Shown piece after piece: positions 1-64,000 of a stretch of 64,000 nucleotides of DNA. Source of the DNA: Bacillota bacterium (GTDB lineage Bacteria; Bacillota; UBA4882; UBA10575). A program made the position numbers and the translations under genes. Each line of letters starts with the position of its first letter. Positions within the stretch are counted from its first letter, which is position 1. The DNA lies in assembly GCA_012735195.1 (NCBI GenBank), contig JAAYIC010000014.1, positions 62,001 through 126,000 of the forward strand, given 5' to 3'. The notes beneath the pieces were generated by a model. It was not told where the DNA came from. It ran no database searches and saw only the letters and a program-made list of their open reading frames with translations.

Positions 1-117
1 TGGCAGGAGATCGAGATCCATTTCCGGCTCGCCCTTCCGGAAGAAGAATCTGCTGTGGCGTCCATGGCCGCGGTGGAATATCATGTACAGCTTGCCTATG
101 ACCTGATCATATTCTGA
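1..117 (+). CDS. 3' end of an unidentified gene (partial)
   Basis: An open frame enters from the left edge and runs 38 codons to a TGA at 115-117. The visible tail ends in alternating hydrophobic and polar residues (VEYHVQLAYDLIIF) with a C-terminal Phe, the pattern of a beta strand. That resembles the last strand of a surface or barrel domain, but 38 residues cannot name a family. The gene is convergent with the large surface protein that follows, 23 bases away. The TGA is followed by a short tandem TTCTGATCCGG duplication. Only the left-hand neighbouring sequence could identify it. Confidence 0.55.
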   Translation, partial: WQEIEIHFRLALPEEESAVASMAAVEYHVQLAYDLIIF

Positions 118-140
118 TCCGGTTCTGATCCGGGCGGTAA

Positions 141-2810
141 TTAGAAATAGGTGAAATCGATCTCGCGCTCTTCTTCATAGAGCGGGAACAGGAGCAAAAG
201 CGGGGGTGAGTCTTTGACGGTCAGGATTACCGGTTCGGCTGCGGTAAACCCGGGCAGGGTTTCGGCAACAGCCTCCAGACGGTAATTGCCGGGAAAAAGG
301 CCGGGCAGGAAGAAGGAACCGTCCGGGTTTGCTTCAATAGTAGCAAGCGGTTCTTCACCGCCTACCGGGTAAAGCAGGAGTTGCACACGACCGGCCGGCG
401 GTTCATCCGGGTCGGGCAGGCCGTTCCTGTTCTTATCGATAAAGGCCAGACCTTTCAGGTCCAACGGCGGCAGGGCGGGGAGATCAACGGTCAAAACCCG
501 GTTTTCCCTGAGACTGACCTGTTTTGCCGCAGGCGCAAGATACCGGAGGCTTTCTTCCTGAGGAAAGGAGAGGAGGTATTCCCCTTTTTTCAACCGGGGA
601 AGGAGAAAATACCCGCGTTCATCGGTTACGGCTTTGCCCTCTCCGTCCAAACAAACAGTCACCCCGGGAATTCCCGGTTCATCCGGGTCAAAACGGCCGT
701 TCCGGTTCCGGTCCAGAAAAACCCGGCCTTCAATGCCCCCCCAAGGCGCCGGGAGGAAGAACAGGTCGCGGTAATAGAGGTAGAGCCCGATTTTGGCCGA
801 GACGGTCTCCTTCTCCTCCCAACGGGCGGTAGCCCGGAGTTGCAGGAAAGTACCGGGGGAAAACCAGTAGCCGGTGGCGGCCTGCAGCAAATAATAACCT
901 GCGGAAGTAATGGGATCATGGAAATAGATACTGCCATAACCCTCCCAGTTTGAATAAAGCAGGTGGTGCCATCTTAAACCCAGGGCCAGGGGGGCGGAGA
1001 GCCCGACCGGGCTCTCCACCCAGCGCTGGTCGTAAGCGGCTTCCAGATAAGAAGCGGCATAAAACCAACGGCGCAGACGGCCGTAAAAACGCAGGGTGCC
1101 GGTGGTATTCTTCCGGCTCCAGGAAAGGATGGCCGCTCCCTGGTAGTCATCGCCTGCCGGCTGTTGCCATTCGTTGGAGAAGCCGACTTCAACACCTTCT
1201 TCTCTCTGACCGTACAGGTCCTGCCTGCACCGGAGGAGCAGGTAGGCGCCGGGTAAAGAAAAACGGTTTTGCAGGGTATAGCTGGTCCGCGGCTCATGGC
1301 CCACGGTGGCAACGCGGAAGTTTAACCCCGGTTCCAGGGTCAGGCGGGGGGAAAGATAATACTCCATATTCAAATCAACCTCGCCAAAACGTGTAGCGTA
1401 TCCGCCGGTATATGCACTCTCGTCCCCCCCTGGTTCCTGGGCAAAATGAAAATTTTCCCCTCCGGCCAGGGCGGCGATGAACCGCCAATCCAATGCCGAT
1501 CTTTGCAGGGAGAATTCACCCTGGTTCAAGAGGCGGTTTTCATCAAAACCCAGGGCGTGCCGGTAAGACCAACGCCAATCCCGGAAAGCAACAGGAGCAT
1601 AGCGCGTTTCCAAAACCCCGCGGAGACGGTTTTTCTCAAAAGGAACCAGTAAGTACCAGCGGAGATTTTTCCCGGGTTGGTCTATGATCCCACCAAGCCA
1701 GGAAGGGCCGATGAAATCTTTATCCGCGCCCAACCAGAGACTCCAGGGTCTGGCGCCCAGGATTTGCAGGTAAAGATTGGCCGCGGTCGACGGGGAGGCA
1801 ATCAACCCGGGCCAGCCGGAAGAGAACCGCCCGGCCTGCATATACCAGCGGTCTCCAGTTAGCGCGAGAAAAAGTGCGGAGGGGAAGAAGATATCCTCTT
1901 CGCTCTCTCCGGCCAGATAAAAGTTGTAGTGAAATAAAGGATGAATTTCACCGCTTAGTCCGACGGTGGTCGCCCAGGTAAAAAAGGCTGCCGGGTCCTG
2001 CGGCGGGTTCAAAGTCAAACTGAAATTGGAGTAAAGGGGGATGCGGTTCTCTCTTTCTACGGGCGGATGGTAGGCTTTACGGACGACGATGGAGATCCGG
2101 TATTCCTTACTGCTCTTTTCAGCTCCTTCCGCAGCATCCGCTGTTACCAGCAGGTATAGGGAATCAACAACACCGGCGGCGACCGTTGCCGGGATGTTCA
2201 CCTGAAGATGGGTTGTCCTTTGCTCACCCGGCGCCAGCGTAAGACCGGCGGCCTCCCAATTTACCCGCCACCGTTTTTCCGAGACCGCCTCCAGGGAAAA
2301 TCTCCGGGTGATACTACCCTCGTTGATCAGGGTTACCGGGATTTTCAGTCTTTCTCCCGGATGGCCGGTGATCCTTTCCGGGCAGGTAAAGGAGAATTTG
2401 GTAGTAACCCGTACCCTGGTGGTGAGGTTGTAGGAAGAAGCAAACTCCGGGCCGGTAAAACTCACAGTCAGGAAATCTTCGTTACCGCCGCGGGCGGTGG
2501 CGGGGATCCATATGGAAACGGCGAAAAGCCTTTGGCCGCCGGGGGGGATAATTATCTCTTCCTCACTTGTCAGCAGCGGCCAGTCCTGCCCAGAAACGGC
2601 CGAAGCGGTGAGGGTCTTTCCGGCGGTGGATTGGTTTTCGATTTGAAACAGGTAGGTAACAAATTCTCCCGGTTCTCCTTCCTGATTGGGGGGAACGGAA
2701 AAAACCAGGGCGGGAGAGGAAGGAGCATCTTCCCCCGCTGCACAGAAAACCGGGGTGAAAAGCGAAAAAACCAACATCAATATGGGAAAAGATAAGAAAA
2801 ACCTTTTCAT
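141..2810 (-). CDS. Large exported protein: NEW3-like domains, barrel-like region, two SdrD B-like domains
   Basis: The 889-residue product begins with a clear signal peptide (about 1-25, cleavage near CAAGE). About residues 35-245 form two NEW3-like beta-sandwich domains with typical LAPGEQ and IPATA turns. About 260-690 is a long series of short amphipathic strands rich in Tyr, Trp and Arg, as in outer-membrane barrels. It ends with two SdrD B-like/carboxypeptidase-regulatory domains, each opening with a Ca-binding DxNxNGxxDPDEP motif (near 700 and 790), and a terminal DFTYF. The ATG has GGGAGG ten bases upstream. The order loosely recalls fimbrial ushers, but no usher motif is certain. Function is unknown; surface location is inferred. 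It is transcribed away from the neighbouring lipoprotein gene. Confidence 0.8.
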   Translation of the reverse strand: MKRFFLSFPILMLVFSLFTPVFCAAGEDAPSSPALVFSVPPNQEGEPGEFVTYLFQIENQSTAGKTLTASAVSGQDWPLLTSEEEIIIPPGGQRLFAVSIWIPATARGGNEDFLTVSFTGPEFASSYNLTTRVRVTTKFSFTCPERITGHPGERLKIPVTLINEGSITRRFSLEAVSEKRWRVNWEAAGLTLAPGEQRTTHLQVNIPATVAAGVVDSLYLLVTADAAEGAEKSSKEYRISIVVRKAYHPPVERENRIPLYSNFSLTLNPPQDPAAFFTWATTVGLSGEIHPLFHYNFYLAGESEEDIFFPSALFLALTGDRWYMQAGRFSSGWPGLIASPSTAANLYLQILGARPWSLWLGADKDFIGPSWLGGIIDQPGKNLRWYLLVPFEKNRLRGVLETRYAPVAFRDWRWSYRHALGFDENRLLNQGEFSLQRSALDWRFIAALAGGENFHFAQEPGGDESAYTGGYATRFGEVDLNMEYYLSPRLTLEPGLNFRVATVGHEPRTSYTLQNRFSLPGAYLLLRCRQDLYGQREEGVEVGFSNEWQQPAGDDYQGAAILSWSRKNTTGTLRFYGRLRRWFYAASYLEAAYDQRWVESPVGLSAPLALGLRWHHLLYSNWEGYGSIYFHDPITSAGYYLLQAATGYWFSPGTFLQLRATARWEEKETVSAKIGLYLYYRDLFFLPAPWGGIEGRVFLDRNRNGRFDPDEPGIPGVTVCLDGEGKAVTDERGYFLLPRLKKGEYLLSFPQEESLRYLAPAAKQVSLRENRVLTVDLPALPPLDLKGLAFIDKNRNGLPDPDEPPAGRVQLLLYPVGGEEPLATIEANPDGSFFLPGLFPGNYRLEAVAETLPGFTAAEPVILTVKDSPPLLLLFPLYEEEREIDFTYF

Positions 2811-3036
2811 TTTTTGGTTTTCCTCCCATAAGCTATGTGTAATGATTTCTAAAGAGAAAGAAATAATCCTGCCGGTCTTGAGGAGTGTATTCTTATTCCA
2901 AACCGATAAATCATCCCTCCCTTTTTTTTTGCCTTTTTTAAACGATGAAAAACCCGGTGTTTTTCAGTTTTTTTGTTCTTTTTCGGCGGTGCGGGGAAGA
3001 ATATTGCCGAGAAAGAATAATGGGAGGAAGAGTATT

Positions 3037-4068
3037 TTGTTTACAGGCGCCAAAAAAATATCCCTTTTGGTTTTCGCCTTCTTTCTGCAAGGCTGTCCTT
3101 TGTGGGAATACCTGGAACCGCCGGCGCCGGAACCCAACGGCCCCCGGGGGGAGTTGAGCGAGGCCAGGGAGGTTGTTTATTCTTTTCTCCACGCCAGGAT
3201 CGCCGGCGAACCTGAAGAAGAACTTAGAGCCTACCTTACTTCCGAAGCATGGAATGATTACCGGGAAGAAGGCTTGACTTTGCAGGCCACGGGCAGCCCC
3301 GGTTTTGTCGCCTGCCGCATCCAGGATGAATCGGTATTGACTGAAGGACGGTTCGGTTTTACCGTTCTCATGCAGGAAATGGTGGCGGATCCGCTACGGA
3401 CTGATAATGTCATGGAAGATCTCATCGTCGGCTTTGATGAGGAAGAATACCGGATCTCCTCAGCCCGTTTATTAAGGAGAACCCGGGTCCGGGCGGAAGA
3501 AGGTGTATTGGTGTGGAACAGGGATGAGAAAGGAAAGAAGAGAGAAACCCGGCTTGTCACCCTTGAGGATCTGCCGCCGGAGATGGAAGGCCAGACGGTG
3601 GGCAGGGAGGCCTATTCCGCCCTGATCCTTTCGCCGCTGGAAAAGGGGATGGCCTTTGGCACCCAGGGCGAGAACGGGTTGGTCGCCTTTTTGAACTGGG
3701 AAGAATCCGGACCGGCGGCGGAAAACCCCTTTCTCCCTGTAACTCTTTTACCAGGCGGAACTGCGGATTTGCTGATCTATTCCCCCGACGGACGGTATCT
3801 CGCCGTAGAAACCGAGGATCAGGAAGGGAACCGCGGGATTGCTGTTTATGAAACCGGCGATGAACGGGAAGAGATCGTACTTAATCTTGAGGAGGATTTC
3901 CCGTCGCATCTTTATACCATCGCTCTACGGCGCTGGGAGCCGCAGGGAAAGAGGATTTTGATCCGGGTTGACCCGCGCCAGGAAGCCGGCGCGGTGGACC
4001 AAGGGAAACTAGGTACCTGGTCAGTGGCGATCCCCTCGGGAGAAAAGGAGAAGTTGCTGGGAGGGTAG
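3037..4068 (+). CDS. Predicted lipoprotein with beta-propeller-like C-terminal half
   Basis: A TTG start at 3037 is chosen because GGGAGGA lies 8 bases upstream and the first residues form a short lipoprotein signal ending in the lipobox FLQGC; the open frame extends further 5' but that part overlaps the divergent gene. The mature protein (about 320 residues) starts with Pro/Glu-rich sequence, then a segment of about 100 residues resembling small NTF2-like or DUF4878-type domains (EARE...SFLHARIAGEPEEELRAYL type). The last 150 residues contain propeller-like strands with a YSPDGRYLAVE repeat. No enzyme signature is visible. It is divergent from the 889-residue surface protein and may act with it, which is inference only. 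Confidence 0.7.
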   Translation: MFTGAKKISLLVFAFFLQGCPLWEYLEPPAPEPNGPRGELSEAREVVYSFLHARIAGEPEEELRAYLTSEAWNDYREEGLTLQATGSPGFVACRIQDESVLTEGRFGFTVLMQEMVADPLRTDNVMEDLIVGFDEEEYRISSARLLRRTRVRAEEGVLVWNRDEKGKKRETRLVTLEDLPPEMEGQTVGREAYSALILSPLEKGMAFGTQGENGLVAFLNWEESGPAAENPFLPVTLLPGGTADLLIYSPDGRYLAVETEDQEGNRGIAVYETGDEREEIVLNLEEDFPSHLYTIALRRWEPQGKRILIRVDPRQEAGAVDQGKLGTWSVAIPSGEKEKLLGG

Positions 4069-4249
4069 GAACCGGAGAGAGAAGACGGGTGGCGGGTGGG
4101 AGAGTGACGAGGGCTTTTTACCGGATTGCTGGCGTACGCGGCGGCACGTACGCGCGCGCGCGGATCAGCGAAGCTACGATTTCTAGACCCCCAGTCTAGT
4201 TACAGGCAGCGTCGCGTTCGTGCATGCAGATCAGCTGCGCATGACGTTG
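4069..4249. repeat. Intergenic repeat block with alternating purine-pyrimidine tract
   Basis: No gene is seen here. A GTGACGAG string (4104-4111) precedes a 48-base block at 4115-4162 that matches the left arm of the palindrome at 27143-27190 at about 40 of 48 positions by eye. The block ends in an 18-base strictly alternating tract (4145-4162, CACGTACG then CG repeats). A small perfect stem CTAGAC/GTCTAG around five C and an A follows near 4183-4199, without a T run. Confidence 0.6.
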
Positions 4250-4278
4250 TTGCCCGGTGCGGGCGGTAATGTTATACT
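4250..4278 (+). promoter_or_regulatory. Likely sigma-A promoter for the polymer/csaB/tagA cluster
   Basis: TTGCCC at 4250-4255 and TATACT at 4273-4278 are separated by 17 bases. The first gene of the cluster starts about 65 bases downstream. The -35 box is only a half match, so confidence is moderate. Confidence 0.5.
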
Positions 4279-4341
4279 TAGGGATGGAGTTGGTTTTGGT
4301 GCTTTTTTTCCCCAGGATACAGGAAAGCCCTTAACCGCCGG

Positions 4342-5445
4342 GTGATGCAGAAAAGATGGGAGCAGGTGACCCGGGCGGCGCTGACCCTCATCTTTTACCT
4401 CCCGGAAAGCTTTTGGCCTTATGTCCCTCTCCTGGGAACGGCCGTCTTTACCGGTGCGAAAATCCCCCTCCCAGCCGGCCTTTGGTTGGGGTGGGGTTTC
4501 TTTGCCACGCTGCGGGCGGCCGGCCGTTCGGGTTTGGGCTGTTTTCTCACGGAAGCCCTGGTCATTTTTGCCGCCGTATTCTGTGGGCATTTTCTCCGGC
4601 GGCAGGCGCGGGCCGGCCGGCAACCATTGGGGGCGGGTTTTTTCAGCCTTATTCTCCTGCCCATGGTGGTATTGGGACTTTTCCAGGCCGCGGGGGGGCC
4701 GTTGACCCCGCCTTCCTGGCTCGATCCCAAGCAGCGGGGGCTGGTTCCTTTCCGTGTTACCGGGACGTTGGACAACCCCAATCTCTTTGGAATGGTTCTG
4801 GCCTTTATTATCCCTATGATTCTAACCACGATTGTGGCAACGGAAAAGAGAATGAGGCGCAGACGGCTTTTTTACGGGATCGCCGGTTTGTTGCATGCCA
4901 CCGCCTTGCTTTTTACTTTTTCCCGCACAGCCTGGCTGGCGGCGGTAACCGCACTCCTGGTTTTCCGGGGGCGGGAGTGGCGGCCCTTCCTCTTGCGCCT
5001 GGCAATCCTGTTTCTCTTCGTTTTTTTGGCTTTCCCGCCGTTGCGGACCAGGTTATCTCCGCCCGGAGGCTTGTGGCAGGACAGTACGGTGGCATACCGC
5101 CGGGAGATCTGGAAGGCCTCCTGGGAGTTGTTTAAGGAGAATCCGTTGGGAACGGGGAGCGGGGGATTCCGGCGCGCAGGGCTTTTACAGCGCCGGGCTG
5201 TTCATGCCCATAACCAGTTGTTACAGATCGCTGTTGAACAAGGGATCCCCGGCCTACTCCTTTTTGGCTGGGTAGTTTACCTGGGGCTCTCCAGACCGGC
5301 AAAGACCTTGAGGGAGAGAGGGGTTCGGGCTGTCCTCTGCGGCCAACTGGTAGCGGGCTTGACCGAGAGCCCATGGGCGGATCCCTTGCTCTTATTTTTA
5401 TTTTGGTGTGGGTGGGCTTTTTTGCAGGAGGCGGCTGATGGCTAA
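4342..5445 (+). CDS. O-antigen ligase/polymerase-like membrane protein (Wzy_C family)
   Basis: The 367-residue polytopic protein has about ten hydrophobic segments. It carries the Wzy_C/WaaL landmarks: NPNLFG near 150, FTFSRTAW near 190, then RREIWKASWELFKENPLGTGSGGF near 255 and HAHNQLLQIAVEQGIPGLL near 285, with the conserved His-Asn pair. The family joins or polymerises lipid-linked glycans on the outer face of the membrane. GTG at 4342 or ATG at 4345 are the only starts after an upstream in-frame stop; neither has a good ribosome site. The stop overlaps csaB by 8 bases, so a role in making or attaching the secondary cell-wall polymer is likely. The precise acceptor is unknown. Confidence 0.85.
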   Translation: MMQKRWEQVTRAALTLIFYLPESFWPYVPLLGTAVFTGAKIPLPAGLWLGWGFFATLRAAGRSGLGCFLTEALVIFAAVFCGHFLRRQARAGRQPLGAGFFSLILLPMVVLGLFQAAGGPLTPPSWLDPKQRGLVPFRVTGTLDNPNLFGMVLAFIIPMILTTIVATEKRMRRRRLFYGIAGLLHATALLFTFSRTAWLAAVTALLVFRGREWRPFLLRLAILFLFVFLAFPPLRTRLSPPGGLWQDSTVAYRREIWKASWELFKENPLGTGSGGFRRAGLLQRRAVHAHNQLLQIAVEQGIPGLLLFGWVVYLGLSRPAKTLRERGVRAVLCGQLVAGLTESPWADPLLLFLFWCGWAFLQEAADG

Positions 5446-6538
5446 GGTTTATTTGTTCGGGTATTATGGCTTCGGCAATCTTGGTGACGAGCTTTTTGCC
5501 AGGTATTTTCTCTCCCGGATCCGTGAGGCCTTCCCGGAAACCGGGCTCGTTCTCTTAACCGGAGACCCCCGGTCGCGCCCGGAATTCGGGGAAGAACGGA
5601 TCTCCCGTTGGAATTTACCCCGGCTAGCAAACCTGTTGCAACCGGGGGATCTCCTGGTGGGCGGCGGCGGCAGTATTTTTCAAGATGCTACCAGCAAGAG
5701 GAGCCTCCTTTATTATCTGGCCTTGTTGAACACGGCCGACCGGCGGGAAGCCCGGGTGATGCTTTTCGGGCATGGTTTTGGCCCTTTGTCGACTTTGGGC
5801 GCACTGGCCACCGGGCGGGCTTTACGGAAGGTCAGGGCTCTTTCTTGCCGTGATCCTTATTCTGCCGAGCTACTTAAAAAGATGGGGGTTACTTGCGACC
5901 GGTTCCGGGTGGGGGTGGACCCCCTATGGGACCTGCCGGAGATCGAACCGCCCGGGCCGCCCGGGCCGGGGCAAGCGGAGAGACGGCAAGAGTGGCGACC
6001 GGCCAAGAAAAAGAAGCCAGCGGCGCTGCCGGTGATTGGGGTTTTTCTCCGGCGGGACAGGGAGAGATATAAATTTGCACTGCTGAAGGCCGTGGAAAGA
6101 GAGTTCCCCGGGTCTGTCCGCCTCTTTGCCCTGGCGCCCGGGGATGCCTCCGGGCTCCAGGGGACGGCCGTCCGTCCCTGGAGCCGTCCTGCGGTTTTTA
6201 TGGAGAATCAGGTGCAATTGGAGAAGGCCTGTGCCGGTCTTTCACTGGTGATCGGGGAGCGGCTGCACGGGTTGTTATTCGCCGCCCGTCAGGGGATTCC
6301 CGGCATCGGCCTGGGCGATGACCCGAAGATCACCGCTTTCTGCCGTGAACTGGGATGGGCTTCTTTTTCCTGGCGGGAACCGGACCTTGGCGATAAAATC
6401 CGGAAGGAATTGGCGGAGCTCTGGCCGTCCTATGCCTACGCCCGCCAAAAAACTCTGGCAGTACGGGAGAAAATGATGGCAGCAGCCAGGGAGGACCGGT
6501 TATGGTTTTTGGAACGGATCAGGGAGGATTTGTGTTAA
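5438..6538 (+). CDS. csaB: Polysaccharide pyruvyl transferase CsaB
   Basis: CsaB adds a pyruvyl ketal to the secondary cell-wall polymer, making the ligand to which SLH domains bind. The 366-residue product shows the family's GYYGFGNLGDELFA start, GGGGSIFQDATSKRS near 75, and the C-terminal IGERLHGLLFAARQGIPGIGL near 270. ATG at 5438 is preceded by AGGAGG with 6-7 bases spacing. An internal Pro/Lys-rich loop (about 165-200) is longer than usual. It sits between a polymer ligase-like gene and a TagA-like glycosyltransferase, and an SLH protein lies 2 kb downstream, so the local context matches the biochemical role very well. Confidence 0.92.
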   Translation: MAKVYLFGYYGFGNLGDELFARYFLSRIREAFPETGLVLLTGDPRSRPEFGEERISRWNLPRLANLLQPGDLLVGGGGSIFQDATSKRSLLYYLALLNTADRREARVMLFGHGFGPLSTLGALATGRALRKVRALSCRDPYSAELLKKMGVTCDRFRVGVDPLWDLPEIEPPGPPGPGQAERRQEWRPAKKKKPAALPVIGVFLRRDRERYKFALLKAVEREFPGSVRLFALAPGDASGLQGTAVRPWSRPAVFMENQVQLEKACAGLSLVIGERLHGLLFAARQGIPGIGLGDDPKITAFCRELGWASFSWREPDLGDKIRKELAELWPSYAYARQKTLAVREKMMAAAREDRLWFLERIREDLC

Positions 6539-6539
6539 A

Positions 6540-7298
6540 ATGGAGAAAGAAACCACGGTATTAGACTTGCCGGTGCACGCTGTCACGATGACGGAGGCGG
6601 TGGCAAAGATTCGGCAGGCTCTGGCTGCAGGGTCACGGATGCGGGTGGTCACCCTCAACCCTGAGATGGTAATGGCCGCCCGGCGCCACCAAGAACTCGC
6701 CGCAGCGCTGCGCCGGGGAGATTTGATTGTTCCCGACGGGTACGGCATTGTTTGGGCGCTCCGGTGTTCCGGTTATAAGGAGCAGGAGCGGATCGCCGGC
6801 GTAGACTTGGTGGAAAACCTTTTTGCCGCCGGCGTTCCCGGAGGGCTTCGTCTCTATCTTCTGGGCGGTGCGGCCGGGGTGGCGGAAGCGGCAGCCGGGC
6901 GGATCACCGCCCGCTGGCCCGGGGTGCGGGTGGTGGGAACGGCCCACGGTTATTTTTCACCCCCGGCCGGGGAAGAGGTGGTCCGGAAGATCAATGCTGC
7001 CCGCCCTCAGGTGTTATTGGTCGGTATGGGCCTGCCCCGTCAGGAACTTTGGCTGGCGGAAAACTGGGATAAGCTCCAGGTGCCGGTTGGGATTGGGGTG
7101 GGTGGCGCCTTGGACCTTTGGGCGGGAAAAGTGAAACGGGCGCCCCACTTATGGCGGAGGGGCGGACTGGAATGGTTGTACCGGGCGCTGCAGGAGCCGG
7201 CCCGTTTCAGGCGGCTGTTGGTCCTGCCGGGTTTTATCCGTCTGGTGTGGCGGGAGAACAAATTGACAAGGCGGGCTCTCAAGGTGTTGGCGAAATAG
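6540..7298 (+). CDS. tagA: WecG/TagA/CpsF family glycosyltransferase
   Basis: This 252-residue enzyme belongs to GT26, which transfers N-acetylmannosaminyl or related residues to undecaprenyl-PP-GlcNAc. Visible marks are TLNPEMVMAARR near 38, the conserved Asp in LIVPDGYGIVWALR near 60, VGMGLPRQELWLAEN near 160 and VGGALDLWAGKVKRAP near 190. Length is normal for the family. The ATG lies one base after the csaB stop, with GGGAGG 12 bases upstream inside csaB, so the two are co-translated. The likely job is an early step of the same secondary cell-wall polymer. Exact sugar specificity cannot be read from sequence. Confidence 0.88.
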   Translation: MEKETTVLDLPVHAVTMTEAVAKIRQALAAGSRMRVVTLNPEMVMAARRHQELAAALRRGDLIVPDGYGIVWALRCSGYKEQERIAGVDLVENLFAAGVPGGLRLYLLGGAAGVAEAAAGRITARWPGVRVVGTAHGYFSPPAGEEVVRKINAARPQVLLVGMGLPRQELWLAENWDKLQVPVGIGVGGALDLWAGKVKRAPHLWRRGGLEWLYRALQEPARFRRLLVLPGFIRLVWRENKLTRRALKVLAK

Positions 7299-7477
7299 TT
7301 GGAGTGACGAGTATCCAGTTGCCGGGCGACGAGTAACGAGAAGCAAGGTCGTCTTCCGGCGCACTGTGGTAGAGCGCCGGTGAGCGCCGGTCCGGAGTTG
7401 GTCTGTACATTTAACTGCAACGGCATGCTTAAATACGAGCGACGAGCCCCGAGCCACGAGAAGGAGGTGCCTTCCAC
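7299..7477. repeat. Intergenic stretch with degenerate GACGAG strings
   Basis: No gene is seen. Two clusters of a loose GACGAG/ACGAG motif occur at 7305-7342 and 7437-7462, with a GCGCCGG-rich inverted segment between them. Similar strings flank the palindrome at 27.1-27.7 kb and the block at 4.1 kb. The second cluster runs directly into the ribosome site of the next gene. Confidence 0.45.
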
Positions 7478-8356
7478 TTGACCAAGCGTACTGGAGAAAG
7501 ACTCCGGCGGGAACTTATCGATTTTACCGGTATTTTTTTGGGGACGAACCTGGCAGCCCTGGCCCTGGTCTTGTTTTTAATCCCTAACCGGATCGCCGCC
7601 GGGGGGGTTAGCGGGCTCGCCATCATCTTTTATCATTTATGGCGGTGGCCGGTGGGGCTGGTGATTCTCCTTTTAAATGCCCCGCTTTTCTTGGTTTATC
7701 TGCGGCTTTTTGGTCCCCGCTACGGGGTGAAAGGTTTTTTCGGCGCTTTGCTGCTGTCGGTTGCCGTGGCTTACTGGGAGGGGTTGGCGCAACCGCTTAC
7801 TACGGATCCGCTGCTTGCTTCGTTATACGGCGGGTTTCTCGGCGGGTTGGGTATGGGCATTGCCTTTCGGTACCGGGGGAATACCGGAGGAACAGATTTG
7901 GCCGCCCGGATTTTCTCTCATCTAGCTCCGGTTTCAACCGGATATGCATTGATGCTGATTGACGGTTTGGTGATTCTCCTGGCCGGACTGGCCTTCAAAA
8001 CCCCTGAGATCATGCTCTATGCCATTATTGCCCTGGCGGTGACTGGGAAGACCATTGATCTTGTTATGGAAGGTTTCAATTATTCCAAAGGGGCTCTGAT
8101 CATCTCCGACCATGCCGAAGCCATTGCCAGACGGGTGCTGGAAGAATTGGGACGGGGCGTTACCGGCTTGAGTGGCCGTGGTCTTTATTCGGGCCGCGGC
8201 AAGGAGGTCCTCTTTTGTGTGGTCGGCCGGGGAGAGACAGCCCGTTTAAAAGAGTTGGTCAGGGCTGAAGATCCCGGGGCCTTTGTGGTAATCGCCAATG
8301 TGCACGAAGTTTTGGGGGAAGGCTTTTCCGAAATGACAGATCAGTTTAATAGCTGA
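7478..8356 (+). CDS. YitT family membrane protein (DUF161 plus DUF2179)
   Basis: The 292-residue product has an N-terminal membrane domain with about five helices (about 20-200) including PLFLVYLRLFGPRYGVKGFFG and the GGxLGGLGMGIAFRYRGNTGGTD segment typical of DUF161. A soluble DUF2179 domain follows (about 205-285), read as a small ligand-binding fold. The function of the family is not settled; some members affect transport or adaptation. TTG at 7478 follows AAGGAGGTG by 8-9 bases, a strong site that decides the start. It is downstream of the polymer genes but separated by a repeat-rich gap, so linkage to them is uncertain. Confidence 0.85.
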   Translation: MTKRTGERLRRELIDFTGIFLGTNLAALALVLFLIPNRIAAGGVSGLAIIFYHLWRWPVGLVILLLNAPLFLVYLRLFGPRYGVKGFFGALLLSVAVAYWEGLAQPLTTDPLLASLYGGFLGGLGMGIAFRYRGNTGGTDLAARIFSHLAPVSTGYALMLIDGLVILLAGLAFKTPEIMLYAIIALAVTGKTIDLVMEGFNYSKGALIISDHAEAIARRVLEELGRGVTGLSGRGLYSGRGKEVLFCVVGRGETARLKELVRAEDPGAFVVIANVHEVLGEGFSEMTDQFNS

Positions 8357-8413
8357 ACAAACATCGGGCCGGACGGGTTTCAAGAGAAAATATCTTGCGA
8401 AACAGGAAGGAAT

Positions 8414-8440
8414 TTGTTTGCGAAAGGCGAATAGTATAAT
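8414..8440 (+). promoter_or_regulatory. Candidate promoter of the SLH protein gene
   Basis: A perfect TATAAT lies at 8435-8440, about 60 bases before the start codon. The best upstream box is TTGTTT at 8414-8419, giving a short 15-base spacer, so only the -10 is convincing. Confidence 0.4.
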
Positions 8441-8500
8441 AGAAGAAGCGTATATATTGTGTAAGGGTTTTTGAATTTTCATGAAAAGGAGGGGTGAAGA

Positions 8501-9061
8501 GTGAAAAAAGCACTGGCTTTATTGGTTACGGCGATAATGCTGTTTACATCCGTATCTGTGGCACTGGGAGCATTTGAAGACTCCCCAAAACCTTCCCATT
8601 GGGTATATGACCAGTTTATGTTGGTCTACAACTCCGGATTGCTTAAAGGATATCCCGATGGAACCTTTAAAGGCGAAAGACATGCCACCCGTTACGAAAT
8701 GGTCGAACTGACCGCCAGAGTGCTCCGGCTATTCGAAGCCAGGCTGGCAGAGGTGAAATCCGAACCAGCGACACCGGTGGAACCGGCGACAGAGGTATGC
8801 CTCACCGAGGAACAGGTCAGAGCCATTATTGCCGAGGAGTTGGCCGATGTTGACGCGGGAGAATTGTATAGGGCAATTAAGGCTTTGGAGGAAGAATTCC
8901 GCGCGGATCTGGACGCCATGGATGTCAGGGTAACCTTGCTGGAGACCAAGGTGGCCGAGTTGGAGCAAAAGGTTGATACCGTAGCTAAAGACACCAGGAG
9001 CGCCAAGATATTCGCCATCATCGGAATTATTCTGGGGCTGGCTGGGATCGCACTTCCCTAA
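8501..9061 (+). CDS. Small SLH-domain protein with coiled coil and C-terminal membrane anchor
   Basis: The 186-residue product has a signal peptide (1-23, cleaved near ALGA), one SLH domain (about 25-75, with HWVYDQF and GLLKGYPDGTFKG), an acidic/Pro linker, a coiled coil (about 120-165, heptads in LLETKVAELEQKV), and a hydrophobic C-terminal helix (about 168-185) ending at the last residue. The SLH domain should bind pyruvylated polymer made by CsaB. This order resembles Omp-alpha of Thermotoga, a tether between wall and outer membrane, in miniature. GTG at 8501 has AAGGAGGGG upstream. It is a single-gene unit with its own terminator and probably highly expressed. The tether role is inference. 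Confidence 0.85.
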   Translation: MKKALALLVTAIMLFTSVSVALGAFEDSPKPSHWVYDQFMLVYNSGLLKGYPDGTFKGERHATRYEMVELTARVLRLFEARLAEVKSEPATPVEPATEVCLTEEQVRAIIAEELADVDAGELYRAIKALEEEFRADLDAMDVRVTLLETKVAELEQKVDTVAKDTRSAKIFAIIGIILGLAGIALP

Positions 9062-9116
9062 TTGACCCGTTATTAAAGCGAATATTACATGCGAATATAC
9101 CTGTTCACAGATAAAA

Positions 9117-9147
9117 GGGCCGTATTTCAAATACGGCCCAGTTTTTT
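9117..9147 (+). terminator. Rho-independent terminator after the SLH gene
   Basis: A perfect 9-bp stem GGGCCGTAT/ATACGGCCC with a short loop is followed by AG and six T. It lies 56 bases after the stop codon. Confidence 0.85.
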
Positions 9148-9157
9148 ATGGAGTTTC

Positions 9158-9186
9158 TTGACACCCCGGACCAGGTATGTTAAATT
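9158..9186 (+). promoter_or_regulatory. Sigma-A promoter of hisD-hisB
   Basis: A perfect TTGACA at 9158-9163 is followed after 17 bases by TAAATT. The hisD start codon lies 24 bases downstream, so the leader is very short, leaving no room for a T-box or attenuator. Confidence 0.65.
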
Positions 9187-9209
9187 ATTCGTGACAGGAG
9201 GGGGAAGCC

Positions 9210-10541
9210 ATGCGGATTCTAAAAACCGCTATTGACCACGAAGGGATTCGTCTGCTTTTGACCCGTCGCCCGTTTTCGGCTGAAGGGGAAGAGGAAATCC
9301 TCCGGACGGTTGAGGATATTTTGTTCCGGGTACGCCAGGAAGGCGACAAAGCCCTGGTGGATTATACCAAGGCTTTTGACGGTGTGGACCTGACAACCGC
9401 CGAGATTAAGGTGAAAGAAGAGGAATTACAGGCGGCCCGGGCGGAAGTGGCACCAGAGTTTCTTGCTGCCATACATACGGCAAAAGAGAATATCCTTCGC
9501 TATCACCGGCAACAGGTTCCTCGCTCCTGGACGCTCTACGAGGAGGGGGGCATTCTCCTCGGGCAAAGATATCTTCCTTTGGATACGGTCGGGTTATATG
9601 TCCCGGGCGGGGCCGGCGGCAAGACGCCACTGGTGTCCTCGGTTTTGATGAATGCCTTGCCGGCGGTGGTTGCCGGGGTTCCACGGATTATCATATGCAC
9701 CCCGCCCACGCAGGACGGGACGGTGGACCCGCATATTCTCGCCGCCGCCTTTGAAGCCGGGGTGACGGAGGTCTATAAATTAGGGGGAGCACAGGCCGTC
9801 GCCGCCATGGCCTTTGGCACCGAGACGGTACCGCGGGTGGATAAGATTGTCGGGCCGGGTAATAATTATGTGACCATGGCAAAACGTTTGGTTTACGGAG
9901 AAGTTGGCCTGGATTCCCTGGCCGGTCCCAGTGAGATCATTATTATCGCCGATGAAACCGCTTCTCCCCGGTTGGTGGCAGCGGATCTCCTCTCCCAGGC
10001 CGAGCACGGACCTGTGGATGAGGCCAGCGCCGTCCTCCTTACGCCCAGCGAATCATTGGTGACAGAGACAGCCCGGGAGGTAGAGCGGCAGCTTGAGGCG
10101 CTGCCAAGAAAAGAGATCGCCCGGGCCTGCCTGGAAAAGAACGGCGGTTTGATTCTAACCAGGGATCTGGCGGAAGCCGTGGACCTCTCGAATTTAGCCG
10201 CTCCGGAGCACCTGGAACTGATGGTGGCGGACCCCTATTACTGGCTGACCAAGGTCCGGCATGCCGGCGCTGTCTTTTTGGGGAGCTATACCCCGGAGTC
10301 CATCGGTGATTATGTGGCCGGGACCAATCATGTTTTACCTACCGGCGGCACGGCACGGTTTGCGTCCGCCCTGAGTGTTGATGATTTTGTTAAAAAGAGC
10401 AGTTTTGTGGCTTACAGCAGCGAAGGCCTGGAGAAGTTTGGACCTGCGGCGGTAGCCCTGGCGCGCGTGGAAGGTCTGGAGGCCCATGCCAGGGCGGTGG
10501 AGATCCGCCTGGAAGATAATGAAGGGCGGGGAAAGAGTTGA
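9210..10541 (+). CDS. hisD: Histidinol dehydrogenase
   Basis: HisD oxidises L-histidinol to L-histidine in two NAD-dependent steps with a bound zinc. The 443-residue protein is full length and has the signature VGPGNNYVTMAKRLVYGEVGLDSLAGPSE near 225, the zinc-ligand segment QAEHGPVDEASAV near 265, and the conserved NHVLPTGGTARF near 375. ATG at 9210 follows AGGAGGGGG. The stop overlaps the TTG start of hisB by four bases. No other his gene lies nearby, so the pathway genes must be split in this genome. Confidence 0.96.
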   Translation: MRILKTAIDHEGIRLLLTRRPFSAEGEEEILRTVEDILFRVRQEGDKALVDYTKAFDGVDLTTAEIKVKEEELQAARAEVAPEFLAAIHTAKENILRYHRQQVPRSWTLYEEGGILLGQRYLPLDTVGLYVPGGAGGKTPLVSSVLMNALPAVVAGVPRIIICTPPTQDGTVDPHILAAAFEAGVTEVYKLGGAQAVAAMAFGTETVPRVDKIVGPGNNYVTMAKRLVYGEVGLDSLAGPSEIIIIADETASPRLVAADLLSQAEHGPVDEASAVLLTPSESLVTETAREVERQLEALPRKEIARACLEKNGGLILTRDLAEAVDLSNLAAPEHLELMVADPYYWLTKVRHAGAVFLGSYTPESIGDYVAGTNHVLPTGGTARFASALSVDDFVKKSSFVAYSSEGLEKFGPAAVALARVEGLEAHARAVEIRLEDNEGRGKS

Positions 10542-11128
10542 CGAAAAGGCGCGCAACGATCGAGAGAAAAACGAAAGAAACAGCGATCTCCCTCACCCTG
10601 GATCTGGACGGAGAGGGGCGCTATACCATTCAAACAGGAATTGGTTTTTTTGACCATCTTCTAACGCATCTGGCTTTTCAAGGCTGCTTTGACCTGGAGA
10701 TTAAAGCCGAGGGCGACCTGGAGGTCGATGCCCACCATACAGTGGAAGATGTTGGGGTGGTGTTTGGACAGGCCTTAACAGCCGCGTTGGGGGAGAGGAA
10801 AGGGATCTCACGGTACGGGAGTGCCATCCTCCCTATGGATGACGCCCTGATTTTGGTTGCCGTGGATCTGAGCGGGCGTCCGTACCTCAATTTTGATCTG
10901 CCCTTGGGCGGCGGGAAGATCGGTCCGCAGTTCGAGGCGGAATTGGCGCAAGAGTTTTTCGCGGCAGTCAGCAGGGCCGGGATCACCATCCACCTGCAGC
11001 GGCTGGCCGGAGATAACCGCCATCACCTGCTGGAGGCTGCTTTTAAAGCCGCCGGCCGGGCCCTGCGGGCTGCGGTTGCCCTTGACCCGCGGCAGAAAGG
11101 CCTTCCGTCGACTAAAGGTACTTTCTGA
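10538..11128 (+). CDS. hisB: Imidazoleglycerol-phosphate dehydratase
   Basis: HisB removes water from imidazole glycerol phosphate using two manganese ions. The 196-residue protein is the usual monofunctional length. Both metal motifs are visible: DAHHTVEDVG near 65 and NRHHLLEAAFKA near 165, plus the opening GIGFFDHLL segment. The TTG start overlaps the hisD stop (TTGA), showing translational coupling. A non-coding stretch with an 18-base alternating tract (11191-11208) separates it from pcrA. Confidence 0.96.
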   Translation: MTKRRATIERKTKETAISLTLDLDGEGRYTIQTGIGFFDHLLTHLAFQGCFDLEIKAEGDLEVDAHHTVEDVGVVFGQALTAALGERKGISRYGSAILPMDDALILVAVDLSGRPYLNFDLPLGGGKIGPQFEAELAQEFFAAVSRAGITIHLQRLAGDNRHHLLEAAFKAAGRALRAAVALDPRQKGLPSTKGTF

Positions 11129-11231
11129 AAATTTTTACCGGCGAGAAAACGGGTTTTCCCGGTCGACACGGTGTGAAGTGGCGGGAGAACTACGCGCGCA
11201 TGCACGCAAAGGCCTCTAAGGAGTGGTATTT

Positions 11232-13406
11232 TTGGAGCGACTACTGGCGGAACTTAATCCCGCACAACAGGAGGCGGTCTGTCACACAGAGGGCCCGCTT
11301 TTGATTTTGGCCGGCGCCGGCAGCGGCAAGACCAGAGTCCTGGTTTACCGGATTGCCTATCTCCTGACCAAAGGGGTTCCCAAGGAGAACCTGCTGGCCG
11401 TAACTTTTACAAACAAGGCCGCGGAAGAGATGAGAGAAAGGGTTGGCCGCCTGGTCGGGGAGTGGGGGGAAGCCATCTGGATCAGTACTTTCCATGCGGC
11501 TTGCCTCCGGATTTTGCGGCGGGAAGGACCGGCCATCGGGGTGCAAAAGGAGTTTACAATCTTTGATACCCAGGACCAGCTGGTCTTAGTCAAAGAGGTT
11601 TTGCGCGACTTAAACCTGAGTGAGAAGAATTTTCACCCCCGGGCGTTATTGGCAGCCATTTCTGCGGCAAAAAACAAGCTGATCGGCCCGGAGGACTATG
11701 AAAAGAGCGCTGCGGATTTTTGGGCATCCACCGTGGCCAGGGTTTATCCGTTGTACCAGAAGAAGCTCCGGGCTAATGCGGCGTTGGATTTTGATGACCT
11801 GATCATGTCCACGGTCCGTCTTTTCCGGGAGCATCCGGCGGTCCTTGACCGGTACCAGGAAAGGTTCAGGTACATCATGATCGATGAATACCAGGATACC
11901 AACCATGCCCAGTACGTCTTAACCCGGCAGTTGGCGGCGAAACACCGCAATATTTGTGTGGTCGGCGATGACGATCAGTCGATCTATAGTTTCCGCAGTG
12001 CCGATATACGTAATATTCTGGAATTTGAAAAGGATTACCCGGAAGTAAAAATAATCAAGCTGGAACAGAACTACCGTTCCACCCAGAATATCCTGCAGGC
12101 CGCCAATGAAGTGGTCAGCAATAATTTTTACCGGAAAAAGAAGACCCTTTGGACGCAGAACGAGCCCGGTCCGCCGGTCACCGCCCTGCGGGCGGCGGAT
12201 GAAAAAGAAGAGGCCTGGATAGTGATTTCCGAGATTGAACGGCTTGTGACCAGCGAAGGGTATTCCCTGTCCGACTGTGCCCTTTTGTACCGGACCAACG
12301 CGCAGTCCCGTTCCTTCGAAGAGGTGCTGGGGCAGAAAGGCCTCCCTTATCAGGTTGTGGGCGCACTCCGCTTCTACGAACGGAAGGAGATCCGGGATAT
12401 CCTTGCTTACCTGCGCCTGGTTCATAACCCCCAGGACCGGGTCAGCCTGCGACGGGTGATTAACGTCCCTCGGCGGGGGATCGGCCCCGGTACGCTGGAA
12501 CGTTTTCTCACTTTCCTCGATGAAAACGGGTTTTCGCTCCTGGAAGGGTTGGAACGGGCAGCGGAGGCGCCGGGGCTTACCAGCCGCGCGGTCAATGCCT
12601 TGAGCGGATTTTACCGTTTTTTCCAGGGGATTTATGAACAACGGGAGAAGCTCTCCGTCTCCCGCTTAACCAAGGAAATTTTGGAAGAATCGGGTTACCT
12701 CCGGGAACTCCGGGAGGAAGATACAGTGGAGGCCCGGAGCCGCCTGGAGAACCTCGATGAATTTTTAGCCTTGACCTCCGGATTTGAAATGACCAGTGAT
12801 GATACGTCCCTGGCCCGTTTCTTGGAACAAGTGGCTTTGGTGGCGGATGTGGATCATTACGACCGGGAGCAGAACGGGATAACCCTGATGACCGTTCATT
12901 CCGCAAAGGGACTGGAATTCCCCGTGGTTTTTCTGGTAGGTATGGAGGAAGGGATCTTTCCCCATAGCCGGAGCCTGATGGAACCCGCGGAAATAGAAGA
13001 AGAGAGAAGATTGTGCTACGTGGGGATGACCAGGGCTGAGAAAAGGTTGTATTTGACCTATGCCCTGACCAGGACCTTGTACGGCGGGAGACAGCTCTCC
13101 ACCCCCTCCCGCTTTCTCAGGGAGGTCTCCTCCCTGCAGGAGATCTCCTCCCTGCAGGAACCCGCCCGCCCGGGGGTTTTCCGGGGGACCCCGGCCGGGC
13201 CCGGGCCGGCCGGGGATAAGCCGGTGCTCTCTTTAGGGGATGAAGTGGTCCACGCCAAGTGGGGGCGGGGCGTTGTTGTCGCCCTCCGCGAGATGGATGG
13301 GGATACCGTTGTGACCGTGGCCTTCCCCGGGAATGACCTGCGGCAGATGCTGCTTTCACTGGCGCCCTTGGAAAAGGTGGGGCAAGGGGCGGACTTTTCC
13401 AGTTAA
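11232..13406 (+). CDS. pcrA: ATP-dependent DNA helicase PcrA/UvrD
   Basis: This superfamily 1 helicase unwinds DNA 3' to 5' in repair and replication restart. Motifs in order: Q-motif LNPAQQEAV, Walker A AGAGSGKT near 30, TFTNKAAEEM, DEYQDTN near 220, GDDDQSIYSFRSAD, EQNYRST, TVHSAKGLEFPVVFL near 560, and the PcrA-specific C-terminal GDEVVHAKWGRGVVVA domain. TTG at 11232 is preferred because AAGGAG lies 8 bases upstream; an earlier GTG at 11223 overlaps that site. An 18-bp tandem duplication at 13121-13156 doubles SSLQEI in the linker before the C-terminal domain. Confidence 0.95.
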   Translation: MERLLAELNPAQQEAVCHTEGPLLILAGAGSGKTRVLVYRIAYLLTKGVPKENLLAVTFTNKAAEEMRERVGRLVGEWGEAIWISTFHAACLRILRREGPAIGVQKEFTIFDTQDQLVLVKEVLRDLNLSEKNFHPRALLAAISAAKNKLIGPEDYEKSAADFWASTVARVYPLYQKKLRANAALDFDDLIMSTVRLFREHPAVLDRYQERFRYIMIDEYQDTNHAQYVLTRQLAAKHRNICVVGDDDQSIYSFRSADIRNILEFEKDYPEVKIIKLEQNYRSTQNILQAANEVVSNNFYRKKKTLWTQNEPGPPVTALRAADEKEEAWIVISEIERLVTSEGYSLSDCALLYRTNAQSRSFEEVLGQKGLPYQVVGALRFYERKEIRDILAYLRLVHNPQDRVSLRRVINVPRRGIGPGTLERFLTFLDENGFSLLEGLERAAEAPGLTSRAVNALSGFYRFFQGIYEQREKLSVSRLTKEILEESGYLRELREEDTVEARSRLENLDEFLALTSGFEMTSDDTSLARFLEQVALVADVDHYDREQNGITLMTVHSAKGLEFPVVFLVGMEEGIFPHSRSLMEPAEIEEERRLCYVGMTRAEKRLYLTYALTRTLYGGRQLSTPSRFLREVSSLQEISSLQEPARPGVFRGTPAGPGPAGDKPVLSLGDEVVHAKWGRGVVVALREMDGDTVVTVAFPGNDLRQMLLSLAPLEKVGQGADFSS

Positions 13407-13479
13407 ACCCGGGCTTAGATGGGAAGGAATGAATGGGGGAAGGGCGAAGACCTATCTCAGGAAACTGGGAGGGAAGCTC

Positions 13480-15387
13480 TTGTTTAAGTTAGCCGGTAAC
13501 AAGTGGATTCATCTGTACGCGCTTGTCTCTCTTATGGCCGCGTTTTTTTTTCCTTCCTTCCTCCTGGCGGAGGCTGGAAATACCTGGACCCTGTTTTTCG
13601 AAGGAAAAGCCGTCAACGCAGAAGCCAGGATTTTTCAGGGCTGCTTTTACCTGCCGCTCTCCTTTTTCTCCGAATATTTGCATACCGCGGCGGTCTGGGA
13701 TGAAGGGACCGGAAAGATCCAACTGCAGGCCGGGGCTAATCCCCTGATCATGCAGGAGGGTGTCGCCGAAATCTCCTGGGGCGAAGAAAAGCACCGTTTG
13801 TCTGCAGCCCCACGGCAGGCGGAAGGAGGCCTTTGGCTGCCGATAGAAGTCGCCAATTTATTGGGGGTGAGAGAGAAGACCATCGGGGAATGGCTCTCCC
13901 TCTCCTGGGAGAAGAATTATCTCCTTTCCATCAGAAATGCGTACTATCAGGAGCGACCGGCTTTTCTTTTCCAGACGGCGCGGGCTTTCACCTATGAATC
14001 GTTTTTATTGCAAGAACCGGCCCGTCTGGTCATTGATTTTCAGGGGGTCGACTCTTATCCGCCCCTGACTGGAATGGAATTGGAAACACCGCCGCCGGTA
14101 ACAGGGATCCGTAGTGGCAAGTTTACCGCCGGTGAATTACGGGTGGTCTTCGACCTTTCGCAACTGGCCGGGTACAGGATTGTCGAATCGTCAGAGGATC
14201 CCACCAAACTTCAGGTGGTTTTTAACAGCCTGCTGACGGATACCGGCTACTTGCCGGCAGGAAAAGAAGGCGGGCCGCTGGTCTATGTGGAAACTTCGCA
14301 CCCTGTTTCCAGCCGCACAAGTTACCTGCCGGAGCCGGACCGGCTGGTGGTGGATATCTTTGATGCCACGCTGACAGGGGAGGCCATGACCATCCCGGGA
14401 GACGACGACTGGGTCGAGCAGATAAGGATCAGCCAGTTTGACTCCCATACGATCCGGCTCGTTCTTTATATAAACGACGACCGTAACTACGTGGTGACCC
14501 CTGTCCGCGGCCGGCCCAACCGCCTGGAAATCAAGCCCGTACAGGAAATCACCGGGATCGACTGGGATGCACGGGAAAAAAAACTCCGGATCAAGAGCAC
14601 CGGACCGTTACAGGAAGAGATCCGGAAGGTCCCCGGCGGCCTGGTGGTGGAGTTGGGGGATGCCGTTGTAAAGGATACGATACAAAGCGGCGCCAGCAAA
14701 GAAGGGATTACGGTTACAGCCGAAAAACCCACCGGGGTCAGGGTGGAGGTTAAGATCCCGGACGACCGGGATTACGACTACCGGGTGGAATCCGGGAAAG
14801 ACAAAAAGGAGATGACTTTGACCGTTACCCGGTCGCCGCTCAGCGGGAAAGTAATCATTCTCGATCCGGGACACGGGGGGATCGATGCCGGCGCCATTGG
14901 CAGCCGGGGGACACGGGAAAAGGAGATCAACCTGGACATTGCCTTACGCTTAAAGAAAAGGCTGGAGGAGGCCGGAGCACGGGTCATAATGACCAGGGAG
15001 GACGATTCCTACCTCGGCCTTTATGAGCGGGCGGCGGTGGCCAACCGTTTCGACGGTGTCTTGGCCGTCAGCTTGCATGCGAACTTCCACCCTAATCCCC
15101 AAATCCGCGGAGTCGAGGTTTTTTGCCACCCGGACCGGGAGAGCAGTCGGAAACTGGCAGAATCTCTCTTTGCCAACTTAACGGATGGGACAGGGCTTAC
15201 GCCCCGCGCGATCAAAACCAGCAAGGAACTGGTCTTCACCAGGGAGACACAGATGCCGTCGGTTCTGGTGGAGATGGGGTTTCTCTCCAATTATCAAGAA
15301 GAAGAGCTCCTTAGGAAGAGCAAGTTCCGGGAAGAATTGGCCGCCGGCCTCTTCCGCGGGATCCTCCATTATTTAGCCGGAGAATAG
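13480..15387 (+). CDS. N-acetylmuramoyl-L-alanine amidase with AMIN domains
   Basis: The enzyme should cut the amide bond between MurNAc and the peptide in peptidoglycan. A signal peptide (about 1-32) is followed by a copper-amine-oxidase-N-like domain (about 35-150), two AMIN domains (about 165-250 and 260-355) that bind the wall or septum, a further beta domain, and a C-terminal Amidase_3 domain (about 450-635) with zinc ligands in DPGHGGIDAGA, Glu in TREKEINLDIAL, SLHANF, and the catalytic Glu in VLVEMGFLSN. TTG at 13480 has GGGAGGG at ideal distance and gives a clean signal peptide; ATG at 13429 is possible but its ribosome site is too close. Confidence 0.9.
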   Translation: MFKLAGNKWIHLYALVSLMAAFFFPSFLLAEAGNTWTLFFEGKAVNAEARIFQGCFYLPLSFFSEYLHTAAVWDEGTGKIQLQAGANPLIMQEGVAEISWGEEKHRLSAAPRQAEGGLWLPIEVANLLGVREKTIGEWLSLSWEKNYLLSIRNAYYQERPAFLFQTARAFTYESFLLQEPARLVIDFQGVDSYPPLTGMELETPPPVTGIRSGKFTAGELRVVFDLSQLAGYRIVESSEDPTKLQVVFNSLLTDTGYLPAGKEGGPLVYVETSHPVSSRTSYLPEPDRLVVDIFDATLTGEAMTIPGDDDWVEQIRISQFDSHTIRLVLYINDDRNYVVTPVRGRPNRLEIKPVQEITGIDWDAREKKLRIKSTGPLQEEIRKVPGGLVVELGDAVVKDTIQSGASKEGITVTAEKPTGVRVEVKIPDDRDYDYRVESGKDKKEMTLTVTRSPLSGKVIILDPGHGGIDAGAIGSRGTREKEINLDIALRLKKRLEEAGARVIMTREDDSYLGLYERAAVANRFDGVLAVSLHANFHPNPQIRGVEVFCHPDRESSRKLAESLFANLTDGTGLTPRAIKTSKELVFTRETQMPSVLVEMGFLSNYQEEELLRKSKFREELAAGLFRGILHYLAGE

Positions 15388-15426
15388 AAGGGCATTAAAA
15401 GGCCAAAAGAGAAAATAATAGGCCTT

Positions 15427-15447
15427 ACCCGTGAAATCCGGGTTTTC
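15427..15447 (+). terminator. Weak terminator-like hairpin after the amidase gene
   Basis: A 5-bp stem ACCCG/CGGGT with a 7-base loop is followed by TTTTC. The stem is short, so termination may be partial. Confidence 0.35.
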
Positions 15448-15469
15448 AGTGGATCTAAAAAGCCTGTTG

Positions 15470-15478
15470 TGGTATAAT
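15470..15478 (+). promoter_or_regulatory. Extended -10 promoter of the GlmL-like gene
   Basis: TGG directly precedes a perfect TATAAT, giving the TGnTATAAT extended -10 form. No good -35 box is present, which such promoters tolerate. The proposed start codon is about 80 bases downstream. Confidence 0.5.
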
Positions 15479-15558
15479 TATCCTGTTTGGTCATGGGCGG
15501 GACCGCTATGGCCGGGACCTACCGCAATTGTAAGAAAGAAAAAGGACAGAAAGGTGCA

Positions 15559-16974
15559 ATGAAACCGTATCTCCTGGTCGACTTTGGCAGTACTTATACG
15601 AAGATGACCGCAGTGGATCTGGACGGGCCGGCGGTTTTGGGTACCGCTGTCGCTCCCACCACTGTGGAAGACGGGTTAATAAACGGTTATTCCCAGGCTT
15701 TCCGGCAGTTGACTGCGAAAACAGGGCCGCTCAAATTCCAAAAAAAACTGGCTTGCAGCAGCGCGGCCGGGGGGTTGCGCATGGTCGCCGTGGGGTTGGT
15801 GCCGGAATTGACGGTGGAAGCGGCAAAAACGGCCGCTTTGGGCGCCGGGGCCAGGGTTGTCGGGGTTTATGGTTACGAGTTAACACTGGAAGAGGTTGCG
15901 GAAATAGCCGGTTTAAAGCCGGACCTTATCCTTTTGGCCGGCGGGACAGACGGCGGGAACAGGGAGACCTTAATATATAACAGCCGCCAATTGGCAGAAA
16001 GCCGGCTGGAGGCGCCGGTGATTATTGCCGGCAACAAAAACGCGGCTCCGGAAGCCGAGGATCTGCTGCGAAAAGCCGGAAAACCTTGTTACCGGGTGCC
16101 CAATGTCCTTCCGGAATTGGGTAGACTGAATATAGAGCCGGCGCAAAAAGCGATCCGGGAGGTCTTTTTGGAACGGCTTGTACGGGCGAAAGGCCTTGAC
16201 CGGGTGGAAAAAGAGATTGACGGGATTACCATGCCGACTCCCGCCGCGGTGCTGGCCGCCGTCTGCCGCCTGGCCGACGGTGACGGACGCACGCCCGGCC
16301 TGGGTGAATTACTCCTGGTTGATGTGGGTGGAGCCACCACTGATGTCCATTCTGTGGCGGAGGGGGTCCCTACCCGGCCCGATGTTTTTCTCCGTGGATT
16401 GCCGGAACCGCGGGTCAAGCGGAGCGTCGAAGGGGATTTGGGTTTAAGGTCAAGTGCAGAGGCGTTATTGGAAATTTCTTCACCAACGGTTGTGGCGCGG
16501 CTGGCCGGTCTCTCTGAAGAGAGGGTACGGGAAGGGACGGCAAAACGGCGGCGCCAACCGGGGTACCTGCCCGTTGAGGAAGACGAGCGCCGGCTGGACG
16601 AAGCTTTAGCCCGTTTGGCAGTGCAAATCGCGGTTACCCGGCATGCCGGGTCTATTGAAAAGATTCCGACTCCGTACGGGGTTTCCTACATACAGACCGG
16701 GAAGGATCTTACAAAAGTCAAGAACGTAATCGGTACCGGTGGGATCCTTGTCCACGGGCTGAAGACCGGAGCGATTCTTGCGGGCGCCCTTTTTGATCCC
16801 GCCGCGCCGGAGAGCTTAAAACCTGTTTCTCCCCGTTTTTTTGTTGACCGCCGGTATCTCTTCTCCACCCTGGGTCTGTTGGCCGGAGAGTACCCCTGTG
16901 AAGCATTTCACCTGCTCCAGGCAGCCATAAAAGAGGTCCGGCAAGAAGAGCCGGTTTTCCGGGCGGGGAGATAA
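15559..16974 (+). CDS. GlmL/MutL family ASKHA-type ATPase
   Basis: The 471-residue protein starts with the phosphate-1 loop LLVDFGSTYTKMTAVDL and has the second nucleotide motif LLVDVGGATTDVHSV near 255 and an adenosine motif NVIGTGGILVHG near 395, as in acetate/sugar kinase, Hsp70 and actin folds. The family is named for a gene beside glutamate mutase and is thought to help B12-dependent mutases, though many members stand alone. No mutase subunit is present in this window. ATG at 15559 with AAAGGTG is preferred because the ATPase loop follows at once; an in-frame start at 15487 would add 24 unrelated residues. The substrate is unknown. Confidence 0.85.
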   Translation: MKPYLLVDFGSTYTKMTAVDLDGPAVLGTAVAPTTVEDGLINGYSQAFRQLTAKTGPLKFQKKLACSSAAGGLRMVAVGLVPELTVEAAKTAALGAGARVVGVYGYELTLEEVAEIAGLKPDLILLAGGTDGGNRETLIYNSRQLAESRLEAPVIIAGNKNAAPEAEDLLRKAGKPCYRVPNVLPELGRLNIEPAQKAIREVFLERLVRAKGLDRVEKEIDGITMPTPAAVLAAVCRLADGDGRTPGLGELLLVDVGGATTDVHSVAEGVPTRPDVFLRGLPEPRVKRSVEGDLGLRSSAEALLEISSPTVVARLAGLSEERVREGTAKRRRQPGYLPVEEDERRLDEALARLAVQIAVTRHAGSIEKIPTPYGVSYIQTGKDLTKVKNVIGTGGILVHGLKTGAILAGALFDPAAPESLKPVSPRFFVDRRYLFSTLGLLAGEYPCEAFHLLQAAIKEVRQEEPVFRAGR

Positions 16975-17046
16975 CGACCGGCACGTACGAGCGAAATAGT
17001 GGCGCATCCGCGCAATTAAACAACTGTCTACAAAAGAAAAAAGAGG

Positions 17047-17832
17047 ATGGAGGAGAAGATGGAACGTATTGACGGGAGGGGAGCCGAGCAGCTACGACCG
17101 GTGACCATAACGAGGAATTTCTTGAAACATGCCGAAGGTTCGGTCCTGATTACGGTTGGTGAAACCAAGGTGATCTGTACGGCAACTGTTGAAGACAGGG
17201 TACCGCAGTGGCTGCGGGGAGCCGGCCAGGGGTGGATTACCGCCGAGTACGCCATGATCCCCCGGGCTACACCCCAACGGAATATCAGGGATTCGACCAA
17301 AGGCAAGCCCAGTGGCAGGTCCCAAGAGATCCAGCGGATGGTGGGCCGGGCGCTCCGCTCAGTCGTTAACCTGCAGGCATTGGGGGAAAAAACCATTTGG
17401 GTGGATTGTGACGTAATCCAGGCCGACGGCGGTACGAGGACAGCGGCGATTACCGGATCTTTTGTCGCCCTGGTGGACGCCCTGGCTACTGTAGCCAAAT
17501 CCGATGACGAGCCTTTACCGGTCTATGATTTTTTGGCCGCCACCAGCGTGGGAATTATTGACAACCAATTGTTGCTGGATTTGAATTATGCCGAAGATTC
17601 TACAGCCTCGGTTGATATGAACCTGGTGATGACCGGTAACGGCCAGATCGTTGAGATACAGGCAACCGCAGAAGGGGCTCCCTTTTCCCGCGAAGAATTT
17701 CAACGCCTGCAAGATATCGGCGCCGCCGGGATCATGACCTTGATCAGCCTCCAAAAGGAGGTATTGGCGGAAGTTGCGGCCAGGATTGGGGTGAATCCGG
17801 GTGCCCAGGCTGGTGCTGGCCTCAAAAAATAA
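17047..17832 (+). CDS. rph: Ribonuclease PH
   Basis: RNase PH is a phosphate-dependent 3' exonuclease that trims tRNA ends. The 261-residue protein has the conserved [15 protein letters not shown] start, [19 protein letters not shown] near 60, [18 protein letters not shown] near 95 and [20 protein letters not shown] near 120. ATG at 17047 or 17059 could be used; the second has GGAGGAG close upstream. The C-terminal end overlaps rdgB by 32 bases, the common Firmicute rph-rdgB pair. Confidence 0.95.
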
Positions 17833-18409
17833 AGGAAAACTCCGGGAGTTAAAAAAGATGCTGGCGGGTTCTTCCTGGGAACTCTATTCGGCCGCGGATT
17901 TCCCGCAGCTGCCGCCGGTGGTGGAGGACGGGGAGACTTTCCGGGAAAACGCGGTGAAAAAAGCGCTGTTGGTCGCGGGGATACTTAAGGAATGGACACT
18001 GGCTGATGATTCCGGGTTGGAAGTCGACGCCTTGAACGGGGCGCCGGGGGTGTTTTCCGCCAGATTTGCCGGAGAACCCGGGAATGACAAGAAAAACAAT
18101 GAGAAGCTCCTCCGGTTACTGGCGGATATCCCATTGGAGCAGAGGACGGCCAGGTTCCGTTGTGCACTTGCCCTTGCCTCTCCCGAAGGCGAGGTTTGGA
18201 CCACCGAGAGGACCTGTGAGGGGTTGATCGCGCCGGCTCCCCGGGGCGACCAAGGTTTCGGTTATGACCCCTTATTTTACCTGCCGGAACTCGGCGTAAC
18301 CATGGCCGAACTCCCGGAGGAGAAGAAAAACGAGATCAGCCATAGGGGAAAAGCCATGAAGGATCTGCTGGCGCACTTGAAAACGATCGCCCCGGATTGT
18401 GTTGACTAA
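17801..18409 (+). CDS. rdgB: XTP/dITP diphosphatase (RdgB/HAM1)
   Basis: The enzyme hydrolyses dITP and XTP to monophosphates, keeping deaminated purines out of DNA and RNA. Its 202 residues include [14 protein letters not shown] at the N-terminus, [23 protein letters not shown] near 68 and the C-terminal GYDPLFY and SHRGKAM motifs. The GTG at 17801 lies inside rph in another frame and is needed to keep the conserved SKNKGKL loop, so the 32-base overlap is genuine and implies coupled translation. The promoter of the following tRNA overlaps its last codons. Confidence 0.95.
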
Positions 18410-18430
18410 TATGAAAATTTCGCGTATACT
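18402..18430 (+). promoter_or_regulatory. Promoter of tRNA-Pro
   Basis: TTGACT and TATACT are separated by exactly 17 bases, and the tRNA begins 14 bases later. The -35 overlaps the end of rdgB. Confidence 0.8.
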
Positions 18431-18444
18431 GGTACTGCAGGACT

Positions 18445-18521
18445 CGGGGTGTGGCGCAGTTTGGGAGCGCGTCTGCTTTGGGAGCAGAAGGCCCAGGGTT
18501 CAAATCCCTGCACCCCGACCA
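18445..18521 (+). tRNA. tRNA-Pro (anticodon TGG)
   Basis: A 77-base cloverleaf with acceptor stem CGGGGTG/CACCCCG, D-arm GGCGCAG...GCGC, anticodon loop TTTGGGA (TGG), T-arm with GGTTCAAATCC and an encoded CCA end. It is a single-gene unit with its own promoter and terminator. Confidence 0.96.
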
Positions 18522-18536
18522 GTTATAAATAGTCGC

Positions 18537-18564
18537 AATAAGCCCTTCGGGCTTATTTTTTTTG
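18537..18564 (+). terminator. Terminator of tRNA-Pro
   Basis: A 9-bp stem AATAAGCCC/GGGCTTATT closed by a TTC loop runs into eight T. Confidence 0.9.
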
Positions 18565-18808
18565 TGCATTATATACATCTCCAGCCTGTTTTACCTTGGT
18601 CATCGGTCCGTTAATTCTCCACTCTTTAGGCCCGACTATCACGCAGAACTTTATGTATCGATAAAAGCAGTCAAAGCCAATGATGGCGATGTGGCGGGCG
18701 CCTATAAAGTGGAGTAGCCTTAAGCAAGAATTTGGAACAAAGACTAAAAAGTAAACCCCAAGGGCCGTTGTGGCCGGCCGGGACCTTCCCAGTTGGAAAA
18801 AGTCGCTA
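18565..18808. other. Gene-free stretch between tRNA-Pro and tRNA-Gly with an inverted repeat
   Basis: No convincing gene is present. A 15-base imperfect inverted repeat (13 of 15 pairs) at 18617-18631 and 18700-18714 encloses about 70 bases, so a transcript could form a closed long stem. One frame across it reads without stop into HAELYVSIKAVKANDGDVAGAYKVE followed by TAG, which may be a decayed coding end. Neither an RNA family nor a protein family was recognised. Confidence 0.4.
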
Positions 18809-18837
18809 TTGACAGCGGCCTCTTTTTTCCTTATTAT
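18809..18837 (+). promoter_or_regulatory. Promoter of tRNA-Gly
   Basis: Perfect TTGACA at 18809-18814, 17-base spacer, TATTAT at 18832-18837, with the tRNA starting 15 bases later. Confidence 0.8.
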
Positions 18838-18852
18838 ATAAATAGCAAGTCT

Positions 18853-18928
18853 GCGGGAATAGCTCAGTTGGCAGAGCGTCAGCCTTCCAAGCTGAATGTC
18901 GCGGGTTCGAGTCCCGTTTCCCGCTCCA
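18853..18928 (+). tRNA. tRNA-Gly (anticodon TCC)
   Basis: A 76-base cloverleaf: acceptor GCGGGAA/TTCCCGC, D-arm AGCTCAGTTGGCAGAGC, anticodon loop CTTCCAA (TCC), T-arm GCGGGTTCGAGTCCCGT, discriminator T and encoded CCA. Confidence 0.97.
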
Positions 18929-18939
18929 AAAGATATAGC

Positions 18940-18965
18940 GGCTGTCGAAACGGCAGCCTTTTTTG
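18940..18965 (+). terminator. Terminator of tRNA-Gly
   Basis: Stem GGCTGTCG/CGGCAGCC (one G-T pair) around an AAA loop is followed by six T. Confidence 0.85.
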
Positions 18966-18984
18966 TTATGTCTACTTTTTGAAA

Positions 18985-19014
18985 TTGACAAGCTGTAAAA
19001 AAAAAGTTTATAAT
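18985..19014 (+). promoter_or_regulatory. Strong promoter of the secDF operon
   Basis: TTGACA at 18985-18990 and TATAAT at 19009-19014 are both perfect, with an 18-base A-rich spacer. The first start codon (small ORF at 19074) is 60 bases downstream. A second TATAAT repeat at 19019-19024 could be an alternative -10. Confidence 0.8.
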
Positions 19015-19073
19015 AGTTTATAATATATGGGACCAGACAAAGAACGCCGGTGTCATTGGAAGGGGGGAGCCGC

Positions 19074-19208
19074 ATGACAGAGACGGTTGTTGTCGCGGCC
19101 TTTGTCGTAATTGCCTTTACATTTTTAGGGGTATTAAGCGCCAAGGCGGAAAAAGAAGTCGCTCTCCGGGTGAGATCGAAAGAGAAAACAACCAGAAAAA
19201 AACGTTGA
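19074..19208 (+). CDS. Small single-pass membrane protein (44 aa) leading the secDF operon
   Basis: ATG at 19074 lies six bases after GGAAGGGGGG, an excellent ribosome site, and the frame closes with TGA at 19206-19208. The product has one hydrophobic helix (about 4-22) and a basic tail rich in Lys and Arg (VRSKEKTTRKKR), so the tail should stay in the cytoplasm. It stands directly between the strong promoter and secD, with the secD ribosome site starting 14 bases later. No family is recognised. A role with the Sec machinery is suggested only by position. Confidence 0.6.
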   Translation: MTETVVVAAFVVIAFTFLGVLSAKAEKEVALRVRSKEKTTRKKR

Positions 19209-19236
19209 AGGCGTGGTGGAGGAAGGAGGGGTTCTG

Positions 19237-20787
19237 GTGCGGAAAGATCTGCGCTGGAAATTTTGGGCCACTATTTTTTTGGTTTTTTTATGCGTAATTT
19301 TTGTGGTACTGCCTTACTATAATCCAAACCTGAAAAATCTTTTTTTTAAGGGACAGGATCCCGTCCGTCAAGGCCTTGACCTGCAGGGAGGGATTGAGGT
19401 TATTCTCACCCCCGACTACCGGGTGGAACGGCGCGTATTAATCGGGGTCATGGACGAATTGCGGACTGCTGTCACCGGTATTGACGTGACGAGTCCAACC
19501 ATCCGTTTGCTGGGCCGCGCGGAACAGAACCGTTATGAAGGACTGGAGCTTGTCTTTGCGAGCGCGGAAGAAGTGGAGCGGGTGTTGCGCGCCGGGGTCA
19601 TCCGCCCGGAAATGACCTGGCGTTCGGGGGCGGAGGAGAAAAAACTGAAGTTGCGGACTGAAGCATCAACGGAAAAACCGGAAGTCCTGAAGGTTTTCTT
19701 CTCCGAAGACCCCAGGAACTTCCCAAAAGATGCTTTGAGCCAGGCGAGAATAATTATTAAAAACCGCATAGACGCCAGTGGGCTCAGTGAACCGGCGGTA
19801 TGGCTTGACGAAGCCAATCAACGCCTCCAGATTCAACTGCCGGGGATTACCAGCCAAGAGGAGGCGGAACGGTTGATCCGGACAACCGGCCGGTTAAACT
19901 TCCGCCTGGGGAACCGGATTGTGATGTTTGGGACCGATCTTACCGATGCCAGGCCCGGCATTGACCAGCGGGAAGGCGTGCCGGTTATCCATTTCAAATT
20001 TGGCAGGGTCGGCGCCAGGCAGTTTGAGGAGATCACCAGGGACCATGTGGGAGAAGTACTCGCCATCTACTTGGACGAGGAACTCTTGATGGAACCGGTG
20101 ATTAATGAACCGATCCTGGGGGGAGAAGGACAGATAACCCTCGGCCGCGGAGCGACCCTTAAAGAGGCCCAAGAATATGCGGTTCTGATGAAATCCGGGG
20201 CCCTGCCCGTTTCCTTAAGGACCGTGCAGATCACCCAGATCGCTCCGACACTGGGCAGTGAGATCGTCCGCCAGAGCCTGCTGGCGGCGGGAATCGGCCT
20301 TTGTCTTGTTTTCCTGTTTATGGTTGGTTTTTATGGGATTCCGGGGTTGCTGGCCAATGCGGCCTTGATCGTATACGGCCTTCTGGTCCTGGGGATTATG
20401 GCTCTCTTCCGGGGGGGTTTGACCCTGCCGGGGGTGGCTGGCTTTATCCTCTCCATTGGGATGGCGGTTGATGCCAATATCCTTATTTTTGAACGGATTA
20501 AGGACGAAATCTGGAACGGCAAAACAATACGTGCGGCTTTGGTTGGCGGCTTTGACCGGGCTTTTACGGCAATCCTGGATGCCAACGTCACCACGCTCAT
20601 CGTCGCCCTAGTCCTGTTGATCTTGGGGACCGGAACGGTGCGGGGGTTTGCCGTCACCCTCACCATTGGTATTTTGGCCAGCATGTTCACTGCGCTGGTG
20701 GTGACCAGGATCTTCATGGAGATCGTTGTTGACCGGAACCCGGAAAAAACCTTTAAACGCTTGGGCGGCGGGGAGGTGCAGGCATGA
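19237..20787 (+). CDS. secD: Protein translocase subunit SecD
   Basis: SecD works with SecF to pull exported proteins through SecYEG using the proton gradient. The 516-residue protein has an N-terminal helix (about 5-25), the RQGLDLQGGIEVIL motif near 45, the P1 head domain containing IIKNRIDASGLSEP and the IQLPGI strand, then five C-terminal helices with GFILSIGMAVDANILIFERIKDE near 405. GTG at 19237 is chosen because AAGGAGGGG lies five bases upstream; the longer frame start at 19213 is inside that leader. It overlaps secF by four bases. Confidence 0.96.
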   Translation: MRKDLRWKFWATIFLVFLCVIFVVLPYYNPNLKNLFFKGQDPVRQGLDLQGGIEVILTPDYRVERRVLIGVMDELRTAVTGIDVTSPTIRLLGRAEQNRYEGLELVFASAEEVERVLRAGVIRPEMTWRSGAEEKKLKLRTEASTEKPEVLKVFFSEDPRNFPKDALSQARIIIKNRIDASGLSEPAVWLDEANQRLQIQLPGITSQEEAERLIRTTGRLNFRLGNRIVMFGTDLTDARPGIDQREGVPVIHFKFGRVGARQFEEITRDHVGEVLAIYLDEELLMEPVINEPILGGEGQITLGRGATLKEAQEYAVLMKSGALPVSLRTVQITQIAPTLGSEIVRQSLLAAGIGLCLVFLFMVGFYGIPGLLANAALIVYGLLVLGIMALFRGGLTLPGVAGFILSIGMAVDANILIFERIKDEIWNGKTIRAALVGGFDRAFTAILDANVTTLIVALVLLILGTGTVRGFAVTLTIGILASMFTALVVTRIFMEIVVDRNPEKTFKRLGGGEVQA

Positions 20788-21719
20788 ATCTTTTGAAATA
20801 TCGAAAAGTATATATTATTGCTGCGGTTTTAATCCTGCTCTTTAATGTGGTTATGTTGACCACAAAAGGGTTGAACTACGGGGTGGATTTCACCGGGGGG
20901 ACCACCATCCGTTTTCCCTTGTCAAAACCGGTGACCTCCCCCGAGGTAGTGGCGGCCTTGGAAACCCCGGAATTGGAGAGTCTTGATCTGCAACTGGCTC
21001 CCCCCCAACCCTATGCTTATGTGGACCCTACAGGACGGCAGAAATATGGCGTGCAGGTGCAGACGAGATTTTTAAGCCCTGAGGAACAGGAGATGGTCAT
21101 CGCCGCCCTGGAGACAGCCTTTGGGGCTGCAGGTGAAGAGACCGGGCTGGAAGTTTACGGGGTCGATCCCTTGATCAGCCGGGAGATGCTGTCGAAATCC
21201 CTGTTGGCGCTGCTCATTGCCGGCGCTCTGATCCTCGTCTATATGGCTTTCCGTTTTGAGTTTAAGTCGGGTGTGGCCGGGCTCTTTGCCCTTGTTTTTG
21301 ATGTCATGTCCGTAATCGGTCTTTTCGCCCTGCTACAAAAACAAGTCAATGTGACGTTTATTGCGGCGCTGTTGACAATTATCGGTTATTCCATCAATAA
21401 TTCAATCGTTATTTTCGACCGGATCCGGGAAAATCTGCGGTTCCGTAAGAAAGGCGAGACCTTTGCGGAGATCGTTAACTTCAGTGTCCTCCAGACCATG
21501 CGGCGTTCGGTGAACACTTCAGCAACCACGGTGATAACGATCTTCCTCCTATACCTGCTGGGCAGCGCCTCGGTTCGCGAGTTCTGCCTGGCGATGATGG
21601 TCGGGTTTACGGTCGGCACTTATACCTCGCTCTTTATTGCCGGCCCGTTGTGGGCGATCTGGAAGGGCAGTGAGGAGCAGAAAAAAGACCGGCGGCGGGC
21701 GTTGGCCGGGGCCCGTTAA
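20784..21719 (+). CDS. secF: Protein translocase subunit SecF
   Basis: The 311-residue partner of SecD has six membrane helices. Its NYGVDFTGGTTIRF motif follows the first helix, and the second half holds AALLTIIGYSINNSIVIFDRIREN with the functional Asp/Arg cluster and the final LLYLLGSASVREFCLAMMVGF helix. ATG at 20784 overlaps the secD stop (ATGA) with GGGAGGTG upstream. secD and secF are separate genes here, unlike the fused SecDF of Bacillus. Confidence 0.96.
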   Translation: MNLLKYRKVYIIAAVLILLFNVVMLTTKGLNYGVDFTGGTTIRFPLSKPVTSPEVVAALETPELESLDLQLAPPQPYAYVDPTGRQKYGVQVQTRFLSPEEQEMVIAALETAFGAAGEETGLEVYGVDPLISREMLSKSLLALLIAGALILVYMAFRFEFKSGVAGLFALVFDVMSVIGLFALLQKQVNVTFIAALLTIIGYSINNSIVIFDRIRENLRFRKKGETFAEIVNFSVLQTMRRSVNTSATTVITIFLLYLLGSASVREFCLAMMVGFTVGTYTSLFIAGPLWAIWKGSEEQKKDRRRALAGAR

Positions 21720-21737
21720 AATACCGTTGGTAACGGG

Positions 21738-22538
21738 GTGATTGCGATCAGTTTTTTCCACGCGGTTTTGCTTGGTATTGTCCAAGGTATAACAGAGTTT
21801 CTCCCGGTCAGCTCTTCAGGGCACCTGGTGATCGTTCCCGCCTTGTTCGGTATTCCCAAGCCGTCGCTCACCTTTGATGTCTTGCTGCATTTGGGGACCG
21901 GTCTTGCCGTGGCGGCTGTTTTCAAAGACGAATTGTTAACACTGATCAAGGGGATTTGCAAGAGAGACAAAACCGCCTTACGCCTGGCCGGCTGGCTGGT
22001 GGTGGGGACCATTCCAGCGGTGGCGGCCGGTTTTCTCCTCCGGAATCAGGTGGAAAAGGTCTTCGGTGTCCCGGTTTTTTCCGGGGTTTTCCTCCTGGTC
22101 ACCGCTTTCCTGCTCTGGCTGGCCGACCGGTACGACGGCGCCAAGGACTACCGGAGCCTGGGTTGGAGTGGTAGTTTACTGGTGGGGCTGTTTCAGGCCC
22201 TGGCTCTGCTCCCCGGGATCTCCAGATCGGGAGCGACCATTACCGCCGGCCGGGCCTGGGGCTTATCCCGGCAGGAGGCGGCCAGGTTCTCTTTCCTCCT
22301 CTCGATCCCGATTATTTTCGGAGCGGGGATATACGAAGCCTTGCCTTTGTTGACCGGAGAAACACCGGCCGAACTGACCGGCCCTTACCTGGCCGGGACG
22401 CTGGTGGCGGCGGTTAGCGGGTTTCTGGTCATCAAGTTTTTCCTGGGCTATCTTGGCCGGGGAAGGTTGCGTCCGTTTATGATTTACTGCTTACTAATGG
22501 GGACGGCTTTTATCATTGGCACGTTTTTCCTTTTTTAG
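21738..22538 (+). CDS. uppP: Undecaprenyl-diphosphatase UppP (BacA)
   Basis: UppP dephosphorylates undecaprenyl pyrophosphate so that the carrier lipid can be reused for wall and polymer synthesis. The 266-residue polytopic protein carries both signature segments: GIVQGITEFLPVSSSGHL near 14 and the catalytic LLPGISRSGATITAG near 155. GTG at 21738 is the only sensible start, 18 bases after secF, with a weak ribosome site. The terminator right after it closes the secDF unit. Confidence 0.95.
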   Translation: MIAISFFHAVLLGIVQGITEFLPVSSSGHLVIVPALFGIPKPSLTFDVLLHLGTGLAVAAVFKDELLTLIKGICKRDKTALRLAGWLVVGTIPAVAAGFLLRNQVEKVFGVPVFSGVFLLVTAFLLWLADRYDGAKDYRSLGWSGSLLVGLFQALALLPGISRSGATITAGRAWGLSRQEAARFSFLLSIPIIFGAGIYEALPLLTGETPAELTGPYLAGTLVAAVSGFLVIKFFLGYLGRGRLRPFMIYCLLMGTAFIIGTFFLF

Positions 22539-22545
22539 TCCGGAC

Positions 22546-22588
22546 AAGAACAGGCCCGGGTATAACAGCATGGCCTGTTCTTTTTTTT
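22546..22588 (+). terminator. Terminator after uppP
   Basis: An 11-bp stem AAGAACAGGCC/GGCCTGTTCTT with a 15-base loop is followed by a run of T. It separates the secDF-uppP unit from recJ. Confidence 0.85.
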
Positions 22589-22710
22589 ACCTGATACCGG
22601 GGAGGAAAATTTTCTTGGGCGCCGAAAGCCAAAGGTGAAGGGAGTGACCGGAAAAGAAAACCTTCTTCACCGGACGGGTGGAAAAAGGGTGAAGCAGGTA
22701 GCGACGGAAG

Positions 22711-24423
22711 ATGAAACTAAAAAGAAGATGGGTGATTAGGAGCAGCGCCCGGGAAGCCCCGGCGGAACTGGTTGAGAGATTATCCCTCTCACCGCTGACC
22801 GCCGGCCTGCTGGCGCAGAGAGGAATTAAAACCTTGGCCGAGGCCAAAGTCTTTCTTCACGGGACGGCGGAGGATTTATTCTCACCCTTCCTCCTCAATA
22901 CTATGGATCGGGCGGTGGAGCGGCTGGCCACGGCGTTGCAGAAAAAAGAGAAAATCTTGATTTACGGGGATTACGATGTTGACGGGCTGACGGCGACAGC
23001 CTTGATCCTGAGAACTCTGCGCCCGTGGAATAAGGGGAATATTATATATTATATTCCGAAAAGATTGGAGGAAGGATATGGTTTACACCAGGACAACCTG
23101 GCAAAGGCGGTAAAATACGGTTGCCGGCTGGTGGTGACGGTGGATTGCGGTGTGACCGCCCTCCAGGAGGCGGAGTTTTTGCGGAGCAAGGGTGTGGATC
23201 TGCTGGTTACCGACCACCATGAGCCGGGAGGCGTATTACCGGAGGCGGCGGCGGTGGTTAACCCGAAGACAACCCCCGGTTACCCCGGTGGTGAACTGGC
23301 CGGGGTTGGCGTGGCTTTCAAACTCTTGCAAGGGCTGGCGGAGTTTATCCCGGAGGTCCGGGAGGTCTTGTGGGAGAATCTTGACCTGGTAGCCCTGGGG
23401 ACCGTCGCCGATATCGTGCCTTTGGTCGGCGAAAACCGTCTTTTGGTTAAGGAAGGCCTGAAAGCCCTGGAAAAAACAGAAAACCCGGGCCTTTCCGCCC
23501 TCCTTAACCTGAACGGCTGGGCGGGAAGAGAGAGGACGCCCGGTTTGATCAGTTTCGGTTTGGCGCCACGCCTGAATGCCTGCGGGCGGCTGGGCGATCC
23601 GGTTAAGGGCCTCCGGTTGCTGTTAGAAACGGACCGCCACCGTGCCCGGAAAATCGCTATGGAACTGGAAAAATTAAATAGGAAGCGGCAGCAGATTGAG
23701 GAAAGGGTTTTGAAAGAGGCGGAGGAGATGCTTTCCCGGGAAGAACCGGGACAAGCCATCGTTTTGGGGAGTGAGAACTGGCACCCGGGAGTGATCGGGA
23801 TTGTTGCTTCGCGGTTGGTGGAAAAGTACTACCGGCCGGTGGTCCTGGTTGCGTTGGAAAAAGGGAAAGGAAGGGGATCGGCACGGAGTATCCCCGGGTT
23901 CCATCTTTACCGGGCGCTTAATGCCTGCGCCCCGTTGCTGGAGAGGTTTGGCGGCCATGAGATGGCGGCCGGTTTGGAAGTAGCCGGGGATAAACTGGCG
24001 GTTTTTAAAGAGAATTTTGAGGAGGTGGCCGGCTCCTGGCTTGACCGGGAAGAGGTGGGCACCCCGGTTTTGGAGATCGATGAAGTGACGGCGCTGGAGG
24101 ATTTAACAGTGGAACTGGCCAGGGAAGTGGCTGCCCTTGCCCCGTTTGGACCGGGGAATCCCGAACCTGTTCTGGCCTGCCGGGGAGTGAAACTGCTTTC
24201 CGCCGGTACTGTGGGAAAGGACGGGCGGCACCTGTCGGTGGAGATCGGAAACGGCGTTGCTTCCCGGAGGGGTATTGGTTTTAATTTTGGTCCCTTACGG
24301 GAGCAATTACCGGTGGGTGAAGAGTTTGATTTTGCATTTAAGTTGGAAGAGGATAGTTGGGACCGGGACCATAGGGTCTGTTTGGTGTTGAAGGATATAG
24401 TACCCGCGCGCGCGCGCGAGTAA
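22711..24423 (+). CDS. recJ: Single-stranded-DNA-specific exonuclease RecJ
   Basis: RecJ degrades single-stranded DNA 5' to 3' in recombination and mismatch repair. The 570-residue length is typical. DHH phosphoesterase motifs are present: YGDYDVDGLTATA near 90, VTVDCGVTALQEA near 145, LVTDHHEPG near 170, and the C-terminal DHHA1 segment with SARSIPGFHLYRAL and FGGHEMAAGL near 400. ATG at 22711 has only GGAAG upstream. The last codons lie in a (CG)7 run at 24405-24418, giving an unusual ARARE tail that adds residues beyond the normal fold. Confidence 0.94.
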   Translation: MKLKRRWVIRSSAREAPAELVERLSLSPLTAGLLAQRGIKTLAEAKVFLHGTAEDLFSPFLLNTMDRAVERLATALQKKEKILIYGDYDVDGLTATALILRTLRPWNKGNIIYYIPKRLEEGYGLHQDNLAKAVKYGCRLVVTVDCGVTALQEAEFLRSKGVDLLVTDHHEPGGVLPEAAAVVNPKTTPGYPGGELAGVGVAFKLLQGLAEFIPEVREVLWENLDLVALGTVADIVPLVGENRLLVKEGLKALEKTENPGLSALLNLNGWAGRERTPGLISFGLAPRLNACGRLGDPVKGLRLLLETDRHRARKIAMELEKLNRKRQQIEERVLKEAEEMLSREEPGQAIVLGSENWHPGVIGIVASRLVEKYYRPVVLVALEKGKGRGSARSIPGFHLYRALNACAPLLERFGGHEMAAGLEVAGDKLAVFKENFEEVAGSWLDREEVGTPVLEIDEVTALEDLTVELAREVAALAPFGPGNPEPVLACRGVKLLSAGTVGKDGRHLSVEIGNGVASRRGIGFNFGPLREQLPVGEEFDFAFKLEEDSWDRDHRVCLVLKDIVPARARE

Positions 24424-24425
24424 TC

Positions 24426-26600
24426 GTGGAGAAGAAGCAGAAAATTAAGGCGGGGAAAATTTTGACCATAGAAAAGCTGATTCAGAAGATGGAAAAAGCG
24501 GGGAGCAAAAATTCCCGCCGGTACATGCAGGAGGTCTATGAGTTTGCCAAGGCCGCGCATGCCGGTCAAACCAGGGATTCGGGGGAGGCCTATATCAACC
24601 ACCCGCTGGGTGTGGCCGCAATTCTGGTTGATATGGGTCTGGACCGCACCTCGATCGCTGCTGCGCTTCTTCATGATGTGGTGGAAGACACCTCGATAAA
24701 ACTGGAAGAGATCCAGGAGAGGTTCGGTCCGGAGGTCGCGACACTGGTTGACGGGGTTACAAAACTGAGCCGGATCTCTTTCCAAAGCCAACAAGAGCAG
24801 CAGGTGGAGAACCTGCGCAAGATGTTCCTGGCAATGGCCAAGGATATCCGGGTGATCCTGATCAAACTGGCGGATCGGATGCATAACATGCGGACCCTAA
24901 AATATTTGCCGGTCGAAAAACAGAAGAAGATCGCCAGAGAAACCCTGGAGATTTATGCTCCTTTAACCCATCGCTTGGGTATGTATAAATTCAAATGGGA
25001 ACTGGAAGACCTGGCCCTGCGTTTTTTGGAGCCGCAGAAATATTATGAACTGGTGCAGAAAGTCGCCAAAAAAAGGCAGGAGCGGGAAGGATACATTGAA
25101 AAGGTTCGAAAAGAACTGGAACAGCAACTGGCTTCCCTCGGGATTAGGGCGGAGGTCCAGGGGCGGCCGAAGCATTTTTACAGTATCTACCATAAAATGA
25201 CCAAACAAGACAAGCCCTTTGAGGAGATCTACGACTTGATGGCCCTGCGCGTGCTGGTGGAGTCCATCCCCGACTGCTACGAAGCCCTGGGTGTGGTCCA
25301 TAACCTTTGGAAGCCCATGCCGGGCGGGTTCAAGGATTATATCGCCATGCCCAAGTCCAATATGTACCAGTCGCTCCATACCCGGGTGGTCGGGGATAAC
25401 GGGGAACCCCTGGAGATCCAGAGCCGCACCGGGGAGATGCATATGGTCGCCGAATACGGTATTGCCGCCCACTGGCGGGACAAGCAGGGGGGAACCAACG
25501 ACGAAACCCTGATCGAGAAGATCGCCTGGCTCCGCCAACTCCTCGAGTGGCAGCAGGAATCGAAGGATGCCGATGAATACCTGGAGAATCTCCGGTTTGA
25601 TCTCTTTGAAGACGAGGTCTTTGTCTTTACCCCCAAGGGTGATGTGAAGAACCTGCCGGCCGGGGCGACACCCGTTGATTTTGCCTACCATATCCATACC
25701 CACATCGGCCAGCAATGTGTTGGAGCCAAGGTCAATGGGAGACTGGTACCGTTGAGCTATAAATTGCAGAACGGCGATATTGTCCAGATCCTCACAAGTA
25801 AACAGGCGGGCGGTCCCAGCAGCGACTGGCTGAAGTTTGTGGTGACTTCCAAGGCCAAGAGCAAGATCCGCCAGTGGTTGCGGGAACAGAGACGGGACGA
25901 GTATATCCAGCAGGCCCGGGATAATTTGGAGAAGGAGATAAAAAAACGCGGGCTGGATCCACAGGAATACTTAAAAGCAGAGGTACTGAAAGATGCCGCC
26001 GAGCGTTTGGGGTTCACTGAAGCCGATGATCTGTTGGTGGCCGTAGGCGACGGTAAGATAACCGCGGCAATGGTGGTAGGCAAGATTTTAGGGGACAAGG
26101 ACCCGGGGAAGCAGGCCAAATTGCCGGCGCCGGGAAGAAAGCGGAGCAGGAGCACTGGAGGAGTGATTGTAAAAGGCGTTGAAGGTTTGCTGATCCGCTT
26201 CTCCCGCTGTTGTAACCCGGTGCCCGGCGATGAGATCATCGGCTACATAACGCGGGGGAAAGGAGTGGCGGTCCACCGGATCAACTGTTCCAATATGCCG
26301 GAGGATACAGAGAGATTGATTGCGGTGGAATGGGCAAAGACCGGGACCGGCATTTACCCGTTTGAGGTGAAGATCGAAGCGACCGACCGTTTGAACCTTT
26401 TGGCGGAGATTATGAATATGATCGCCGCGCGGAATTTCAATGTCAGCGCAGCAAAAGTGACAACCAGAAAAGGGATGGCCTTTATCGATTTGACCTTGGA
26501 CATAACCCATTTGAATGATGTGAAGGACTTATTGGCCCACATTAAGCAGGTGAAAGGGGTACAACGAATCCACCGGGTGAGCCGGGTGAAAAGAACGTAG
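24426..26600 (+). CDS. relA: Bifunctional (p)ppGpp synthetase/hydrolase RelA/SpoT
   Basis: The enzyme makes and breaks the alarmone (p)ppGpp. The 724 residues show the HD hydrolase domain (about 40-190) with the HD pair in [11 protein letters not shown], the synthetase domain (about 230-350) with [10 protein letters not shown] and [19 protein letters not shown], a TGS domain (about 395-455, [25 protein letters not shown]), a zinc-finger-like region with [14 protein letters not shown], and a C-terminal ACT domain. Both active sites look intact. GTG at 24426, two bases after recJ, has no clear ribosome site; TTG at 24462 is an alternative that keeps all domains. Confidence 0.95.
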
Positions 26601-26608
26601 GTGAAAAG

Positions 26609-27067
26609 ATGCGGGTGCTGATTCAAAGAGTTTCAGAAGCCAGGGTAGTAGTGGAAGGGAAAGAAACGGGCAGGATCGGACAGGGGCTTTTGGTTTTGGT
26701 GGGCGCCGGAAGGGACGATACCGGAGCCGACGTCCGGCGTTTGGCAGAAAAAACCGTTAACCTGCGGATTTTTGAAGACGAGGCGGGGAAGATGAACCTT
26801 TCCCTGTTGGATGTGGGCGGGGGGGTTTTGGTGGTCTCCCAGTTTACGCTCTATGCCGACTGCCGGAAGGGCAGGAGGCCCAGTTTTGCAGACGCCGCCC
26901 CCCCGGAAGAGGGTGAACGGCTTTATTTGGAGTATGTCAAGGCGATTGAAGAATACGGGGTTAAAGTGGCCACCGGTGTCTTCGGCGCCCATATGCAGGT
27001 GGAGTTGGTGAATGACGGGCCGGTGACGATCTGGCTGGATTCCGAGGAGCTGGCACGGCCCAGGTGA
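26609..27067 (+). CDS. dtd: D-aminoacyl-tRNA deacylase
   Basis: Dtd hydrolyses D-amino acids wrongly attached to tRNA. The 152-residue protein is full length and has the two active-site motifs, [19 protein letters not shown] near 80 and [10 protein letters not shown] near 135. ATG at 26609 follows GTAGGTGA nine bases after the relA stop, keeping the common relA-dtd order. A 641-base gene-free, repeat-rich stretch follows. Confidence 0.96.
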
Positions 27068-27708
27068 ATCCGGGGTCAAAAAGCCCGGTAGGCTGCTGGG
27101 GTTTGATTCGAGCGACGAGCGACTAGTGACAAGTGCGAGATGTTTTTGCCGGATTGCCGGCAGACGCGGCGGCGCGTACGCGTGCGCATGGCGGCGTTGC
27201 TCGGTACGGGCGGTGCTCAAAACTGGCGGGGACTCCAAGAAACCGGAACCAAGGAATCCGGCCGGGCTGCTAAGGCTCGGTGGGAAGGAAAACCGGGTAC
27301 ATGGCTTACGGGACCTCCATGTCCCGGAAGCCACCGCGCCGCCTCCTGCGGCTTGCCCCGGTTTTCCTTCCCCCCTCGCCAAGCATGCCCAGGGCCGTCT
27401 CCCCAGGTCCCGGTTTCCCGGAGCCCCCGCCAGACGATAGAATTTAGCCGGGACTGTGGGCCGGTCTGCCGGCAATCCGGCAAGGGCGCCCCCCGGCGCG
27501 CTGGGGTTGGGCGCCGGGCTCAGGGTATGGTTTTGTGCATAGGCGGTGGTTATGGGAAAAGTACCGGACGGCGAGGGAAACCACGAAAAAATGAATCACG
27601 GCAGCCAAGCAACGAGTACCGAGAATGCCCAGTATGCAAAGAGCATACAATCGAGTGACAAGCTGCGACAACCAGCGACGAGCACCGAGTACCGGGGAGG
27701 TGACAAAT
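27068..27708. other. 641-base gene-free stretch with repeats and a large palindrome
   Basis: No believable gene is present; open frames here cross the palindrome and have no ribosome sites. The stretch starts with GACGAG-type strings (27109-27140), continues with the 338-bp palindromic element, then a GC-rich hairpin-prone segment (27484-27530), and ends with more GACGAG/ACCGAG strings (27607-27699) that run into the ribosome site of the next gene. Confidence 0.65.
27146..27483. repeat. MITE-like imperfect palindrome with 20-bp terminal inverted repeats
   Basis: The ends at 27146-27165 and 27464-27483 are exact 20-base inverted copies. Inside, further pairs match in order: a segment near 27227-27248 with one near 27409-27437, GGAAGGAAAACCGG at 27283-27296 with its complement near 27357-27370, and a central stem TGGCTTaCGGGAC/GTCCCGgAAGCCA at 27302-27333 around six bases. 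The whole can fold into one long stem. It has no coding capacity. Target-site duplications are not obvious. Confidence 0.75.
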
Positions 27709-29208
27709 ATGAAGAGAAATAAGTGGTTGTTTTTTGCACTTTTGGTGGTGGCCGGGGTTTTTGCCTTTACCGCCGGGGATGCGGCGGAGGGCGAATATAA
27801 GCTGCCGGTCAAGGAGGTAGTAGTTTATCCCAATGGGTTTAGTTTTCTGGTCCATGAGGGAGAGGTCCGGCTGCGCGACGGCGGGTGTGTGCTGGATTTT
27901 CTTCCCCAAGCGCTCCGCGGGAGCCTGCGCGTGTCCACACCGGCTTCCGGAGTCTCTCTGGAACAAGTGCGTGCCTTTTCAGAAAAAACGGTGACAAAGA
28001 TCCCCCTCGAGAAAAAAGAGGATTTTTTCCGGGAGAATACCGGTAAACCGGTGCAGCTTTTGCTGGCAGACGGCGAGTTTGTCAGCGGTAATATCAAAGG
28101 TTTTATCGAGCCGGACTTGTTGGTGGTAACAGTCTTACATGATACCGGTACTGTAGATCAGGTTTATCCGGTAGACCGGATCGCCGCCTATTATTTTTTG
28201 AACCCTGCCAACCTGGAACAAGAGAAGTCAGAGGATAAAAGGAAGCTTCTGATACGGTTGCGGGGCGGTGACCGGAACGGCCAATATCCCCTGGTCCTCA
28301 GTTATCTGCAAACCGGTATTACCTGGTTCCCCGAATACATACTGGATTTGCGTTCGGAGCACGAGGCGGAGCTGATCTTCTCCGCAGTGGTTAAAAACGA
28401 CCTGATTGATTTGGAAAATACCACTTTGTACCTGGCGGAGGAAGGACCGCGTTTTAACGGGGAGATATCGCCGTTGGTCGTTTTTGGAGAAGAAAAAGAC
28501 CCGGTTTATTTGGAGCTTACCCCCGGAGGAACAAGGGCGGCGGTCAAAGCCTTTGCGGGGATGGAAGAGACCACCCTTCCCTCCCTAAGGGTTTATTCTC
28601 TGCCTAGTATTTCTCTGAAAAAAGGGATGCGGGTGGTTTTGCCTTTATTCCACGGGGTGATCAGGATAGACCCCATCTATTGCCTGGATTTTGTCCAGAG
28701 CGGCCACGGTGGCGGTTATTCCAACCTGCCCGTCTGGAAAGGTTACCGCCTTTATAATGAATCCGGCAGGAGGTTTTGGCTGGAGGGCCAGGTAATGATC
28801 ACCAGCGACAATATACCGCTGGGCTTGCGCCGTTTACCATATATACCACCCCAGAGCAGCGGTGAGGTTATGGTGCAAACCGACAGTTCCATCCGGGCAC
28901 GGGTGGAAGAAGAGGAGTTTGAACGGACCCGCCGGACCATGCTTTTTCAGGGACGGGAGTACATCATGGTCAAGGTACGGGGAGCGGTTATCCTGGATAA
29001 TTACAAGGGAGAAACAGTAAAGATCTCAGTTACCCAGCGGCTTTCCGGAGAAGTTACCGCCGCCGGCGACCAGGGGAGAATTACGAAAAAAGCGCCTTTG
29101 GCCAATGATCCCAATCCCCAATCGGAGATCTTCTGGGAGGTCGACCTCCCGGCACGGGGAGAGAAGAGGTTGACCTATGTTTACCAGGTTTATCTTCCCG
29201 GACGTTAG
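27709..29208 (+). CDS. Exported DUF4139-type protein
   Basis: ATG at 27709 has GGGGAGGTG upstream and opens a signal peptide (about 1-27, cleaved near GDAAEG); longer in-frame starts lie in the repeat region. The 499-residue product has an N-terminal domain with VYPNGFSFLVHEGEVRL, as in DUF4139/DUF4140 proteins, and from about 195 on the typical LSYLQTGITWFPEYILDL strand followed by AVVKNDLIDLENTTLYLAEEGPRF. There is no membrane anchor after the signal. The role of such proteins is not known; location outside the inner membrane is inferred. It stands alone, with no partner gene on its strand. Confidence 0.75.
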   Translation: MKRNKWLFFALLVVAGVFAFTAGDAAEGEYKLPVKEVVVYPNGFSFLVHEGEVRLRDGGCVLDFLPQALRGSLRVSTPASGVSLEQVRAFSEKTVTKIPLEKKEDFFRENTGKPVQLLLADGEFVSGNIKGFIEPDLLVVTVLHDTGTVDQVYPVDRIAAYYFLNPANLEQEKSEDKRKLLIRLRGGDRNGQYPLVLSYLQTGITWFPEYILDLRSEHEAELIFSAVVKNDLIDLENTTLYLAEEGPRFNGEISPLVVFGEEKDPVYLELTPGGTRAAVKAFAGMEETTLPSLRVYSLPSISLKKGMRVVLPLFHGVIRIDPIYCLDFVQSGHGGGYSNLPVWKGYRLYNESGRRFWLEGQVMITSDNIPLGLRRLPYIPPQSSGEVMVQTDSSIRARVEEEEFERTRRTMLFQGREYIMVKVRGAVILDNYKGETVKISVTQRLSGEVTAAGDQGRITKKAPLANDPNPQSEIFWEVDLPARGEKRLTYVYQVYLPGR

Positions 29209-29288
29209 TTGCGCAGCTTAAGGGAGATTAATTAGTTGCTGCATTTGATTTTTTGCTCAAATACGTTATTACGAAAGGTTTGGGTATT

Positions 29289-30002
29289 TTGATTAAGGCA
29301 GTTATTTTTGACATTGATGGAACTTTATATGATGAAACCTATCCGAAAGTTAAAGCCGAACTGCTAACTGCCGAGTTTATAAGTAATAAATCTAATGTCA
29401 GTTTGGAAGTAATTTATAATACGTTCAGAGAAGTAAAAGCGCAAATCACCAGTGAATATAAGGGAATACCTGAAGCAAACGACAGAAAGATATGGTATGA
29501 AGAAACGTTAAAACGCACAGGCGTCATTAACATCAGTAAAGAAGAAGCCAGTACATATTATTGGCAAGTTATATACGACAGTATAGAACCTTATATAGAT
29601 TTCATCTATGTGCTGCCCCGATTCTCCAAAAAGTATAGATTATTCACTTTAACTGATGAATTGTCGGAAATACAAAGGAAAAAAATAAAGCATCTTGGGT
29701 TGGAGAAGTTTTTTGTTAACTCTATATCTTCGGAGCAAGTAGGTGAAACTAAACCAAGTCAAAGATTATTCAATTATGCCCTTGATATAGTAGGAGAAAT
29801 GCCAAGTGATATATTAGTTGTTGGAGATAACCCATCCGCCGATATTAAAGGCGGAAATTTGGCGGGGATGCATACGGCTTGGTTGAAGCGGGGTAAATAC
29901 TTCTATTATCCACAGAGCGAGCATGAAAAACCAGATATTGTATTTACTAATTACGTACAATTGGATAGTAAAATCAGGAGTTTAAAAACTTCCGGTAATT
30001 AA
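29289..30002 (+). CDS. HAD superfamily hydrolase, AT-rich and probably acquired
   Basis: The 237-residue protein has all four HAD motifs: I, FDIDGTLYD at the start; II, Thr in FTLTDE; III, Lys in GETKPSQRLFNYAL; IV, VVGDNPSADIKGG. A helical cap of about 90 residues between motifs I and II suggests a C1-cap phosphatase such as a 5'-nucleotidase or phosphoglycolate-type enzyme. TTG at 29289 follows GAAAGG and places motif I correctly; an earlier TTG at 29253 adds twelve residues. Its codons are strongly A/T-ending, quite unlike every neighbour, which points to transfer. It lies immediately upstream of tRNA-Leu. Substrate unknown. Confidence 0.82.
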   Translation: MIKAVIFDIDGTLYDETYPKVKAELLTAEFISNKSNVSLEVIYNTFREVKAQITSEYKGIPEANDRKIWYEETLKRTGVINISKEEASTYYWQVIYDSIEPYIDFIYVLPRFSKKYRLFTLTDELSEIQRKKIKHLGLEKFFVNSISSEQVGETKPSQRLFNYALDIVGEMPSDILVVGDNPSADIKGGNLAGMHTAWLKRGKYFYYPQSEHEKPDIVFTNYVQLDSKIRSLKTSGN

Positions 30003-30075
30003 CATAAGTATCATACAGGGCAGTGGGTTCAACATGACTTAATAATAGAATAACCACACGGCTTAAAGTCCTATC

Positions 30076-30104
30076 TTGACATGTGGGGAGTATTTCGCTA
30101 TAAT
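30076..30104 (+). promoter_or_regulatory. Consensus promoter of tRNA-Leu
   Basis: Perfect TTGACA at 30076-30081, 17-base spacer and perfect TATAAT at 30099-30104; the tRNA starts 15 bases later. Confidence 0.9.
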
Positions 30105-30118
30105 TAAGATACCAACAA

Positions 30119-30202
30119 GCCCAGGTGGCGGAATTGGCAGACGCGTACGTTTGAGGGGCGTATGGGCTACCCGTACCGGTTCGAGTCCGGTCCTGGGCAC
30201 CA
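30119..30202 (+). tRNA. tRNA-Leu (anticodon GAG)
   Basis: An 84-base class II tRNA: acceptor GCCCAGG/CCTGGGC, D-arm with GGAATTGGCAGACGCG, anticodon stem TACGT/GCGTA (closing T-G pair) with loop TTGAGGG, long variable arm GGGCTACCC, T-arm CCGGTTCGAGTCCGG, discriminator A and encoded CCA. Confidence 0.96.
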
Positions 30203-30215
30203 TTTAAAACAAAAC

Positions 30216-30266
30216 ACCGGGCGGTCCGCCGGAAAAATGCCGGAGCAATGCCCGGTTTATTTTTTC
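30216..30266 (+). terminator. Terminator of tRNA-Leu
   Basis: Stem ACCGGGC/GCCCGGT encloses a second hairpin and is followed by TTTATTTTTT. Confidence 0.75.
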
Positions 30267-30305
30267 CCCGCGTTGTCTGTGTCTGACGGCGTGGAGATTC
30301 TCGTA

Positions 30306-30349
30306 TATACAGGCTACCCGTACTGGTTCGAGTCCGGGACCGGGCGCCA
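30306..30349 (+). pseudogene. tRNA-Leu 3' fragment
   Basis: About 40 bases closely repeat the variable arm, T-arm and 3' end of tRNA-Leu 110 bases upstream (GGCTACCCGTA, GGTTCGAGTCCGG, then GGGCGCCA). The D-arm and anticodon arm cannot be built from the bases before it, so it is not a working tRNA. It is either the rest of a decayed duplicate or the att-like scar of an element that used the tRNA 3' end. Confidence 0.7.
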
Positions 30350-30372
30350 TCGAATAGAAACAATTAATCATA

Positions 30373-30403
30373 AAAAAAGCCCAGCTTAGAGCCGGGCTTT
30401 TTC
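30373..30403. terminator. Bidirectional terminator
   Basis: AAAAAGCCC pairs with GGGCTTTTT through an interrupted inner stem (A/C mismatch, GC pair, TTAGA loop). A- and T-runs on both sides let it stop transcription from the tRNA side and from the minus-strand gene that ends at 30410. Confidence 0.75.
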
Positions 30404-30409
30404 GGCTTT

Positions 30410-30787
30410 TTACGAACAAATAGAGCAGATGGTACTGAACCGGTTGGAAGGGAAAACCGTGACCTTTCCAGGCGGGCAGGGTAGTTTCTTTATCTGAATC
30501 TTGTATCCGGCAAGCTGGAGGATTTGTACCACCGCCAATAATTGTTCAATGGCTCTCAGGCCGAGCCGGCCGTTTCTAAGGATAACCTGGGCCTCCTGTA
30601 AATGGCGGAGAATTGCTCTTTTGTTTTTCTTAGACAAAGGAAGGTTACGTACGCCCCCGATAACAGTCTCGATTTCCTCGATCAGATTATCCGCCACCGG
30701 CCGGGTCAGTCTCCCGGGTCTGTCCAGGAGATCCGCCACCCGCTGGGAGACTCTTTCGATTCTTCTTAATACTGCGCAAGCGCTCAT
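30410..30787 (-). CDS. Hypothetical helical protein (125 aa)
   Basis: ATG at 30787 is preceded by AGGAGGTGA at ideal distance, and the gene ends beside a terminator, so it is very likely real. The N-terminal 90 residues are predicted to be amphipathic helices (VLRRIERVSQRVADLL, NLIEEIETVIGGVRNL, AIEQLLAVVQILQLAGY). The C-terminal tail contains three Cys (one in KLPCPPGKV, then ICSICS as last residues), which might bind metal or form disulphides. No signal peptide or membrane helix is present. No family was recognised. It is divergent from tRNA-Leu's group and stands alone. Confidence 0.65.
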   Translation of the reverse strand: MSACAVLRRIERVSQRVADLLDRPGRLTRPVADNLIEEIETVIGGVRNLPLSKKNKRAILRHLQEAQVILRNGRLGLRAIEQLLAVVQILQLAGYKIQIKKLPCPPGKVTVFPSNRFSTICSICS

Positions 30788-30872
30788 GGAGTCACCTCCT
30801 GGTGTAGTATATGAGGGGGCGCCAGGCGGCTGCCTGTCACTTGGCTAAATGAGGCTGTGCTCCCAGAAAAAA

Positions 30873-31964
30873 CTACCGTGGTCCCCGGGGGACGCGGGAC
30901 CGGGAATCTGCCTTGGCGGTGATCAACTTGATCACCTCGGAGAGGGCGTCTTTTCCTGCGTAGTCCCGCATTTTTGCCACAAACTGCCGCCGGTTCCGGT
31001 AGATCAGGCGGATCCGTTCCAGGAGGGTTTCTTCTGTTGCCTCTTCCTCCGGGAGAACCATACTGAAACCCTGGGCGGCGAAGGACCGGGCATTAAGGAT
31101 CTGGTCGCCACGGCTGGCGGTTTTCGGCAGGGGGATCAATAGGGCGGGTTTTTTCAGTGCCAGTAATTCAAAGAGGAAATTGGCGCCCGCCCGTGAGACA
31201 CAGAGGTCGGCTGCTGCCAGGATATGCGGAAGTTCGGGGCCGATAAATTCAAACTGCCGGTAGCCTTCGGTTTTTTCCAGCGCCGGGTCCAGGTGGCCGC
31301 GGCCGCAGATATGGATGACCTGAAAATCCTTGAGTTGCGGAAGGATCGCCCGGATCAGGGAGTTGATCCGGGCCGCGCCCAAGCTGCCGCCGGTTACCAG
31401 TAAAACAGGACGGTTGGGAGAAAAACCGCAGAGTTCCAGAGCTTTTGTTTTGGAGCCGGAGAGAAGGAACCTCCGGATGGGGTTCCCGGTCAGAACGGTT
31501 TTTCCGGCGGGGAAATATTTCTCGGCCTCCGGGAAAGAGACACAGACCAAGTCGGCGAAGGGAGAACAAATCCGGTTGGCCAGGCCGGGGGTGATGTCGG
31601 ATTCATGGAGGATCACCGGAATTCTATTGAACCAGGCGGCGATGACCACCGGCACGGAGACAAATCCGCCTTTGGCAAAGACGATCCGGGGGCGGATTTT
31701 CTTCAGCAAGAGAATGGACTGGAATAGACCGCCCAGGACCCGGAAGGGATCGGTGAAGTTCTTTACTGACAGATAACGGCGGAGTTTCCCGGTGGTGATC
31801 GCGTGGTAAGGGAGGCCGGTTCCGGAGAGGAGTTCCTTTTCAATCCCTTCCCTGCTCCCGATGTAATGGATCTCCCAGCCCAACCGCTGCAACTCCGGGA
31901 TCAGGGCAAGGTTGGGCATGACATGGCCGGCGGTGCCGCCGCCGGTGAGAACGATTCTTTTCAT
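30873..31964 (-). CDS. murG: UDP-GlcNAc--undecaprenyl-PP-MurNAc-pentapeptide GlcNAc-transferase
   Basis: MurG adds GlcNAc to lipid I to give lipid II on the inner face of the membrane. The 363-residue GT28 protein has the G-loops TGGGTAGHVMPNLAL at the N-terminus and VTGGSLGAARINSL near 190, plus the UDP-GlcNAc-binding CVSRAGANFLFELLALKKPALLIPLP near 262. The ribosome site is weak (GGGGAAGTG). The gene is outside any dcw cluster; murC is 23 kb away. Some Firmicutes carry a second MurG-like enzyme for other polymers, so it may not be the only copy. Confidence 0.9.
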   Translation of the reverse strand: MKRIVLTGGGTAGHVMPNLALIPELQRLGWEIHYIGSREGIEKELLSGTGLPYHAITTGKLRRYLSVKNFTDPFRVLGGLFQSILLLKKIRPRIVFAKGGFVSVPVVIAAWFNRIPVILHESDITPGLANRICSPFADLVCVSFPEAEKYFPAGKTVLTGNPIRRFLLSGSKTKALELCGFSPNRPVLLVTGGSLGAARINSLIRAILPQLKDFQVIHICGRGHLDPALEKTEGYRQFEFIGPELPHILAAADLCVSRAGANFLFELLALKKPALLIPLPKTASRGDQILNARSFAAQGFSMVLPEEEATEETLLERIRLIYRNRRQFVAKMRDYAGKDALSEVIKLITAKADSRSRVPRGPR

Positions 31965-32175
31965 TTTTTCACTTCCCCACGGGCAGTATTTAGGTTATGA
32001 TATAATCAAGGCCAACGGCCATTGGGAACTACCAAGGCAAAATCTCCGTTACTTAAGTAGTGTTAAAAGGAATAGGAAATATTATTAATCCCAACCCATT
32101 TTATTATACTATACCATTTACTTAAAAATTATGGAGGGTTCTTTTTCAGATTTAAAGATAAGGAGAGGGAATCAG

Positions 32176-33123
32176 GTGATTAAAGTCGAAGATGTCACGA
32201 AACGTTATGGTACCCATGTGGCGGTCAACCGCGTGAGTTTCACCGTCAGCCGGGGAGAGGTCCTGGGTTTTCTGGGGCCAAACGGCGCCGGTAAAACCAC
32301 CACCATGAATATTATCACCGGCTATATTTCCGCCACCGAAGGCCGGGTGGAAGTGGGCGGCTACGATATTCTGGAGGAGCCGCTGAAGGTCAAAAAGATG
32401 ATCGGGTATATGCCGGAGTCGCCTCCGCTCTACGGGGATATGACGGTCCGGGAGTATCTTGATTTTGTGACCAAAATCAAGAAGATCCCGCCGAAGGATG
32501 CGAAAACCGGCATGGAAAAGATTATGGATTTGGTGAAGATCGGTGACGTGCAGAACCGCTTAATCAAAAACTTGTCCAAAGGGTACAGGCAAAGGGTGGG
32601 GCTGGCCCAAGCCCTGGTAGGGAACCCGCCGGTTTTGATCCTTGATGAGCCGACGATTGGTCTTGACCCTAAACAGATAATTGAGATCCGGACCCTTATT
32701 AAAGAATTGGGTAGAGAACATACGATAATTTTGAGTTCCCATATTTTGCCCGAGGTCAGTGCGGTCTGTGAACGGGTAATCATAATAAACAAAGGTGAGA
32801 TCGTGGCGGGCGACACCCCGGAGAACCTGGCCCACCGCCTTTCCGGCAAAAACCGGTTGCTTGTACGGGTTGCCGGACCGGAGGACCGGATCCGGGCCGC
32901 CCTGGCCGGTGTGGAAGGGGTTAAGAACCTTATAGAAAAGGGGTCGGCCGAACCCGGTACCTTCGATTTTCTTGTTGAAGCGGAACTGAAGACGGATATC
33001 AGAAAGCCGATCTTTTACGCCATGAGCAAGGAAGGATACCCGATCCTCATGTTAAAGCCGGTCGATCTTACGCTGGAGGAGATCTTTTTACAGATTATCA
33101 CCGAGGAAAGAGAGGTTTCTTAA
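32176..33123 (+). CDS. ABC transporter ATP-binding protein (ABC-2/GldA-like) without adjacent permease
   Basis: The 315-residue ATPase has Walker A GPNGAGKTTTMN near 38, Q-loop GYMPE, signature LSKGYRQRVGLAQAL near 138, Walker B PVLILDEPTIGLDP and the switch His in SSHILPE, so it should bind and hydrolyse ATP. The C-terminal 90 residues form the extension seen in ABC-2 and GldA-type ATPases, ending TLEEIFLQII. GTG at 32176 is chosen for AGGAGAGGG six bases upstream; an ATG at 32131 lacks a site. Normally a membrane permease gene follows; here the next gene is a radical SAM enzyme nine bases away. Cargo is unknown. Confidence 0.9.
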   Translation: MIKVEDVTKRYGTHVAVNRVSFTVSRGEVLGFLGPNGAGKTTTMNIITGYISATEGRVEVGGYDILEEPLKVKKMIGYMPESPPLYGDMTVREYLDFVTKIKKIPPKDAKTGMEKIMDLVKIGDVQNRLIKNLSKGYRQRVGLAQALVGNPPVLILDEPTIGLDPKQIIEIRTLIKELGREHTIILSSHILPEVSAVCERVIIINKGEIVAGDTPENLAHRLSGKNRLLVRVAGPEDRIRAALAGVEGVKNLIEKGSAEPGTFDFLVEAELKTDIRKPIFYAMSKEGYPILMLKPVDLTLEEIFLQIITEEREVS

Positions 33124-33131
33124 GCGCGGGA

Positions 33132-34379
33132 GTGGAAAAAGCATATGCGGTTTACGCCGATCCGGACGGGAAGATCGGGATCGACGACAGGATGTTGGCC
33201 TTGGGCGCCAGCGGCGACCAATGGGTAGAATTGACAGTGGATTCTCTGGTTCCCTTGCCGCCGGAGGCGGACCTTTTTTTTCTCCCCCGGCGCCGGCCCG
33301 CCGGGATCAACAGGCGGAGCGGCAGGCCAGAACTGTTACCGGGGGAGGAACGGACGGCGGTGGCCGCCGGCCTCCCTCCCGGCTATACCCGGCTCTTCTT
33401 GCCGGCTTACCGGTCGTTGCCCTCCGCTCCGCGCCTGCCGCTTTTCGGTTACACGGCTGTAGCGGCTGTCAATGGCCGGCTTTTTATTGCGGCGCAAAAA
33501 ACGGATGAGGCGACCGAGGGGTGGCGGGTACGGGAGAGGGAAGCAAAGAAAATTCCGGCTTTGGTCCGAAAAAAACTGGCCGCCCACCCAAAAAACAGGA
33601 TCTTGAAACAACTGGCCCACTGCACCCTTGTCTATCAGTGCTTGACAGCGCGGAATATCTTCCTTGGCCGTGGGGAGGGGGGCGTTCCGGTCTCTTCCTC
33701 CTGCAACGCCCGTTGCCTGGGCTGTATTTCCCTGCAACCGGCGGAGTGTTGTCCTTCGCCGCAGGAACGGATCGCTTTTCAACCGGCGGTGGAGGAGATC
33801 GTTGAGGTGGCCGTGCCCCACCTGCAGGCCGGCAAAACCATCATCAGCTTCGGCCAGGGGTGCGAGGGGGAACCGCTGACAGTCTGGCCGCGGCTGGTCC
33901 GTGCCGTAGAAAGGATCCGGAGGCATACCGGCGCGGGGACGATTAATATCAATACTAATGCCGGGATCCCCCAAGGGCTGGAAGCATTGGCCGGGGCCGG
34001 GTTAAACTCCGCCCGGATCAGCCTTTTGTCGGCGATCCCCGGCCACTACCACCGGTACCACCGGCCGCAGAATTATAGCCTCGACCAGGTGGGGGAGTCA
34101 ATAGACCAGCTTGGGGCGCTGGGGGTCTTTACCTCTTTGAACCTGTTGGTGATGCCCGGATATACCGACCGCCGCGAAGAAATGACCGCCCTTTTCCGGT
34201 GGTTGCACCGGCACCCGGTGGACATGATTCAACTGCGCAATTTGAATATCGACCCGGAGTGGTTTTGGAAGGTGATGGGGCCCGGCGACGGACCGGCCGT
34301 TGGGATCAGCCGTTTTTGTGCGGAACTGAAAAGGGAATTCCCCGGCCTCCTGGTGGGAAATTTTAACCGGCCCCTTTAG
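33132..34379 (+). CDS. Radical SAM enzyme of unknown substrate
   Basis: The 415-residue protein has a CxxxCxxC cluster motif as SCNARCLGC near 190, preceded by an N-terminal domain of about 185 residues that I do not recognise. After the motif come a GQGCEGEPL segment (like the family's GGE motif), INTNAGIPQGL, a strand with RISLLSAIPGHYHRYHRP, and NLLVMPGYTDRREEM, all consistent with a radical SAM barrel. Additional Cys (CCPSP) lie just after the cluster motif. GTG at 33132 follows the ABC ATPase stop by eight bases, so the two are co-transcribed. Product and substrate are unknown. Confidence 0.82.
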   Translation: MEKAYAVYADPDGKIGIDDRMLALGASGDQWVELTVDSLVPLPPEADLFFLPRRRPAGINRRSGRPELLPGEERTAVAAGLPPGYTRLFLPAYRSLPSAPRLPLFGYTAVAAVNGRLFIAAQKTDEATEGWRVREREAKKIPALVRKKLAAHPKNRILKQLAHCTLVYQCLTARNIFLGRGEGGVPVSSSCNARCLGCISLQPAECCPSPQERIAFQPAVEEIVEVAVPHLQAGKTIISFGQGCEGEPLTVWPRLVRAVERIRRHTGAGTININTNAGIPQGLEALAGAGLNSARISLLSAIPGHYHRYHRPQNYSLDQVGESIDQLGALGVFTSLNLLVMPGYTDRREEMTALFRWLHRHPVDMIQLRNLNIDPEWFWKVMGPGDGPAVGISRFCAELKREFPGLLVGNFNRPL

Positions 34380-34403
34380 CCGGCAGGTTGATACAGCCGG
34401 TTG

Positions 34404-35117
34404 TTACCACCGGTAATAGCGGCGGATCCCATTGGCAATCGCCCGGGCCTGCCGGCTTTGGTAATCCGGGGTCCTGAGCAACTGCGCTTCTTCCGGATGG
34501 GAAAGGAAACCGGCTTCCACCAAAACAGCGGTCAACCCGCTTTGGTTGAGGATGAAGAAATTGCCCGGGGCCGCCTTTTGGGGCGCGGGTTGGACTTTGT
34601 TCAGTTCTTCCTGGATCAAGCAGGCAAGTTCTTTGCTTGTATTATTACGGGGGTTGTAAAAGACCACCGCCCCCCGTCTTTTTTTATCTTTCGACCAGTC
34701 GCAATGGATACTGATGAGACAAACGGCCCCGGCTTTCCTGGCTTTTTCGATGCGGGCGGTCAGATCCCGCCGGTGCCGGCCGGTTTTCCCCGGGACAAAA
34801 GGGGAAAGGTCCGTATCGGCCGTTCTGGTCATCACAACGTTCGCTCCGCCGGTGCGCAGGTGATCCCGTATGCGCAGGGCGATGGCGAGGTTGATCTCTT
34901 TCTCGAGAGTTCCATCTTGACCGCTGGTACCGCCGTCGACACCGCCGTGCCCGGGATCAATCACCACCACCGGGCCGGAGGCGCCCATGAGACTCTTAAT
35001 TAAGCCGGAAGAAGAGAAGATCCCGGTCAGCAAAAGAATGAGGGCCAGCCCGCCCAGGACAAAGAGAAAACGGCGAAACCCCGGCGGCAATAATAAGATG
35101 ATCAGCACCAGACTCAC
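34404..35117 (-). CDS. cwlD: Germination-specific N-acetylmuramoyl-L-alanine amidase CwlD
   Basis: CwlD works with PdaA to make muramic-delta-lactam in spore cortex. From GTG at 35117 the protein has 237 residues, the same as the B. subtilis enzyme, with an N-terminal membrane anchor (about 5-35) and an Amidase_3 domain with VVIDPGHGGVDGGTSG near 50, Glu in LEKEINLAIAL, ISIHCDW near 135 and the catalytic Glu in VLVEAGFLSHPEE near 200. Longer starts overlap the divergent cca gene and are unlikely. Expression in the developing spore is inferred from the family; no clear sporulation promoter was found. Confidence 0.88.
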   Translation of the reverse strand: MSLVLIILLLPPGFRRFLFVLGGLALILLLTGIFSSSGLIKSLMGASGPVVVIDPGHGGVDGGTSGQDGTLEKEINLAIALRIRDHLRTGGANVVMTRTADTDLSPFVPGKTGRHRRDLTARIEKARKAGAVCLISIHCDWSKDKKRRGAVVFYNPRNNTSKELACLIQEELNKVQPAPQKAAPGNFFILNQSGLTAVLVEAGFLSHPEEAQLLRTPDYQSRQARAIANGIRRYYRW

Positions 35118-35184
35118 ATCGCTTTCATTATAAATATTTATTCCGGGGGCCTGGACGGATATAACGAGTATTGGAGGAGAAAAG

Positions 35185-36597
35185 ATGGTTATGGTTTCTG
35201 GGAACAGGCACGCGCGCGCGCGACGTTTCCGGGAATGGAGTTCCGGCATAAACCGCGTTTTGCCGCGGATCCCCGGGGAAGTGACAAGCGTGATTGAAGA
35301 GTTGAAAGCCCGGGGGTTTCAGGCTTTTCTTGTCGGCGGCGCCCTTCGCGACCTTTTCTTGGAGCGTCCGCCGGAAGACTGGGATGTGGCCACCGACGCC
35401 CTGCCCGACCAGGTGGAGGAGGTCTTTCCCGACCGGCTGGTTGTGCATACGGGGAAACGTTTTGGAACCGTCCGGGTCCTGGCCGGGGAGATACCGGTGG
35501 ATGTGACGACTTTCCGCCGGGAAGGGGCATATACCGACGGCCGTCGTCCGGACTGGGTCGAGTTTAGGGAGTCGGTGGCGGATGATCTTTCCCGCCGGGA
35601 TTTCACGGTTAACGCCATGGCCTTGGACCCGCTCGCGCAAAAACTGGTGGACCCCTTCAGGGGCCGGCGGGATCTCCGGAGGCGGGTCATCCGGACGGTT
35701 GGGGATCCCCTGTCCCGGTTTGGCGAAGATGCCCTACGGATGCTGAGGTTCTACCGTTTCCAGGCGGTTCTTGACTTTCGCGGGGAGGCGGAGACCGAAC
35801 GGGCCATTGCGCAAGTGGCCGCCGGGGATCCCTCCCTTCTTGCCAAAGTCAGCCCCGAGCGGATCCGGGAGGAACTAAACAAGCTCCTTACCGGGATTGC
35901 CGCGGGCAAAGGATTAAGAGGGCTGGTCCGGACGGGCCTTTTGACGATAATCGCGCCGGAATTTGCCCCGGTGGTGAAGACCCCGGAGTTGATGGAGCAT
36001 TTGATCGCCACGGTGGAGGCGATAAAACCCGAATTGCATTTGCGTTGGGCGGCTTTCCTCCATGATCTGGGCAAACCGGCAACCCGGACCCAGGACGGTA
36101 CGGGCGTTCATTACTTCGGCCATGAGCAGGCCGGAGAGAAACTGGCTGCCGTTTTGCTTGAGCGGCTCCGCTTCTCCCGGGCGTTTGCGGAGAAGGTTTT
36201 AATCCTGGTCCGGCGGCATATGTTCCCCTGCGACCCGGGAATGACCGATACGGCCTTGCGGCGCCTGGCCGCCAAAGTCGGACAGGAGGCCCTCTTTGAC
36301 TTGCTCGAATTGCGCCGGGCCGATATTGTGGCCAGCGGGAACCATTATCACCGGGCATGGCGGGCTCTTTCCGGGTTTGCCTCGCGCATTCAAGCCTTGC
36401 TCCGGGAGGAGAAGGTTTTGACCCTGACCGAATTGGCTGTTAACGGCCATGATGTCATGGCCGTCCTGGGCCTGGCTCCCGGCCCGGAGGTCGGCCGGAT
36501 TATGCAGGAGCTCTTTTATTGGGTGACCGAAGACCCGGAACGGAATACCAGGGAAAGGCTCCTGCGTTACCTTGAGGAGAAAAAGAAGAAAGAATAG
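35185..36597 (+). CDS. cca: CCA tRNA nucleotidyltransferase / poly(A) polymerase family
   Basis: This class II nucleotidyltransferase adds or repairs the CCA end of tRNA, or adds A tails. Its 470 residues show AFLVGGALRDLFLERPPEDWDVATDA (catalytic Asp pair in DWD) near 50, FGTVRV and VDVTTFRREG, ADDLSRRDFTVNAMA near 135, an RNA-binding helical part, and a C-terminal HD domain with FLHDLGKPATR near 290. ATG at 35185 has GGAGGAG. The first 20 residues (RHARARRFREW) come from a CA(CG)6 tract at 35209-35222 and precede the normal fold, so the real start may be later. Confidence 0.9.
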   Translation: MVMVSGNRHARARRFREWSSGINRVLPRIPGEVTSVIEELKARGFQAFLVGGALRDLFLERPPEDWDVATDALPDQVEEVFPDRLVVHTGKRFGTVRVLAGEIPVDVTTFRREGAYTDGRRPDWVEFRESVADDLSRRDFTVNAMALDPLAQKLVDPFRGRRDLRRRVIRTVGDPLSRFGEDALRMLRFYRFQAVLDFRGEAETERAIAQVAAGDPSLLAKVSPERIREELNKLLTGIAAGKGLRGLVRTGLLTIIAPEFAPVVKTPELMEHLIATVEAIKPELHLRWAAFLHDLGKPATRTQDGTGVHYFGHEQAGEKLAAVLLERLRFSRAFAEKVLILVRRHMFPCDPGMTDTALRRLAAKVGQEALFDLLELRRADIVASGNHYHRAWRALSGFASRIQALLREEKVLTLTELAVNGHDVMAVLGLAPGPEVGRIMQELFYWVTEDPERNTRERLLRYLEEKKKKE

Positions 36598-36748
36598 CCC
36601 CTCCTGTTAATATAGACGGTAAACCCGCATGGGCGCAGGTAAAACCCACGATCCCCCTCCCCCGTCTCCGCCCCCGGTCCCCGCTCCCGGTCCGGTCTCA
36701 TGTTTTCTTCCTTTCCGGCATAATTTTGTAAGAGAAAGGAAGAGAGCG

Positions 36749-37060
36749 ATGGCGAATACAGCAACAAACGGCCGCCGGAGAAAAAAACGCTACAAAACAC
36801 TGCTGGTCAATCTTTTCGGCCTGCCCCGGGAAGTGCTTTTGGATCTTCCCCGCCTGGTTATGCTGGGCAACAGCAGGATGGTGGTGGAAAACCACAAAGG
36901 GCTGCTGGAGTATACAGAGGAGACAGTACGGATCAAAACCGCGCACAACGGCGAGATCCGGATCACCGGGAGAGGCCTTAACCTTTTGTACATGGTAAAA
37001 GAAGAGCTGGGCTTGGCCGGACGGTTTCTCCGGATTGAGTGGCCGGGGGGAGAAGAGTAG
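36749..37060 (+). CDS. yqfC: Sporulation protein YqfC
   Basis: YqfC is a short protein of unknown mechanism made in the mother cell under sigma-E. The 103-residue product has a basic N-terminus and the family core LPREVLLDLPRLVMLGNSRMVVENHKGLLEYTE, ending in FLRIEWPGGEE. ATG at 36749 follows AGAGAAAGGAAG, and a longer in-frame start at 36629 would cross a C-rich spacer. It overlaps nothing but is one base from yqfD, the usual pair. Confidence 0.9.
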   Translation: MANTATNGRRRKKRYKTLLVNLFGLPREVLLDLPRLVMLGNSRMVVENHKGLLEYTEETVRIKTAHNGEIRITGRGLNLLYMVKEELGLAGRFLRIEWPGGEE

Positions 37061-37061
37061 C

Positions 37062-38342
37062 ATGTACCGGTGGTTGCTTGATTTTTACCATGGTTACCTG
37101 GTCGTGATGGTCCAGGGCAAAAGGTTGGAGGAGTTCCTGAACAGGGCGGTGGCAAAAGGGATTTATCTTTGGGGGATCCGGCGCCCGGCCCCCGGCCGTC
37201 TCCTGTTCAGGGTGAGAGGGAAGGATTTTTCTCTTTTGCGCTCTTCTTTCCGCCGGTGTGGGTGCCGGGGGAAGATTTTGCACCGCAGCGGCCTGCCTTT
37301 TATCCTCCGCCGCCTTTTACGGAATAAGGGGCGGTGGTTAGGGCTGGCCTTTTTTATCGCTGCCGTCCAGGTCTTGGCCTCCTTTGTCTGGGTGGTCGGG
37401 GTGGCGGTGGAAGACGGGGAATTGCCCGGGCACCCTCAGATCCGGGATGAACTGAGGGAAATTGGTGTACGGCCCGGGGTCTTACGGGGAAGAATAGAAA
37501 AAGATTATGAGCGGATTTTGGAGGAATTGGCGATCGCTTTTCCGGAGGCGGCCTGGATCGACGTGAAATTGCGGGGGGTGGTGGTGTTGGTGACAATGGT
37601 GGGCAAGACCCCGCCCCCGGCAAGAGAAGAAGGTCCTGCGGATATTGTCGCCGCCAAGGAGGGTTTGGTCAGTGAAGTGATCGTCCTGGAAGGGACCCCG
37701 CTGGTGAAGGCGGGCGATATGGTCAGCCGCGGAGATTTGCTGATCTTGGGGGAAAAGGTATTACCCCGCCGGGAAGGCGGGTTTATTAGTCAGCCGGTCC
37801 GGGCCGAAGGAATAGTCAAAGCCCGTGTCTGGTATGAGAGAAAGATTGAAGAACCGCTGGAGATATGGCGACCGGTCCGGGGCAACCGGGAAACAGTGGT
37901 TTTTTCCTTGCGCTGGCGGGACCGGGTATTCCCTTTTTACCGGCGGGGCAGGATTTCCGGGAAGGTTCTTTGGGAACGCCACACAAAGAGTGTTTGCCGG
38001 GGAAGGAATCAAATGAATTTAGTCGAAGTAATAAAGGATATATATTCGGAAGTCTCCTGGATGAAAGTACGGATTTCACCGGAGGAAGCCCTGGTCAGAG
38101 CGCGCAGGGAAGCCGCAAGCGAATTCTCATTTTTGCTTCCTGAGACGGCCGCCATCAAAAACCGCCGGGAAGAGTGGGAAATCAGCGGGGACTTTCTTGT
38201 TTACCGCCTGGTTGTTGAAACCCTTGAGGATATCGCCCAAACCGCCGCTTTTACCAGGGAAAAACAGGAACATGGTCAGAGCCGGGACCAGAACCGGGAG
38301 AGAACCCCTGGAGACGGTGACCGGCAGGCCGTCTGCATTTAG
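37062..38342 (+). CDS. yqfD: Sporulation protein YqfD
   Basis: YqfD is a mother-cell sporulation protein needed in B. subtilis for spore maturation. The 426-residue protein begins with a YqfD-type domain (VMVQGKRLEEFLNRAV near 18 and LLFRVRGKDFSLL), a basic stretch, one membrane helix (about 88-112) and a large outer part with PEAAWIDVKLRGVVVLVTMVGKTPP. ATG at 37062 has GGGGGGAGAAG upstream. The tail (about 400-426) is hydrophilic and Arg/Glu-rich. It leads straight into phoH, as in many clostridia. Confidence 0.9.
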   Translation: MYRWLLDFYHGYLVVMVQGKRLEEFLNRAVAKGIYLWGIRRPAPGRLLFRVRGKDFSLLRSSFRRCGCRGKILHRSGLPFILRRLLRNKGRWLGLAFFIAAVQVLASFVWVVGVAVEDGELPGHPQIRDELREIGVRPGVLRGRIEKDYERILEELAIAFPEAAWIDVKLRGVVVLVTMVGKTPPPAREEGPADIVAAKEGLVSEVIVLEGTPLVKAGDMVSRGDLLILGEKVLPRREGGFISQPVRAEGIVKARVWYERKIEEPLEIWRPVRGNRETVVFSLRWRDRVFPFYRRGRISGKVLWERHTKSVCRGRNQMNLVEVIKDIYSEVSWMKVRISPEEALVRARREAASEFSFLLPETAAIKNRREEWEISGDFLVYRLVVETLEDIAQTAAFTREKQEHGQSRDQNRERTPGDGDRQAVCI

Positions 38343-38363
38343 AAGGAGGAGAAAAAAGCGGCA

Positions 38364-39341
38364 TTGAACCAAGAAAAATTGACCCTGAAGGTCGATCCGC
38401 AGGCAGCCCCGGCTCTTTTTGGCCAATATGACCAGAATTTGCGCCAAATTGCAGAAGAGCTGGGGATTGATTTGACAGCCCAGAATAATACCATCTACCT
38501 TTCCGGAGAAAATCAAGCGGTCAACCGGGCTTTGGCTGTATTGGAAGAACTTAAAGCCCAAGTAGAAAATGGTATTGTCCCCGGGCCTTCAGAAATCAGG
38601 TATGCTTTGGATTTAGTTAAGAGCGGCAACAAGATTGAGAAGAAAAGTGGTTTTACCAGAGAAGTGGTGCAAGTCACCCACAGGGGGAAGAAAATCTACC
38701 CCCGGACTCTCGGTCAAAGGCAATATGTCGACGCCATCCGGGAAAACAACTTGACCTTTGGGATCGGTCCGGCGGGAACCGGCAAGACCTACCTGGCGGT
38801 GACAATGGCGGTTGCGGCTTTACAAAGTAAAGAGGTGGCGCGGATCATTCTTACCAGGCCGGCGGTGGAGGCCGGAGAAAAACTGGGTTTCCTCCCCGGG
38901 GATCTGCAGGAAAAGGTCGACCCCTACCTCCGCCCCTTGTATGACGCCTTATTTGACCTTTTGGGGATGGATTTATACCAGCGTTACAATGAACGCCGGA
39001 TCATTGAGATTGCCCCTCTCGCCTATATGCGCGGGCGGACGCTGGAAGATTCCTTTATCATCCTTGATGAGGCGCAGAATACCACCCCCGAACAGATGAA
39101 GATGTTTCTGACCCGGATGGGGTTCGGTTCCAAGATGGTGGTGACCGGCGATATTACCCAGGTTGACCTTCCGAAAGGCGAGACCTCCGGGTTGGTGGAA
39201 GCAACGGGGATTCTGGAGGGAATTCCGGGGATCGCCGTTGTTTATCTTAGCGATCAGGATGTGGTCCGTCACGAATTGGTCCAAAAAATCATTCGTGCTT
39301 ATGAAAGATATGAGAACAGGCGGCTGGTGCAAGAGCCGTAG
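38364..39341 (+). CDS. phoH: PhoH family ATPase
   Basis: PhoH-like proteins are ATPases often encoded beside the RNase YbeY and linked to RNA metabolism. The 325-residue protein has an N-terminal KH-like segment (about 10-65), Walker A GIGPAGTGKTYLAV near 135, LTRPAVEAGEKLGFLPGDL, Walker B IILDEAQNTTPEQMKMFLTRMG near 230 and sensor GDITQVDLP. TTG at 38364 has AGGAGG about 14 bases upstream, a rather wide gap. It is fourth in the yqfC-yqfD-phoH-pgpH-ybeY-dgkA operon. Confidence 0.95.
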   Translation: MNQEKLTLKVDPQAAPALFGQYDQNLRQIAEELGIDLTAQNNTIYLSGENQAVNRALAVLEELKAQVENGIVPGPSEIRYALDLVKSGNKIEKKSGFTREVVQVTHRGKKIYPRTLGQRQYVDAIRENNLTFGIGPAGTGKTYLAVTMAVAALQSKEVARIILTRPAVEAGEKLGFLPGDLQEKVDPYLRPLYDALFDLLGMDLYQRYNERRIIEIAPLAYMRGRTLEDSFIILDEAQNTTPEQMKMFLTRMGFGSKMVVTGDITQVDLPKGETSGLVEATGILEGIPGIAVVYLSDQDVVRHELVQKIIRAYERYENRRLVQEP

Positions 39342-39358
39342 AGGAAAGGGAGACCGGA

Positions 39359-41581
39359 ATGGTCAAGAAGCAGAAGCGTTCTACGTGGCGGTCCGTTTTT
39401 AACCGGGCCGGGAAAAAAGAAAGGTTCTTCCCCTGGGTCCAGCGGATTTTTCTGGAAAAGATTAACCGGAAGCGGATCTTGACAGCAGTCAGTTTCCTTG
39501 TTATGGTGGCCATCCTCCAGATCGATCTGGTACCGAAGACGATCGATATTGAACTGGGCGAACCGAGCCCGGAGAAGGTCCAGGCGCCCCGGACGGTGAT
39601 TAATGCCGTAAAAACCGAAGAGCTGCAGGAAGAAGCGGCGGCCAAAGCCCTGGAGGAGGCCTTGTCCAAGCCGGAATTTCAGATTATTTCCGCACAAGCG
39701 AGGAATCAGGCGGTGGCCCTGGTTTCCGGTGTTTTTGCCGTTTTCGACAGCGAAAGGGGAGGACCCGGGGAGGAACCGCCGACAGAGCGCGAACTGGAAC
39801 ACCAGGTGCAAAGGGTCCGCGCGGAGTTGGTGGTGCTAAAGGAGGAATTTACCGCCCTGCCCCCGGAACAGATAGAAGCCCTTTTGCTGATGGAAGATGA
39901 GGATTATGACCGGGTAAAAAAGGGAGTCCGGCAGATATTCCCAACCATTCAGGCGGATGAGCGGATCAGCCCGGAAAAACTTGACGAGTTAAAAAGGAAT
40001 TTGGACCGGTTTATCCTCACCTATCCGCTGCTGCCCCAGGATCAAGAACCGGCGCGGGCTTTGCTTTCCGCGATGCTTTTTCCAAACCTCGTGCCGGACC
40101 AGGCAAAACTCCGCCAGGTTCAGGAGGAGGCAAGGAAGAAAGTTACCCCGGTCACCATTGAAAAGGGAAATGTGATCTTAAGAGAAGGGGAGATCGTTAC
40201 CAGCGAGCACATTAGGATCTTGCGGGACCTGGCCCTCATTGACAACGAGGGGAACCGGCTGTTGATCTTTTTCAGCCTGGCCTTCTTCTCCCTTTTCGTC
40301 TTTGGGATCGGCTTTTTCTATCTCTACCGGTTCCATAAAAAGATCTTACAAGAGGAAAACCGCTTGTACCTCTTAACCCTGGTGATCCTGGTCGTCCTGG
40401 CAACGGCGAAGGTTATGAGCCTGCTGGATATCCCCTGGCTGCGTTATCTGATCCCCCTGCCTTTTGCCGGGGTGATCCTGACCATTCTCCTCAATCCCCA
40501 GGTGGCATGGGTGGCAAACGCCCTTCTTAGCCTGATGACCGGGGTGGTGGTTGATTTTAACCTTTCCCTGACGGTCTTTTATTTTATCAGCGGGACGATC
40601 GCCATCTACAGTGTGACCAATATCACCCAGCGTAAAGAGATGATCCGCATGGGCGTGCTTCTGGCCGGGGTCAATTTTTGCGCCGCGGTTACGTTGGAGC
40701 TGCTCTTCGGGGAGAGGAATTTTTTGAACCTTTTGGTAACAGCGATGGTCGGCGGTTTCAACGGGATCTTCTCGATTGCTTTGGCCAACGGTTTCCTGCC
40801 CTTCCTTGAGCAGCTTTTCAGGGTGACTTCCTCCTTAAGCCTCTTGGAACTGGCCAACCCCAACATGCCGCTCTTGAAGAGGCTGTTAATTGAAGCTCCC
40901 GGGACCTACCATCACAGCATCATCATGGGGAACCTGGCGGAAGCGGCGGCCGACGCCATCGGCGCTGACAGTATTTTAGTCCGGGTCGGCGCTTATTATC
41001 ATGATATCGGCAAACTCCAGCGGCCCTATTTCTTTGTGGAGAATCAGATTGCTCAGGACAACCCCCATGAAAAGCTCTCTCCCAACTTGAGTACGTTGAT
41101 TATTACTTCGCATGTGCGCGACGGGGTGGAACTGGCACGCCAACACGGACTCCCGGACAGCGTCATTGAGATCATCGAACAACACCACGGCACCGACCTG
41201 CTCCGTTATTTCTTCAAACGGGCCGCCGAGAATGTACAGGACGAAAAAGAAACCCTGGCGGAGGGGAATTTCCGCTACCCGGGTCCCAAACCCCGTTCCC
41301 GGGAAGCGGCCATCATTATGCTGGCCGATTCGGTGGAAGCCGCCGCCCGGGCCATGGAACAACCTACGCCCAGCCGTTTGGAGGCTCTGGTCGATAAGAT
41401 CATCAAAGACCGGCTGGAACTGCGCCAGCTTGATGAGGCCGATTTAACCCTAAAAGATTTGGACAAGATTAAAGCGGCTTTCTTAAAAGTCCTGACCGGA
41501 ATCTTTCACCACCGGATTAAATACCCGGATCTCGAGGGCGAGGCGGAAAGGAAGAAGCTTGTTGACGGTAATAATCAATAA
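39359..41581 (+). CDS. pgpH: Cyclic-di-AMP phosphodiesterase PgpH (7TMR-HD, YqfF)
   Basis: PgpH degrades c-di-AMP with a cytoplasmic HD domain and senses signals outside the cell. The 740-residue protein has one N-terminal helix (about 38-55), an extracytoplasmic 7TMR-HDED region (about 60-295), seven helices (about 300-505) and an HD domain (about 520-690) with [34 protein letters not shown] and [17 protein letters not shown]. All metal ligands appear present. ATG at 39359 follows a GAGGAAAGGGAG site. Its 3' end overlaps ybeY by 23 bases. Confidence 0.95.
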
Positions 41582-42020
41582 CCGGCAGAGGCAGGTTAAG
41601 ATCGAAAAAGAACTGGAAGAGGCCCTGGTCCGCCTGGCGGAACGGGTTTTAAGCGCCCACGGAAAAGACCGGGCGGAAGCAGGAGTGACGTTGGTGGGGG
41701 AGAAGAAGATCCAGCAGCTTAACCGGGATTACCGGGGGATCGACGCCCCCACGGATGTTCTTTCCTTTCCCATGCAGGAACCGGGAGAAATCCAAACCGG
41801 GGAAGAACCGGAGATCCTTGGCGATGTGGTGATCTGCGTCCCCCGCGCGGCAGCGCAAGCCCGGGATTTTGGCCACTCTTTCCGGAGGGAACTCTTCTAC
41901 CTGGCCGTCCATGGGCTCCTGCATCTCTTGGGTTTTGACCATGAAAACGAAACGGAGAAGCGGAAGATGAGGGAGAAGGAGGAAGCGTTTCTCAGCGGAG
42001 TCAATGGCGATGAAGAATAG
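41559..42020 (+). CDS. ybeY: rRNA maturation endoribonuclease YbeY
   Basis: YbeY is a zinc RNase that matures 16S rRNA 3' ends and takes part in ribosome quality control. The 153-residue protein has [29 protein letters not shown] near 45 and the zinc motif [11 protein letters not shown] near 125. Translation starts at TTG 41559 (or the next TTG) inside pgpH with AAGGAAG upstream, so it is translationally coupled. Confidence 0.95.
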
Positions 42021-42717
42021 GAACTTACTGGAGAGATTCAACCGGGCGGCAAGCGGGGTCATTTACTGCCTGCGTACGCAGAGAAATTTCCGGATTCATG
42101 TCTTTGCCACCGCCGCGATCCTCCTCTTGAGTCTCTGGTTTCGAATTAGCAAAGGGGAGTTTCTTCTGGTTTTGACAGCCATCTTCCTGGTCTTAATCAC
42201 CGAGATGATCAATACCGCCGTAGAAGTGACGATTGATCTGATTACCGATCGTTACCATCCGCTGGCGGCAGCAGCCAAAAACCTGGCCGCCGGCGCAGTG
42301 ATCCTGGCTGCGGTCTACGCTGTGATCACCGGGTACATTGTTTTTTTCCCAAGATTCGACCCGCTAATACCACAAGTCGTTGCAGCCGTGGGAGATTCTC
42401 CCGTTTATTTGAGCCTGATCGCCCTGGCACTGGTCTTCCTGTCCGTGCTTGTTTTGAAGACCCGGACCGGTAAAGGACTTCCTTTTTCCGGGGGGATGCC
42501 CAGCGGCCATACGGCGCTGGGGTTTGCCATCACCACGATCATTGCTCTGCTCAGCGGTAGCGGGCTGGTCACCGCACTCGCTTTGTTTTTGGCTTTTTTG
42601 TTGGCGGAGAGCAGGGTAGAGACGAAGATCCATACGCCTGTAGAGGTAGTAATCGGCGGTTTATTAGGGATCATCTTGACTTTGCTCATTTTCCAACTCA
42701 TCCCCCGCCTGCGGTAA
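42004..42717 (+). CDS. dgkA: DgkA-type lipid kinase fused to a PAP2 phosphatase domain
   Basis: Residues about 1-118 are a Gram-positive DgkA (undecaprenol/diacylglycerol kinase) with the signature [24 protein letters not shown] near 65 and three helices. Residues about 130-237 are a PAP2-like domain with [22 protein letters not shown] (PSGH motif) near 155-175 and [14 protein letters not shown] (SRxxxxxH motif) near 200. The protein therefore pairs a kinase and a phosphatase on a polyprenyl or glyceride lipid. ATG at 42004 overlaps the ybeY end; ATG 42010 is an alternative. The order ybeY-dgkA is the normal operon, so the fusion happened within it. Confidence 0.88.
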
Positions 42718-42777
42718 AGATGGCGTGCGCTTTGCCGGCGCGGGAAGAATAATAAAAAAGGACGGAGCTGCCGGTTC

Positions 42778-43563
42778 ATGAGGGGTAAATCCACCCGGCA
42801 ACAAGGGCCGGGAGAGAAAAAAATCGATTACTACCTGTCGGCGGCGAAAAACGGGGACGAAGCGGCCAGAGAAGCGCTGCTGCGGGATTATTCCCCTTTT
42901 GTACTCCGGGTAGCCGCCTTGGCCTGCCGGCGGTATCTTAATCCGGAGACGGATGATGAATTCAGTGTGGCCTTAATCGCCTTTAACGAAGCTATCGACA
43001 GTTTTTCGCCGGCAAAAAACCGGTCGTTTCTTTCCTTTGCCGAAATGGTGATTCGCCGCCGGATCATCGATTATTTTCGCCGCCAGCATTATGTGGGGAG
43101 AGAGGTGCCCTTGAGCGGCTTGCAATGGTCCGGGGAAGATGAGGCCGAAATGGTCGTTAAAGGCTCGCAGGAGCGTTATTTTTTGCTGAAGGAAAGAGTA
43201 GAACGCCGGCAGGAGATTGAAGAATTCAAGGAGGCTTTGCGTGGTTTTGGCATAACCCTGGAACAACTGGTGGCGGCCTCGCCAAAACACCGGGATACAA
43301 GGGAAACTTTACATGAAATCGCAGCGGCAATCACCGGGCACCGGCCGGCGGTGGAAAAGGTCTTAAAAAAAGGAACCCTGCCGTATAAATGGTTGACCGA
43401 GCAGTTTGGTTTGAGCACCAAGACCTTTCGCCGGCACCGGATTTATCTGATTGCCTTATGTCTGTTGCGCGTTGGCAACTTCTCTTATCTTGGCAGTTAT
43501 TTGCAAGGGGGAAAGGCGGGTGGGCCAAATGAGGATCATCAAGGGATTGCTCTTAAAGTATGA
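42778..43563 (+). CDS. sigI: RNA polymerase sigma factor SigI
   Basis: SigI is a sigma-70 family factor controlled by the membrane anti-sigma RsgI; in Bacillus it answers heat and wall stress, and in Clostridium thermocellum polysaccharide signals. The 261-residue protein has a region 2-like part (DDEFSVALIAFNEAIDSFSPAKNRSFLSFAEMVIRRRIIDYFRR near 60-105) and a C-terminal SigI-type helix-turn-helix (LTEQFGLSTKTFRRHRIYLIAL near 205). ATG at 42778 has AAAAGGACGGAG upstream. It overlaps rsgI. Confidence 0.92.
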   Translation: MRGKSTRQQGPGEKKIDYYLSAAKNGDEAAREALLRDYSPFVLRVAALACRRYLNPETDDEFSVALIAFNEAIDSFSPAKNRSFLSFAEMVIRRRIIDYFRRQHYVGREVPLSGLQWSGEDEAEMVVKGSQERYFLLKERVERRQEIEEFKEALRGFGITLEQLVAASPKHRDTRETLHEIAAAITGHRPAVEKVLKKGTLPYKWLTEQFGLSTKTFRRHRIYLIALCLLRVGNFSYLGSYLQGGKAGGPNEDHQGIALKV

Positions 43564-43900
43564 CGGGAAGAGCGAAGCGATTATCCTGACCAAAGACGGG
43601 GCGTTCCGCCGGGTTAAGATCTATCATCCGCAACCCGCCGGCAATGAGGTCTATGGGATCCTGGCGGAGGTGCGGAAAAAAATCCGTTTTGGCCTGGTGG
43701 CGGTGGCTTTTTTCCTCCTTGTGGCTGTGGCCGGGAGCTTTTTTGGGCCCGTCACCCCCGGCGGTCCCGCCGGCGCCGGCGGTAACCCTTTGCTGACCTG
43801 CGGGCGCGTGTGGGCGAAGAATACCGGTACAACCCTTATGCAGATGAGGGAAAGACCCGCGGTTCAGTTGCTGTATGACCTGATAAATCCCGGCCAGTAA
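43529..43900 (+). CDS. rsgI: Minimal RsgI-like anti-sigma factor
   Basis: The 123-residue protein begins with an RsgI N-terminal domain (about 1-50: KGLLLKYDGKSEAIILTKDGAFRRVKI), which binds SigI in the cytoplasm, followed by a basic patch and one membrane helix (about 57-75). Only about 48 residues lie outside, Gly/Pro-rich at first, without the conserved RsgI extracellular domain or a carbohydrate-binding module. ATG at 43529 lies inside sigI, with GGGGGAAAGGCGG upstream. There is no sign of a frameshift before queA, so the short form seems natural. How it senses a signal is unknown. Confidence 0.82.
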   Translation: MRIIKGLLLKYDGKSEAIILTKDGAFRRVKIYHPQPAGNEVYGILAEVRKKIRFGLVAVAFFLLVAVAGSFFGPVTPGGPAGAGGNPLLTCGRVWAKNTGTTLMQMRERPAVQLLYDLINPGQ

Positions 43901-43945
43901 TAGATAAGATCTATACCAAGGAATTCGTAAGGAGAAAAGGATAAG

Positions 43946-44992
43946 GTGCTGTTGAAGGATTTTGATTACACGCTGCCGGAGGAACTCATCGCCCAGTACC
44001 CCCTGGACCGGCGGGACCGGTCGCGCCTGCTTGTTTTGGAACGGGAGAGTAACCGCCTGCACCACGCAGGTTTTACCGACTTGCCCGCCTGGCTGAACCC
44101 CAATGACCTGCTGGTCTTTAACGACACCCGGGTGATCCCGGCGCGTTTGTGGGCGAAAAGACTCCCCGGCGGCGGGAAGACTGAGGTCCTACTCTTGCAC
44201 CCCTCAGGAGAGAATGAATGGGAGGTCCTTGTCCGCCCGGGCCGGAAAATCCGTACCGGGCAAAAGCTGGTCTTTGGCGGGGAAAAGGAACTGACGGCGG
44301 TGGTTGCCGGTCGTACCCCTGCCGGCGGGCGGGTGCTCCGGTTTAACCGGCACGGCGATGAATTACGGGCCTGCTTCGATGAACTGGGGGAGGTCCCTTT
44401 ACCCCCTTATATAAAAAAGCCGGCAGCGGCGGAGCGCGCCCGTATGCGCGAACGGTACCAAACGGTTTACGCCCGTTTTGAGGGGTCGGCGGCCGCGCCC
44501 ACGGCCGGGCTGCATTTCACCCCGGAACTGCTGGCTGCGGTACGGGCGCGGGGAGTGCGGACCACCTTTCTCACCCTCCATATCGGCCTGGATACTTTTC
44601 GCCCGGTAAAAACGGAGCAAATTGAAGAACATAAGATGCATAGTGAAGAATATAGCATTAGCCGGGAAGTGGCGAAGGCGGTGGCGGAGACGAGGATGGC
44701 CGGCGGCCGGGTGATTGCCGTAGGGACCACGGTGACCAGGGCCTTGGAGAGCGCAAGCCGGGAAGATGGGGGAGTTGCGGCGGGGACCGGCCGGACAGAA
44801 CTCTTTATCTACCCGGGTTACAGTTTCAAGGTGGTGGACGCCCTGCTGACCAATTTTCATCTCCCCCGCAGTACACTACTGATGATGGTCTGCGCCTTTG
44901 CCGGGCGGGAACGGGTTTTGGCCGCTTACGAGGAGGCGGTACGCAGGCGTTACCGTTTTTTCAGCTTCGGCGATGCCATGTTGATTATTTAG
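43946..44992 (+). CDS. queA: S-adenosylmethionine:tRNA ribosyltransferase-isomerase QueA
   Basis: QueA moves the ribosyl part of SAM to preQ1 in tRNA to make epoxyqueuosine. The 348-residue protein has LPEELIAQYPLDRRDRSRLLVL, VFNDTRVIPARLWAKR near 55, the AAPTAGLHFT motif near 185, LHIGLDTFRPV, and the C-terminal LLTNFHLPRSTLLMMVCAFAG near 292. GTG at 43946 follows AAGGAGAAAAGG. It heads the queA-tgt-yajC group. Confidence 0.95.
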   Translation: MLLKDFDYTLPEELIAQYPLDRRDRSRLLVLERESNRLHHAGFTDLPAWLNPNDLLVFNDTRVIPARLWAKRLPGGGKTEVLLLHPSGENEWEVLVRPGRKIRTGQKLVFGGEKELTAVVAGRTPAGGRVLRFNRHGDELRACFDELGEVPLPPYIKKPAAAERARMRERYQTVYARFEGSAAAPTAGLHFTPELLAAVRARGVRTTFLTLHIGLDTFRPVKTEQIEEHKMHSEEYSISREVAKAVAETRMAGGRVIAVGTTVTRALESASREDGGVAAGTGRTELFIYPGYSFKVVDALLTNFHLPRSTLLMMVCAFAGRERVLAAYEEAVRRRYRFFSFGDAMLII

Positions 44993-45014
44993 CACTTTAG
45001 ACTGGAAAGGATGA

Positions 45015-46154
<1,140 letters not shown>

Positions 46155-46226
46155 GATTTTTCCTTTTAGTGTGGAATACTAATGCGTAATCCCGGGCTGA
46201 CAATAAAAACTAATGGAGGTTGGAAA

Positions 46227-46538
46227 ATGAATCTTCTCTTAGCTTCAGCAGCAGTAGCACAAGCCGAACCGGCGGGCGGTGCCGGTTTAAGGGCGTTCTT
46301 GCCGATGATCATCGTTTTTGTTGTTTTTTGGGCAATCTTAATCCTGCCCCAGCGTAAACAGCAAAAAAAGCGGGAGGCGATGCTGAACGCCTTAAAGAAG
46401 GGGGATAAAGTCATTACCATTGGCGGGATTTGCGGGGAGATAACCCAGATTATGGATAATAAAATCCTCCTGCGGGTGAACGACAAGGTTGAGCTTAAGA
46501 TGTTACGGAGTGCCGTTTCCAGGGTGGAAGGGGAATAG
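46227..46538 (+). CDS. yajC: Preprotein translocase subunit YajC
   Basis: YajC is a small accessory protein of SecDF-SecYEG. The 103-residue product has one N-terminal helix (about 20-42, FLPMIIVFVVFWAILILP), QRKQQKKREAMLNALKKGDKVITIGGICGEI and a short beta domain. ATG at 46227 follows GGAGGTTGG; the longer frame start at 46182 is rejected. It follows queA and tgt as in many bacteria, but secDF is 25 kb away instead of next to it. Confidence 0.93.
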   Translation: MNLLLASAAVAQAEPAGGAGLRAFLPMIIVFVVFWAILILPQRKQQKKREAMLNALKKGDKVITIGGICGEITQIMDNKILLRVNDKVELKMLRSAVSRVEGE

Positions 46539-46541
46539 GTT

Positions 46542-48053
46542 TTGCCGCCGGAAATGAAATATATCAGCACCAGGGGCGGCAGTGAACCCGTTGCTTCCGC
46601 TGTGGCGATCAAGACGGGGCTGGCGCCGGACGGCGGTCTTTTTGTCCCCGGATCCTTACCGGAAATTGGCCTAATAGAGGCTGCTGCCGCTGCCACCCAG
46701 GGTTACCGGGAACTGGCCGGAGAGATTCTCAGTTCTTTCCTTTCCGATTATTCCGGCGCGGAACTGCGGGTTGTGATTGAAAAGGCTTACGGCGGCAATT
46801 TCGACACCCCGGAAATCGCTCCCGTTCATTTGACCGGGGAGAAAATGGGCTTTCTGGAACTTTGGCATGGTCCAACCTGTGCCTTTAAAGACCTGGCCCT
46901 GCAGGCCTTACCCCATCTATTGAAAGCCGCGGTGACCAAGACCGGCGACCGGTCGGAGATCGTTATTTTGGTGGCCACCTCCGGGGATACCGGCAAGGCG
47001 GCCCTGGAGGGGTTCCGGGATCTCCCCGGCACGCGGGTGATTGTTTTCTTCCCGGACCAGGGTGTCAGTGAAATTCAGGAGCGACAGATGACCACCCAGG
47101 AAGGGGAGAATACATCTGTTGTCGCTGTTGAAGGCGATTTTGACAAGGCCCAGGCCGGGGTGAAGAGGCTCTTTGCCGACAAGGAACTAAAAACCGCCAT
47201 GCACCGGCAGGGTATGGCTTTTTCCTCAGCCAACTCGATTAACTGGGGACGGCTTGTTCCACAGATTATTTATTATTTCTGGGCCTGGTTTAAAGGGAAA
47301 GAAAATGGGCTTTTCCCCGCGGACGAAGGGTTTAATATAGTGGTCCCCACCGGGAATTTCGGCAATATCCTGGCGGCTTACTATGGTAAAAGAATGGGCC
47401 TGCCTGTCCACCGGCTGGTCTGCGCTTCGAACAAAAACAATGTCTTGGCGGATTTTATCAATACCGGTTTTTACGACCGGCGCCGGCAATTGTACAGGAC
47501 CATCTCTCCTTCCATGGATATTCTGGTCTCCAGTAACCTGGAACGGCTCTTGTTTGAACTGGTGGACCGGGATCCGGCGGCGGTAAGCGGTTTCATGGGC
47601 CGGCTGCAGGAAGAAGGCTGTTACCAACTGGGAGGACAAGCACATACCCGGTTGCAGGAGGATTTTTGGGGCGGTTTTGCCAATGAAGAGGAGACCATGG
47701 CCACGATTGGCGATGTCTACCGGGAATACGGGTATTTGATTGACCCGCATACAGCGGTCGGGGTGAAAGTCTGCCGGGACTACCGGCGAGAAACCGGTGA
47801 CCACCGGCCGGCGATCATTGCCGCCACCGCCAGCCCCTTTAAATTCACCAGGAGCGTCGTCCAGGCGGTCATGGGTGAAGAGAGTTGCCGGGGCAAGGAC
47901 GATTTTGCCCTTTTGGAGGTTTTGTCCGAGTTTACGGGGGAGGAGATCCCGGCTGCGCTCCGGGGTTTACAGGAGAGACCGGTCCGGCATCGCCTGAAGA
48001 CGCCCCCGGAAGGGATGAAAGAAGTAACACGGCAGATTTTGGGTTTGAATTGA
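46542..48053 (+). CDS. thrC: Threonine synthase
   Basis: ThrC converts O-phosphohomoserine to threonine with pyridoxal phosphate. The 503-residue protein belongs to the longer class. It has the MKYISTRGG opening, the PLP Lys in GPTCAFKDLALQAL near 105, VATSGDTGKAALEGF near 150, SSANSINWGRLVPQIIYYF near 230 and the glycine loop VVPTGNFGNILAAYYG near 270. TTG at 46542 or ATG at 46554 could start it; the ATG gives the usual N-terminus. The gene follows yajC by three bases but is not functionally tied to it. Confidence 0.95.
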   Translation: MPPEMKYISTRGGSEPVASAVAIKTGLAPDGGLFVPGSLPEIGLIEAAAAATQGYRELAGEILSSFLSDYSGAELRVVIEKAYGGNFDTPEIAPVHLTGEKMGFLELWHGPTCAFKDLALQALPHLLKAAVTKTGDRSEIVILVATSGDTGKAALEGFRDLPGTRVIVFFPDQGVSEIQERQMTTQEGENTSVVAVEGDFDKAQAGVKRLFADKELKTAMHRQGMAFSSANSINWGRLVPQIIYYFWAWFKGKENGLFPADEGFNIVVPTGNFGNILAAYYGKRMGLPVHRLVCASNKNNVLADFINTGFYDRRRQLYRTISPSMDILVSSNLERLLFELVDRDPAAVSGFMGRLQEEGCYQLGGQAHTRLQEDFWGGFANEEETMATIGDVYREYGYLIDPHTAVGVKVCRDYRRETGDHRPAIIAATASPFKFTRSVVQAVMGEESCRGKDDFALLEVLSEFTGEEIPAALRGLQERPVRHRLKTPPEGMKEVTRQILGLN

Positions 48054-48075
48054 CATCACAGCAGGCGAAAAAGCG

Positions 48076-48122
48076 GTGAGAGGTGAGGAACGCGCGTGCG
48101 TTCTTCTCACCTCTCACTTTTA
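48076..48122 (+). terminator. Long-stem terminator after thrC
   Basis: GTGAGAGGTGAG pairs with CTCACCTCTCAC, continuing into AACGC/GCGTT with small mismatches and a GCGT tip, followed by TTTTAA. The tip holds an alternating CGCGCGTGCG tract. The stem is strong; the T run is short. Confidence 0.6.
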
Positions 48123-48154
48123 ATCCCGCCTGTGAATCCGCTTTTCCCGCGCCG

Positions 48155-48325
48155 CTAGTTTCCGGCCCGGGCTTCGGTGCGGAAAATAAGGTCGATCGCA
48201 CCAAGGATGATATGGGCTACGCCAAATCCCAGAACAAACCAGGCCCAATTCATCGGAAGAAAACTATAACCAATCGCCGATACCAGAGCGCCCAAAGCGA
48301 TTACGATCCAATCGGCCGTTCTCAC
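48155..48325 (-). CDS. Small membrane protein with two helices (56 aa)
   Basis: GTG at 48325 lies behind AGGAGGTGG and opens a short protein with two hydrophobic helices (about 5-22 and 27-47) joined by a tight turn with SFLPMNWAW, then IDLIFRTEARAGN. Both ends probably face the cytoplasm. It lacks any named domain. It stands convergent with thrC across a terminator-like stem and is probably monocistronic. Confidence 0.65.
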   Translation of the reverse strand: MRTADWIVIALGALVSAIGYSFLPMNWAWFVLGFGVAHIILGAIDLIFRTEARAGN

Positions 48326-48517
48326 CCTTTCCCACCTCCTCACAGATGGCGTGTTAATATGGGATATGCACAGACACGCCATACTCCCGGACTCTTTACG
48401 CCCTCAGGCGGTTACCCTTCTTTTTATATTCTTGACCGTAAGACGGAAAATTAACGGAGTGCAGGCGCGGAAAAGAATGGGAAATCTTTCCGGTTGACTG
48501 CGGAGGCGGCGGACATT

Positions 48518-49576
48518 TTACCGGCTGTTTTCTCCCGGCTTTTCCAGGTAAACCGGTTCGCTCCAGAGGCTCTCATTTCCTCCCCGGTCAAAGCTGCTGA
48601 CGGCGTACCCGACCCGGCCATTATAGTAGTTGCCGGAAGGCACGGTATCGGTGTAGACGAGGGTGTCCGGACCCACTTCAGCCAGGTGAATAAAGCGCCC
48701 CTCGGCATTGGTGCGGTAGAGACGGTAACCACCCAGGTCCGATATGTTGACTGCCGCCCAGGAAAGGTGGAGGGTAACGGAACCGCTCCCGCCAGGTTCC
48801 TCCGGGCTCAGGGTTAATTGGCCGGGTCTTTCCGGAGGAAAATCGATGATCCCGCCTATAGTCAACTCTTCGCACGGACCGACGGTCAGATTTTCGGTTC
48901 TGCCCGGGAGAATGTGTACTGTATAGTAGGGGCTTTCGTAGATCCCGTTGGTGATCTGCGGCACAACCACCCGTACTTGAAAGGTGCCCGCCGGCAACTT
49001 AACTAAACCTTTTAGGTAATCACCCCCCCGGATGAGGGGAAAAGAGGTCGACTGGTTGCTCTTTGGGTCCAGGTAGGCATAGAGTTTTCCTTCGGTGATC
49101 TCTGTGCCGAATCCGGGGAGCGCAGAAGCGTCAAAGGTAAAATCCAAAAAGCCCGGCGCCGCCGTTAGATATAATTCTGTGGTGTTGCTGCTCCCCGGTT
49201 CGATGGTCACCTCGCGGCTGCAGTGGAGGACTACGAACCCCTCTTCATCATAGGCTTCTGCGGTTACCTGCCATTTCCCCGGGTAAAGGGAGGAAAAACG
49301 GGCTTCCATTGGTTGGCCGGAAAGATAGCGGACTTCCCCGGTCCGGGTGAGCTTGCCTTTGCCGTGACTCAGGCGGATCAGGATTTTTTCGATGCCGGCG
49401 GTTGCCATCGCACCAGTGGTTGCCGTTTGTACCGAGGCGGCCTCCTCCGCCAGCACCAGGCGGATTTTTAGTTCGCCGTAGTCCTTCCCCGGATAATAGG
49501 GTTTCTGTAAACAACCGGTAGTGAGCAAAGGAAAAAGGAGGAAAAACAGAAAGAAAGTTTTTAATAATTTTTCCAT
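48518..49576 (-). CDS. Predicted lipoprotein with C-terminal fibronectin type III-like domain
   Basis: ATG at 49576 has AAAGGTGG upstream and begins a lipoprotein signal with lipobox LTTGC near residue 21. The mature 330 residues form mostly beta sheet: two sandwich-like domains (about 30-140 and 145-250, with PGKWQVTAEAYD and PAGTFQVRVVVPQ repeats) and a fibronectin-III-like domain (about 262-345) with LHLSWAAVNISDLGGYRLYR and GYAVSSFDRGGNES. Such proteins bind or present partners at the cell surface. No enzyme signature was seen. It is divergent from the polysaccharide export gene, from which it is separated by 263 bases. Confidence 0.75.
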   Translation of the reverse strand: MEKLLKTFFLFFLLFPLLTTGCLQKPYYPGKDYGELKIRLVLAEEAASVQTATTGAMATAGIEKILIRLSHGKGKLTRTGEVRYLSGQPMEARFSSLYPGKWQVTAEAYDEEGFVVLHCSREVTIEPGSSNTTELYLTAAPGFLDFTFDASALPGFGTEITEGKLYAYLDPKSNQSTSFPLIRGGDYLKGLVKLPAGTFQVRVVVPQITNGIYESPYYTVHILPGRTENLTVGPCEELTIGGIIDFPPERPGQLTLSPEEPGGSGSVTLHLSWAAVNISDLGGYRLYRTNAEGRFIHLAEVGPDTLVYTDTVPSGNYYNGRVGYAVSSFDRGGNESLWSEPVYLEKPGENSR

Positions 49577-49839
49577 TCTTACCACCTTTTTACTTTTTGT
49601 ATTTTAATTGGCCACCGGGACCAAAAATCCTCCTGAAAATTTTGCAATTTAGTAATTTTATCCTTTAAAGCGCGGGGAAGGAATCAACGGAAAAATGGAG
49701 AAATCAAAAGGGGAGTCGAGAGCCGGATGCGGAGAATAGAAGAGCGCGCGTGGCATAATTCCTAACCAGCACCCGCCTATGGGATGGTGGCCGTGAAGAG
49801 AAGCAGAAGCACGCATGCGCGAAACTGGAGGGCTGAGTT

Positions 49840-50502
49840 ATGAGACTGACAGGTAAGGTTAAGATTATTCTTCTTATGCTCTTAGCGGTCGTAATAACCG
49901 GCGATATTTTTGGGGTTTTCCGGTTACACGCTGAAGAAGCCGCCGGTTATCACCTGGGACCGGAAGATGTTATCTCTGTTGAGGTATGGGGCCATCCAGA
50001 CCTTCAACTCCGTGAAGCCACTGTCTTGCCGGACGGAAGTATTTTTGTGCCGCTGGTCGGGAAGGTGGATGTTGCCGGGAAAACTGTGGAAGAGGTCACC
50101 AGGATGCTGGAGGCGGACTTCTCCCAACTGCTGGTTGACCCCAGGGTCATAGTGACGGTGGTTAAGCCCAAGACGATCCGGGTGACAGTTACCGGGCAGG
50201 TTAACAGGCCGGGGGTTTATGACTTGAAACCAGGGAGCGGTGTCGGTGAGGCTATAGCCATGGCGGGTGGCCCAACCCAACGGGCGGAACTGGGAAAGGT
50301 CCTTGTCTCTTCGCGGGAAACCGGGGAAGAAATTAAGGTAAAAGTGGGACGGAGATATCATTTTTCCAACGAACCCGGGAGCGATCTGGAATTGGCCGAC
50401 GGGGACCGGGTCTTTGTTCCCGAGACCTGGGTGCCGGATTCCGAAAAGGTCTACCGTTACCTTACAATCTTATCGCTCCTCATTGGGTTTGCAAATCTAT
50501 AA
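49840..50502 (+). CDS. Wza-type polysaccharide export protein (PES and SLBB domains)
   Basis: The 220-residue protein has a signal/anchor helix (about 8-30), a Poly_export domain (about 36-115, YHLGPEDVISVEVWGHPDL and GSIFVPLVGKVDVAGKTVEEV), an SLBB domain (about 118-170, RVTVTGQVNRPGVYDL) and a C-terminal hydrophobic helix (about 203-220). This is the core of the Wza family that forms the outer-membrane outlet for polysaccharide, without the lipobox of Wza. ATG at 49840 follows GGAGGGCTGAG. A monoderm cell has little use for such a protein, so it supports an outer membrane. No Wzc or glycosyltransferase gene is adjacent. Confidence 0.85.
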   Translation: MRLTGKVKIILLMLLAVVITGDIFGVFRLHAEEAAGYHLGPEDVISVEVWGHPDLQLREATVLPDGSIFVPLVGKVDVAGKTVEEVTRMLEADFSQLLVDPRVIVTVVKPKTIRVTVTGQVNRPGVYDLKPGSGVGEAIAMAGGPTQRAELGKVLVSSRETGEEIKVKVGRRYHFSNEPGSDLELADGDRVFVPETWVPDSEKVYRYLTILSLLIGFANL

Positions 50503-50752
50503 TTGGAGGCACAGCGTGTTTGTGTGGCCTACACACAGCATCGACCGGTACCAGTTCTAGCGTTGGCAAGACGTAGCACTTATGCGCGCAACGCACACGG
50601 AGGAAAGATATACGGAATTTGTTGGTGGAACGCACACACGCACACCGGAGTATAGTCACATTCCTTCACACCATCAAAGCGACCGCACACAACGCGCATA
50701 CGCGCCCGCGCATACGCGCGCCCGCGTATGCGCGAGTAATCAATGAAAGCAA
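50503..50752. repeat. Gene-free stretch dominated by alternating purine-pyrimidine tracts
   Basis: No gene is seen in the 250 bases. CA/CG-rich alternating tracts occur at 50581-50590 (TATGCGCGCA), 50631-50644 and 50691-50734. In the last, CGCGCATACGCG occurs twice directly (50693-50704, 50707-50718) and once inverted (50723-50734), so the second and third copies form a 12-bp stem with a 4-base loop. Confidence 0.6.
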
Positions 50753-50790
50753 AAAAGACGGCCGGAAGAAAAACCGGCTGTCTTTTGTCT
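50753..50790. terminator. Bidirectional terminator between export and porin-like genes
   Basis: AAAAGACgGCCGG pairs with CCGGCtGTCTTTT around eight bases, with A and T runs on opposite sides, so it can end both convergent transcripts. Confidence 0.8.
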
Positions 50791-50813
50791 TTTCTATTTT
50801 ATTTGCCCGCCGG

Positions 50814-52037
50814 TTAAAACAGGGCTGTCAGCCGGCAGATAAAAAAGCCATAGTTGCCGGCGCCCGGGGGCTGGTAATCATACCCTGCCTCCAGGCTGAT
50901 GGAGGAAGAGAAGGTCTTTTGGATCCGTCCGCTGAAAGAGAGGCGCCCGGAAGAGTTCTCCTCCGCCCGGCAAGGGTATGAAAGTCCTGCTTTGAGCAGG
51001 AGATTCCAACCGTTCTGGAGCTTTCTGAGATATTCCCCGGCCACGCCATAGGTGTTGGGAGCAAAATTTATGGCATTCCCGTTGGTCGCCACATGGGCAA
51101 GACGGGATGAAAAGGGGGAAAATCCTTCCTCAAACCTCCCGGCCTGGAGGGTAAGGGAGGAAAGGGAAAAATCCCTTTTCCATGCCAACAGGCTGCCGAA
51201 GGCGCCGCTCGCCTCCGGATAACGTTTTTGGTCCGGGCGGTACCAGGCCAGTTCGCCCTGGAGGATTCCCCCGGCCACTTCCGTCAGGAGGTCAATAGCC
51301 ACGGCGCTGTTGGCAAAGGGGACTACAGTTATACCCGCCATATAGCCTGGTTGGGGAAAGGCTAGACGCAAGGCCAGTTCTTCACCGGCGAGCCGGGAAT
51401 AGTAACCGCCAAGGTAATAATTTTGCGTTCCGGTCTGTACCACCAGGCCTTCTACCGGGTAGGAAGAGCGGTCGGCGATTAGGCCCAGGGGATCAAGGGA
51501 GAAATTGAGCCGGCCCAGATCAGCCAGGAGATTGGACGAACGGTACCTGAGGATCGTCTCATTCAAAAAGAGGGAAAAACCACTCAACTGCTGTGAACCA
51601 TAGAAATCCTGCCCGGCAAAGGAGAGCGAGAGGTCGAAGTGGCGATCCAAACGGGCGTTGAGAAAGATCTGAAGCTCCTGCCAGAGGGCGCTGCTGCCTT
51701 CTAAAGACGGGAATTCGCCGGGTGCTTCGGGATCAAAGACCCCGTCGTAGGTGAAATAATCAGTGGAAAAGGTGATTTTCCCGCCGAGGTGAAGGTGTCC
51801 CCACCGGCTCTCCAGGCTGGAAAGGCGGTTGAGGATTTGGCCGGTCGTATTGGCGGCAAAAGCCGGAGAGGCCAAAAACAGGAAAGCGCTGAGGAACAGG
51901 CCGCAGATACCGCTGGCGCATACGGTGCGGGTATACCTGGCGCGGATCCGCGGTGTATGGCTGTGTCTTGCGGATCTGAGAATACCGGGATGATTGGTCG
52001 TCCGGATTTTGCTGCGACAAGAATGCGAATCCATCAT
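50814..52037 (-). CDS. Porin-like outer membrane protein
   Basis: The 407-residue product has a long basic n-region then a signal helix (about 43-62, cleaved near SPAFA). A short heptad stretch (NTTGQILNRLSSLESRW) leads into about 320 residues of alternating amphipathic strands rich in Gly, Tyr and Phe, ending FFICRLTALF with a C-terminal Phe as in Omp85-assembled barrels. The coiled-coil-then-barrel order resembles OmpM porins of diderm Firmicutes but lacks the SLH domain. ATG at 52037 has GGAGGAG. The first 45 residues (HTPRIRARYTRT) derive partly from an alternating tract; a later start would give a normal signal peptide. Porin function is inference. Confidence 0.75.
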   Translation of the reverse strand: MMDSHSCRSKIRTTNHPGILRSARHSHTPRIRARYTRTVCASGICGLFLSAFLFLASPAFAANTTGQILNRLSSLESRWGHLHLGGKITFSTDYFTYDGVFDPEAPGEFPSLEGSSALWQELQIFLNARLDRHFDLSLSFAGQDFYGSQQLSGFSLFLNETILRYRSSNLLADLGRLNFSLDPLGLIADRSSYPVEGLVVQTGTQNYYLGGYYSRLAGEELALRLAFPQPGYMAGITVVPFANSAVAIDLLTEVAGGILQGELAWYRPDQKRYPEASGAFGSLLAWKRDFSLSSLTLQAGRFEEGFSPFSSRLAHVATNGNAINFAPNTYGVAGEYLRKLQNGWNLLLKAGLSYPCRAEENSSGRLSFSGRIQKTFSSSISLEAGYDYQPPGAGNYGFFICRLTALF

Positions 52038-52150
52038 GATTACTCCTCCGATCTTGGTTTTGATTTGGTGCTGTGTCCAGTACTGTATTTAGCTAAAAAT
52101 TCTCCGGCTATAGAAAAATACCTGCTCAAGCTGGGAAAGGAATTAATGGC

Positions 52151-52179
52151 AAGAAAAAGGGACGGTTAAGACCGTCCCT
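52151..52179 (-). terminator. Terminator overlapping the SASP stop codon
   Basis: On the minus strand AGGGACGGT pairs with ACCGTCCCT and is followed by five T. The TAA stop of the SASP gene lies at the top of this hairpin. Confidence 0.8.
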
Positions 52180-52372
52180 GGGGTGGCTGGTTATTGCTCA
52201 TCATCTCTTCGGCCTTTTGGATTAAGCCCCGGACAATGAGCCCGGCCTCACGGGTGGTGATATTGCCGTAATCATAACCTCCCTTGTCCCGCCGAATCCG
52301 GTGGGCAAACCCGAGTTCCCGGGCGATTTCGTATTTGACCTCGTCCGAGACTATACTCCGGCGGCGCGCCAT
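52166..52372 (-). CDS. Alpha/beta-type small acid-soluble spore protein
   Basis: SASPs coat spore DNA and are cut by the GPR protease at germination. The 68-residue product has the family signs KYEIARELGF (around the protease site) and NITTREAGLIVRGLIQKAEEMM in the C-terminal half. ATG at 52372 has GGAGGTGA at ideal distance; the longer open frame upstream is not translated. The N-terminus is basic (MARRRS). It is diverged from the classic forms (GLIVR instead of GSVGG), as in the SspF-like branch. Sporulation-specific expression is inferred. Confidence 0.82.
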   Translation of the reverse strand: MARRRSIVSDEVKYEIARELGFAHRIRRDKGGYDYGNITTREAGLIVRGLIQKAEEMMSNNQPPQGRS

Positions 52373-52577
52373 AACCTCACCTCCCCTCCTTATTTTTTTC
52401 AGCCCGGGGAAGAAAAAAACAGCCAAACCCCGGTCAACAGGGGAAGCATAGCTAAAACCGCCGGTTTTCACTGGCGCGCGCAAAAATCGTGAATAGAGCC
52501 GGCAAGATGTAGGAGAATAATAACGGTTTCGTGGATATTATGCCACTGATCCGCAGAGCTTTTTGAAAGGAGAGGAT

Positions 52578-52790
52578 ATGATGGAAAAAACCCCGTCTTC
52601 TGTCGAGATCCCCGCCGCTGCCGATAATGCCGAAGAGAGCATCAAGTGCCCGCGTTGCGGGGCGATGTTCGGGGTGGCAGCCACATCCGGCCCGCAAAAA
52701 AACGGGGCCTTGGTCAAGTGCCCCGTCTGTCAGCACCAAATCGATCCGGCAAAAGCGGAAAAACTCGGCGCTTCCAATGAAGGTTATTAG
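52578..52790 (+). CDS. Small zinc-ribbon protein (70 aa)
   Basis: ATG at 52578 follows AAAGGAGAGG. The product has two CPxC knuckles, CPRC near 24 and CPVC near 48, spaced as in a treble-clef or rubredoxin-like zinc ribbon, with hydrophilic ends. No enzymatic domain is attached, so it is probably a small metal-binding or nucleic-acid-binding protein. It lies between the SASP (divergent) and aconitase (convergent). The family is not recognised. Confidence 0.72.
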   Translation: MMEKTPSSVEIPAAADNAEESIKCPRCGAMFGVAATSGPQKNGALVKCPVCQHQIDPAKAEKLGASNEGY

Positions 52791-52828
52791 TATTCAATTA
52801 GTTGGCCGCATGCCGGTGGCGTACGCGG

Positions 52829-54760
52829 CTACTCACCTTCCGCCTGTTTCTTCGTGAGATTCAGCAGGCCGCCGGTGCGCAAAATCTCTTTTTCCCTTTC
52901 TCCCAGGGGGAGCAAGACCCGGAAGCTCCGGTTGCGGGTTTGATTTTCCACCAGGAGTTCCCCGCTGTTGATCCCTTCTTCCGGGTTGGCCAGGTATAAA
53001 GTATCGCCTGGAGAGATCCCTTCATAATCAGCGGGATCGCTGAAGACCAGAGGTAAAATTCCGCAGTTGATCAAGTTGGACCGGTGAATCCGGGCAAAAG
53101 AACGGGCAAATACGGCGGTGACGCCAAGGCTCATTGGGGCCAAGGCCGCATGTTCCCTGCTGGAACCCTGGCCGTAGTTCTCACCGGCGACAATGAAACC
53201 GCCCCCCTTTTCCCTGGCCCGGGCCGGGAACTCCGGATCAATACCGGAAAAAACATACTCGGCAATGGCCGGGATATTGGAACGCAGAGGCAGGATCTTG
53301 GCGCCTGCCGGCATGATGTGGTCGGTGGTGATATTATCACCGACCTTAATCAATACGGAACCGGCGAGGGTCTTCGCCAGCGGACCCCGCCGCGGTAAAG
53401 GTTTAATATTAGGCCCGCGTCTAATAGTCACGGTTGCCGGATCAGTTGCTGGCGGGATAATCATACTGTCGTCGATGATGAATTCGTCAGCGAGCGGAAC
53501 CTCCGGGTATTCGCCAAGAGTCCTGGGGTCGGTAAGCTTCCCGGTGAGGGCGGAGGCGGCGGCCACTTCCGGGCTGGCCAGGTAGATCCGGGCGTCTTTG
53601 GTCCCGCTGCGCCCCTCAAAGTTCCGGTTGAAGGTGCGGAGGGAGTTACCGCCGGAACAGGGGGCTTGTCCCATACCAATACATGGCCCGCAGGTGTTTT
53701 CCAGCAAACGGGCACCGGCCGCCAGCAAGTCCGTTAGGGCCCCACTTTTTGCCAGCATCAACAAGACCTGCCGTGAACCGGGGGAAATAACCAGGCTGGT
53801 CTTGGGATGGACGGTCTTTCCCTTCAAAATGGCGGCCACCCGCATGAGATCGGTATAGGATGAATTGGTACAACTGCCGATTGCCACCTGGTCTAAAGGA
53901 ATTGGGCCGGCTTCTGTCACTTTGCGGACGGCGTCGGGTGAATGGGGGCAGGCCACCAGCGGCTCCAAAGCGCCAAGGTCAATGGTGATCGTCTCGCTGT
54001 ACCGGGCATCCGGATCCGGGGCTAACGGCCGCCAGACCCCTTCTCTTTTTTGCGCTTTCAAAAAAAGCTTGGTCTGCTCGTCACTGGGGAAAAGCGAAGT
54101 GGTGGCGCCCAGCTCCGCTCCCATATTGGTAATAGTGGCCCGTTGCGGGACGGTAAGGTTCTTTATGCCCTCGCCGCCATACTCAAAGATCTTTCCCACG
54201 CCCCCTTTAACGGAAAGACGGCGGAGCAGTTCGAGGATGATGTCTTTCGCCGTCACCCAGGGGGGCAATTCGCCGGTGAGGTTTACCCGGACAATCTCGG
54301 GCATGGTAAGGTAAAAGGGCCTGCCGGCCATGGCTACGGCCACATCCAGCCCGCCGGCGCCGAAAGCCAGCATCCCGAGGCCGCCGGCGGTGGGGGTATG
54401 GCTGTCGGAACCCAGCAGTGTGGCGCCGGGAACACCGAACCGTTCCAGATGGACTTGGTGACAGATGCCGTTGCCTGGACGCGAGAAATAAATGCCGTAC
54501 CGGGCGGCAATTGTCTGGAGAAAGAGGTGGTCGTCGGCATTTTCAAAACTGGCTTGGAGGGTATTGTGGTCAACATAGCTGACAGAGAGTTCGGTTTTTA
54601 CCGGGTCCAGTCCCAAGGCTTCAAACTGGAGATAGGCCATGGTCCCGGTGGCATCCTGGGTCAAAGTCTGGTCGATCTTCAAGGCGATTTCGTTTCCCGG
54701 TTCCATCTTCCCGGAAACCAGGTGGTTTTGGATGATTTTCTCTGCTAATGTGAGTCCCAA
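52829..54760 (-). CDS. Aconitate hydratase
   Basis: Aconitase interconverts citrate and isocitrate with a [4Fe-4S] cluster. The 643-residue length is that of the shorter clostridial and mitochondrial-like class. Cluster Cys occur in GSCTNSS near 298 and CGPCIGMG near 363; other marks are GSDSHTPTAGGLG near 118, DNITTDHIMPAG near 475 and GENYGQGSSREHAALAP near 525 in the swivel domain. TTG at 54760 follows AAAAGGAGG by ten bases. Together with the NAD-type isocitrate dehydrogenase at 61.5 kb it supplies the citrate-to-2-oxoglutarate branch. Related homoaconitases cannot be fully excluded. Confidence 0.93.
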   Translation of the reverse strand: MGLTLAEKIIQNHLVSGKMEPGNEIALKIDQTLTQDATGTMAYLQFEALGLDPVKTELSVSYVDHNTLQASFENADDHLFLQTIAARYGIYFSRPGNGICHQVHLERFGVPGATLLGSDSHTPTAGGLGMLAFGAGGLDVAVAMAGRPFYLTMPEIVRVNLTGELPPWVTAKDIILELLRRLSVKGGVGKIFEYGGEGIKNLTVPQRATITNMGAELGATTSLFPSDEQTKLFLKAQKREGVWRPLAPDPDARYSETITIDLGALEPLVACPHSPDAVRKVTEAGPIPLDQVAIGSCTNSSYTDLMRVAAILKGKTVHPKTSLVISPGSRQVLLMLAKSGALTDLLAAGARLLENTCGPCIGMGQAPCSGGNSLRTFNRNFEGRSGTKDARIYLASPEVAAASALTGKLTDPRTLGEYPEVPLADEFIIDDSMIIPPATDPATVTIRRGPNIKPLPRRGPLAKTLAGSVLIKVGDNITTDHIMPAGAKILPLRSNIPAIAEYVFSGIDPEFPARAREKGGGFIVAGENYGQGSSREHAALAPMSLGVTAVFARSFARIHRSNLINCGILPLVFSDPADYEGISPGDTLYLANPEEGINSGELLVENQTRNRSFRVLLPLGEREKEILRTGGLLNLTKKQAEGE

Positions 54761-54853
54761 CGATTTTGAGCCTCCTTTTCGAAAATATGGATTTTTTATT
54801 GAATTTTAGGATAAGATATAAAGATGAAGGAAATCCTCCAAGAATAATGAACT

Positions 54854-54882
54854 AATATAAATAGTCATTCTGTTGGATACAA
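54854..54882 (-). promoter_or_regulatory. Promoter of the aconitase gene
   Basis: On the minus strand TTGTAT is followed after 17 bases by TATATT, about 90 bases upstream of the start codon. The leader is A/T-rich and holds the AAAAGGAGG site. Confidence 0.5.
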
Positions 54883-55004
54883 GAGTCAGTTTAACAAAGA
54901 ACAGGGAGCATGTCAATTAAAAGAGCCCTTTGGATCCTGGATACTTTTCTTTTCGGTTGGCGAATAAGATAGATACCGGCGCCGGGCGGTATCAGAAAGG
55001 ACGG

Positions 55005-56429
55005 ATGCTTTTGAAATCGGGTGATAGTATATATTTTATTGGCATTGGCGGTAACCGTCTCAGTGCTTTGGCGAAAATCTATAGTGACAGGGGATACCGT
55101 GTCGCCGGTTCCGACAGGTGCCGGACAAAGGCCACGCGGGAGTTGGAGGAAAGGGGAATCCCGGTGGATTACGGGCATGACCCGCAGCGTATTACCAAAG
55201 ATATTGATTTGGTTGTCTATACCAATGCGGTCGGGGAGAATAACCCCCAGCTAATCAAGGCCCGTACCGAAAAGATCCCGGTTTTGGAAGGAGCCGAGCT
55301 TTTGGGGAAATTGATGCGGGAGATGGGTGTGGGCATCGCGGTCGCGGGTACGCACGGGAAAACCACCACCACCGCCATGATCTCGCTCCTCTTAACCAGG
55401 AGCGGTAAGGACCCCACGGTGGAGGTGGGGGGCGAAATGAAGGAACTCCCGGGGAACCACCGGACCGGCGCCAGTCCATATATAGTTGTTGAAGCCTGTG
55501 AATTCCGCCGTTCTTTTTTACATCTTTCCCCCAAATACGCTGTGATCACCAATGTGGACTGGGACCACCCGGATATTTTTCCTGATTCGCGCATGGTGAT
55601 TGAGGCCTTTCAGAATTTTGTCCGGCTTTTGCCGGCCGACGGCGGGTTGATTTCCTGGCGCGAAGAGAAGCATTTTCCGGAGTTGGCTGCGGTTTCCAAG
55701 GCGCCGGTGATCAGTTTTGGCTTTAGCCAGGAGGCCGATTGGTTTCTCCAGAACCTGAAGGTCCGCCCGCCCCTGGGGACAGAAGCCGACCTTTTTTATG
55801 GCGGGGAATATAAAGGCCGTCTCCGGCTGCAGGTCCCCGGAGAATATAATCTCCTGAACGCCCTGGCGGCATTGGTCACCGGGGTTCAGGTGGGAGTGGA
55901 AGTGGAAGAGGCCCTTTCCATTCTTGAAGAGTTTCAGGGTGTCAGGCGGCGTTTTGAGATCAAAGGCGAAGTCGGGAAGATACTGGTTGTTGACGATTAC
56001 GCCCATCACCCGGTGGCGATCGCCAAAACCTTGCGGGCGGCCAGGAGCCATTTCCCCGGCCGGATCTGGTGTGTTTTCCAGCCCCACCTCTTCAGCAGGA
56101 CCCGCTATTTGCTGACAGAGTTCGCCCATGCCTTTAATGCCGCTGATATTTTGGTTTTAGCCGACATCTACCCGGCGCGGGAGAAGGACCCGGGGGATAT
56201 TTCCAGCCGCATTCTGGCGGCGGAGGCGGGCAAGTACCATAGTGATGTCCGGTATCTTGGGGATATGACCTCCATTAGGGAACATCTCCTGCAGGAAGCC
56301 CTGCCCGGCGACCTCATCATCACCATGGGCGCCGGAGATATTTGGAAAGTCGGCGAAGAATACCTGCAGGAAAAGGAAGGCTTCTTTGTGGGGACAGGGA
56401 CGGAGAGTTTACAGCAACAGAGGGGTTAG
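55005..56429 (+). CDS. murC: UDP-N-acetylmuramate--L-alanine ligase
   Basis: MurC adds L-Ala to UDP-MurNAc in the cytoplasm, the first step of the peptide stem. The 474-residue protein has FIGIGGNRLSALAKIYSDRGYRVAGSD, the ATP loop AGTHGKTTTTAM near 105, EACEFRRSFL near 165, TNVDWDHPDIF near 185 and the C-terminal VVDDYAHHPVAIAKTLRAAR near 325. ATG at 55005 has AGAAAGGACGG upstream; the open frame reaches 54930 without a site. The gene is isolated from murG and the dcw genes, as often seen in sporulating Firmicutes. Confidence 0.94.
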   Translation: MLLKSGDSIYFIGIGGNRLSALAKIYSDRGYRVAGSDRCRTKATRELEERGIPVDYGHDPQRITKDIDLVVYTNAVGENNPQLIKARTEKIPVLEGAELLGKLMREMGVGIAVAGTHGKTTTTAMISLLLTRSGKDPTVEVGGEMKELPGNHRTGASPYIVVEACEFRRSFLHLSPKYAVITNVDWDHPDIFPDSRMVIEAFQNFVRLLPADGGLISWREEKHFPELAAVSKAPVISFGFSQEADWFLQNLKVRPPLGTEADLFYGGEYKGRLRLQVPGEYNLLNALAALVTGVQVGVEVEEALSILEEFQGVRRRFEIKGEVGKILVVDDYAHHPVAIAKTLRAARSHFPGRIWCVFQPHLFSRTRYLLTEFAHAFNAADILVLADIYPAREKDPGDISSRILAAEAGKYHSDVRYLGDMTSIREHLLQEALPGDLIITMGAGDIWKVGEEYLQEKEGFFVGTGTESLQQQRG

Positions 56430-56434
56430 GCCAT

Positions 56435-56905
56435 ATGGAATTCCATATTCCCGGTTTTGGAAAAGGCTTTGTTTTCTGGGATGAAGAAGGCTTCCTCCGG
56501 AGGGTTATCCTGCCCGGGCAAAAGGGGGTCACCGAAGAGACAGTGGCGGTGGAAGCCCGGCGGTCTTCCGGAACCCACCCGTTTTTGCCGGCCTTGGCAG
56601 CATATCTTCAAGGCCGGCGCAGGGATTTGGTTTTTCCTTACCGGGTGGAAGGGACCGATTTTCAACAGCGGGTCTGGCGGGCGCTAACCGAAATCCCCTA
56701 TGGCGAAACCCGTACCTACAAAGAGATCGCAGCGGCGACCGGTTCACCGGGGGCGGCACGGGCGGTGGGACAAGCCTGTGGGGCAAACCCCCTCCCCCTG
56801 CTGATCCCCTGCCACCGGGTGGTGGCCACCGGCGGCCTCGGCGGGTTCGGCGGGGGTGAACAGCTGAAAAAATACCTTTTGCGCTTGGAAGGGGTTAAAA
56901 TTTAG
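56435..56905 (+). CDS. ogt: Methylated-DNA--protein-cysteine methyltransferase
   Basis: The protein repairs O6-alkylguanine by moving the alkyl group to its own Cys. The 156 residues contain FQQRVWRALTEIPYGETRTYKEIAAATGSPGAARAVGQACGANP near 75-120 and the active-site PCHRVVATGGLGGFGGG near 125, with the Arg finger region intact. ATG at 56435 follows AGGGGTTAGG and lies 5 bases after the murC stop. The longer frame start at 56342 is inside murC and is rejected. Confidence 0.93.
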   Translation: MEFHIPGFGKGFVFWDEEGFLRRVILPGQKGVTEETVAVEARRSSGTHPFLPALAAYLQGRRRDLVFPYRVEGTDFQQRVWRALTEIPYGETRTYKEIAAATGSPGAARAVGQACGANPLPLLIPCHRVVATGGLGGFGGGEQLKKYLLRLEGVKI

Positions 56906-56979
56906 CGAAAAAACAGGACTTCATCAGCTTCCTGCCGAATCAACCAGGGAGCTTTTTTCATCGCCCGCGTTGGAGAAGA

Positions 56980-57023
56980 GGAAAAGAGAGACGTATGTCG
57001 AGAAAAAGAGAGACGCATGTTTT
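56980..57023. repeat. 22-bp tandem repeat, two copies
   Basis: AAAAGAGAGACGYATGT occurs at 56982-56998 and 57004-57020, one base different. The second copy runs into ATGTTTTTGCCGG (57017-57029), identical to 27140-27152 at the left edge of the large palindrome. Confidence 0.55.
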
Positions 57024-57078
57024 TGCCGGCGATAATATTTTACCTTGAAGAAGAAGATTGAGGAAGAGGAGGAGCCCG

Positions 57079-57780
57079 GTGTCGACAATTACCATCACCC
57101 ATTTGGTTTTTGACCTGGATGAGACCTTGTATCTTACAGAAACCGGACTAATAAAGGCTATTGACCAACGGATCGAACGCTTTTTACAGAAAAAACTGGC
57201 GCTAGACTTACCGGATGTAATCGCCCTCAGGAAGGAATATTTTTACAAATACGGGACCACCCTGCGGGGTGTCCGCGAGAGGCACGGGATTGATCCGGAG
57301 GAGTATTTTCGCCATGCTTACCTTACCGGGGTAGAGGAGTATCTTACCCCCGACCCTCTGCTCCGGAGGATTTTGGAGGAGATCCCCCTTCTCAAAGTTA
57401 TCTTCTCCAACAGTCCAAAAGAGCATATTACAAGGGTCCTAAGGGTTTTGGGGATTGACCATTGTTTTCAGGGGGTTTTTGACCTCCGTTTCAGCGGCTA
57501 TCTCGGAAAACCGAACCCGTTTTCTTACCGCCTGTTGCTGGAGGCATTGGCGGTAAAAGCAGAAAACTGTCTCTTTTTCGATGACCAACCGGCCAACCTG
57601 GAGACCGCAAAAAAGATGGGGTTTTGGACTGTTTTGGTGAGTAAAGAAAAAAAAGGGCCGGCAGATTTTTGGATTCCGGATATTCACCGGCTGCCGGCGG
57701 TTTGGAGGGAAATAAGAGAGGGGGAGCACGCACGTGCGCTCGCCCGGTCTGTCAGGGGAAAAGGGTTCTTGGAAAACTAA
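57079..57780 (+). CDS. HAD hydrolase, pyrimidine 5'-nucleotidase-like
   Basis: The 233-residue protein has HAD motif I LVFDLDETLYLTETG, a helical cap with RKEYFYKYGTTLRGV, motif II FSNSP, motif III Lys in LGKPNPFSY and motif IV FFDDQPANLETAKKMG. This is the arrangement of the Sdt1p/pyrimidine 5'-nucleotidase branch. GTG at 57079 has AGGAGGAG four bases upstream. The C-terminal tail (EHARALARSVRGKGFLEN) lies beyond the fold and is encoded by an alternating CA/CG/TG tract at 57727-57738. Its stop codon overlaps that of the convergent YpiB gene by three bases. Confidence 0.85.
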   Translation: MSTITITHLVFDLDETLYLTETGLIKAIDQRIERFLQKKLALDLPDVIALRKEYFYKYGTTLRGVRERHGIDPEEYFRHAYLTGVEEYLTPDPLLRRILEEIPLLKVIFSNSPKEHITRVLRVLGIDHCFQGVFDLRFSGYLGKPNPFSYRLLLEALAVKAENCLFFDDQPANLETAKKMGFWTVLVSKEKKGPADFWIPDIHRLPAVWREIREGEHARALARSVRGKGFLEN

Positions 57781-58328
57781 AGGTTTTTTAACTCTCTGGC
57801 CAGTTGCTGGAAGACCCGTTTTTCGCCTTTGGCCAAGGCTTGGTCAATCTCGGCCATCAGCTCTTGCCGGCGTAAGTTTTTCCTTTCTTCTTCCAGGAGA
57901 AGCCGGAGTTCAAAGTTGAACTGTAAATTCCTGATTCTATCCGGGGGAATGATTAATGCCCCTTCTTCGGAGACCTGCCAAAAAGGCCGGCATTTTTCCC
58001 GGTCCGGAAAGTAAAATGTGAGAAAAAGCTTATTGCCCTTACTCGCCTCGAAGTTTTCCAGGTACTCCAGGATGGAATCGGGGTTGGACAGGGTATCCTT
58101 AACCGTCATGAGCAAACAGGAAGGCATGCCCGTGTTTTCACTGGAGATCACCAAAAGCGGACGGAAAAGAGAGCCGTTTTCGATAATATGCAGAAAACCG
58201 AGGGCGCGCTTCTCCAACAGGTAGGTCAGGATCTTTCGTCCACTGTTATCACGGAGAGGATAGTTTTCCATGAACCACAGCATGAAGTTTTTCTTCGCCC
58301 AAGTCGTGACAGTTGATTGCTGACGCAT
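57777..58328 (-). CDS. YpiB family protein (UPF0302)
   Basis: The 183-residue protein starts with WAKKNFMLWFMENYPLRDNSGRKILTYLLE, the YpiB-type helical domain, followed by a beta-rich middle (LLVISSENTGMPSCLLM, NKLFLTFYFPDRE) and a C-terminal helical part ending with EIDQALAKGEKRVFQQLARELKNL, which matches the short IDEAL-like C-terminus of YpiB. B. subtilis YpiB has no firmly set function. ATG at 58328 has GGAGGGAAGG upstream. Its last bases overlap the opposing HAD gene. Confidence 0.8.
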   Translation of the reverse strand: MRQQSTVTTWAKKNFMLWFMENYPLRDNSGRKILTYLLEKRALGFLHIIENGSLFRPLLVISSENTGMPSCLLMTVKDTLSNPDSILEYLENFEASKGNKLFLTFYFPDREKCRPFWQVSEEGALIIPPDRIRNLQFNFELRLLLEEERKNLRRQELMAEIDQALAKGEKRVFQQLARELKNL

Positions 58329-58485
58329 GGCCTTCCCTCCTACTTTGTTACGGGTGTTACGGATCTCTCCAGCGGCGGATGATTATTACCGGTATATATT
58401 TTTTAGGTAGCTTGAAAATGAATCTTTAATTGTAAAAAATGTTAAACCAGTGGTTAAGCCGGTAGGAGGAGAGGAGGTGTTGGCT

Positions 58486-59223
58486 GTGGAGAAGAGCCGG
58501 CCCGAAGAAAGAACAAAGGCTCTTGTCGCCTGGCTGACCCAGGAGGTTCAGGCGGCCGGGGCGAAAGGAACGGTTTTTGGGCTTTCCGGTGGGGTTGACG
58601 CGGCGGTGGTTGGCGCCTTGTGCAAGAAGGCCTGCGGCGGTGAAACCCTGGGGCTGATCCTGCCTTGTTTCAGCAGCCCCGAAGAGGTCGAAGATGCCCA
58701 ATTCGTCGCGGAAGAGCTCAGCCTGCCTTACCGCCTGATTGACCTCGATGATCTGTACCTGTTGACAGCCGGGAGGCTTTCCGGGGAGGAGGTAAACGGG
58801 GATGAACGGGAACCCGCCTTCTATAATATCAAACCGCGGCTGCGGATGATCGCCCTTTATCATTGGGCGGCCCGCCTTAATTACCTGGTGGTGGGGACAA
58901 GCAACCGCAGTGAACGGGCGATCGGTTATTTTACCAAATACGGGGATGGTGGGGTGGACCTTCTGCCCTTGGGAAACCTGGTAAAAACCGAAGTCCGTGC
59001 CCTTGCCCGTTGCCTCGGCATACCGGAGAAGATCATCAATAAACCGCCTTCCGCCGGGTTGTGGGAGGGGCAGACCGACGAGGGGCAACTGGGGTTGACC
59101 TACGAAGACCTGGACCGCTATTTGTTAACCGGTGAAGGCAAACCGGAGGTTATAGAACGCCTGCGGGAAATGGAAGAAAAGACTGCGCATAAAAGAAGGA
59201 TGCCGCCGATGCCGCAGATTTAA
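58486..59223 (+). CDS. nadE: NAD synthetase (ammonia-type)
   Basis: NadE amidates deamido-NAD using ATP and ammonia. The 245 residues include the PP-loop VFGLSGGVDAAVVGAL near 32, GLILPCFSSPEE, PRLRMIALYHWAARLNYLVVGTSNRSERAIGYFTKYGDGGVDLLPLGNLVKTEV near 115-170 and KPPSAGLWEGQTDEGQLG. No glutaminase domain is attached. GTG at 58486 follows AGGAGG by about nine bases; earlier GTG/TTG codons lie in or before the ribosome site. Confidence 0.94.
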   Translation: MEKSRPEERTKALVAWLTQEVQAAGAKGTVFGLSGGVDAAVVGALCKKACGGETLGLILPCFSSPEEVEDAQFVAEELSLPYRLIDLDDLYLLTAGRLSGEEVNGDEREPAFYNIKPRLRMIALYHWAARLNYLVVGTSNRSERAIGYFTKYGDGGVDLLPLGNLVKTEVRALARCLGIPEKIINKPPSAGLWEGQTDEGQLGLTYEDLDRYLLTGEGKPEVIERLREMEEKTAHKRRMPPMPQI

Positions 59224-59378
59224 ACTTTTTCCAGGTCCATTCCTCCCCCGGAAGGGATAATGAAGGCGGGTTACACAGGAGGTATTACCGGTTTTTCCGC
59301 GAATATAGACTGGAGGCGGAAGGGCTGGGGAAGAATAGACCCACGTGGAGCCATTGTTAATCTTTTTGGAGGAAACCG

Positions 59379-59819
59379 ATGCTTTTTTTACTCATACTCT
59401 GCTTTACCGTTCTCCCCGTGCTGGAGCTATTGCTCCTGATCGAGCTGGGCAAGGCTATTGGCACCTGGCCCGCCATCCTGGTGGTGCTGGGGACCGGAGC
59501 AGCCGGGGCTTTTTTCGCAAAGACCCAGGGTTTTTTCTTATTCCACCGGATCCTGGACGAACTCCGGCGCGGCAATTTACCCGCCTGGGAGATGGTGAAC
59601 GGGTTGTGCGTCCTTTTGGGGGGCATCCTCCTCATTGCCCCCGGTTTGCTGACGGATGCCGCCGGCCTGCTTTTACTGTTTCCGCCAACGCGCCGCCTGT
59701 TGGTGGAGTTAATCCGCAGGTGGCTGGCGGCGAAACTCCATACGACCGGTTTTTACTTCCGTTTCTACCGGCCGGAAGATCCCGGCGCCGGCCCGCGCGG
59801 GGATGATGAATGGTGGTAG
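59379..59819 (+). CDS. fxsA: FxsA family membrane protein
   Basis: FxsA proteins are small inner-membrane proteins; overproduction of the E. coli member prevents phage T7 exclusion by F. The 146-residue product has three to four helices with VLELLLLIELGKAIGTWPAILVVLGTGAAGAFFAKTQGFFL, GNLPAWEMVNGLCVLLGGILLIAPGLLTDAAGLLLLFPPTR and a hydrophilic tail. ATG at 59379 follows TTGGAGGAAACC. The cellular role is unclear. It overlaps the DUF523 gene by ten bases. Confidence 0.88.
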   Translation: MLFLLILCFTVLPVLELLLLIELGKAIGTWPAILVVLGTGAAGAFFAKTQGFFLFHRILDELRRGNLPAWEMVNGLCVLLGGILLIAPGLLTDAAGLLLLFPPTRRLLVELIRRWLAAKLHTTGFYFRFYRPEDPGAGPRGDDEWW

Positions 59820-60310
59820 GCCTTGCACCGGTATTGGTCAGTGCCTGTCTCTTGGGGGAGAAATGCCGCTATGACGGGCAAAACAGTTGCTGCCCATTAT
59901 TACTGGAGAAACTCCGGGGGCGACCGGTGATCGCGGCCTGCCCGGAACAACTGGGCGGTCTCGGCACACCCCGGAAACCCGCGGAGATCATCGGCGGAGA
60001 CGGGAAAGCGGGTTGGGAAGGAAAGGCCCTGGTGAAAGCCGCCTGCGGGCAGGAGTTGACGGAGAATTTCCGGCAGGGGGCGGAAAAAACCTGGCGGTTG
60101 TTGTTGGAAAAGGGCTGTACCGCAGCGATCTTGAAGGAACGAAGTCCATCCTGCGGGAAGAACTTCATTTACGATGGAGCCTTTCAAAAGCGGTTGCGGC
60201 CGGGCCCGGGTGTAACCACCGCCCTGCTGCTAGAGAAGGGAATTCCGGTCTATTCAGAGACAGAATGGATCTCCGGGGAGGGCGAACAGAATTGTCGCGA
60301 AAAAAAATGA
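59810..60310 (+). CDS. DUF523 family protein
   Basis: The 166-residue protein carries the family's Cys: VSACLLGEKCRYDGQNS near 10, ACPEQLGG near 44 and ERSPSCGKNFIYDG near 110, which are thought to hold an Fe-S cluster. Some DUF523 proteins (TudS) desulphurise thiouracil; whether this one does is unknown. ATG at 59810 lies inside fxsA. The stop overlaps the next gene, so fxsA, DUF523 and the following membrane protein form one operon. Confidence 0.88.
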   Translation: MVVGLAPVLVSACLLGEKCRYDGQNSCCPLLLEKLRGRPVIAACPEQLGGLGTPRKPAEIIGGDGKAGWEGKALVKAACGQELTENFRQGAEKTWRLLLEKGCTAAILKERSPSCGKNFIYDGAFQKRLRPGPGVTTALLLEKGIPVYSETEWISGEGEQNCREKK

Positions 60311-60867
60311 TAATAACAGGAGGAGTTTTTCTTTTTCTCCTGATTTTTTTCCTGATCATCAATGGGTTTTTCCGTGAAAACAAGTTGCTGCTGGAAGAGA
60401 GAAACAACTGGCGGGAGAAGGCCGTTCTTTTTGCCGAACGCCTGGACCGGCTGGAGGCCGCGGAAGACGATACGCCTTTCGGGGATGTCGGCCGCCGGGA
60501 ACTCTCCCTGCAAAGACTGGAAGCGGTTTCTTTGGCCTTTCTCCCTGAGAACCGGGTGAACTACACATTCTCCGTAATCATAAAGAACCATTCCACCCGC
60601 AGATTTAGGCCGGCGGCCGGGTTTTTGTTCCTCCTCACCCTGACGCCCGGGGGAGAGGTCTCCGGGGCCGACTGGCGGATCGTGGAACTGCCGGCGCTGG
60701 CCGGCGGAGAAGCCAAAGAGATCTTGGTAAACGGTGAATTCTCTGTAGAGGGCGAGGGGGAACTGATCGCCTACTTTGACCTCCCGGAGTATGCGGCCAG
60801 GCCTGTAAAGACCCAGGTCCCGCTCAAGGAGAGTTCCGGCTTGGCTTTCTTTCTTCCCGGACCCTAA
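60292..60867 (+). CDS. Signal-anchored protein of unknown function
   Basis: TTG at 60292 with GGGGAGGG nine bases upstream is preferred; ATG at 60307 is the alternative. The 191-residue product has an N-terminal anchor helix (about 6-26), a coiled-coil stretch (LLLEERNNWREKAVLFAERLDRLEAA) and a beta-sandwich domain (about 75-170) with NYTFSVIIKNHSTRRFRPAAGFLFLLTLTPGGE and a final FFLPGP. The domain looks like FxLYD or similar cell-surface sandwich folds; no catalytic residues stand out. Long frames that start far upstream cover DUF523 in another frame and are rejected. Confidence 0.7.
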   Translation: MSRKKMIITGGVFLFLLIFFLIINGFFRENKLLLEERNNWREKAVLFAERLDRLEAAEDDTPFGDVGRRELSLQRLEAVSLAFLPENRVNYTFSVIIKNHSTRRFRPAAGFLFLLTLTPGGEVSGADWRIVELPALAGGEAKEILVNGEFSVEGEGELIAYFDLPEYAARPVKTQVPLKESSGLAFFLPGP

Positions 60868-60947
60868 ACCGGGTTTGCCGGGCGCCCGCCGGAAAGAAGA
60901 GAGATTTTAAGAGAAGCGGGGCATGCAGGGAAATGGGGGAGGTTTTA

Positions 60948-61445
60948 TTGAAAAGACCTGGAAAAGACGAGTATTACCTGAATATCGCAGCGGAAGTGGC
61001 AAAGCGTTCAACCTGTCTTCGCCGGCATTTTGGGGCGGTGATTGTCCGGGACGACCAGATAATCAGTACCGGTTATAACGGCGCGCCGCGGGGCAGTATT
61101 AACTGTATTGATCTTAATGATTGCCCGCGCCAGCGCGCGGGGATCCCGCCGGGTGAAAGATATGAACTCTGCCGTTCCGTTCATGCGGAGATGAACGCGA
61201 TCATCCATGCTTCGCGCCAAGATATGCTGGACTCCACCCTTTACGTGGCCTGTATCGACCCGCATACGGGGGAGCGGATCAACGGGATCAAACCCTGTAA
61301 ACTCTGTACCAGGATGATCATTAATGCCGGGATTGCGTGGGTGGTGACCGGCGCCGGTGACGGGCGGATACAACGGTATTCTGTGGCAAAATTCGTGGAA
61401 GAAGACCGGGCGGAGTGGACACCGGAGAATATGGCGGGTTATTAG
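60948..61445 (+). CDS. comEB: Deoxycytidylate deaminase (ComEB family)
   Basis: The enzyme converts dCMP to dUMP for dTTP synthesis. The 165-residue protein has the zinc motifs HAEMNAI near 88 and PCKLC near 120, plus [24 protein letters not shown] near 26. TTG at 60948 with GGGGGAGG five bases upstream is chosen; ATG at 60933 lies before the ribosome site. An insert with two further Cys ([14 protein letters not shown]) matches longer Gram-positive dCMP deaminases. It does not lie next to com genes. Confidence 0.9.
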
Positions 61446-61497
61446 AAGATCAAATTGTAGCTATAAGAAGCATATCAGCAGTGAAAGGAGAGATACC

Positions 61498-62574
61498 ATG
61501 AGTTATCGTATTACATTAATTCCCGGGGACGGAACAGGCCCGGAATTGGCGGCGGCCGTCCGTCGTGTGCTTGACGCCACCGGCGTGGCAATTGAATGGG
61601 AAGAACAGCAGGCCGGCGCGGAGGTGATGGAGAAAGAGGGGACACCGCTGCCCGCGGCGGTCCTGGAATCGATCCGCCGGAATAAAGTGGCGTTAAAAGG
61701 CCCGATCACCACACCGATCGGCACCGGATTCCGCAGCGTGAACGTGGCGCTCCGTCACGAGTTGGATCTTTTTGCTTGCGTCCGCCCGTGCAAATCCATT
61801 CTGGGCGTCCGTTCCCGCTATTCCAATGTGGATATCGTGGTCGTCAGGGAAAACACCGAAGACCTCTATGCCGGGGTCGAATATGCGGCCGGGTCGGAAG
61901 AAGCCCGGAAGATAATTGAGATGGCGCCTGCCGGGAAAATCAAGGAAGATGCCGCTATTTCCATTAAACCCATCTCCCGTTCCGGCAGTGAGAGAATAAT
62001 CCGTTACGCCTTTGAATATGCGAAAAAGAACAACCGGCGGAAAGTAACAGCCGTGGCCAAAGCCAATATCATGAAATATACCGACGGCCTCTTTTATCAT
62101 GTCGGCCGGGAGATTGCCCGGGAATACGAAGGGGTAATCGAGTACGAAGAGGTTCTGGTGGACGCCCTCTGCATGCGTTTGGTGCAGCGGCCGGAGAACT
62201 ACGATGTCCTTGTCCTCCCCAACCTTTACGGGGATATCATCTCTGATCTCTGTGCCGGGCTGGTCGGAGGGTTGGGGGTAGCCCCCGGGGCCAATATCGG
62301 GGATGGGGTGGCCCTTTTCGAACCGACCCACGGTTCCGCCCCCAAATATAAGGGGATGGATAAGGTTAACCCCACGGCGATCATTCTTTCCGGAGTCATG
62401 ATGCTCAGGCATCTGGGGGAAAATGAAGCCGCGGACCGGGTGGAAAAGGCGGTCGCTGCGGTGATCCAGGAAGGGAAGGATGTCACCTACGACTTAAAAC
62501 CCGACCGTAATGACCCCACTGCCGTGGGAACCGCCCGGATGGCGGAGGCAATCGTGGAAAAGATGAAAGCCTAA
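61498..62574 (+). CDS. NAD-type isocitrate dehydrogenase (IDH3-like family)
   Basis: The 358-residue protein belongs to the isocitrate/isopropylmalate dehydrogenase family. It has [11 protein letters not shown], the substrate loop [30 protein letters not shown] near 85, [16 protein letters not shown] near 118, the acidic metal motif [25 protein letters not shown] near 240 and [13 protein letters not shown]. The phospho-acceptor-like Ser in RSVN and Asp-type cofactor loop favour NAD-linked isocitrate dehydrogenase over isopropylmalate dehydrogenase, but tartrate or homoisocitrate relatives remain possible. ATG at 61498 has AAAGGAG. With aconitase in the window it supports 2-oxoglutarate formation. 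Confidence 0.88.
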
Positions 62575-62587
62575 AACCGGTGGTTTT

Positions 62588-62634
62588 GCGCCGGCCTTAG
62601 TCGTCCTGCCCATGGTGATACGGGCCGGCGCAGA
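62588..62634. other. Long-loop inverted repeat after the isocitrate dehydrogenase gene
   Basis: GCGCCGGCC and GGCCGGCGC flank about 28 bases. No T run follows, so it is either a transcript-stabilising stem or a weak stop. Confidence 0.35.
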
Positions 62635-62696
62635 ATCGCCAAAATCCGGGCCTAACGGGGAAATAAAGATTTTGTCCTTGGAAAGGAGGGTGCACG

Positions 62697-63044
62697 ATGA
62701 TTAGGGAAGCCGACCGGATGCGTGTGGAAATTCATCGGCAGGTGCAGGGAGGAAAGGGAGAAGTCAGGATCCAACATATTTTTGAAAAAGGCGAGCTGAA
62801 AGGGGACAGCCGTTTATTGGGTGTGATAACCTTGGAACCCGGTTGTTCCATCGGATTACATGAACATAAGGATGAGGAAGAGATCTTCTATATCATTAGC
62901 GGTTATGGCCGTGTGGTTGATGCCGGCCACACCTGGGCAGTCGGCCCGGGCGATGCGGTCCTGACCGGGGACGGCGAAGGCCATGCCATAGAGAACTGCG
63001 GAGCGGAACCCCTGAAATTCCTGACGATCATTCTTACCTGCTGA
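62697..63044 (+). CDS. Cupin domain protein
   Basis: The 115-residue protein is a single cupin barrel with the metal motif GLHEHKDEEEIFYIISGYGRV near 60 (His, His, Glu) and the second motif PGDAVLTGDGEGHAIEN with His near 98. All four usual ligands are present, so it probably binds a metal; the substrate is unknown. ATG at 62697 follows AAAGGAGGG. It appears to be a single-gene unit. Confidence 0.9.
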   Translation: MIREADRMRVEIHRQVQGGKGEVRIQHIFEKGELKGDSRLLGVITLEPGCSIGLHEHKDEEEIFYIISGYGRVVDAGHTWAVGPGDAVLTGDGEGHAIENCGAEPLKFLTIILTC

Positions 63045-63150
63045 ACCCGGTAGGTTCTTTACCGGTTTGCGCGGTTTTTTTCACGGTGTTTCAGCGTATT
63101 TTTCCCGGCATAGAGCATAATAGGAGCAAACGGAAAACCTCTGTTCGCAT

Positions 63151-63483
63151 GTGATACATGGAACTTTTCTGGCAGGGGGAGAAGCATTTGCTGTTTTTGC
63201 TCCAAATCCTGACATACCGGCTTTTGTCGTCATGGTTACCCTGAACCTTGCCGCTGCTTTCTTGCCTCTTAACGGCCAGACCACCGGCGAGGTTGCCCGT
63301 AGCTACCCTAGTCTCTTTATACCGGCCGGGTTTGTCTTTGCTATCTGGTGGATGATTTACCTTTTGTTGGCCGGGTTCATTATTTGGCAGGTGCAGGGTT
63401 TATCCAGGGGAAAAACGACCCGGCAGCAGGTTTCTTTTGTAGTTCTAAAGAAAAAAATGGAAAGAAAGAGAAATACAACTTAA
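63151..63483 (+). pseudogene. Truncated TspO/MBR-like membrane gene
   Basis: The frame encodes about 110 residues. VTLNLAAAFLPLNGQTTGEVARSYPSLFIPAGFVFAIWWMIYLLLAGFIIWQVQGL matches the N-terminal part of the tryptophan-rich TspO-like proteins, which normally have about 250 residues and more helices. After that the sequence becomes basic and unrelated (SRGKTT...MERKRNTT) and stops 30 bases before the next gene. The N-terminal 25 residues also lack a ribosome site. This looks like a decayed remnant, although a short expressed form cannot be excluded. Confidence 0.6.
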
Positions 63484-63513
63484 AAAGAAAAACACGAAAG
63501 AAGGAGGGACAGA

Positions 63514-64000
63514 ATGAAACCGTCTTTACGTTTTGGGACCAATATCGGGCACTGGCTCTCCCAATCCACTCTGGACCGGAACTACCTGGCGGTCTATTTT
63601 ACCGAAGCGGATATAGAGCGAATCGCCTCCTGGGGAATGGACCATATCCGCCTTCCGGTGGATTACGCCCTTTTTGAACATGACGGAGATCCGTTCTCCT
63701 TTTCCGAGGAGGGGCTTTCCTGGATTGACCGGGCGGTTGAGTGGACCCGCCGGGCCGGGTTGTGGATGGTTTTGGACATGCATTGCCTGCCCGGTCACCA
63801 CTTTATGGTCACCGGCAGGTATAATCTCATCTGGGATGAGAATTCGCCACAGCACCAACGGGCGCTGGCAATCTGGACAATGCTGGCCCGCCGTTACCGC
63901 GGACAGGACCATGTGGTTTTGGAGATCCTGAATGAACCGGTGGCCAGGTTTGACGAGGAATGGAACGAATTGGCTGCCAAGCTGCATGCGGTGATCCGCG
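63514..64000 (+). CDS. Glycoside hydrolase family 5 enzyme (5' part; runs off the window)
   Basis: ATG at 63514 follows AAGGAGGG by five bases. The 162 visible codons show the GH5 start: FGTNIGHWLSQS, WGMDHIRLPVDYALFE near 46, AGLWMVLDMHCLPGHHF near 87 and VVLEILNEPVARFDEEW near 138, whose Asn-Glu pair holds the acid/base Glu. No signal peptide is present, so the enzyme would act in the cytoplasm on short oligosaccharides rather than on polymer. The nucleophile Glu lies beyond the edge. Substrate cannot be stated. Confidence 0.88.
   Translation, partial: MKPSLRFGTNIGHWLSQSTLDRNYLAVYFTEADIERIASWGMDHIRLPVDYALFEHDGDPFSFSEEGLSWIDRAVEWTRRAGLWMVLDMHCLPGHHFMVTGRYNLIWDENSPQHQRALAIWTMLARRYRGQDHVVLEILNEPVARFDEEWNELAAKLHAVIR

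Follow-up and report, generated by a model that had tools for sequence, protein, structure and literature searches.

The 338-bp intergenic palindrome analyzed here is probably a non-autonomous mobile repeat, namely, a composite, MITE-like element with a core related to the TwoAYGGAY motif of Rfam. According to this explanation, an outer MITE-like element with an exact terminal stem and a basic form of ~175 bp would have gained, in the genus of the source genome, a second palindromic element in place of its ~68-nt interior. The gained module would be a ~211-bp long hairpin that opens at its apex into a three-way junction, with a pair of minus-strand hairpins whose loops contain GGA, and a putative member of a Firmicutes-wide family of ~200- to 220-bp palindromes that includes TwoAYGGAY and, very probably, Bacillaceae-1 read from the other strand. 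A transposase acting in trans would have moved the element, recombination between dispersed copies would swap the interiors, and the copy described here would have arrived in the same way as the others.

The Palindrome and Its Surroundings

The window, that is, the complete 64,000-nt stretch of DNA under analysis (G000:C108:62001-126000), was compared in particular with the genus mates G001 and G002. Within it, the palindrome is located downstream of recJ and relA/spoT, flanked by dtd (PF02580; 26609-27067) on one side and a gene for a 527-aa protein without a Pfam match on the other. The preliminary description, which was made from the letters of the window, proposed a noncoding imperfect palindrome bounded by exact 20-bp inverted repeats, with the arms matching toward the center. 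The palindrome is borne out: the outermost arms are complementary at 20 of 20 positions, the nested arms at 27223-27263/27393-27433 and 27274-27297/27357-27380 are 78% and 88% complementary, respectively, and none of the open reading frames that cross the 338 bp on either strand looks like a gene. The suggested folding check also came out clearly, with a minimum free energy of -211.2 kcal/mol vs. -155.6 kcal/mol for shuffled sequences (z = -10.2; 0 of 100 shuffles as good). The repeats, exact as they are, do not hold up as the limits of the element: all full copies elsewhere run on with AAGGGCGCCCCCCGGCGCGCTGGGGTTGGGCGCCGGG to about position 27520, so that the repeated unit extends beyond the 20-bp repeats. 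Similarly, the 338 bp are palindromic as described, but consist of two palindromes, one nested within the other (Table 1).

Degenerate cgagcgacgagcaacgag tracts and a CTCCAACGGCATGCTT repeat fill the spacers around the element (window 27104-27135 and 27610-27700). The same filling is found in many intergenic regions of G000, G001, and G002, and the tracts persist at sites empty of the element.

Table 1. Parts of the composite palindrome and a related fragment, in window coordinates
Feature	Position	Strand	Basis or remark
Left arm of the exact 20-bp inverted repeat (TTGCCGGATTGCCGGCAGAC)	27146..27165	+	Same arm with matched partner changes in 22 copies
Right arm of the exact 20-bp inverted repeat	27464..27483	-	Arm pairing
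Outer left segment (query 1-73)	27146..27218	+	Seen throughout family f1, in the short (~175 bp) form as well as the long one
Inner module, a palindrome with 14-bp arms of its own, CTGGCGGGGACTCC / GGAGCCCCCGCCAG	27223..27433	.	Nested arms, comparison of copies
Core modeled as R1/R2, TwoAYGGAY-related (would read on the minus strand)	27265..27392	.	Covariance models, Rfam
Apical hairpin 1, loop AUGGAG (ACAUGGAGGU, CsrA-site-like)	27302..27333	-	GGA kept in 62/63 copies
Apical hairpin 2, GCCGC-AGGAG-GCGGC	27338..27352	-	GGA kept in 59/63 copies
Outer right segment (query 300-338)	27445..27483	+	Common to the short form
Conserved extension, second GC-rich hairpin past the right repeat	27484..27520	+	In every full copy
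Outer-element fragment elsewhere in the window	4229..4267 (G000:C108:66229-66267)	+	Copy search

Dispersed Copies with Exchanged Interiors

Searches of the genome and its relatives with the 338 bases showed the element to be multicopy; the outcome that the preliminary description named as speaking against it, a single copy with arms that do not align beyond the outer 20 bp, did not occur. The source genome carries three long copies (contigs C108, C107, and C47) along with short and partial ones, and the short-form query gave 8, 13, and 24 matches in G000, G001, and G002, respectively. Many dispersed copies in one genome and terminal inverted repeats combined with a lack of coding capacity are properties that the element shares with MITEs, with the qualification that in this genus conservation extends past the right repeat. 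Among the 150 genomes of the relatives search, the outer ~175-bp repeat was found only in its own family (Hydrogenispora-like MAGs), and a plasmid search with the element returned no match. Among the matches listed, a pattern scan of genome contigs for the left end yielded chance hits for the most part.

Comparison of the copies revealed the composite architecture. Members of other genera in the family have the same two ends (query 1-73 and 300-338) around another interior, which is short, yielding the ~175-bp element; the inner module of the long form stands where the short form has about 68 nt. The inner module is also found nearly alone, with the outer ends lost, at L003/L239, between hisC and the operon gene that follows it; in L002 and L054, it has the opposite orientation with respect to the outer ends. 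In the terminal stem, changes between copies are mirrored in the partner arm, for instance, GCCGGC/GCCGGC vs. GTTGGC/GCCAAC. Alignment of 12 inner copies and a divergent one yields a rod with a three-way junction at its end and two small hairpins.

The sites themselves differ between the sister genomes. At the position of the window copy, G001 has a short, element-free intergenic region, and G002 has the right-hand hairpin alone, immediately 3' of the dtd stop codon; this hairpin stands without the rest of the element also at the L025 site in G001. At the sites of L053 (G001), L014, and L025 (G002), the full element is absent in the sisters, with the polymorphic block at L014 exceeding the element in size and having other repeats mixed in. 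Such insertion polymorphism between close relatives is a further property of MITEs. At three loci shared between species (L002/L015/L070 with L076; L008/L040/L039; and L026/L033/L042), the outer element is constant and the interior varies, being either long or short or turned around with respect to the flanks, as in L002 vs. L015 and also in L054. We infer that the interiors were swapped by recombination between dispersed copies.

The orthologous inner modules at L003/L239 are 92% identical, compared with 82% identity at the four-fold synonymous sites of the adjacent gene. This slow evolution means constraint or gene conversion and is unlike that of a neutral relic; conserved inside an apparent operon, the module possibly plays an attenuator-like role.

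Core copies are arranged in tandem at two loci (210- to 226-bp spacing), and contigs break at related copies; the loci concerned are L274 (end of G001:C121), L006/L273 (end of G000:C9 and start of C51), L284 (G002:C119), and L260 (G004:C57). The tandem copies and the breaks together suggest longer, collapsed arrays downstream of a gene common to the three genomes of the genus.

Relationship of the Core to TwoAYGGAY and Bacillaceae-1

The secondary structure of the core is supported by covariation. In an alignment of 21 copies, which was fitted to the structure and thus favors covariation counts, 36 of the 39 pairs show compensatory changes, with 162 double-change cells vs. 50 in shuffled alignments and 19-40 with slid partners. 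Across 63 copies, 31 pairs are Watson-Crick in at least 80% of the cases, and 17 of these 31 occur as all four pair types. G-U and A-C combinations are both rare and nearly equal in number (35 and 51 of 2212 cells; p = 0.11), indicating that the pairing is held on both DNA strands and leaving no RNA strand evident; the small control of ten tRNAs contained 10 G-U and 0 A-C combinations.

A covariance model built from the genus of the window only (R1) recovered additional copies in G004 and G009, as well as one in the distant Firmicute G284 (L286; E = 6e-12). On the strand opposite to the R1 match, L286 is recognized by the TwoAYGGAY model (RF01731) with 54.5 bits (cut-off, 43), and its other strand yields a subthreshold match to Bacillaceae-1 (RF01690; 25.2 bits; cut-off, 35), as does L287 (24.1 bits). 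Matches to RF01731 on the right strand, all below the cut-off, were obtained for L307 (41.4 bits), L306 (37.7), L320 (32.9), and L289 (26.7), and within the genus of the window itself for L277 (32 bits). A second model, R2, matched 77 of the 399 sampled Firmicutes genomes, with copy numbers representing floors given that eight candidates per genome were scored. Six R2 sites match RF01731 at the same place and on the same strand, and most R2 members score under the RF01731 cut-off. The window copy has the paired GGA-loop hairpins on a junction that characterize TwoAYGGAY, did not match RF01731 even at E = 10, let alone at the 43-bit cut-off, and falls below the RF01690 model; Rfam scans of the window copies yielded nothing credible. 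HEARO elements and group II introns, considered as candidates, received no support from Rfam matches, and nothing we obtained spoke for an integron attC site.

Both motifs were first listed by Weinberg et al. 2010 (PMC2864571). Gardner and Eldai 2014 (PMC4333381) reported that the CsrA site is matched by TwoAYGGAY and by the reverse complement of Bacillaceae-1, noting that the discoverers of the latter were unsure of its strand. The elements described here share with TwoAYGGAY (clan CL00106) the long stem, the junction, and the two adjacent GGA-loop hairpins, and with Bacillaceae-1 the same two-hairpin apex on the opposite strand, albeit at the sub-cut-off scores of L286 and L287. Bacillaceae-1, which is catalogued separately as an sRNA, is very probably the other strand of the TwoAYGGAY palindrome family. 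Unlike TwoAYGGAY, the window copy scores below the model and is nested in another repeat. In Rfam, RF01731 has the status of an RNA; the family analyzed here, by contrast, occurs in high copy number, with target duplications and matched inverted repeats. In G147, a minus-strand TwoAYGGAY match (L289 1311-1642; match at 1485-1642) abuts a glmS ribozyme match (1311-1486) on the same strand.

Mobility of Distant Relatives

Sharp borders with matched inverted repeats delimit the copies in the distant genomes G066 and G175. Perfect 6- to 8-bp direct repeats flank 17 of the 32 copies, compared with 1.7 on average and never more than 7 when the borders were re-paired 5000 times. The complete genome G175 contains 443 and 466 matches to the two end sequences (control, 1 and 1), that is, ~450 end pairs, in forms of about 217, 207, 180, and 130 bp, and the R2 core was present in 11 of 20 further regions of this genome. 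Across families, the element is mostly 198-212 bp long, with 12- to 19-bp repeats that are usually perfect and vary in sequence. With these matched inverted repeats and 6- to 8-bp target duplications, the members in G066 and G175 behave like DNA transposons. Among the copies of the window's genus, inspection by eye found no clean target duplication; no autonomous partner was found among the matches listed for G000-G002, where the TTGCCGG ends either form closely spaced pairs or are located near the ends of contigs, and the one G175 region examined for a transposase contained none. Of the target duplications and the transposase with matching ends that the preliminary description proposed to look for, the duplications were found, in the relatives.

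Bacterial MITEs, such as bcr1 of the Bacillus cereus group, are short, noncoding, imperfect palindromes with inverted repeats, located between genes and flanked by short direct repeats. The element resembles them in being short, noncoding, imperfectly palindromic, bordered by inverted repeats, and dispersed between genes, as do its distant relatives in their short flanking direct repeats, and it differs in that no partner transposase was identified and that the core structure is conserved across the phylum while the stem sequences turn over completely. The preliminary description left the choice between a MITE and a structured-RNA element, and our results support both at once, for the outer and inner halves: the dispersed copies, the presence or absence at orthologous sites, and the duplications around distant core relatives speak for the former, and the compensatory changes in the core and the TwoAYGGAY matches of its relatives for the latter.

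CsrA and the GGA-Loop Hairpins

CsrA-sequestering RNAs of the CsrB/RsmZ type carry hairpins with GGA loops, and the paired minus-strand GGA loops of the present element, kept in nearly all copies from many families (Table 1), are similar. It differs from such RNAs in forming dispersed repeats rather than one gene and in occurring in a genus without CsrA. Of the 399 Firmicutes genomes, 70 of the 77 that bear the element also have csrA, compared with 215 of the 322 others (Fisher p = 9e-6, a statistic that ignores phylogeny). The csrA gene (PF02599) is found in 12 of the 13 other genomes of the family and is absent from G000, G001, and G002 (94-97% complete); therefore, the element cannot at present serve as a CsrA sponge in the genus of the window, and this function was rejected. 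In the wider element family, CsrA binding may be relevant. The orientation of the element relative to genes (29 vs. 19) shows no significant bias, and cis-regulation by the GGA strand was set aside on this ground. None of 54 elements lies between divergent genes, so that the element is always 3' of some gene. In the csrA-less complete genome G082, L024 (G082:C1:1055697-1055725) matches the apical hairpins over 29 nt, which may be due to chance.

These observations bear on the principal alternative, a functional structured RNA, such as a CsrA-sequestering sRNA, that was duplicated as a gene, with the palindrome serving RNA folding and mobility being incidental. This scenario would account for the GGA in both apical loops, the co-occurrence with csrA, the slow evolution at L003/L239, and the earlier proposal of Gardner and Eldai (PMC4333381), but we consider it unlikely: the three csrA-less genomes nevertheless have 8-17 model matches each, G-U and A-C combinations are balanced, contrary to the small tRNA control, the preference in gene orientation is insignificant, the association with csrA ignores phylogeny, and G175 harbors ~450 copies with target duplications.

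Discussion

The interpretation of the palindrome as a composite, non-autonomous mobile repeat with a TwoAYGGAY-related core is based on the copies, the polymorphism of their sites, the swaps and inversions of the interior, the covariation, the reach of R2, the target duplications of the relatives, and the matches to RF01731. Speaking against it, no clean duplication was seen in the window's genus and no transposase with matching ends among the matches listed, the window copy does not match RF01731, and the pair at L003/L239 is conserved. A plain MITE with a core that resembles TwoAYGGAY merely through convergence on hairpins would fit the last but one of these points, as well as the scores of most R2 members under the RF01731 cut-off, but it is quite improbable considering that R1, which was trained on a single genus, reached an above-cut-off TwoAYGGAY member on the matching strand and that RF01731 coincides with six R2 sites in place and strand. 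A palindrome generated by chance or slippage, as the GC-rich, repeat-filled surroundings with their 'cgagcgacgag'-type tracts might suggest, is hardly credible and already refuted by the existence of dispersed homologous copies, in addition to their sharp shared structure, covariation, and fold (z = -10).

The composite mobile repeat may have broader implications. A tentative extension, which we regard as less likely than not to hold in full, is that of a phylum-wide transposable family in which the sole conserved internal feature is the paired CsrA-binding hairpin and of which TwoAYGGAY and Bacillaceae-1 are the two strands. Each insertion would then seed a CsrA site by a gene, and csrA-less lineages, such as the genus of the window, would show the element freed of the host protein. 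Among the papers searched, none connects MITEs to CsrA or to TwoAYGGAY. What is new is the link of these two Rfam families to a transposable palindrome, along with the csrA-less genus.

Overall, these results show nested palindromes exchanging their interiors at fixed chromosomal sites, and suggest that two motifs catalogued as bacterial "RNA families" constitute, or are contained in, a single palindromic transposable family, which bears on the reading of TwoAYGGAY, Bacillaceae-1, and other structure-based RNA candidates. The wide co-occurrence with csrA, set against one csrA-less genus in which the element multiplied, offers a natural test of the link to CsrA.
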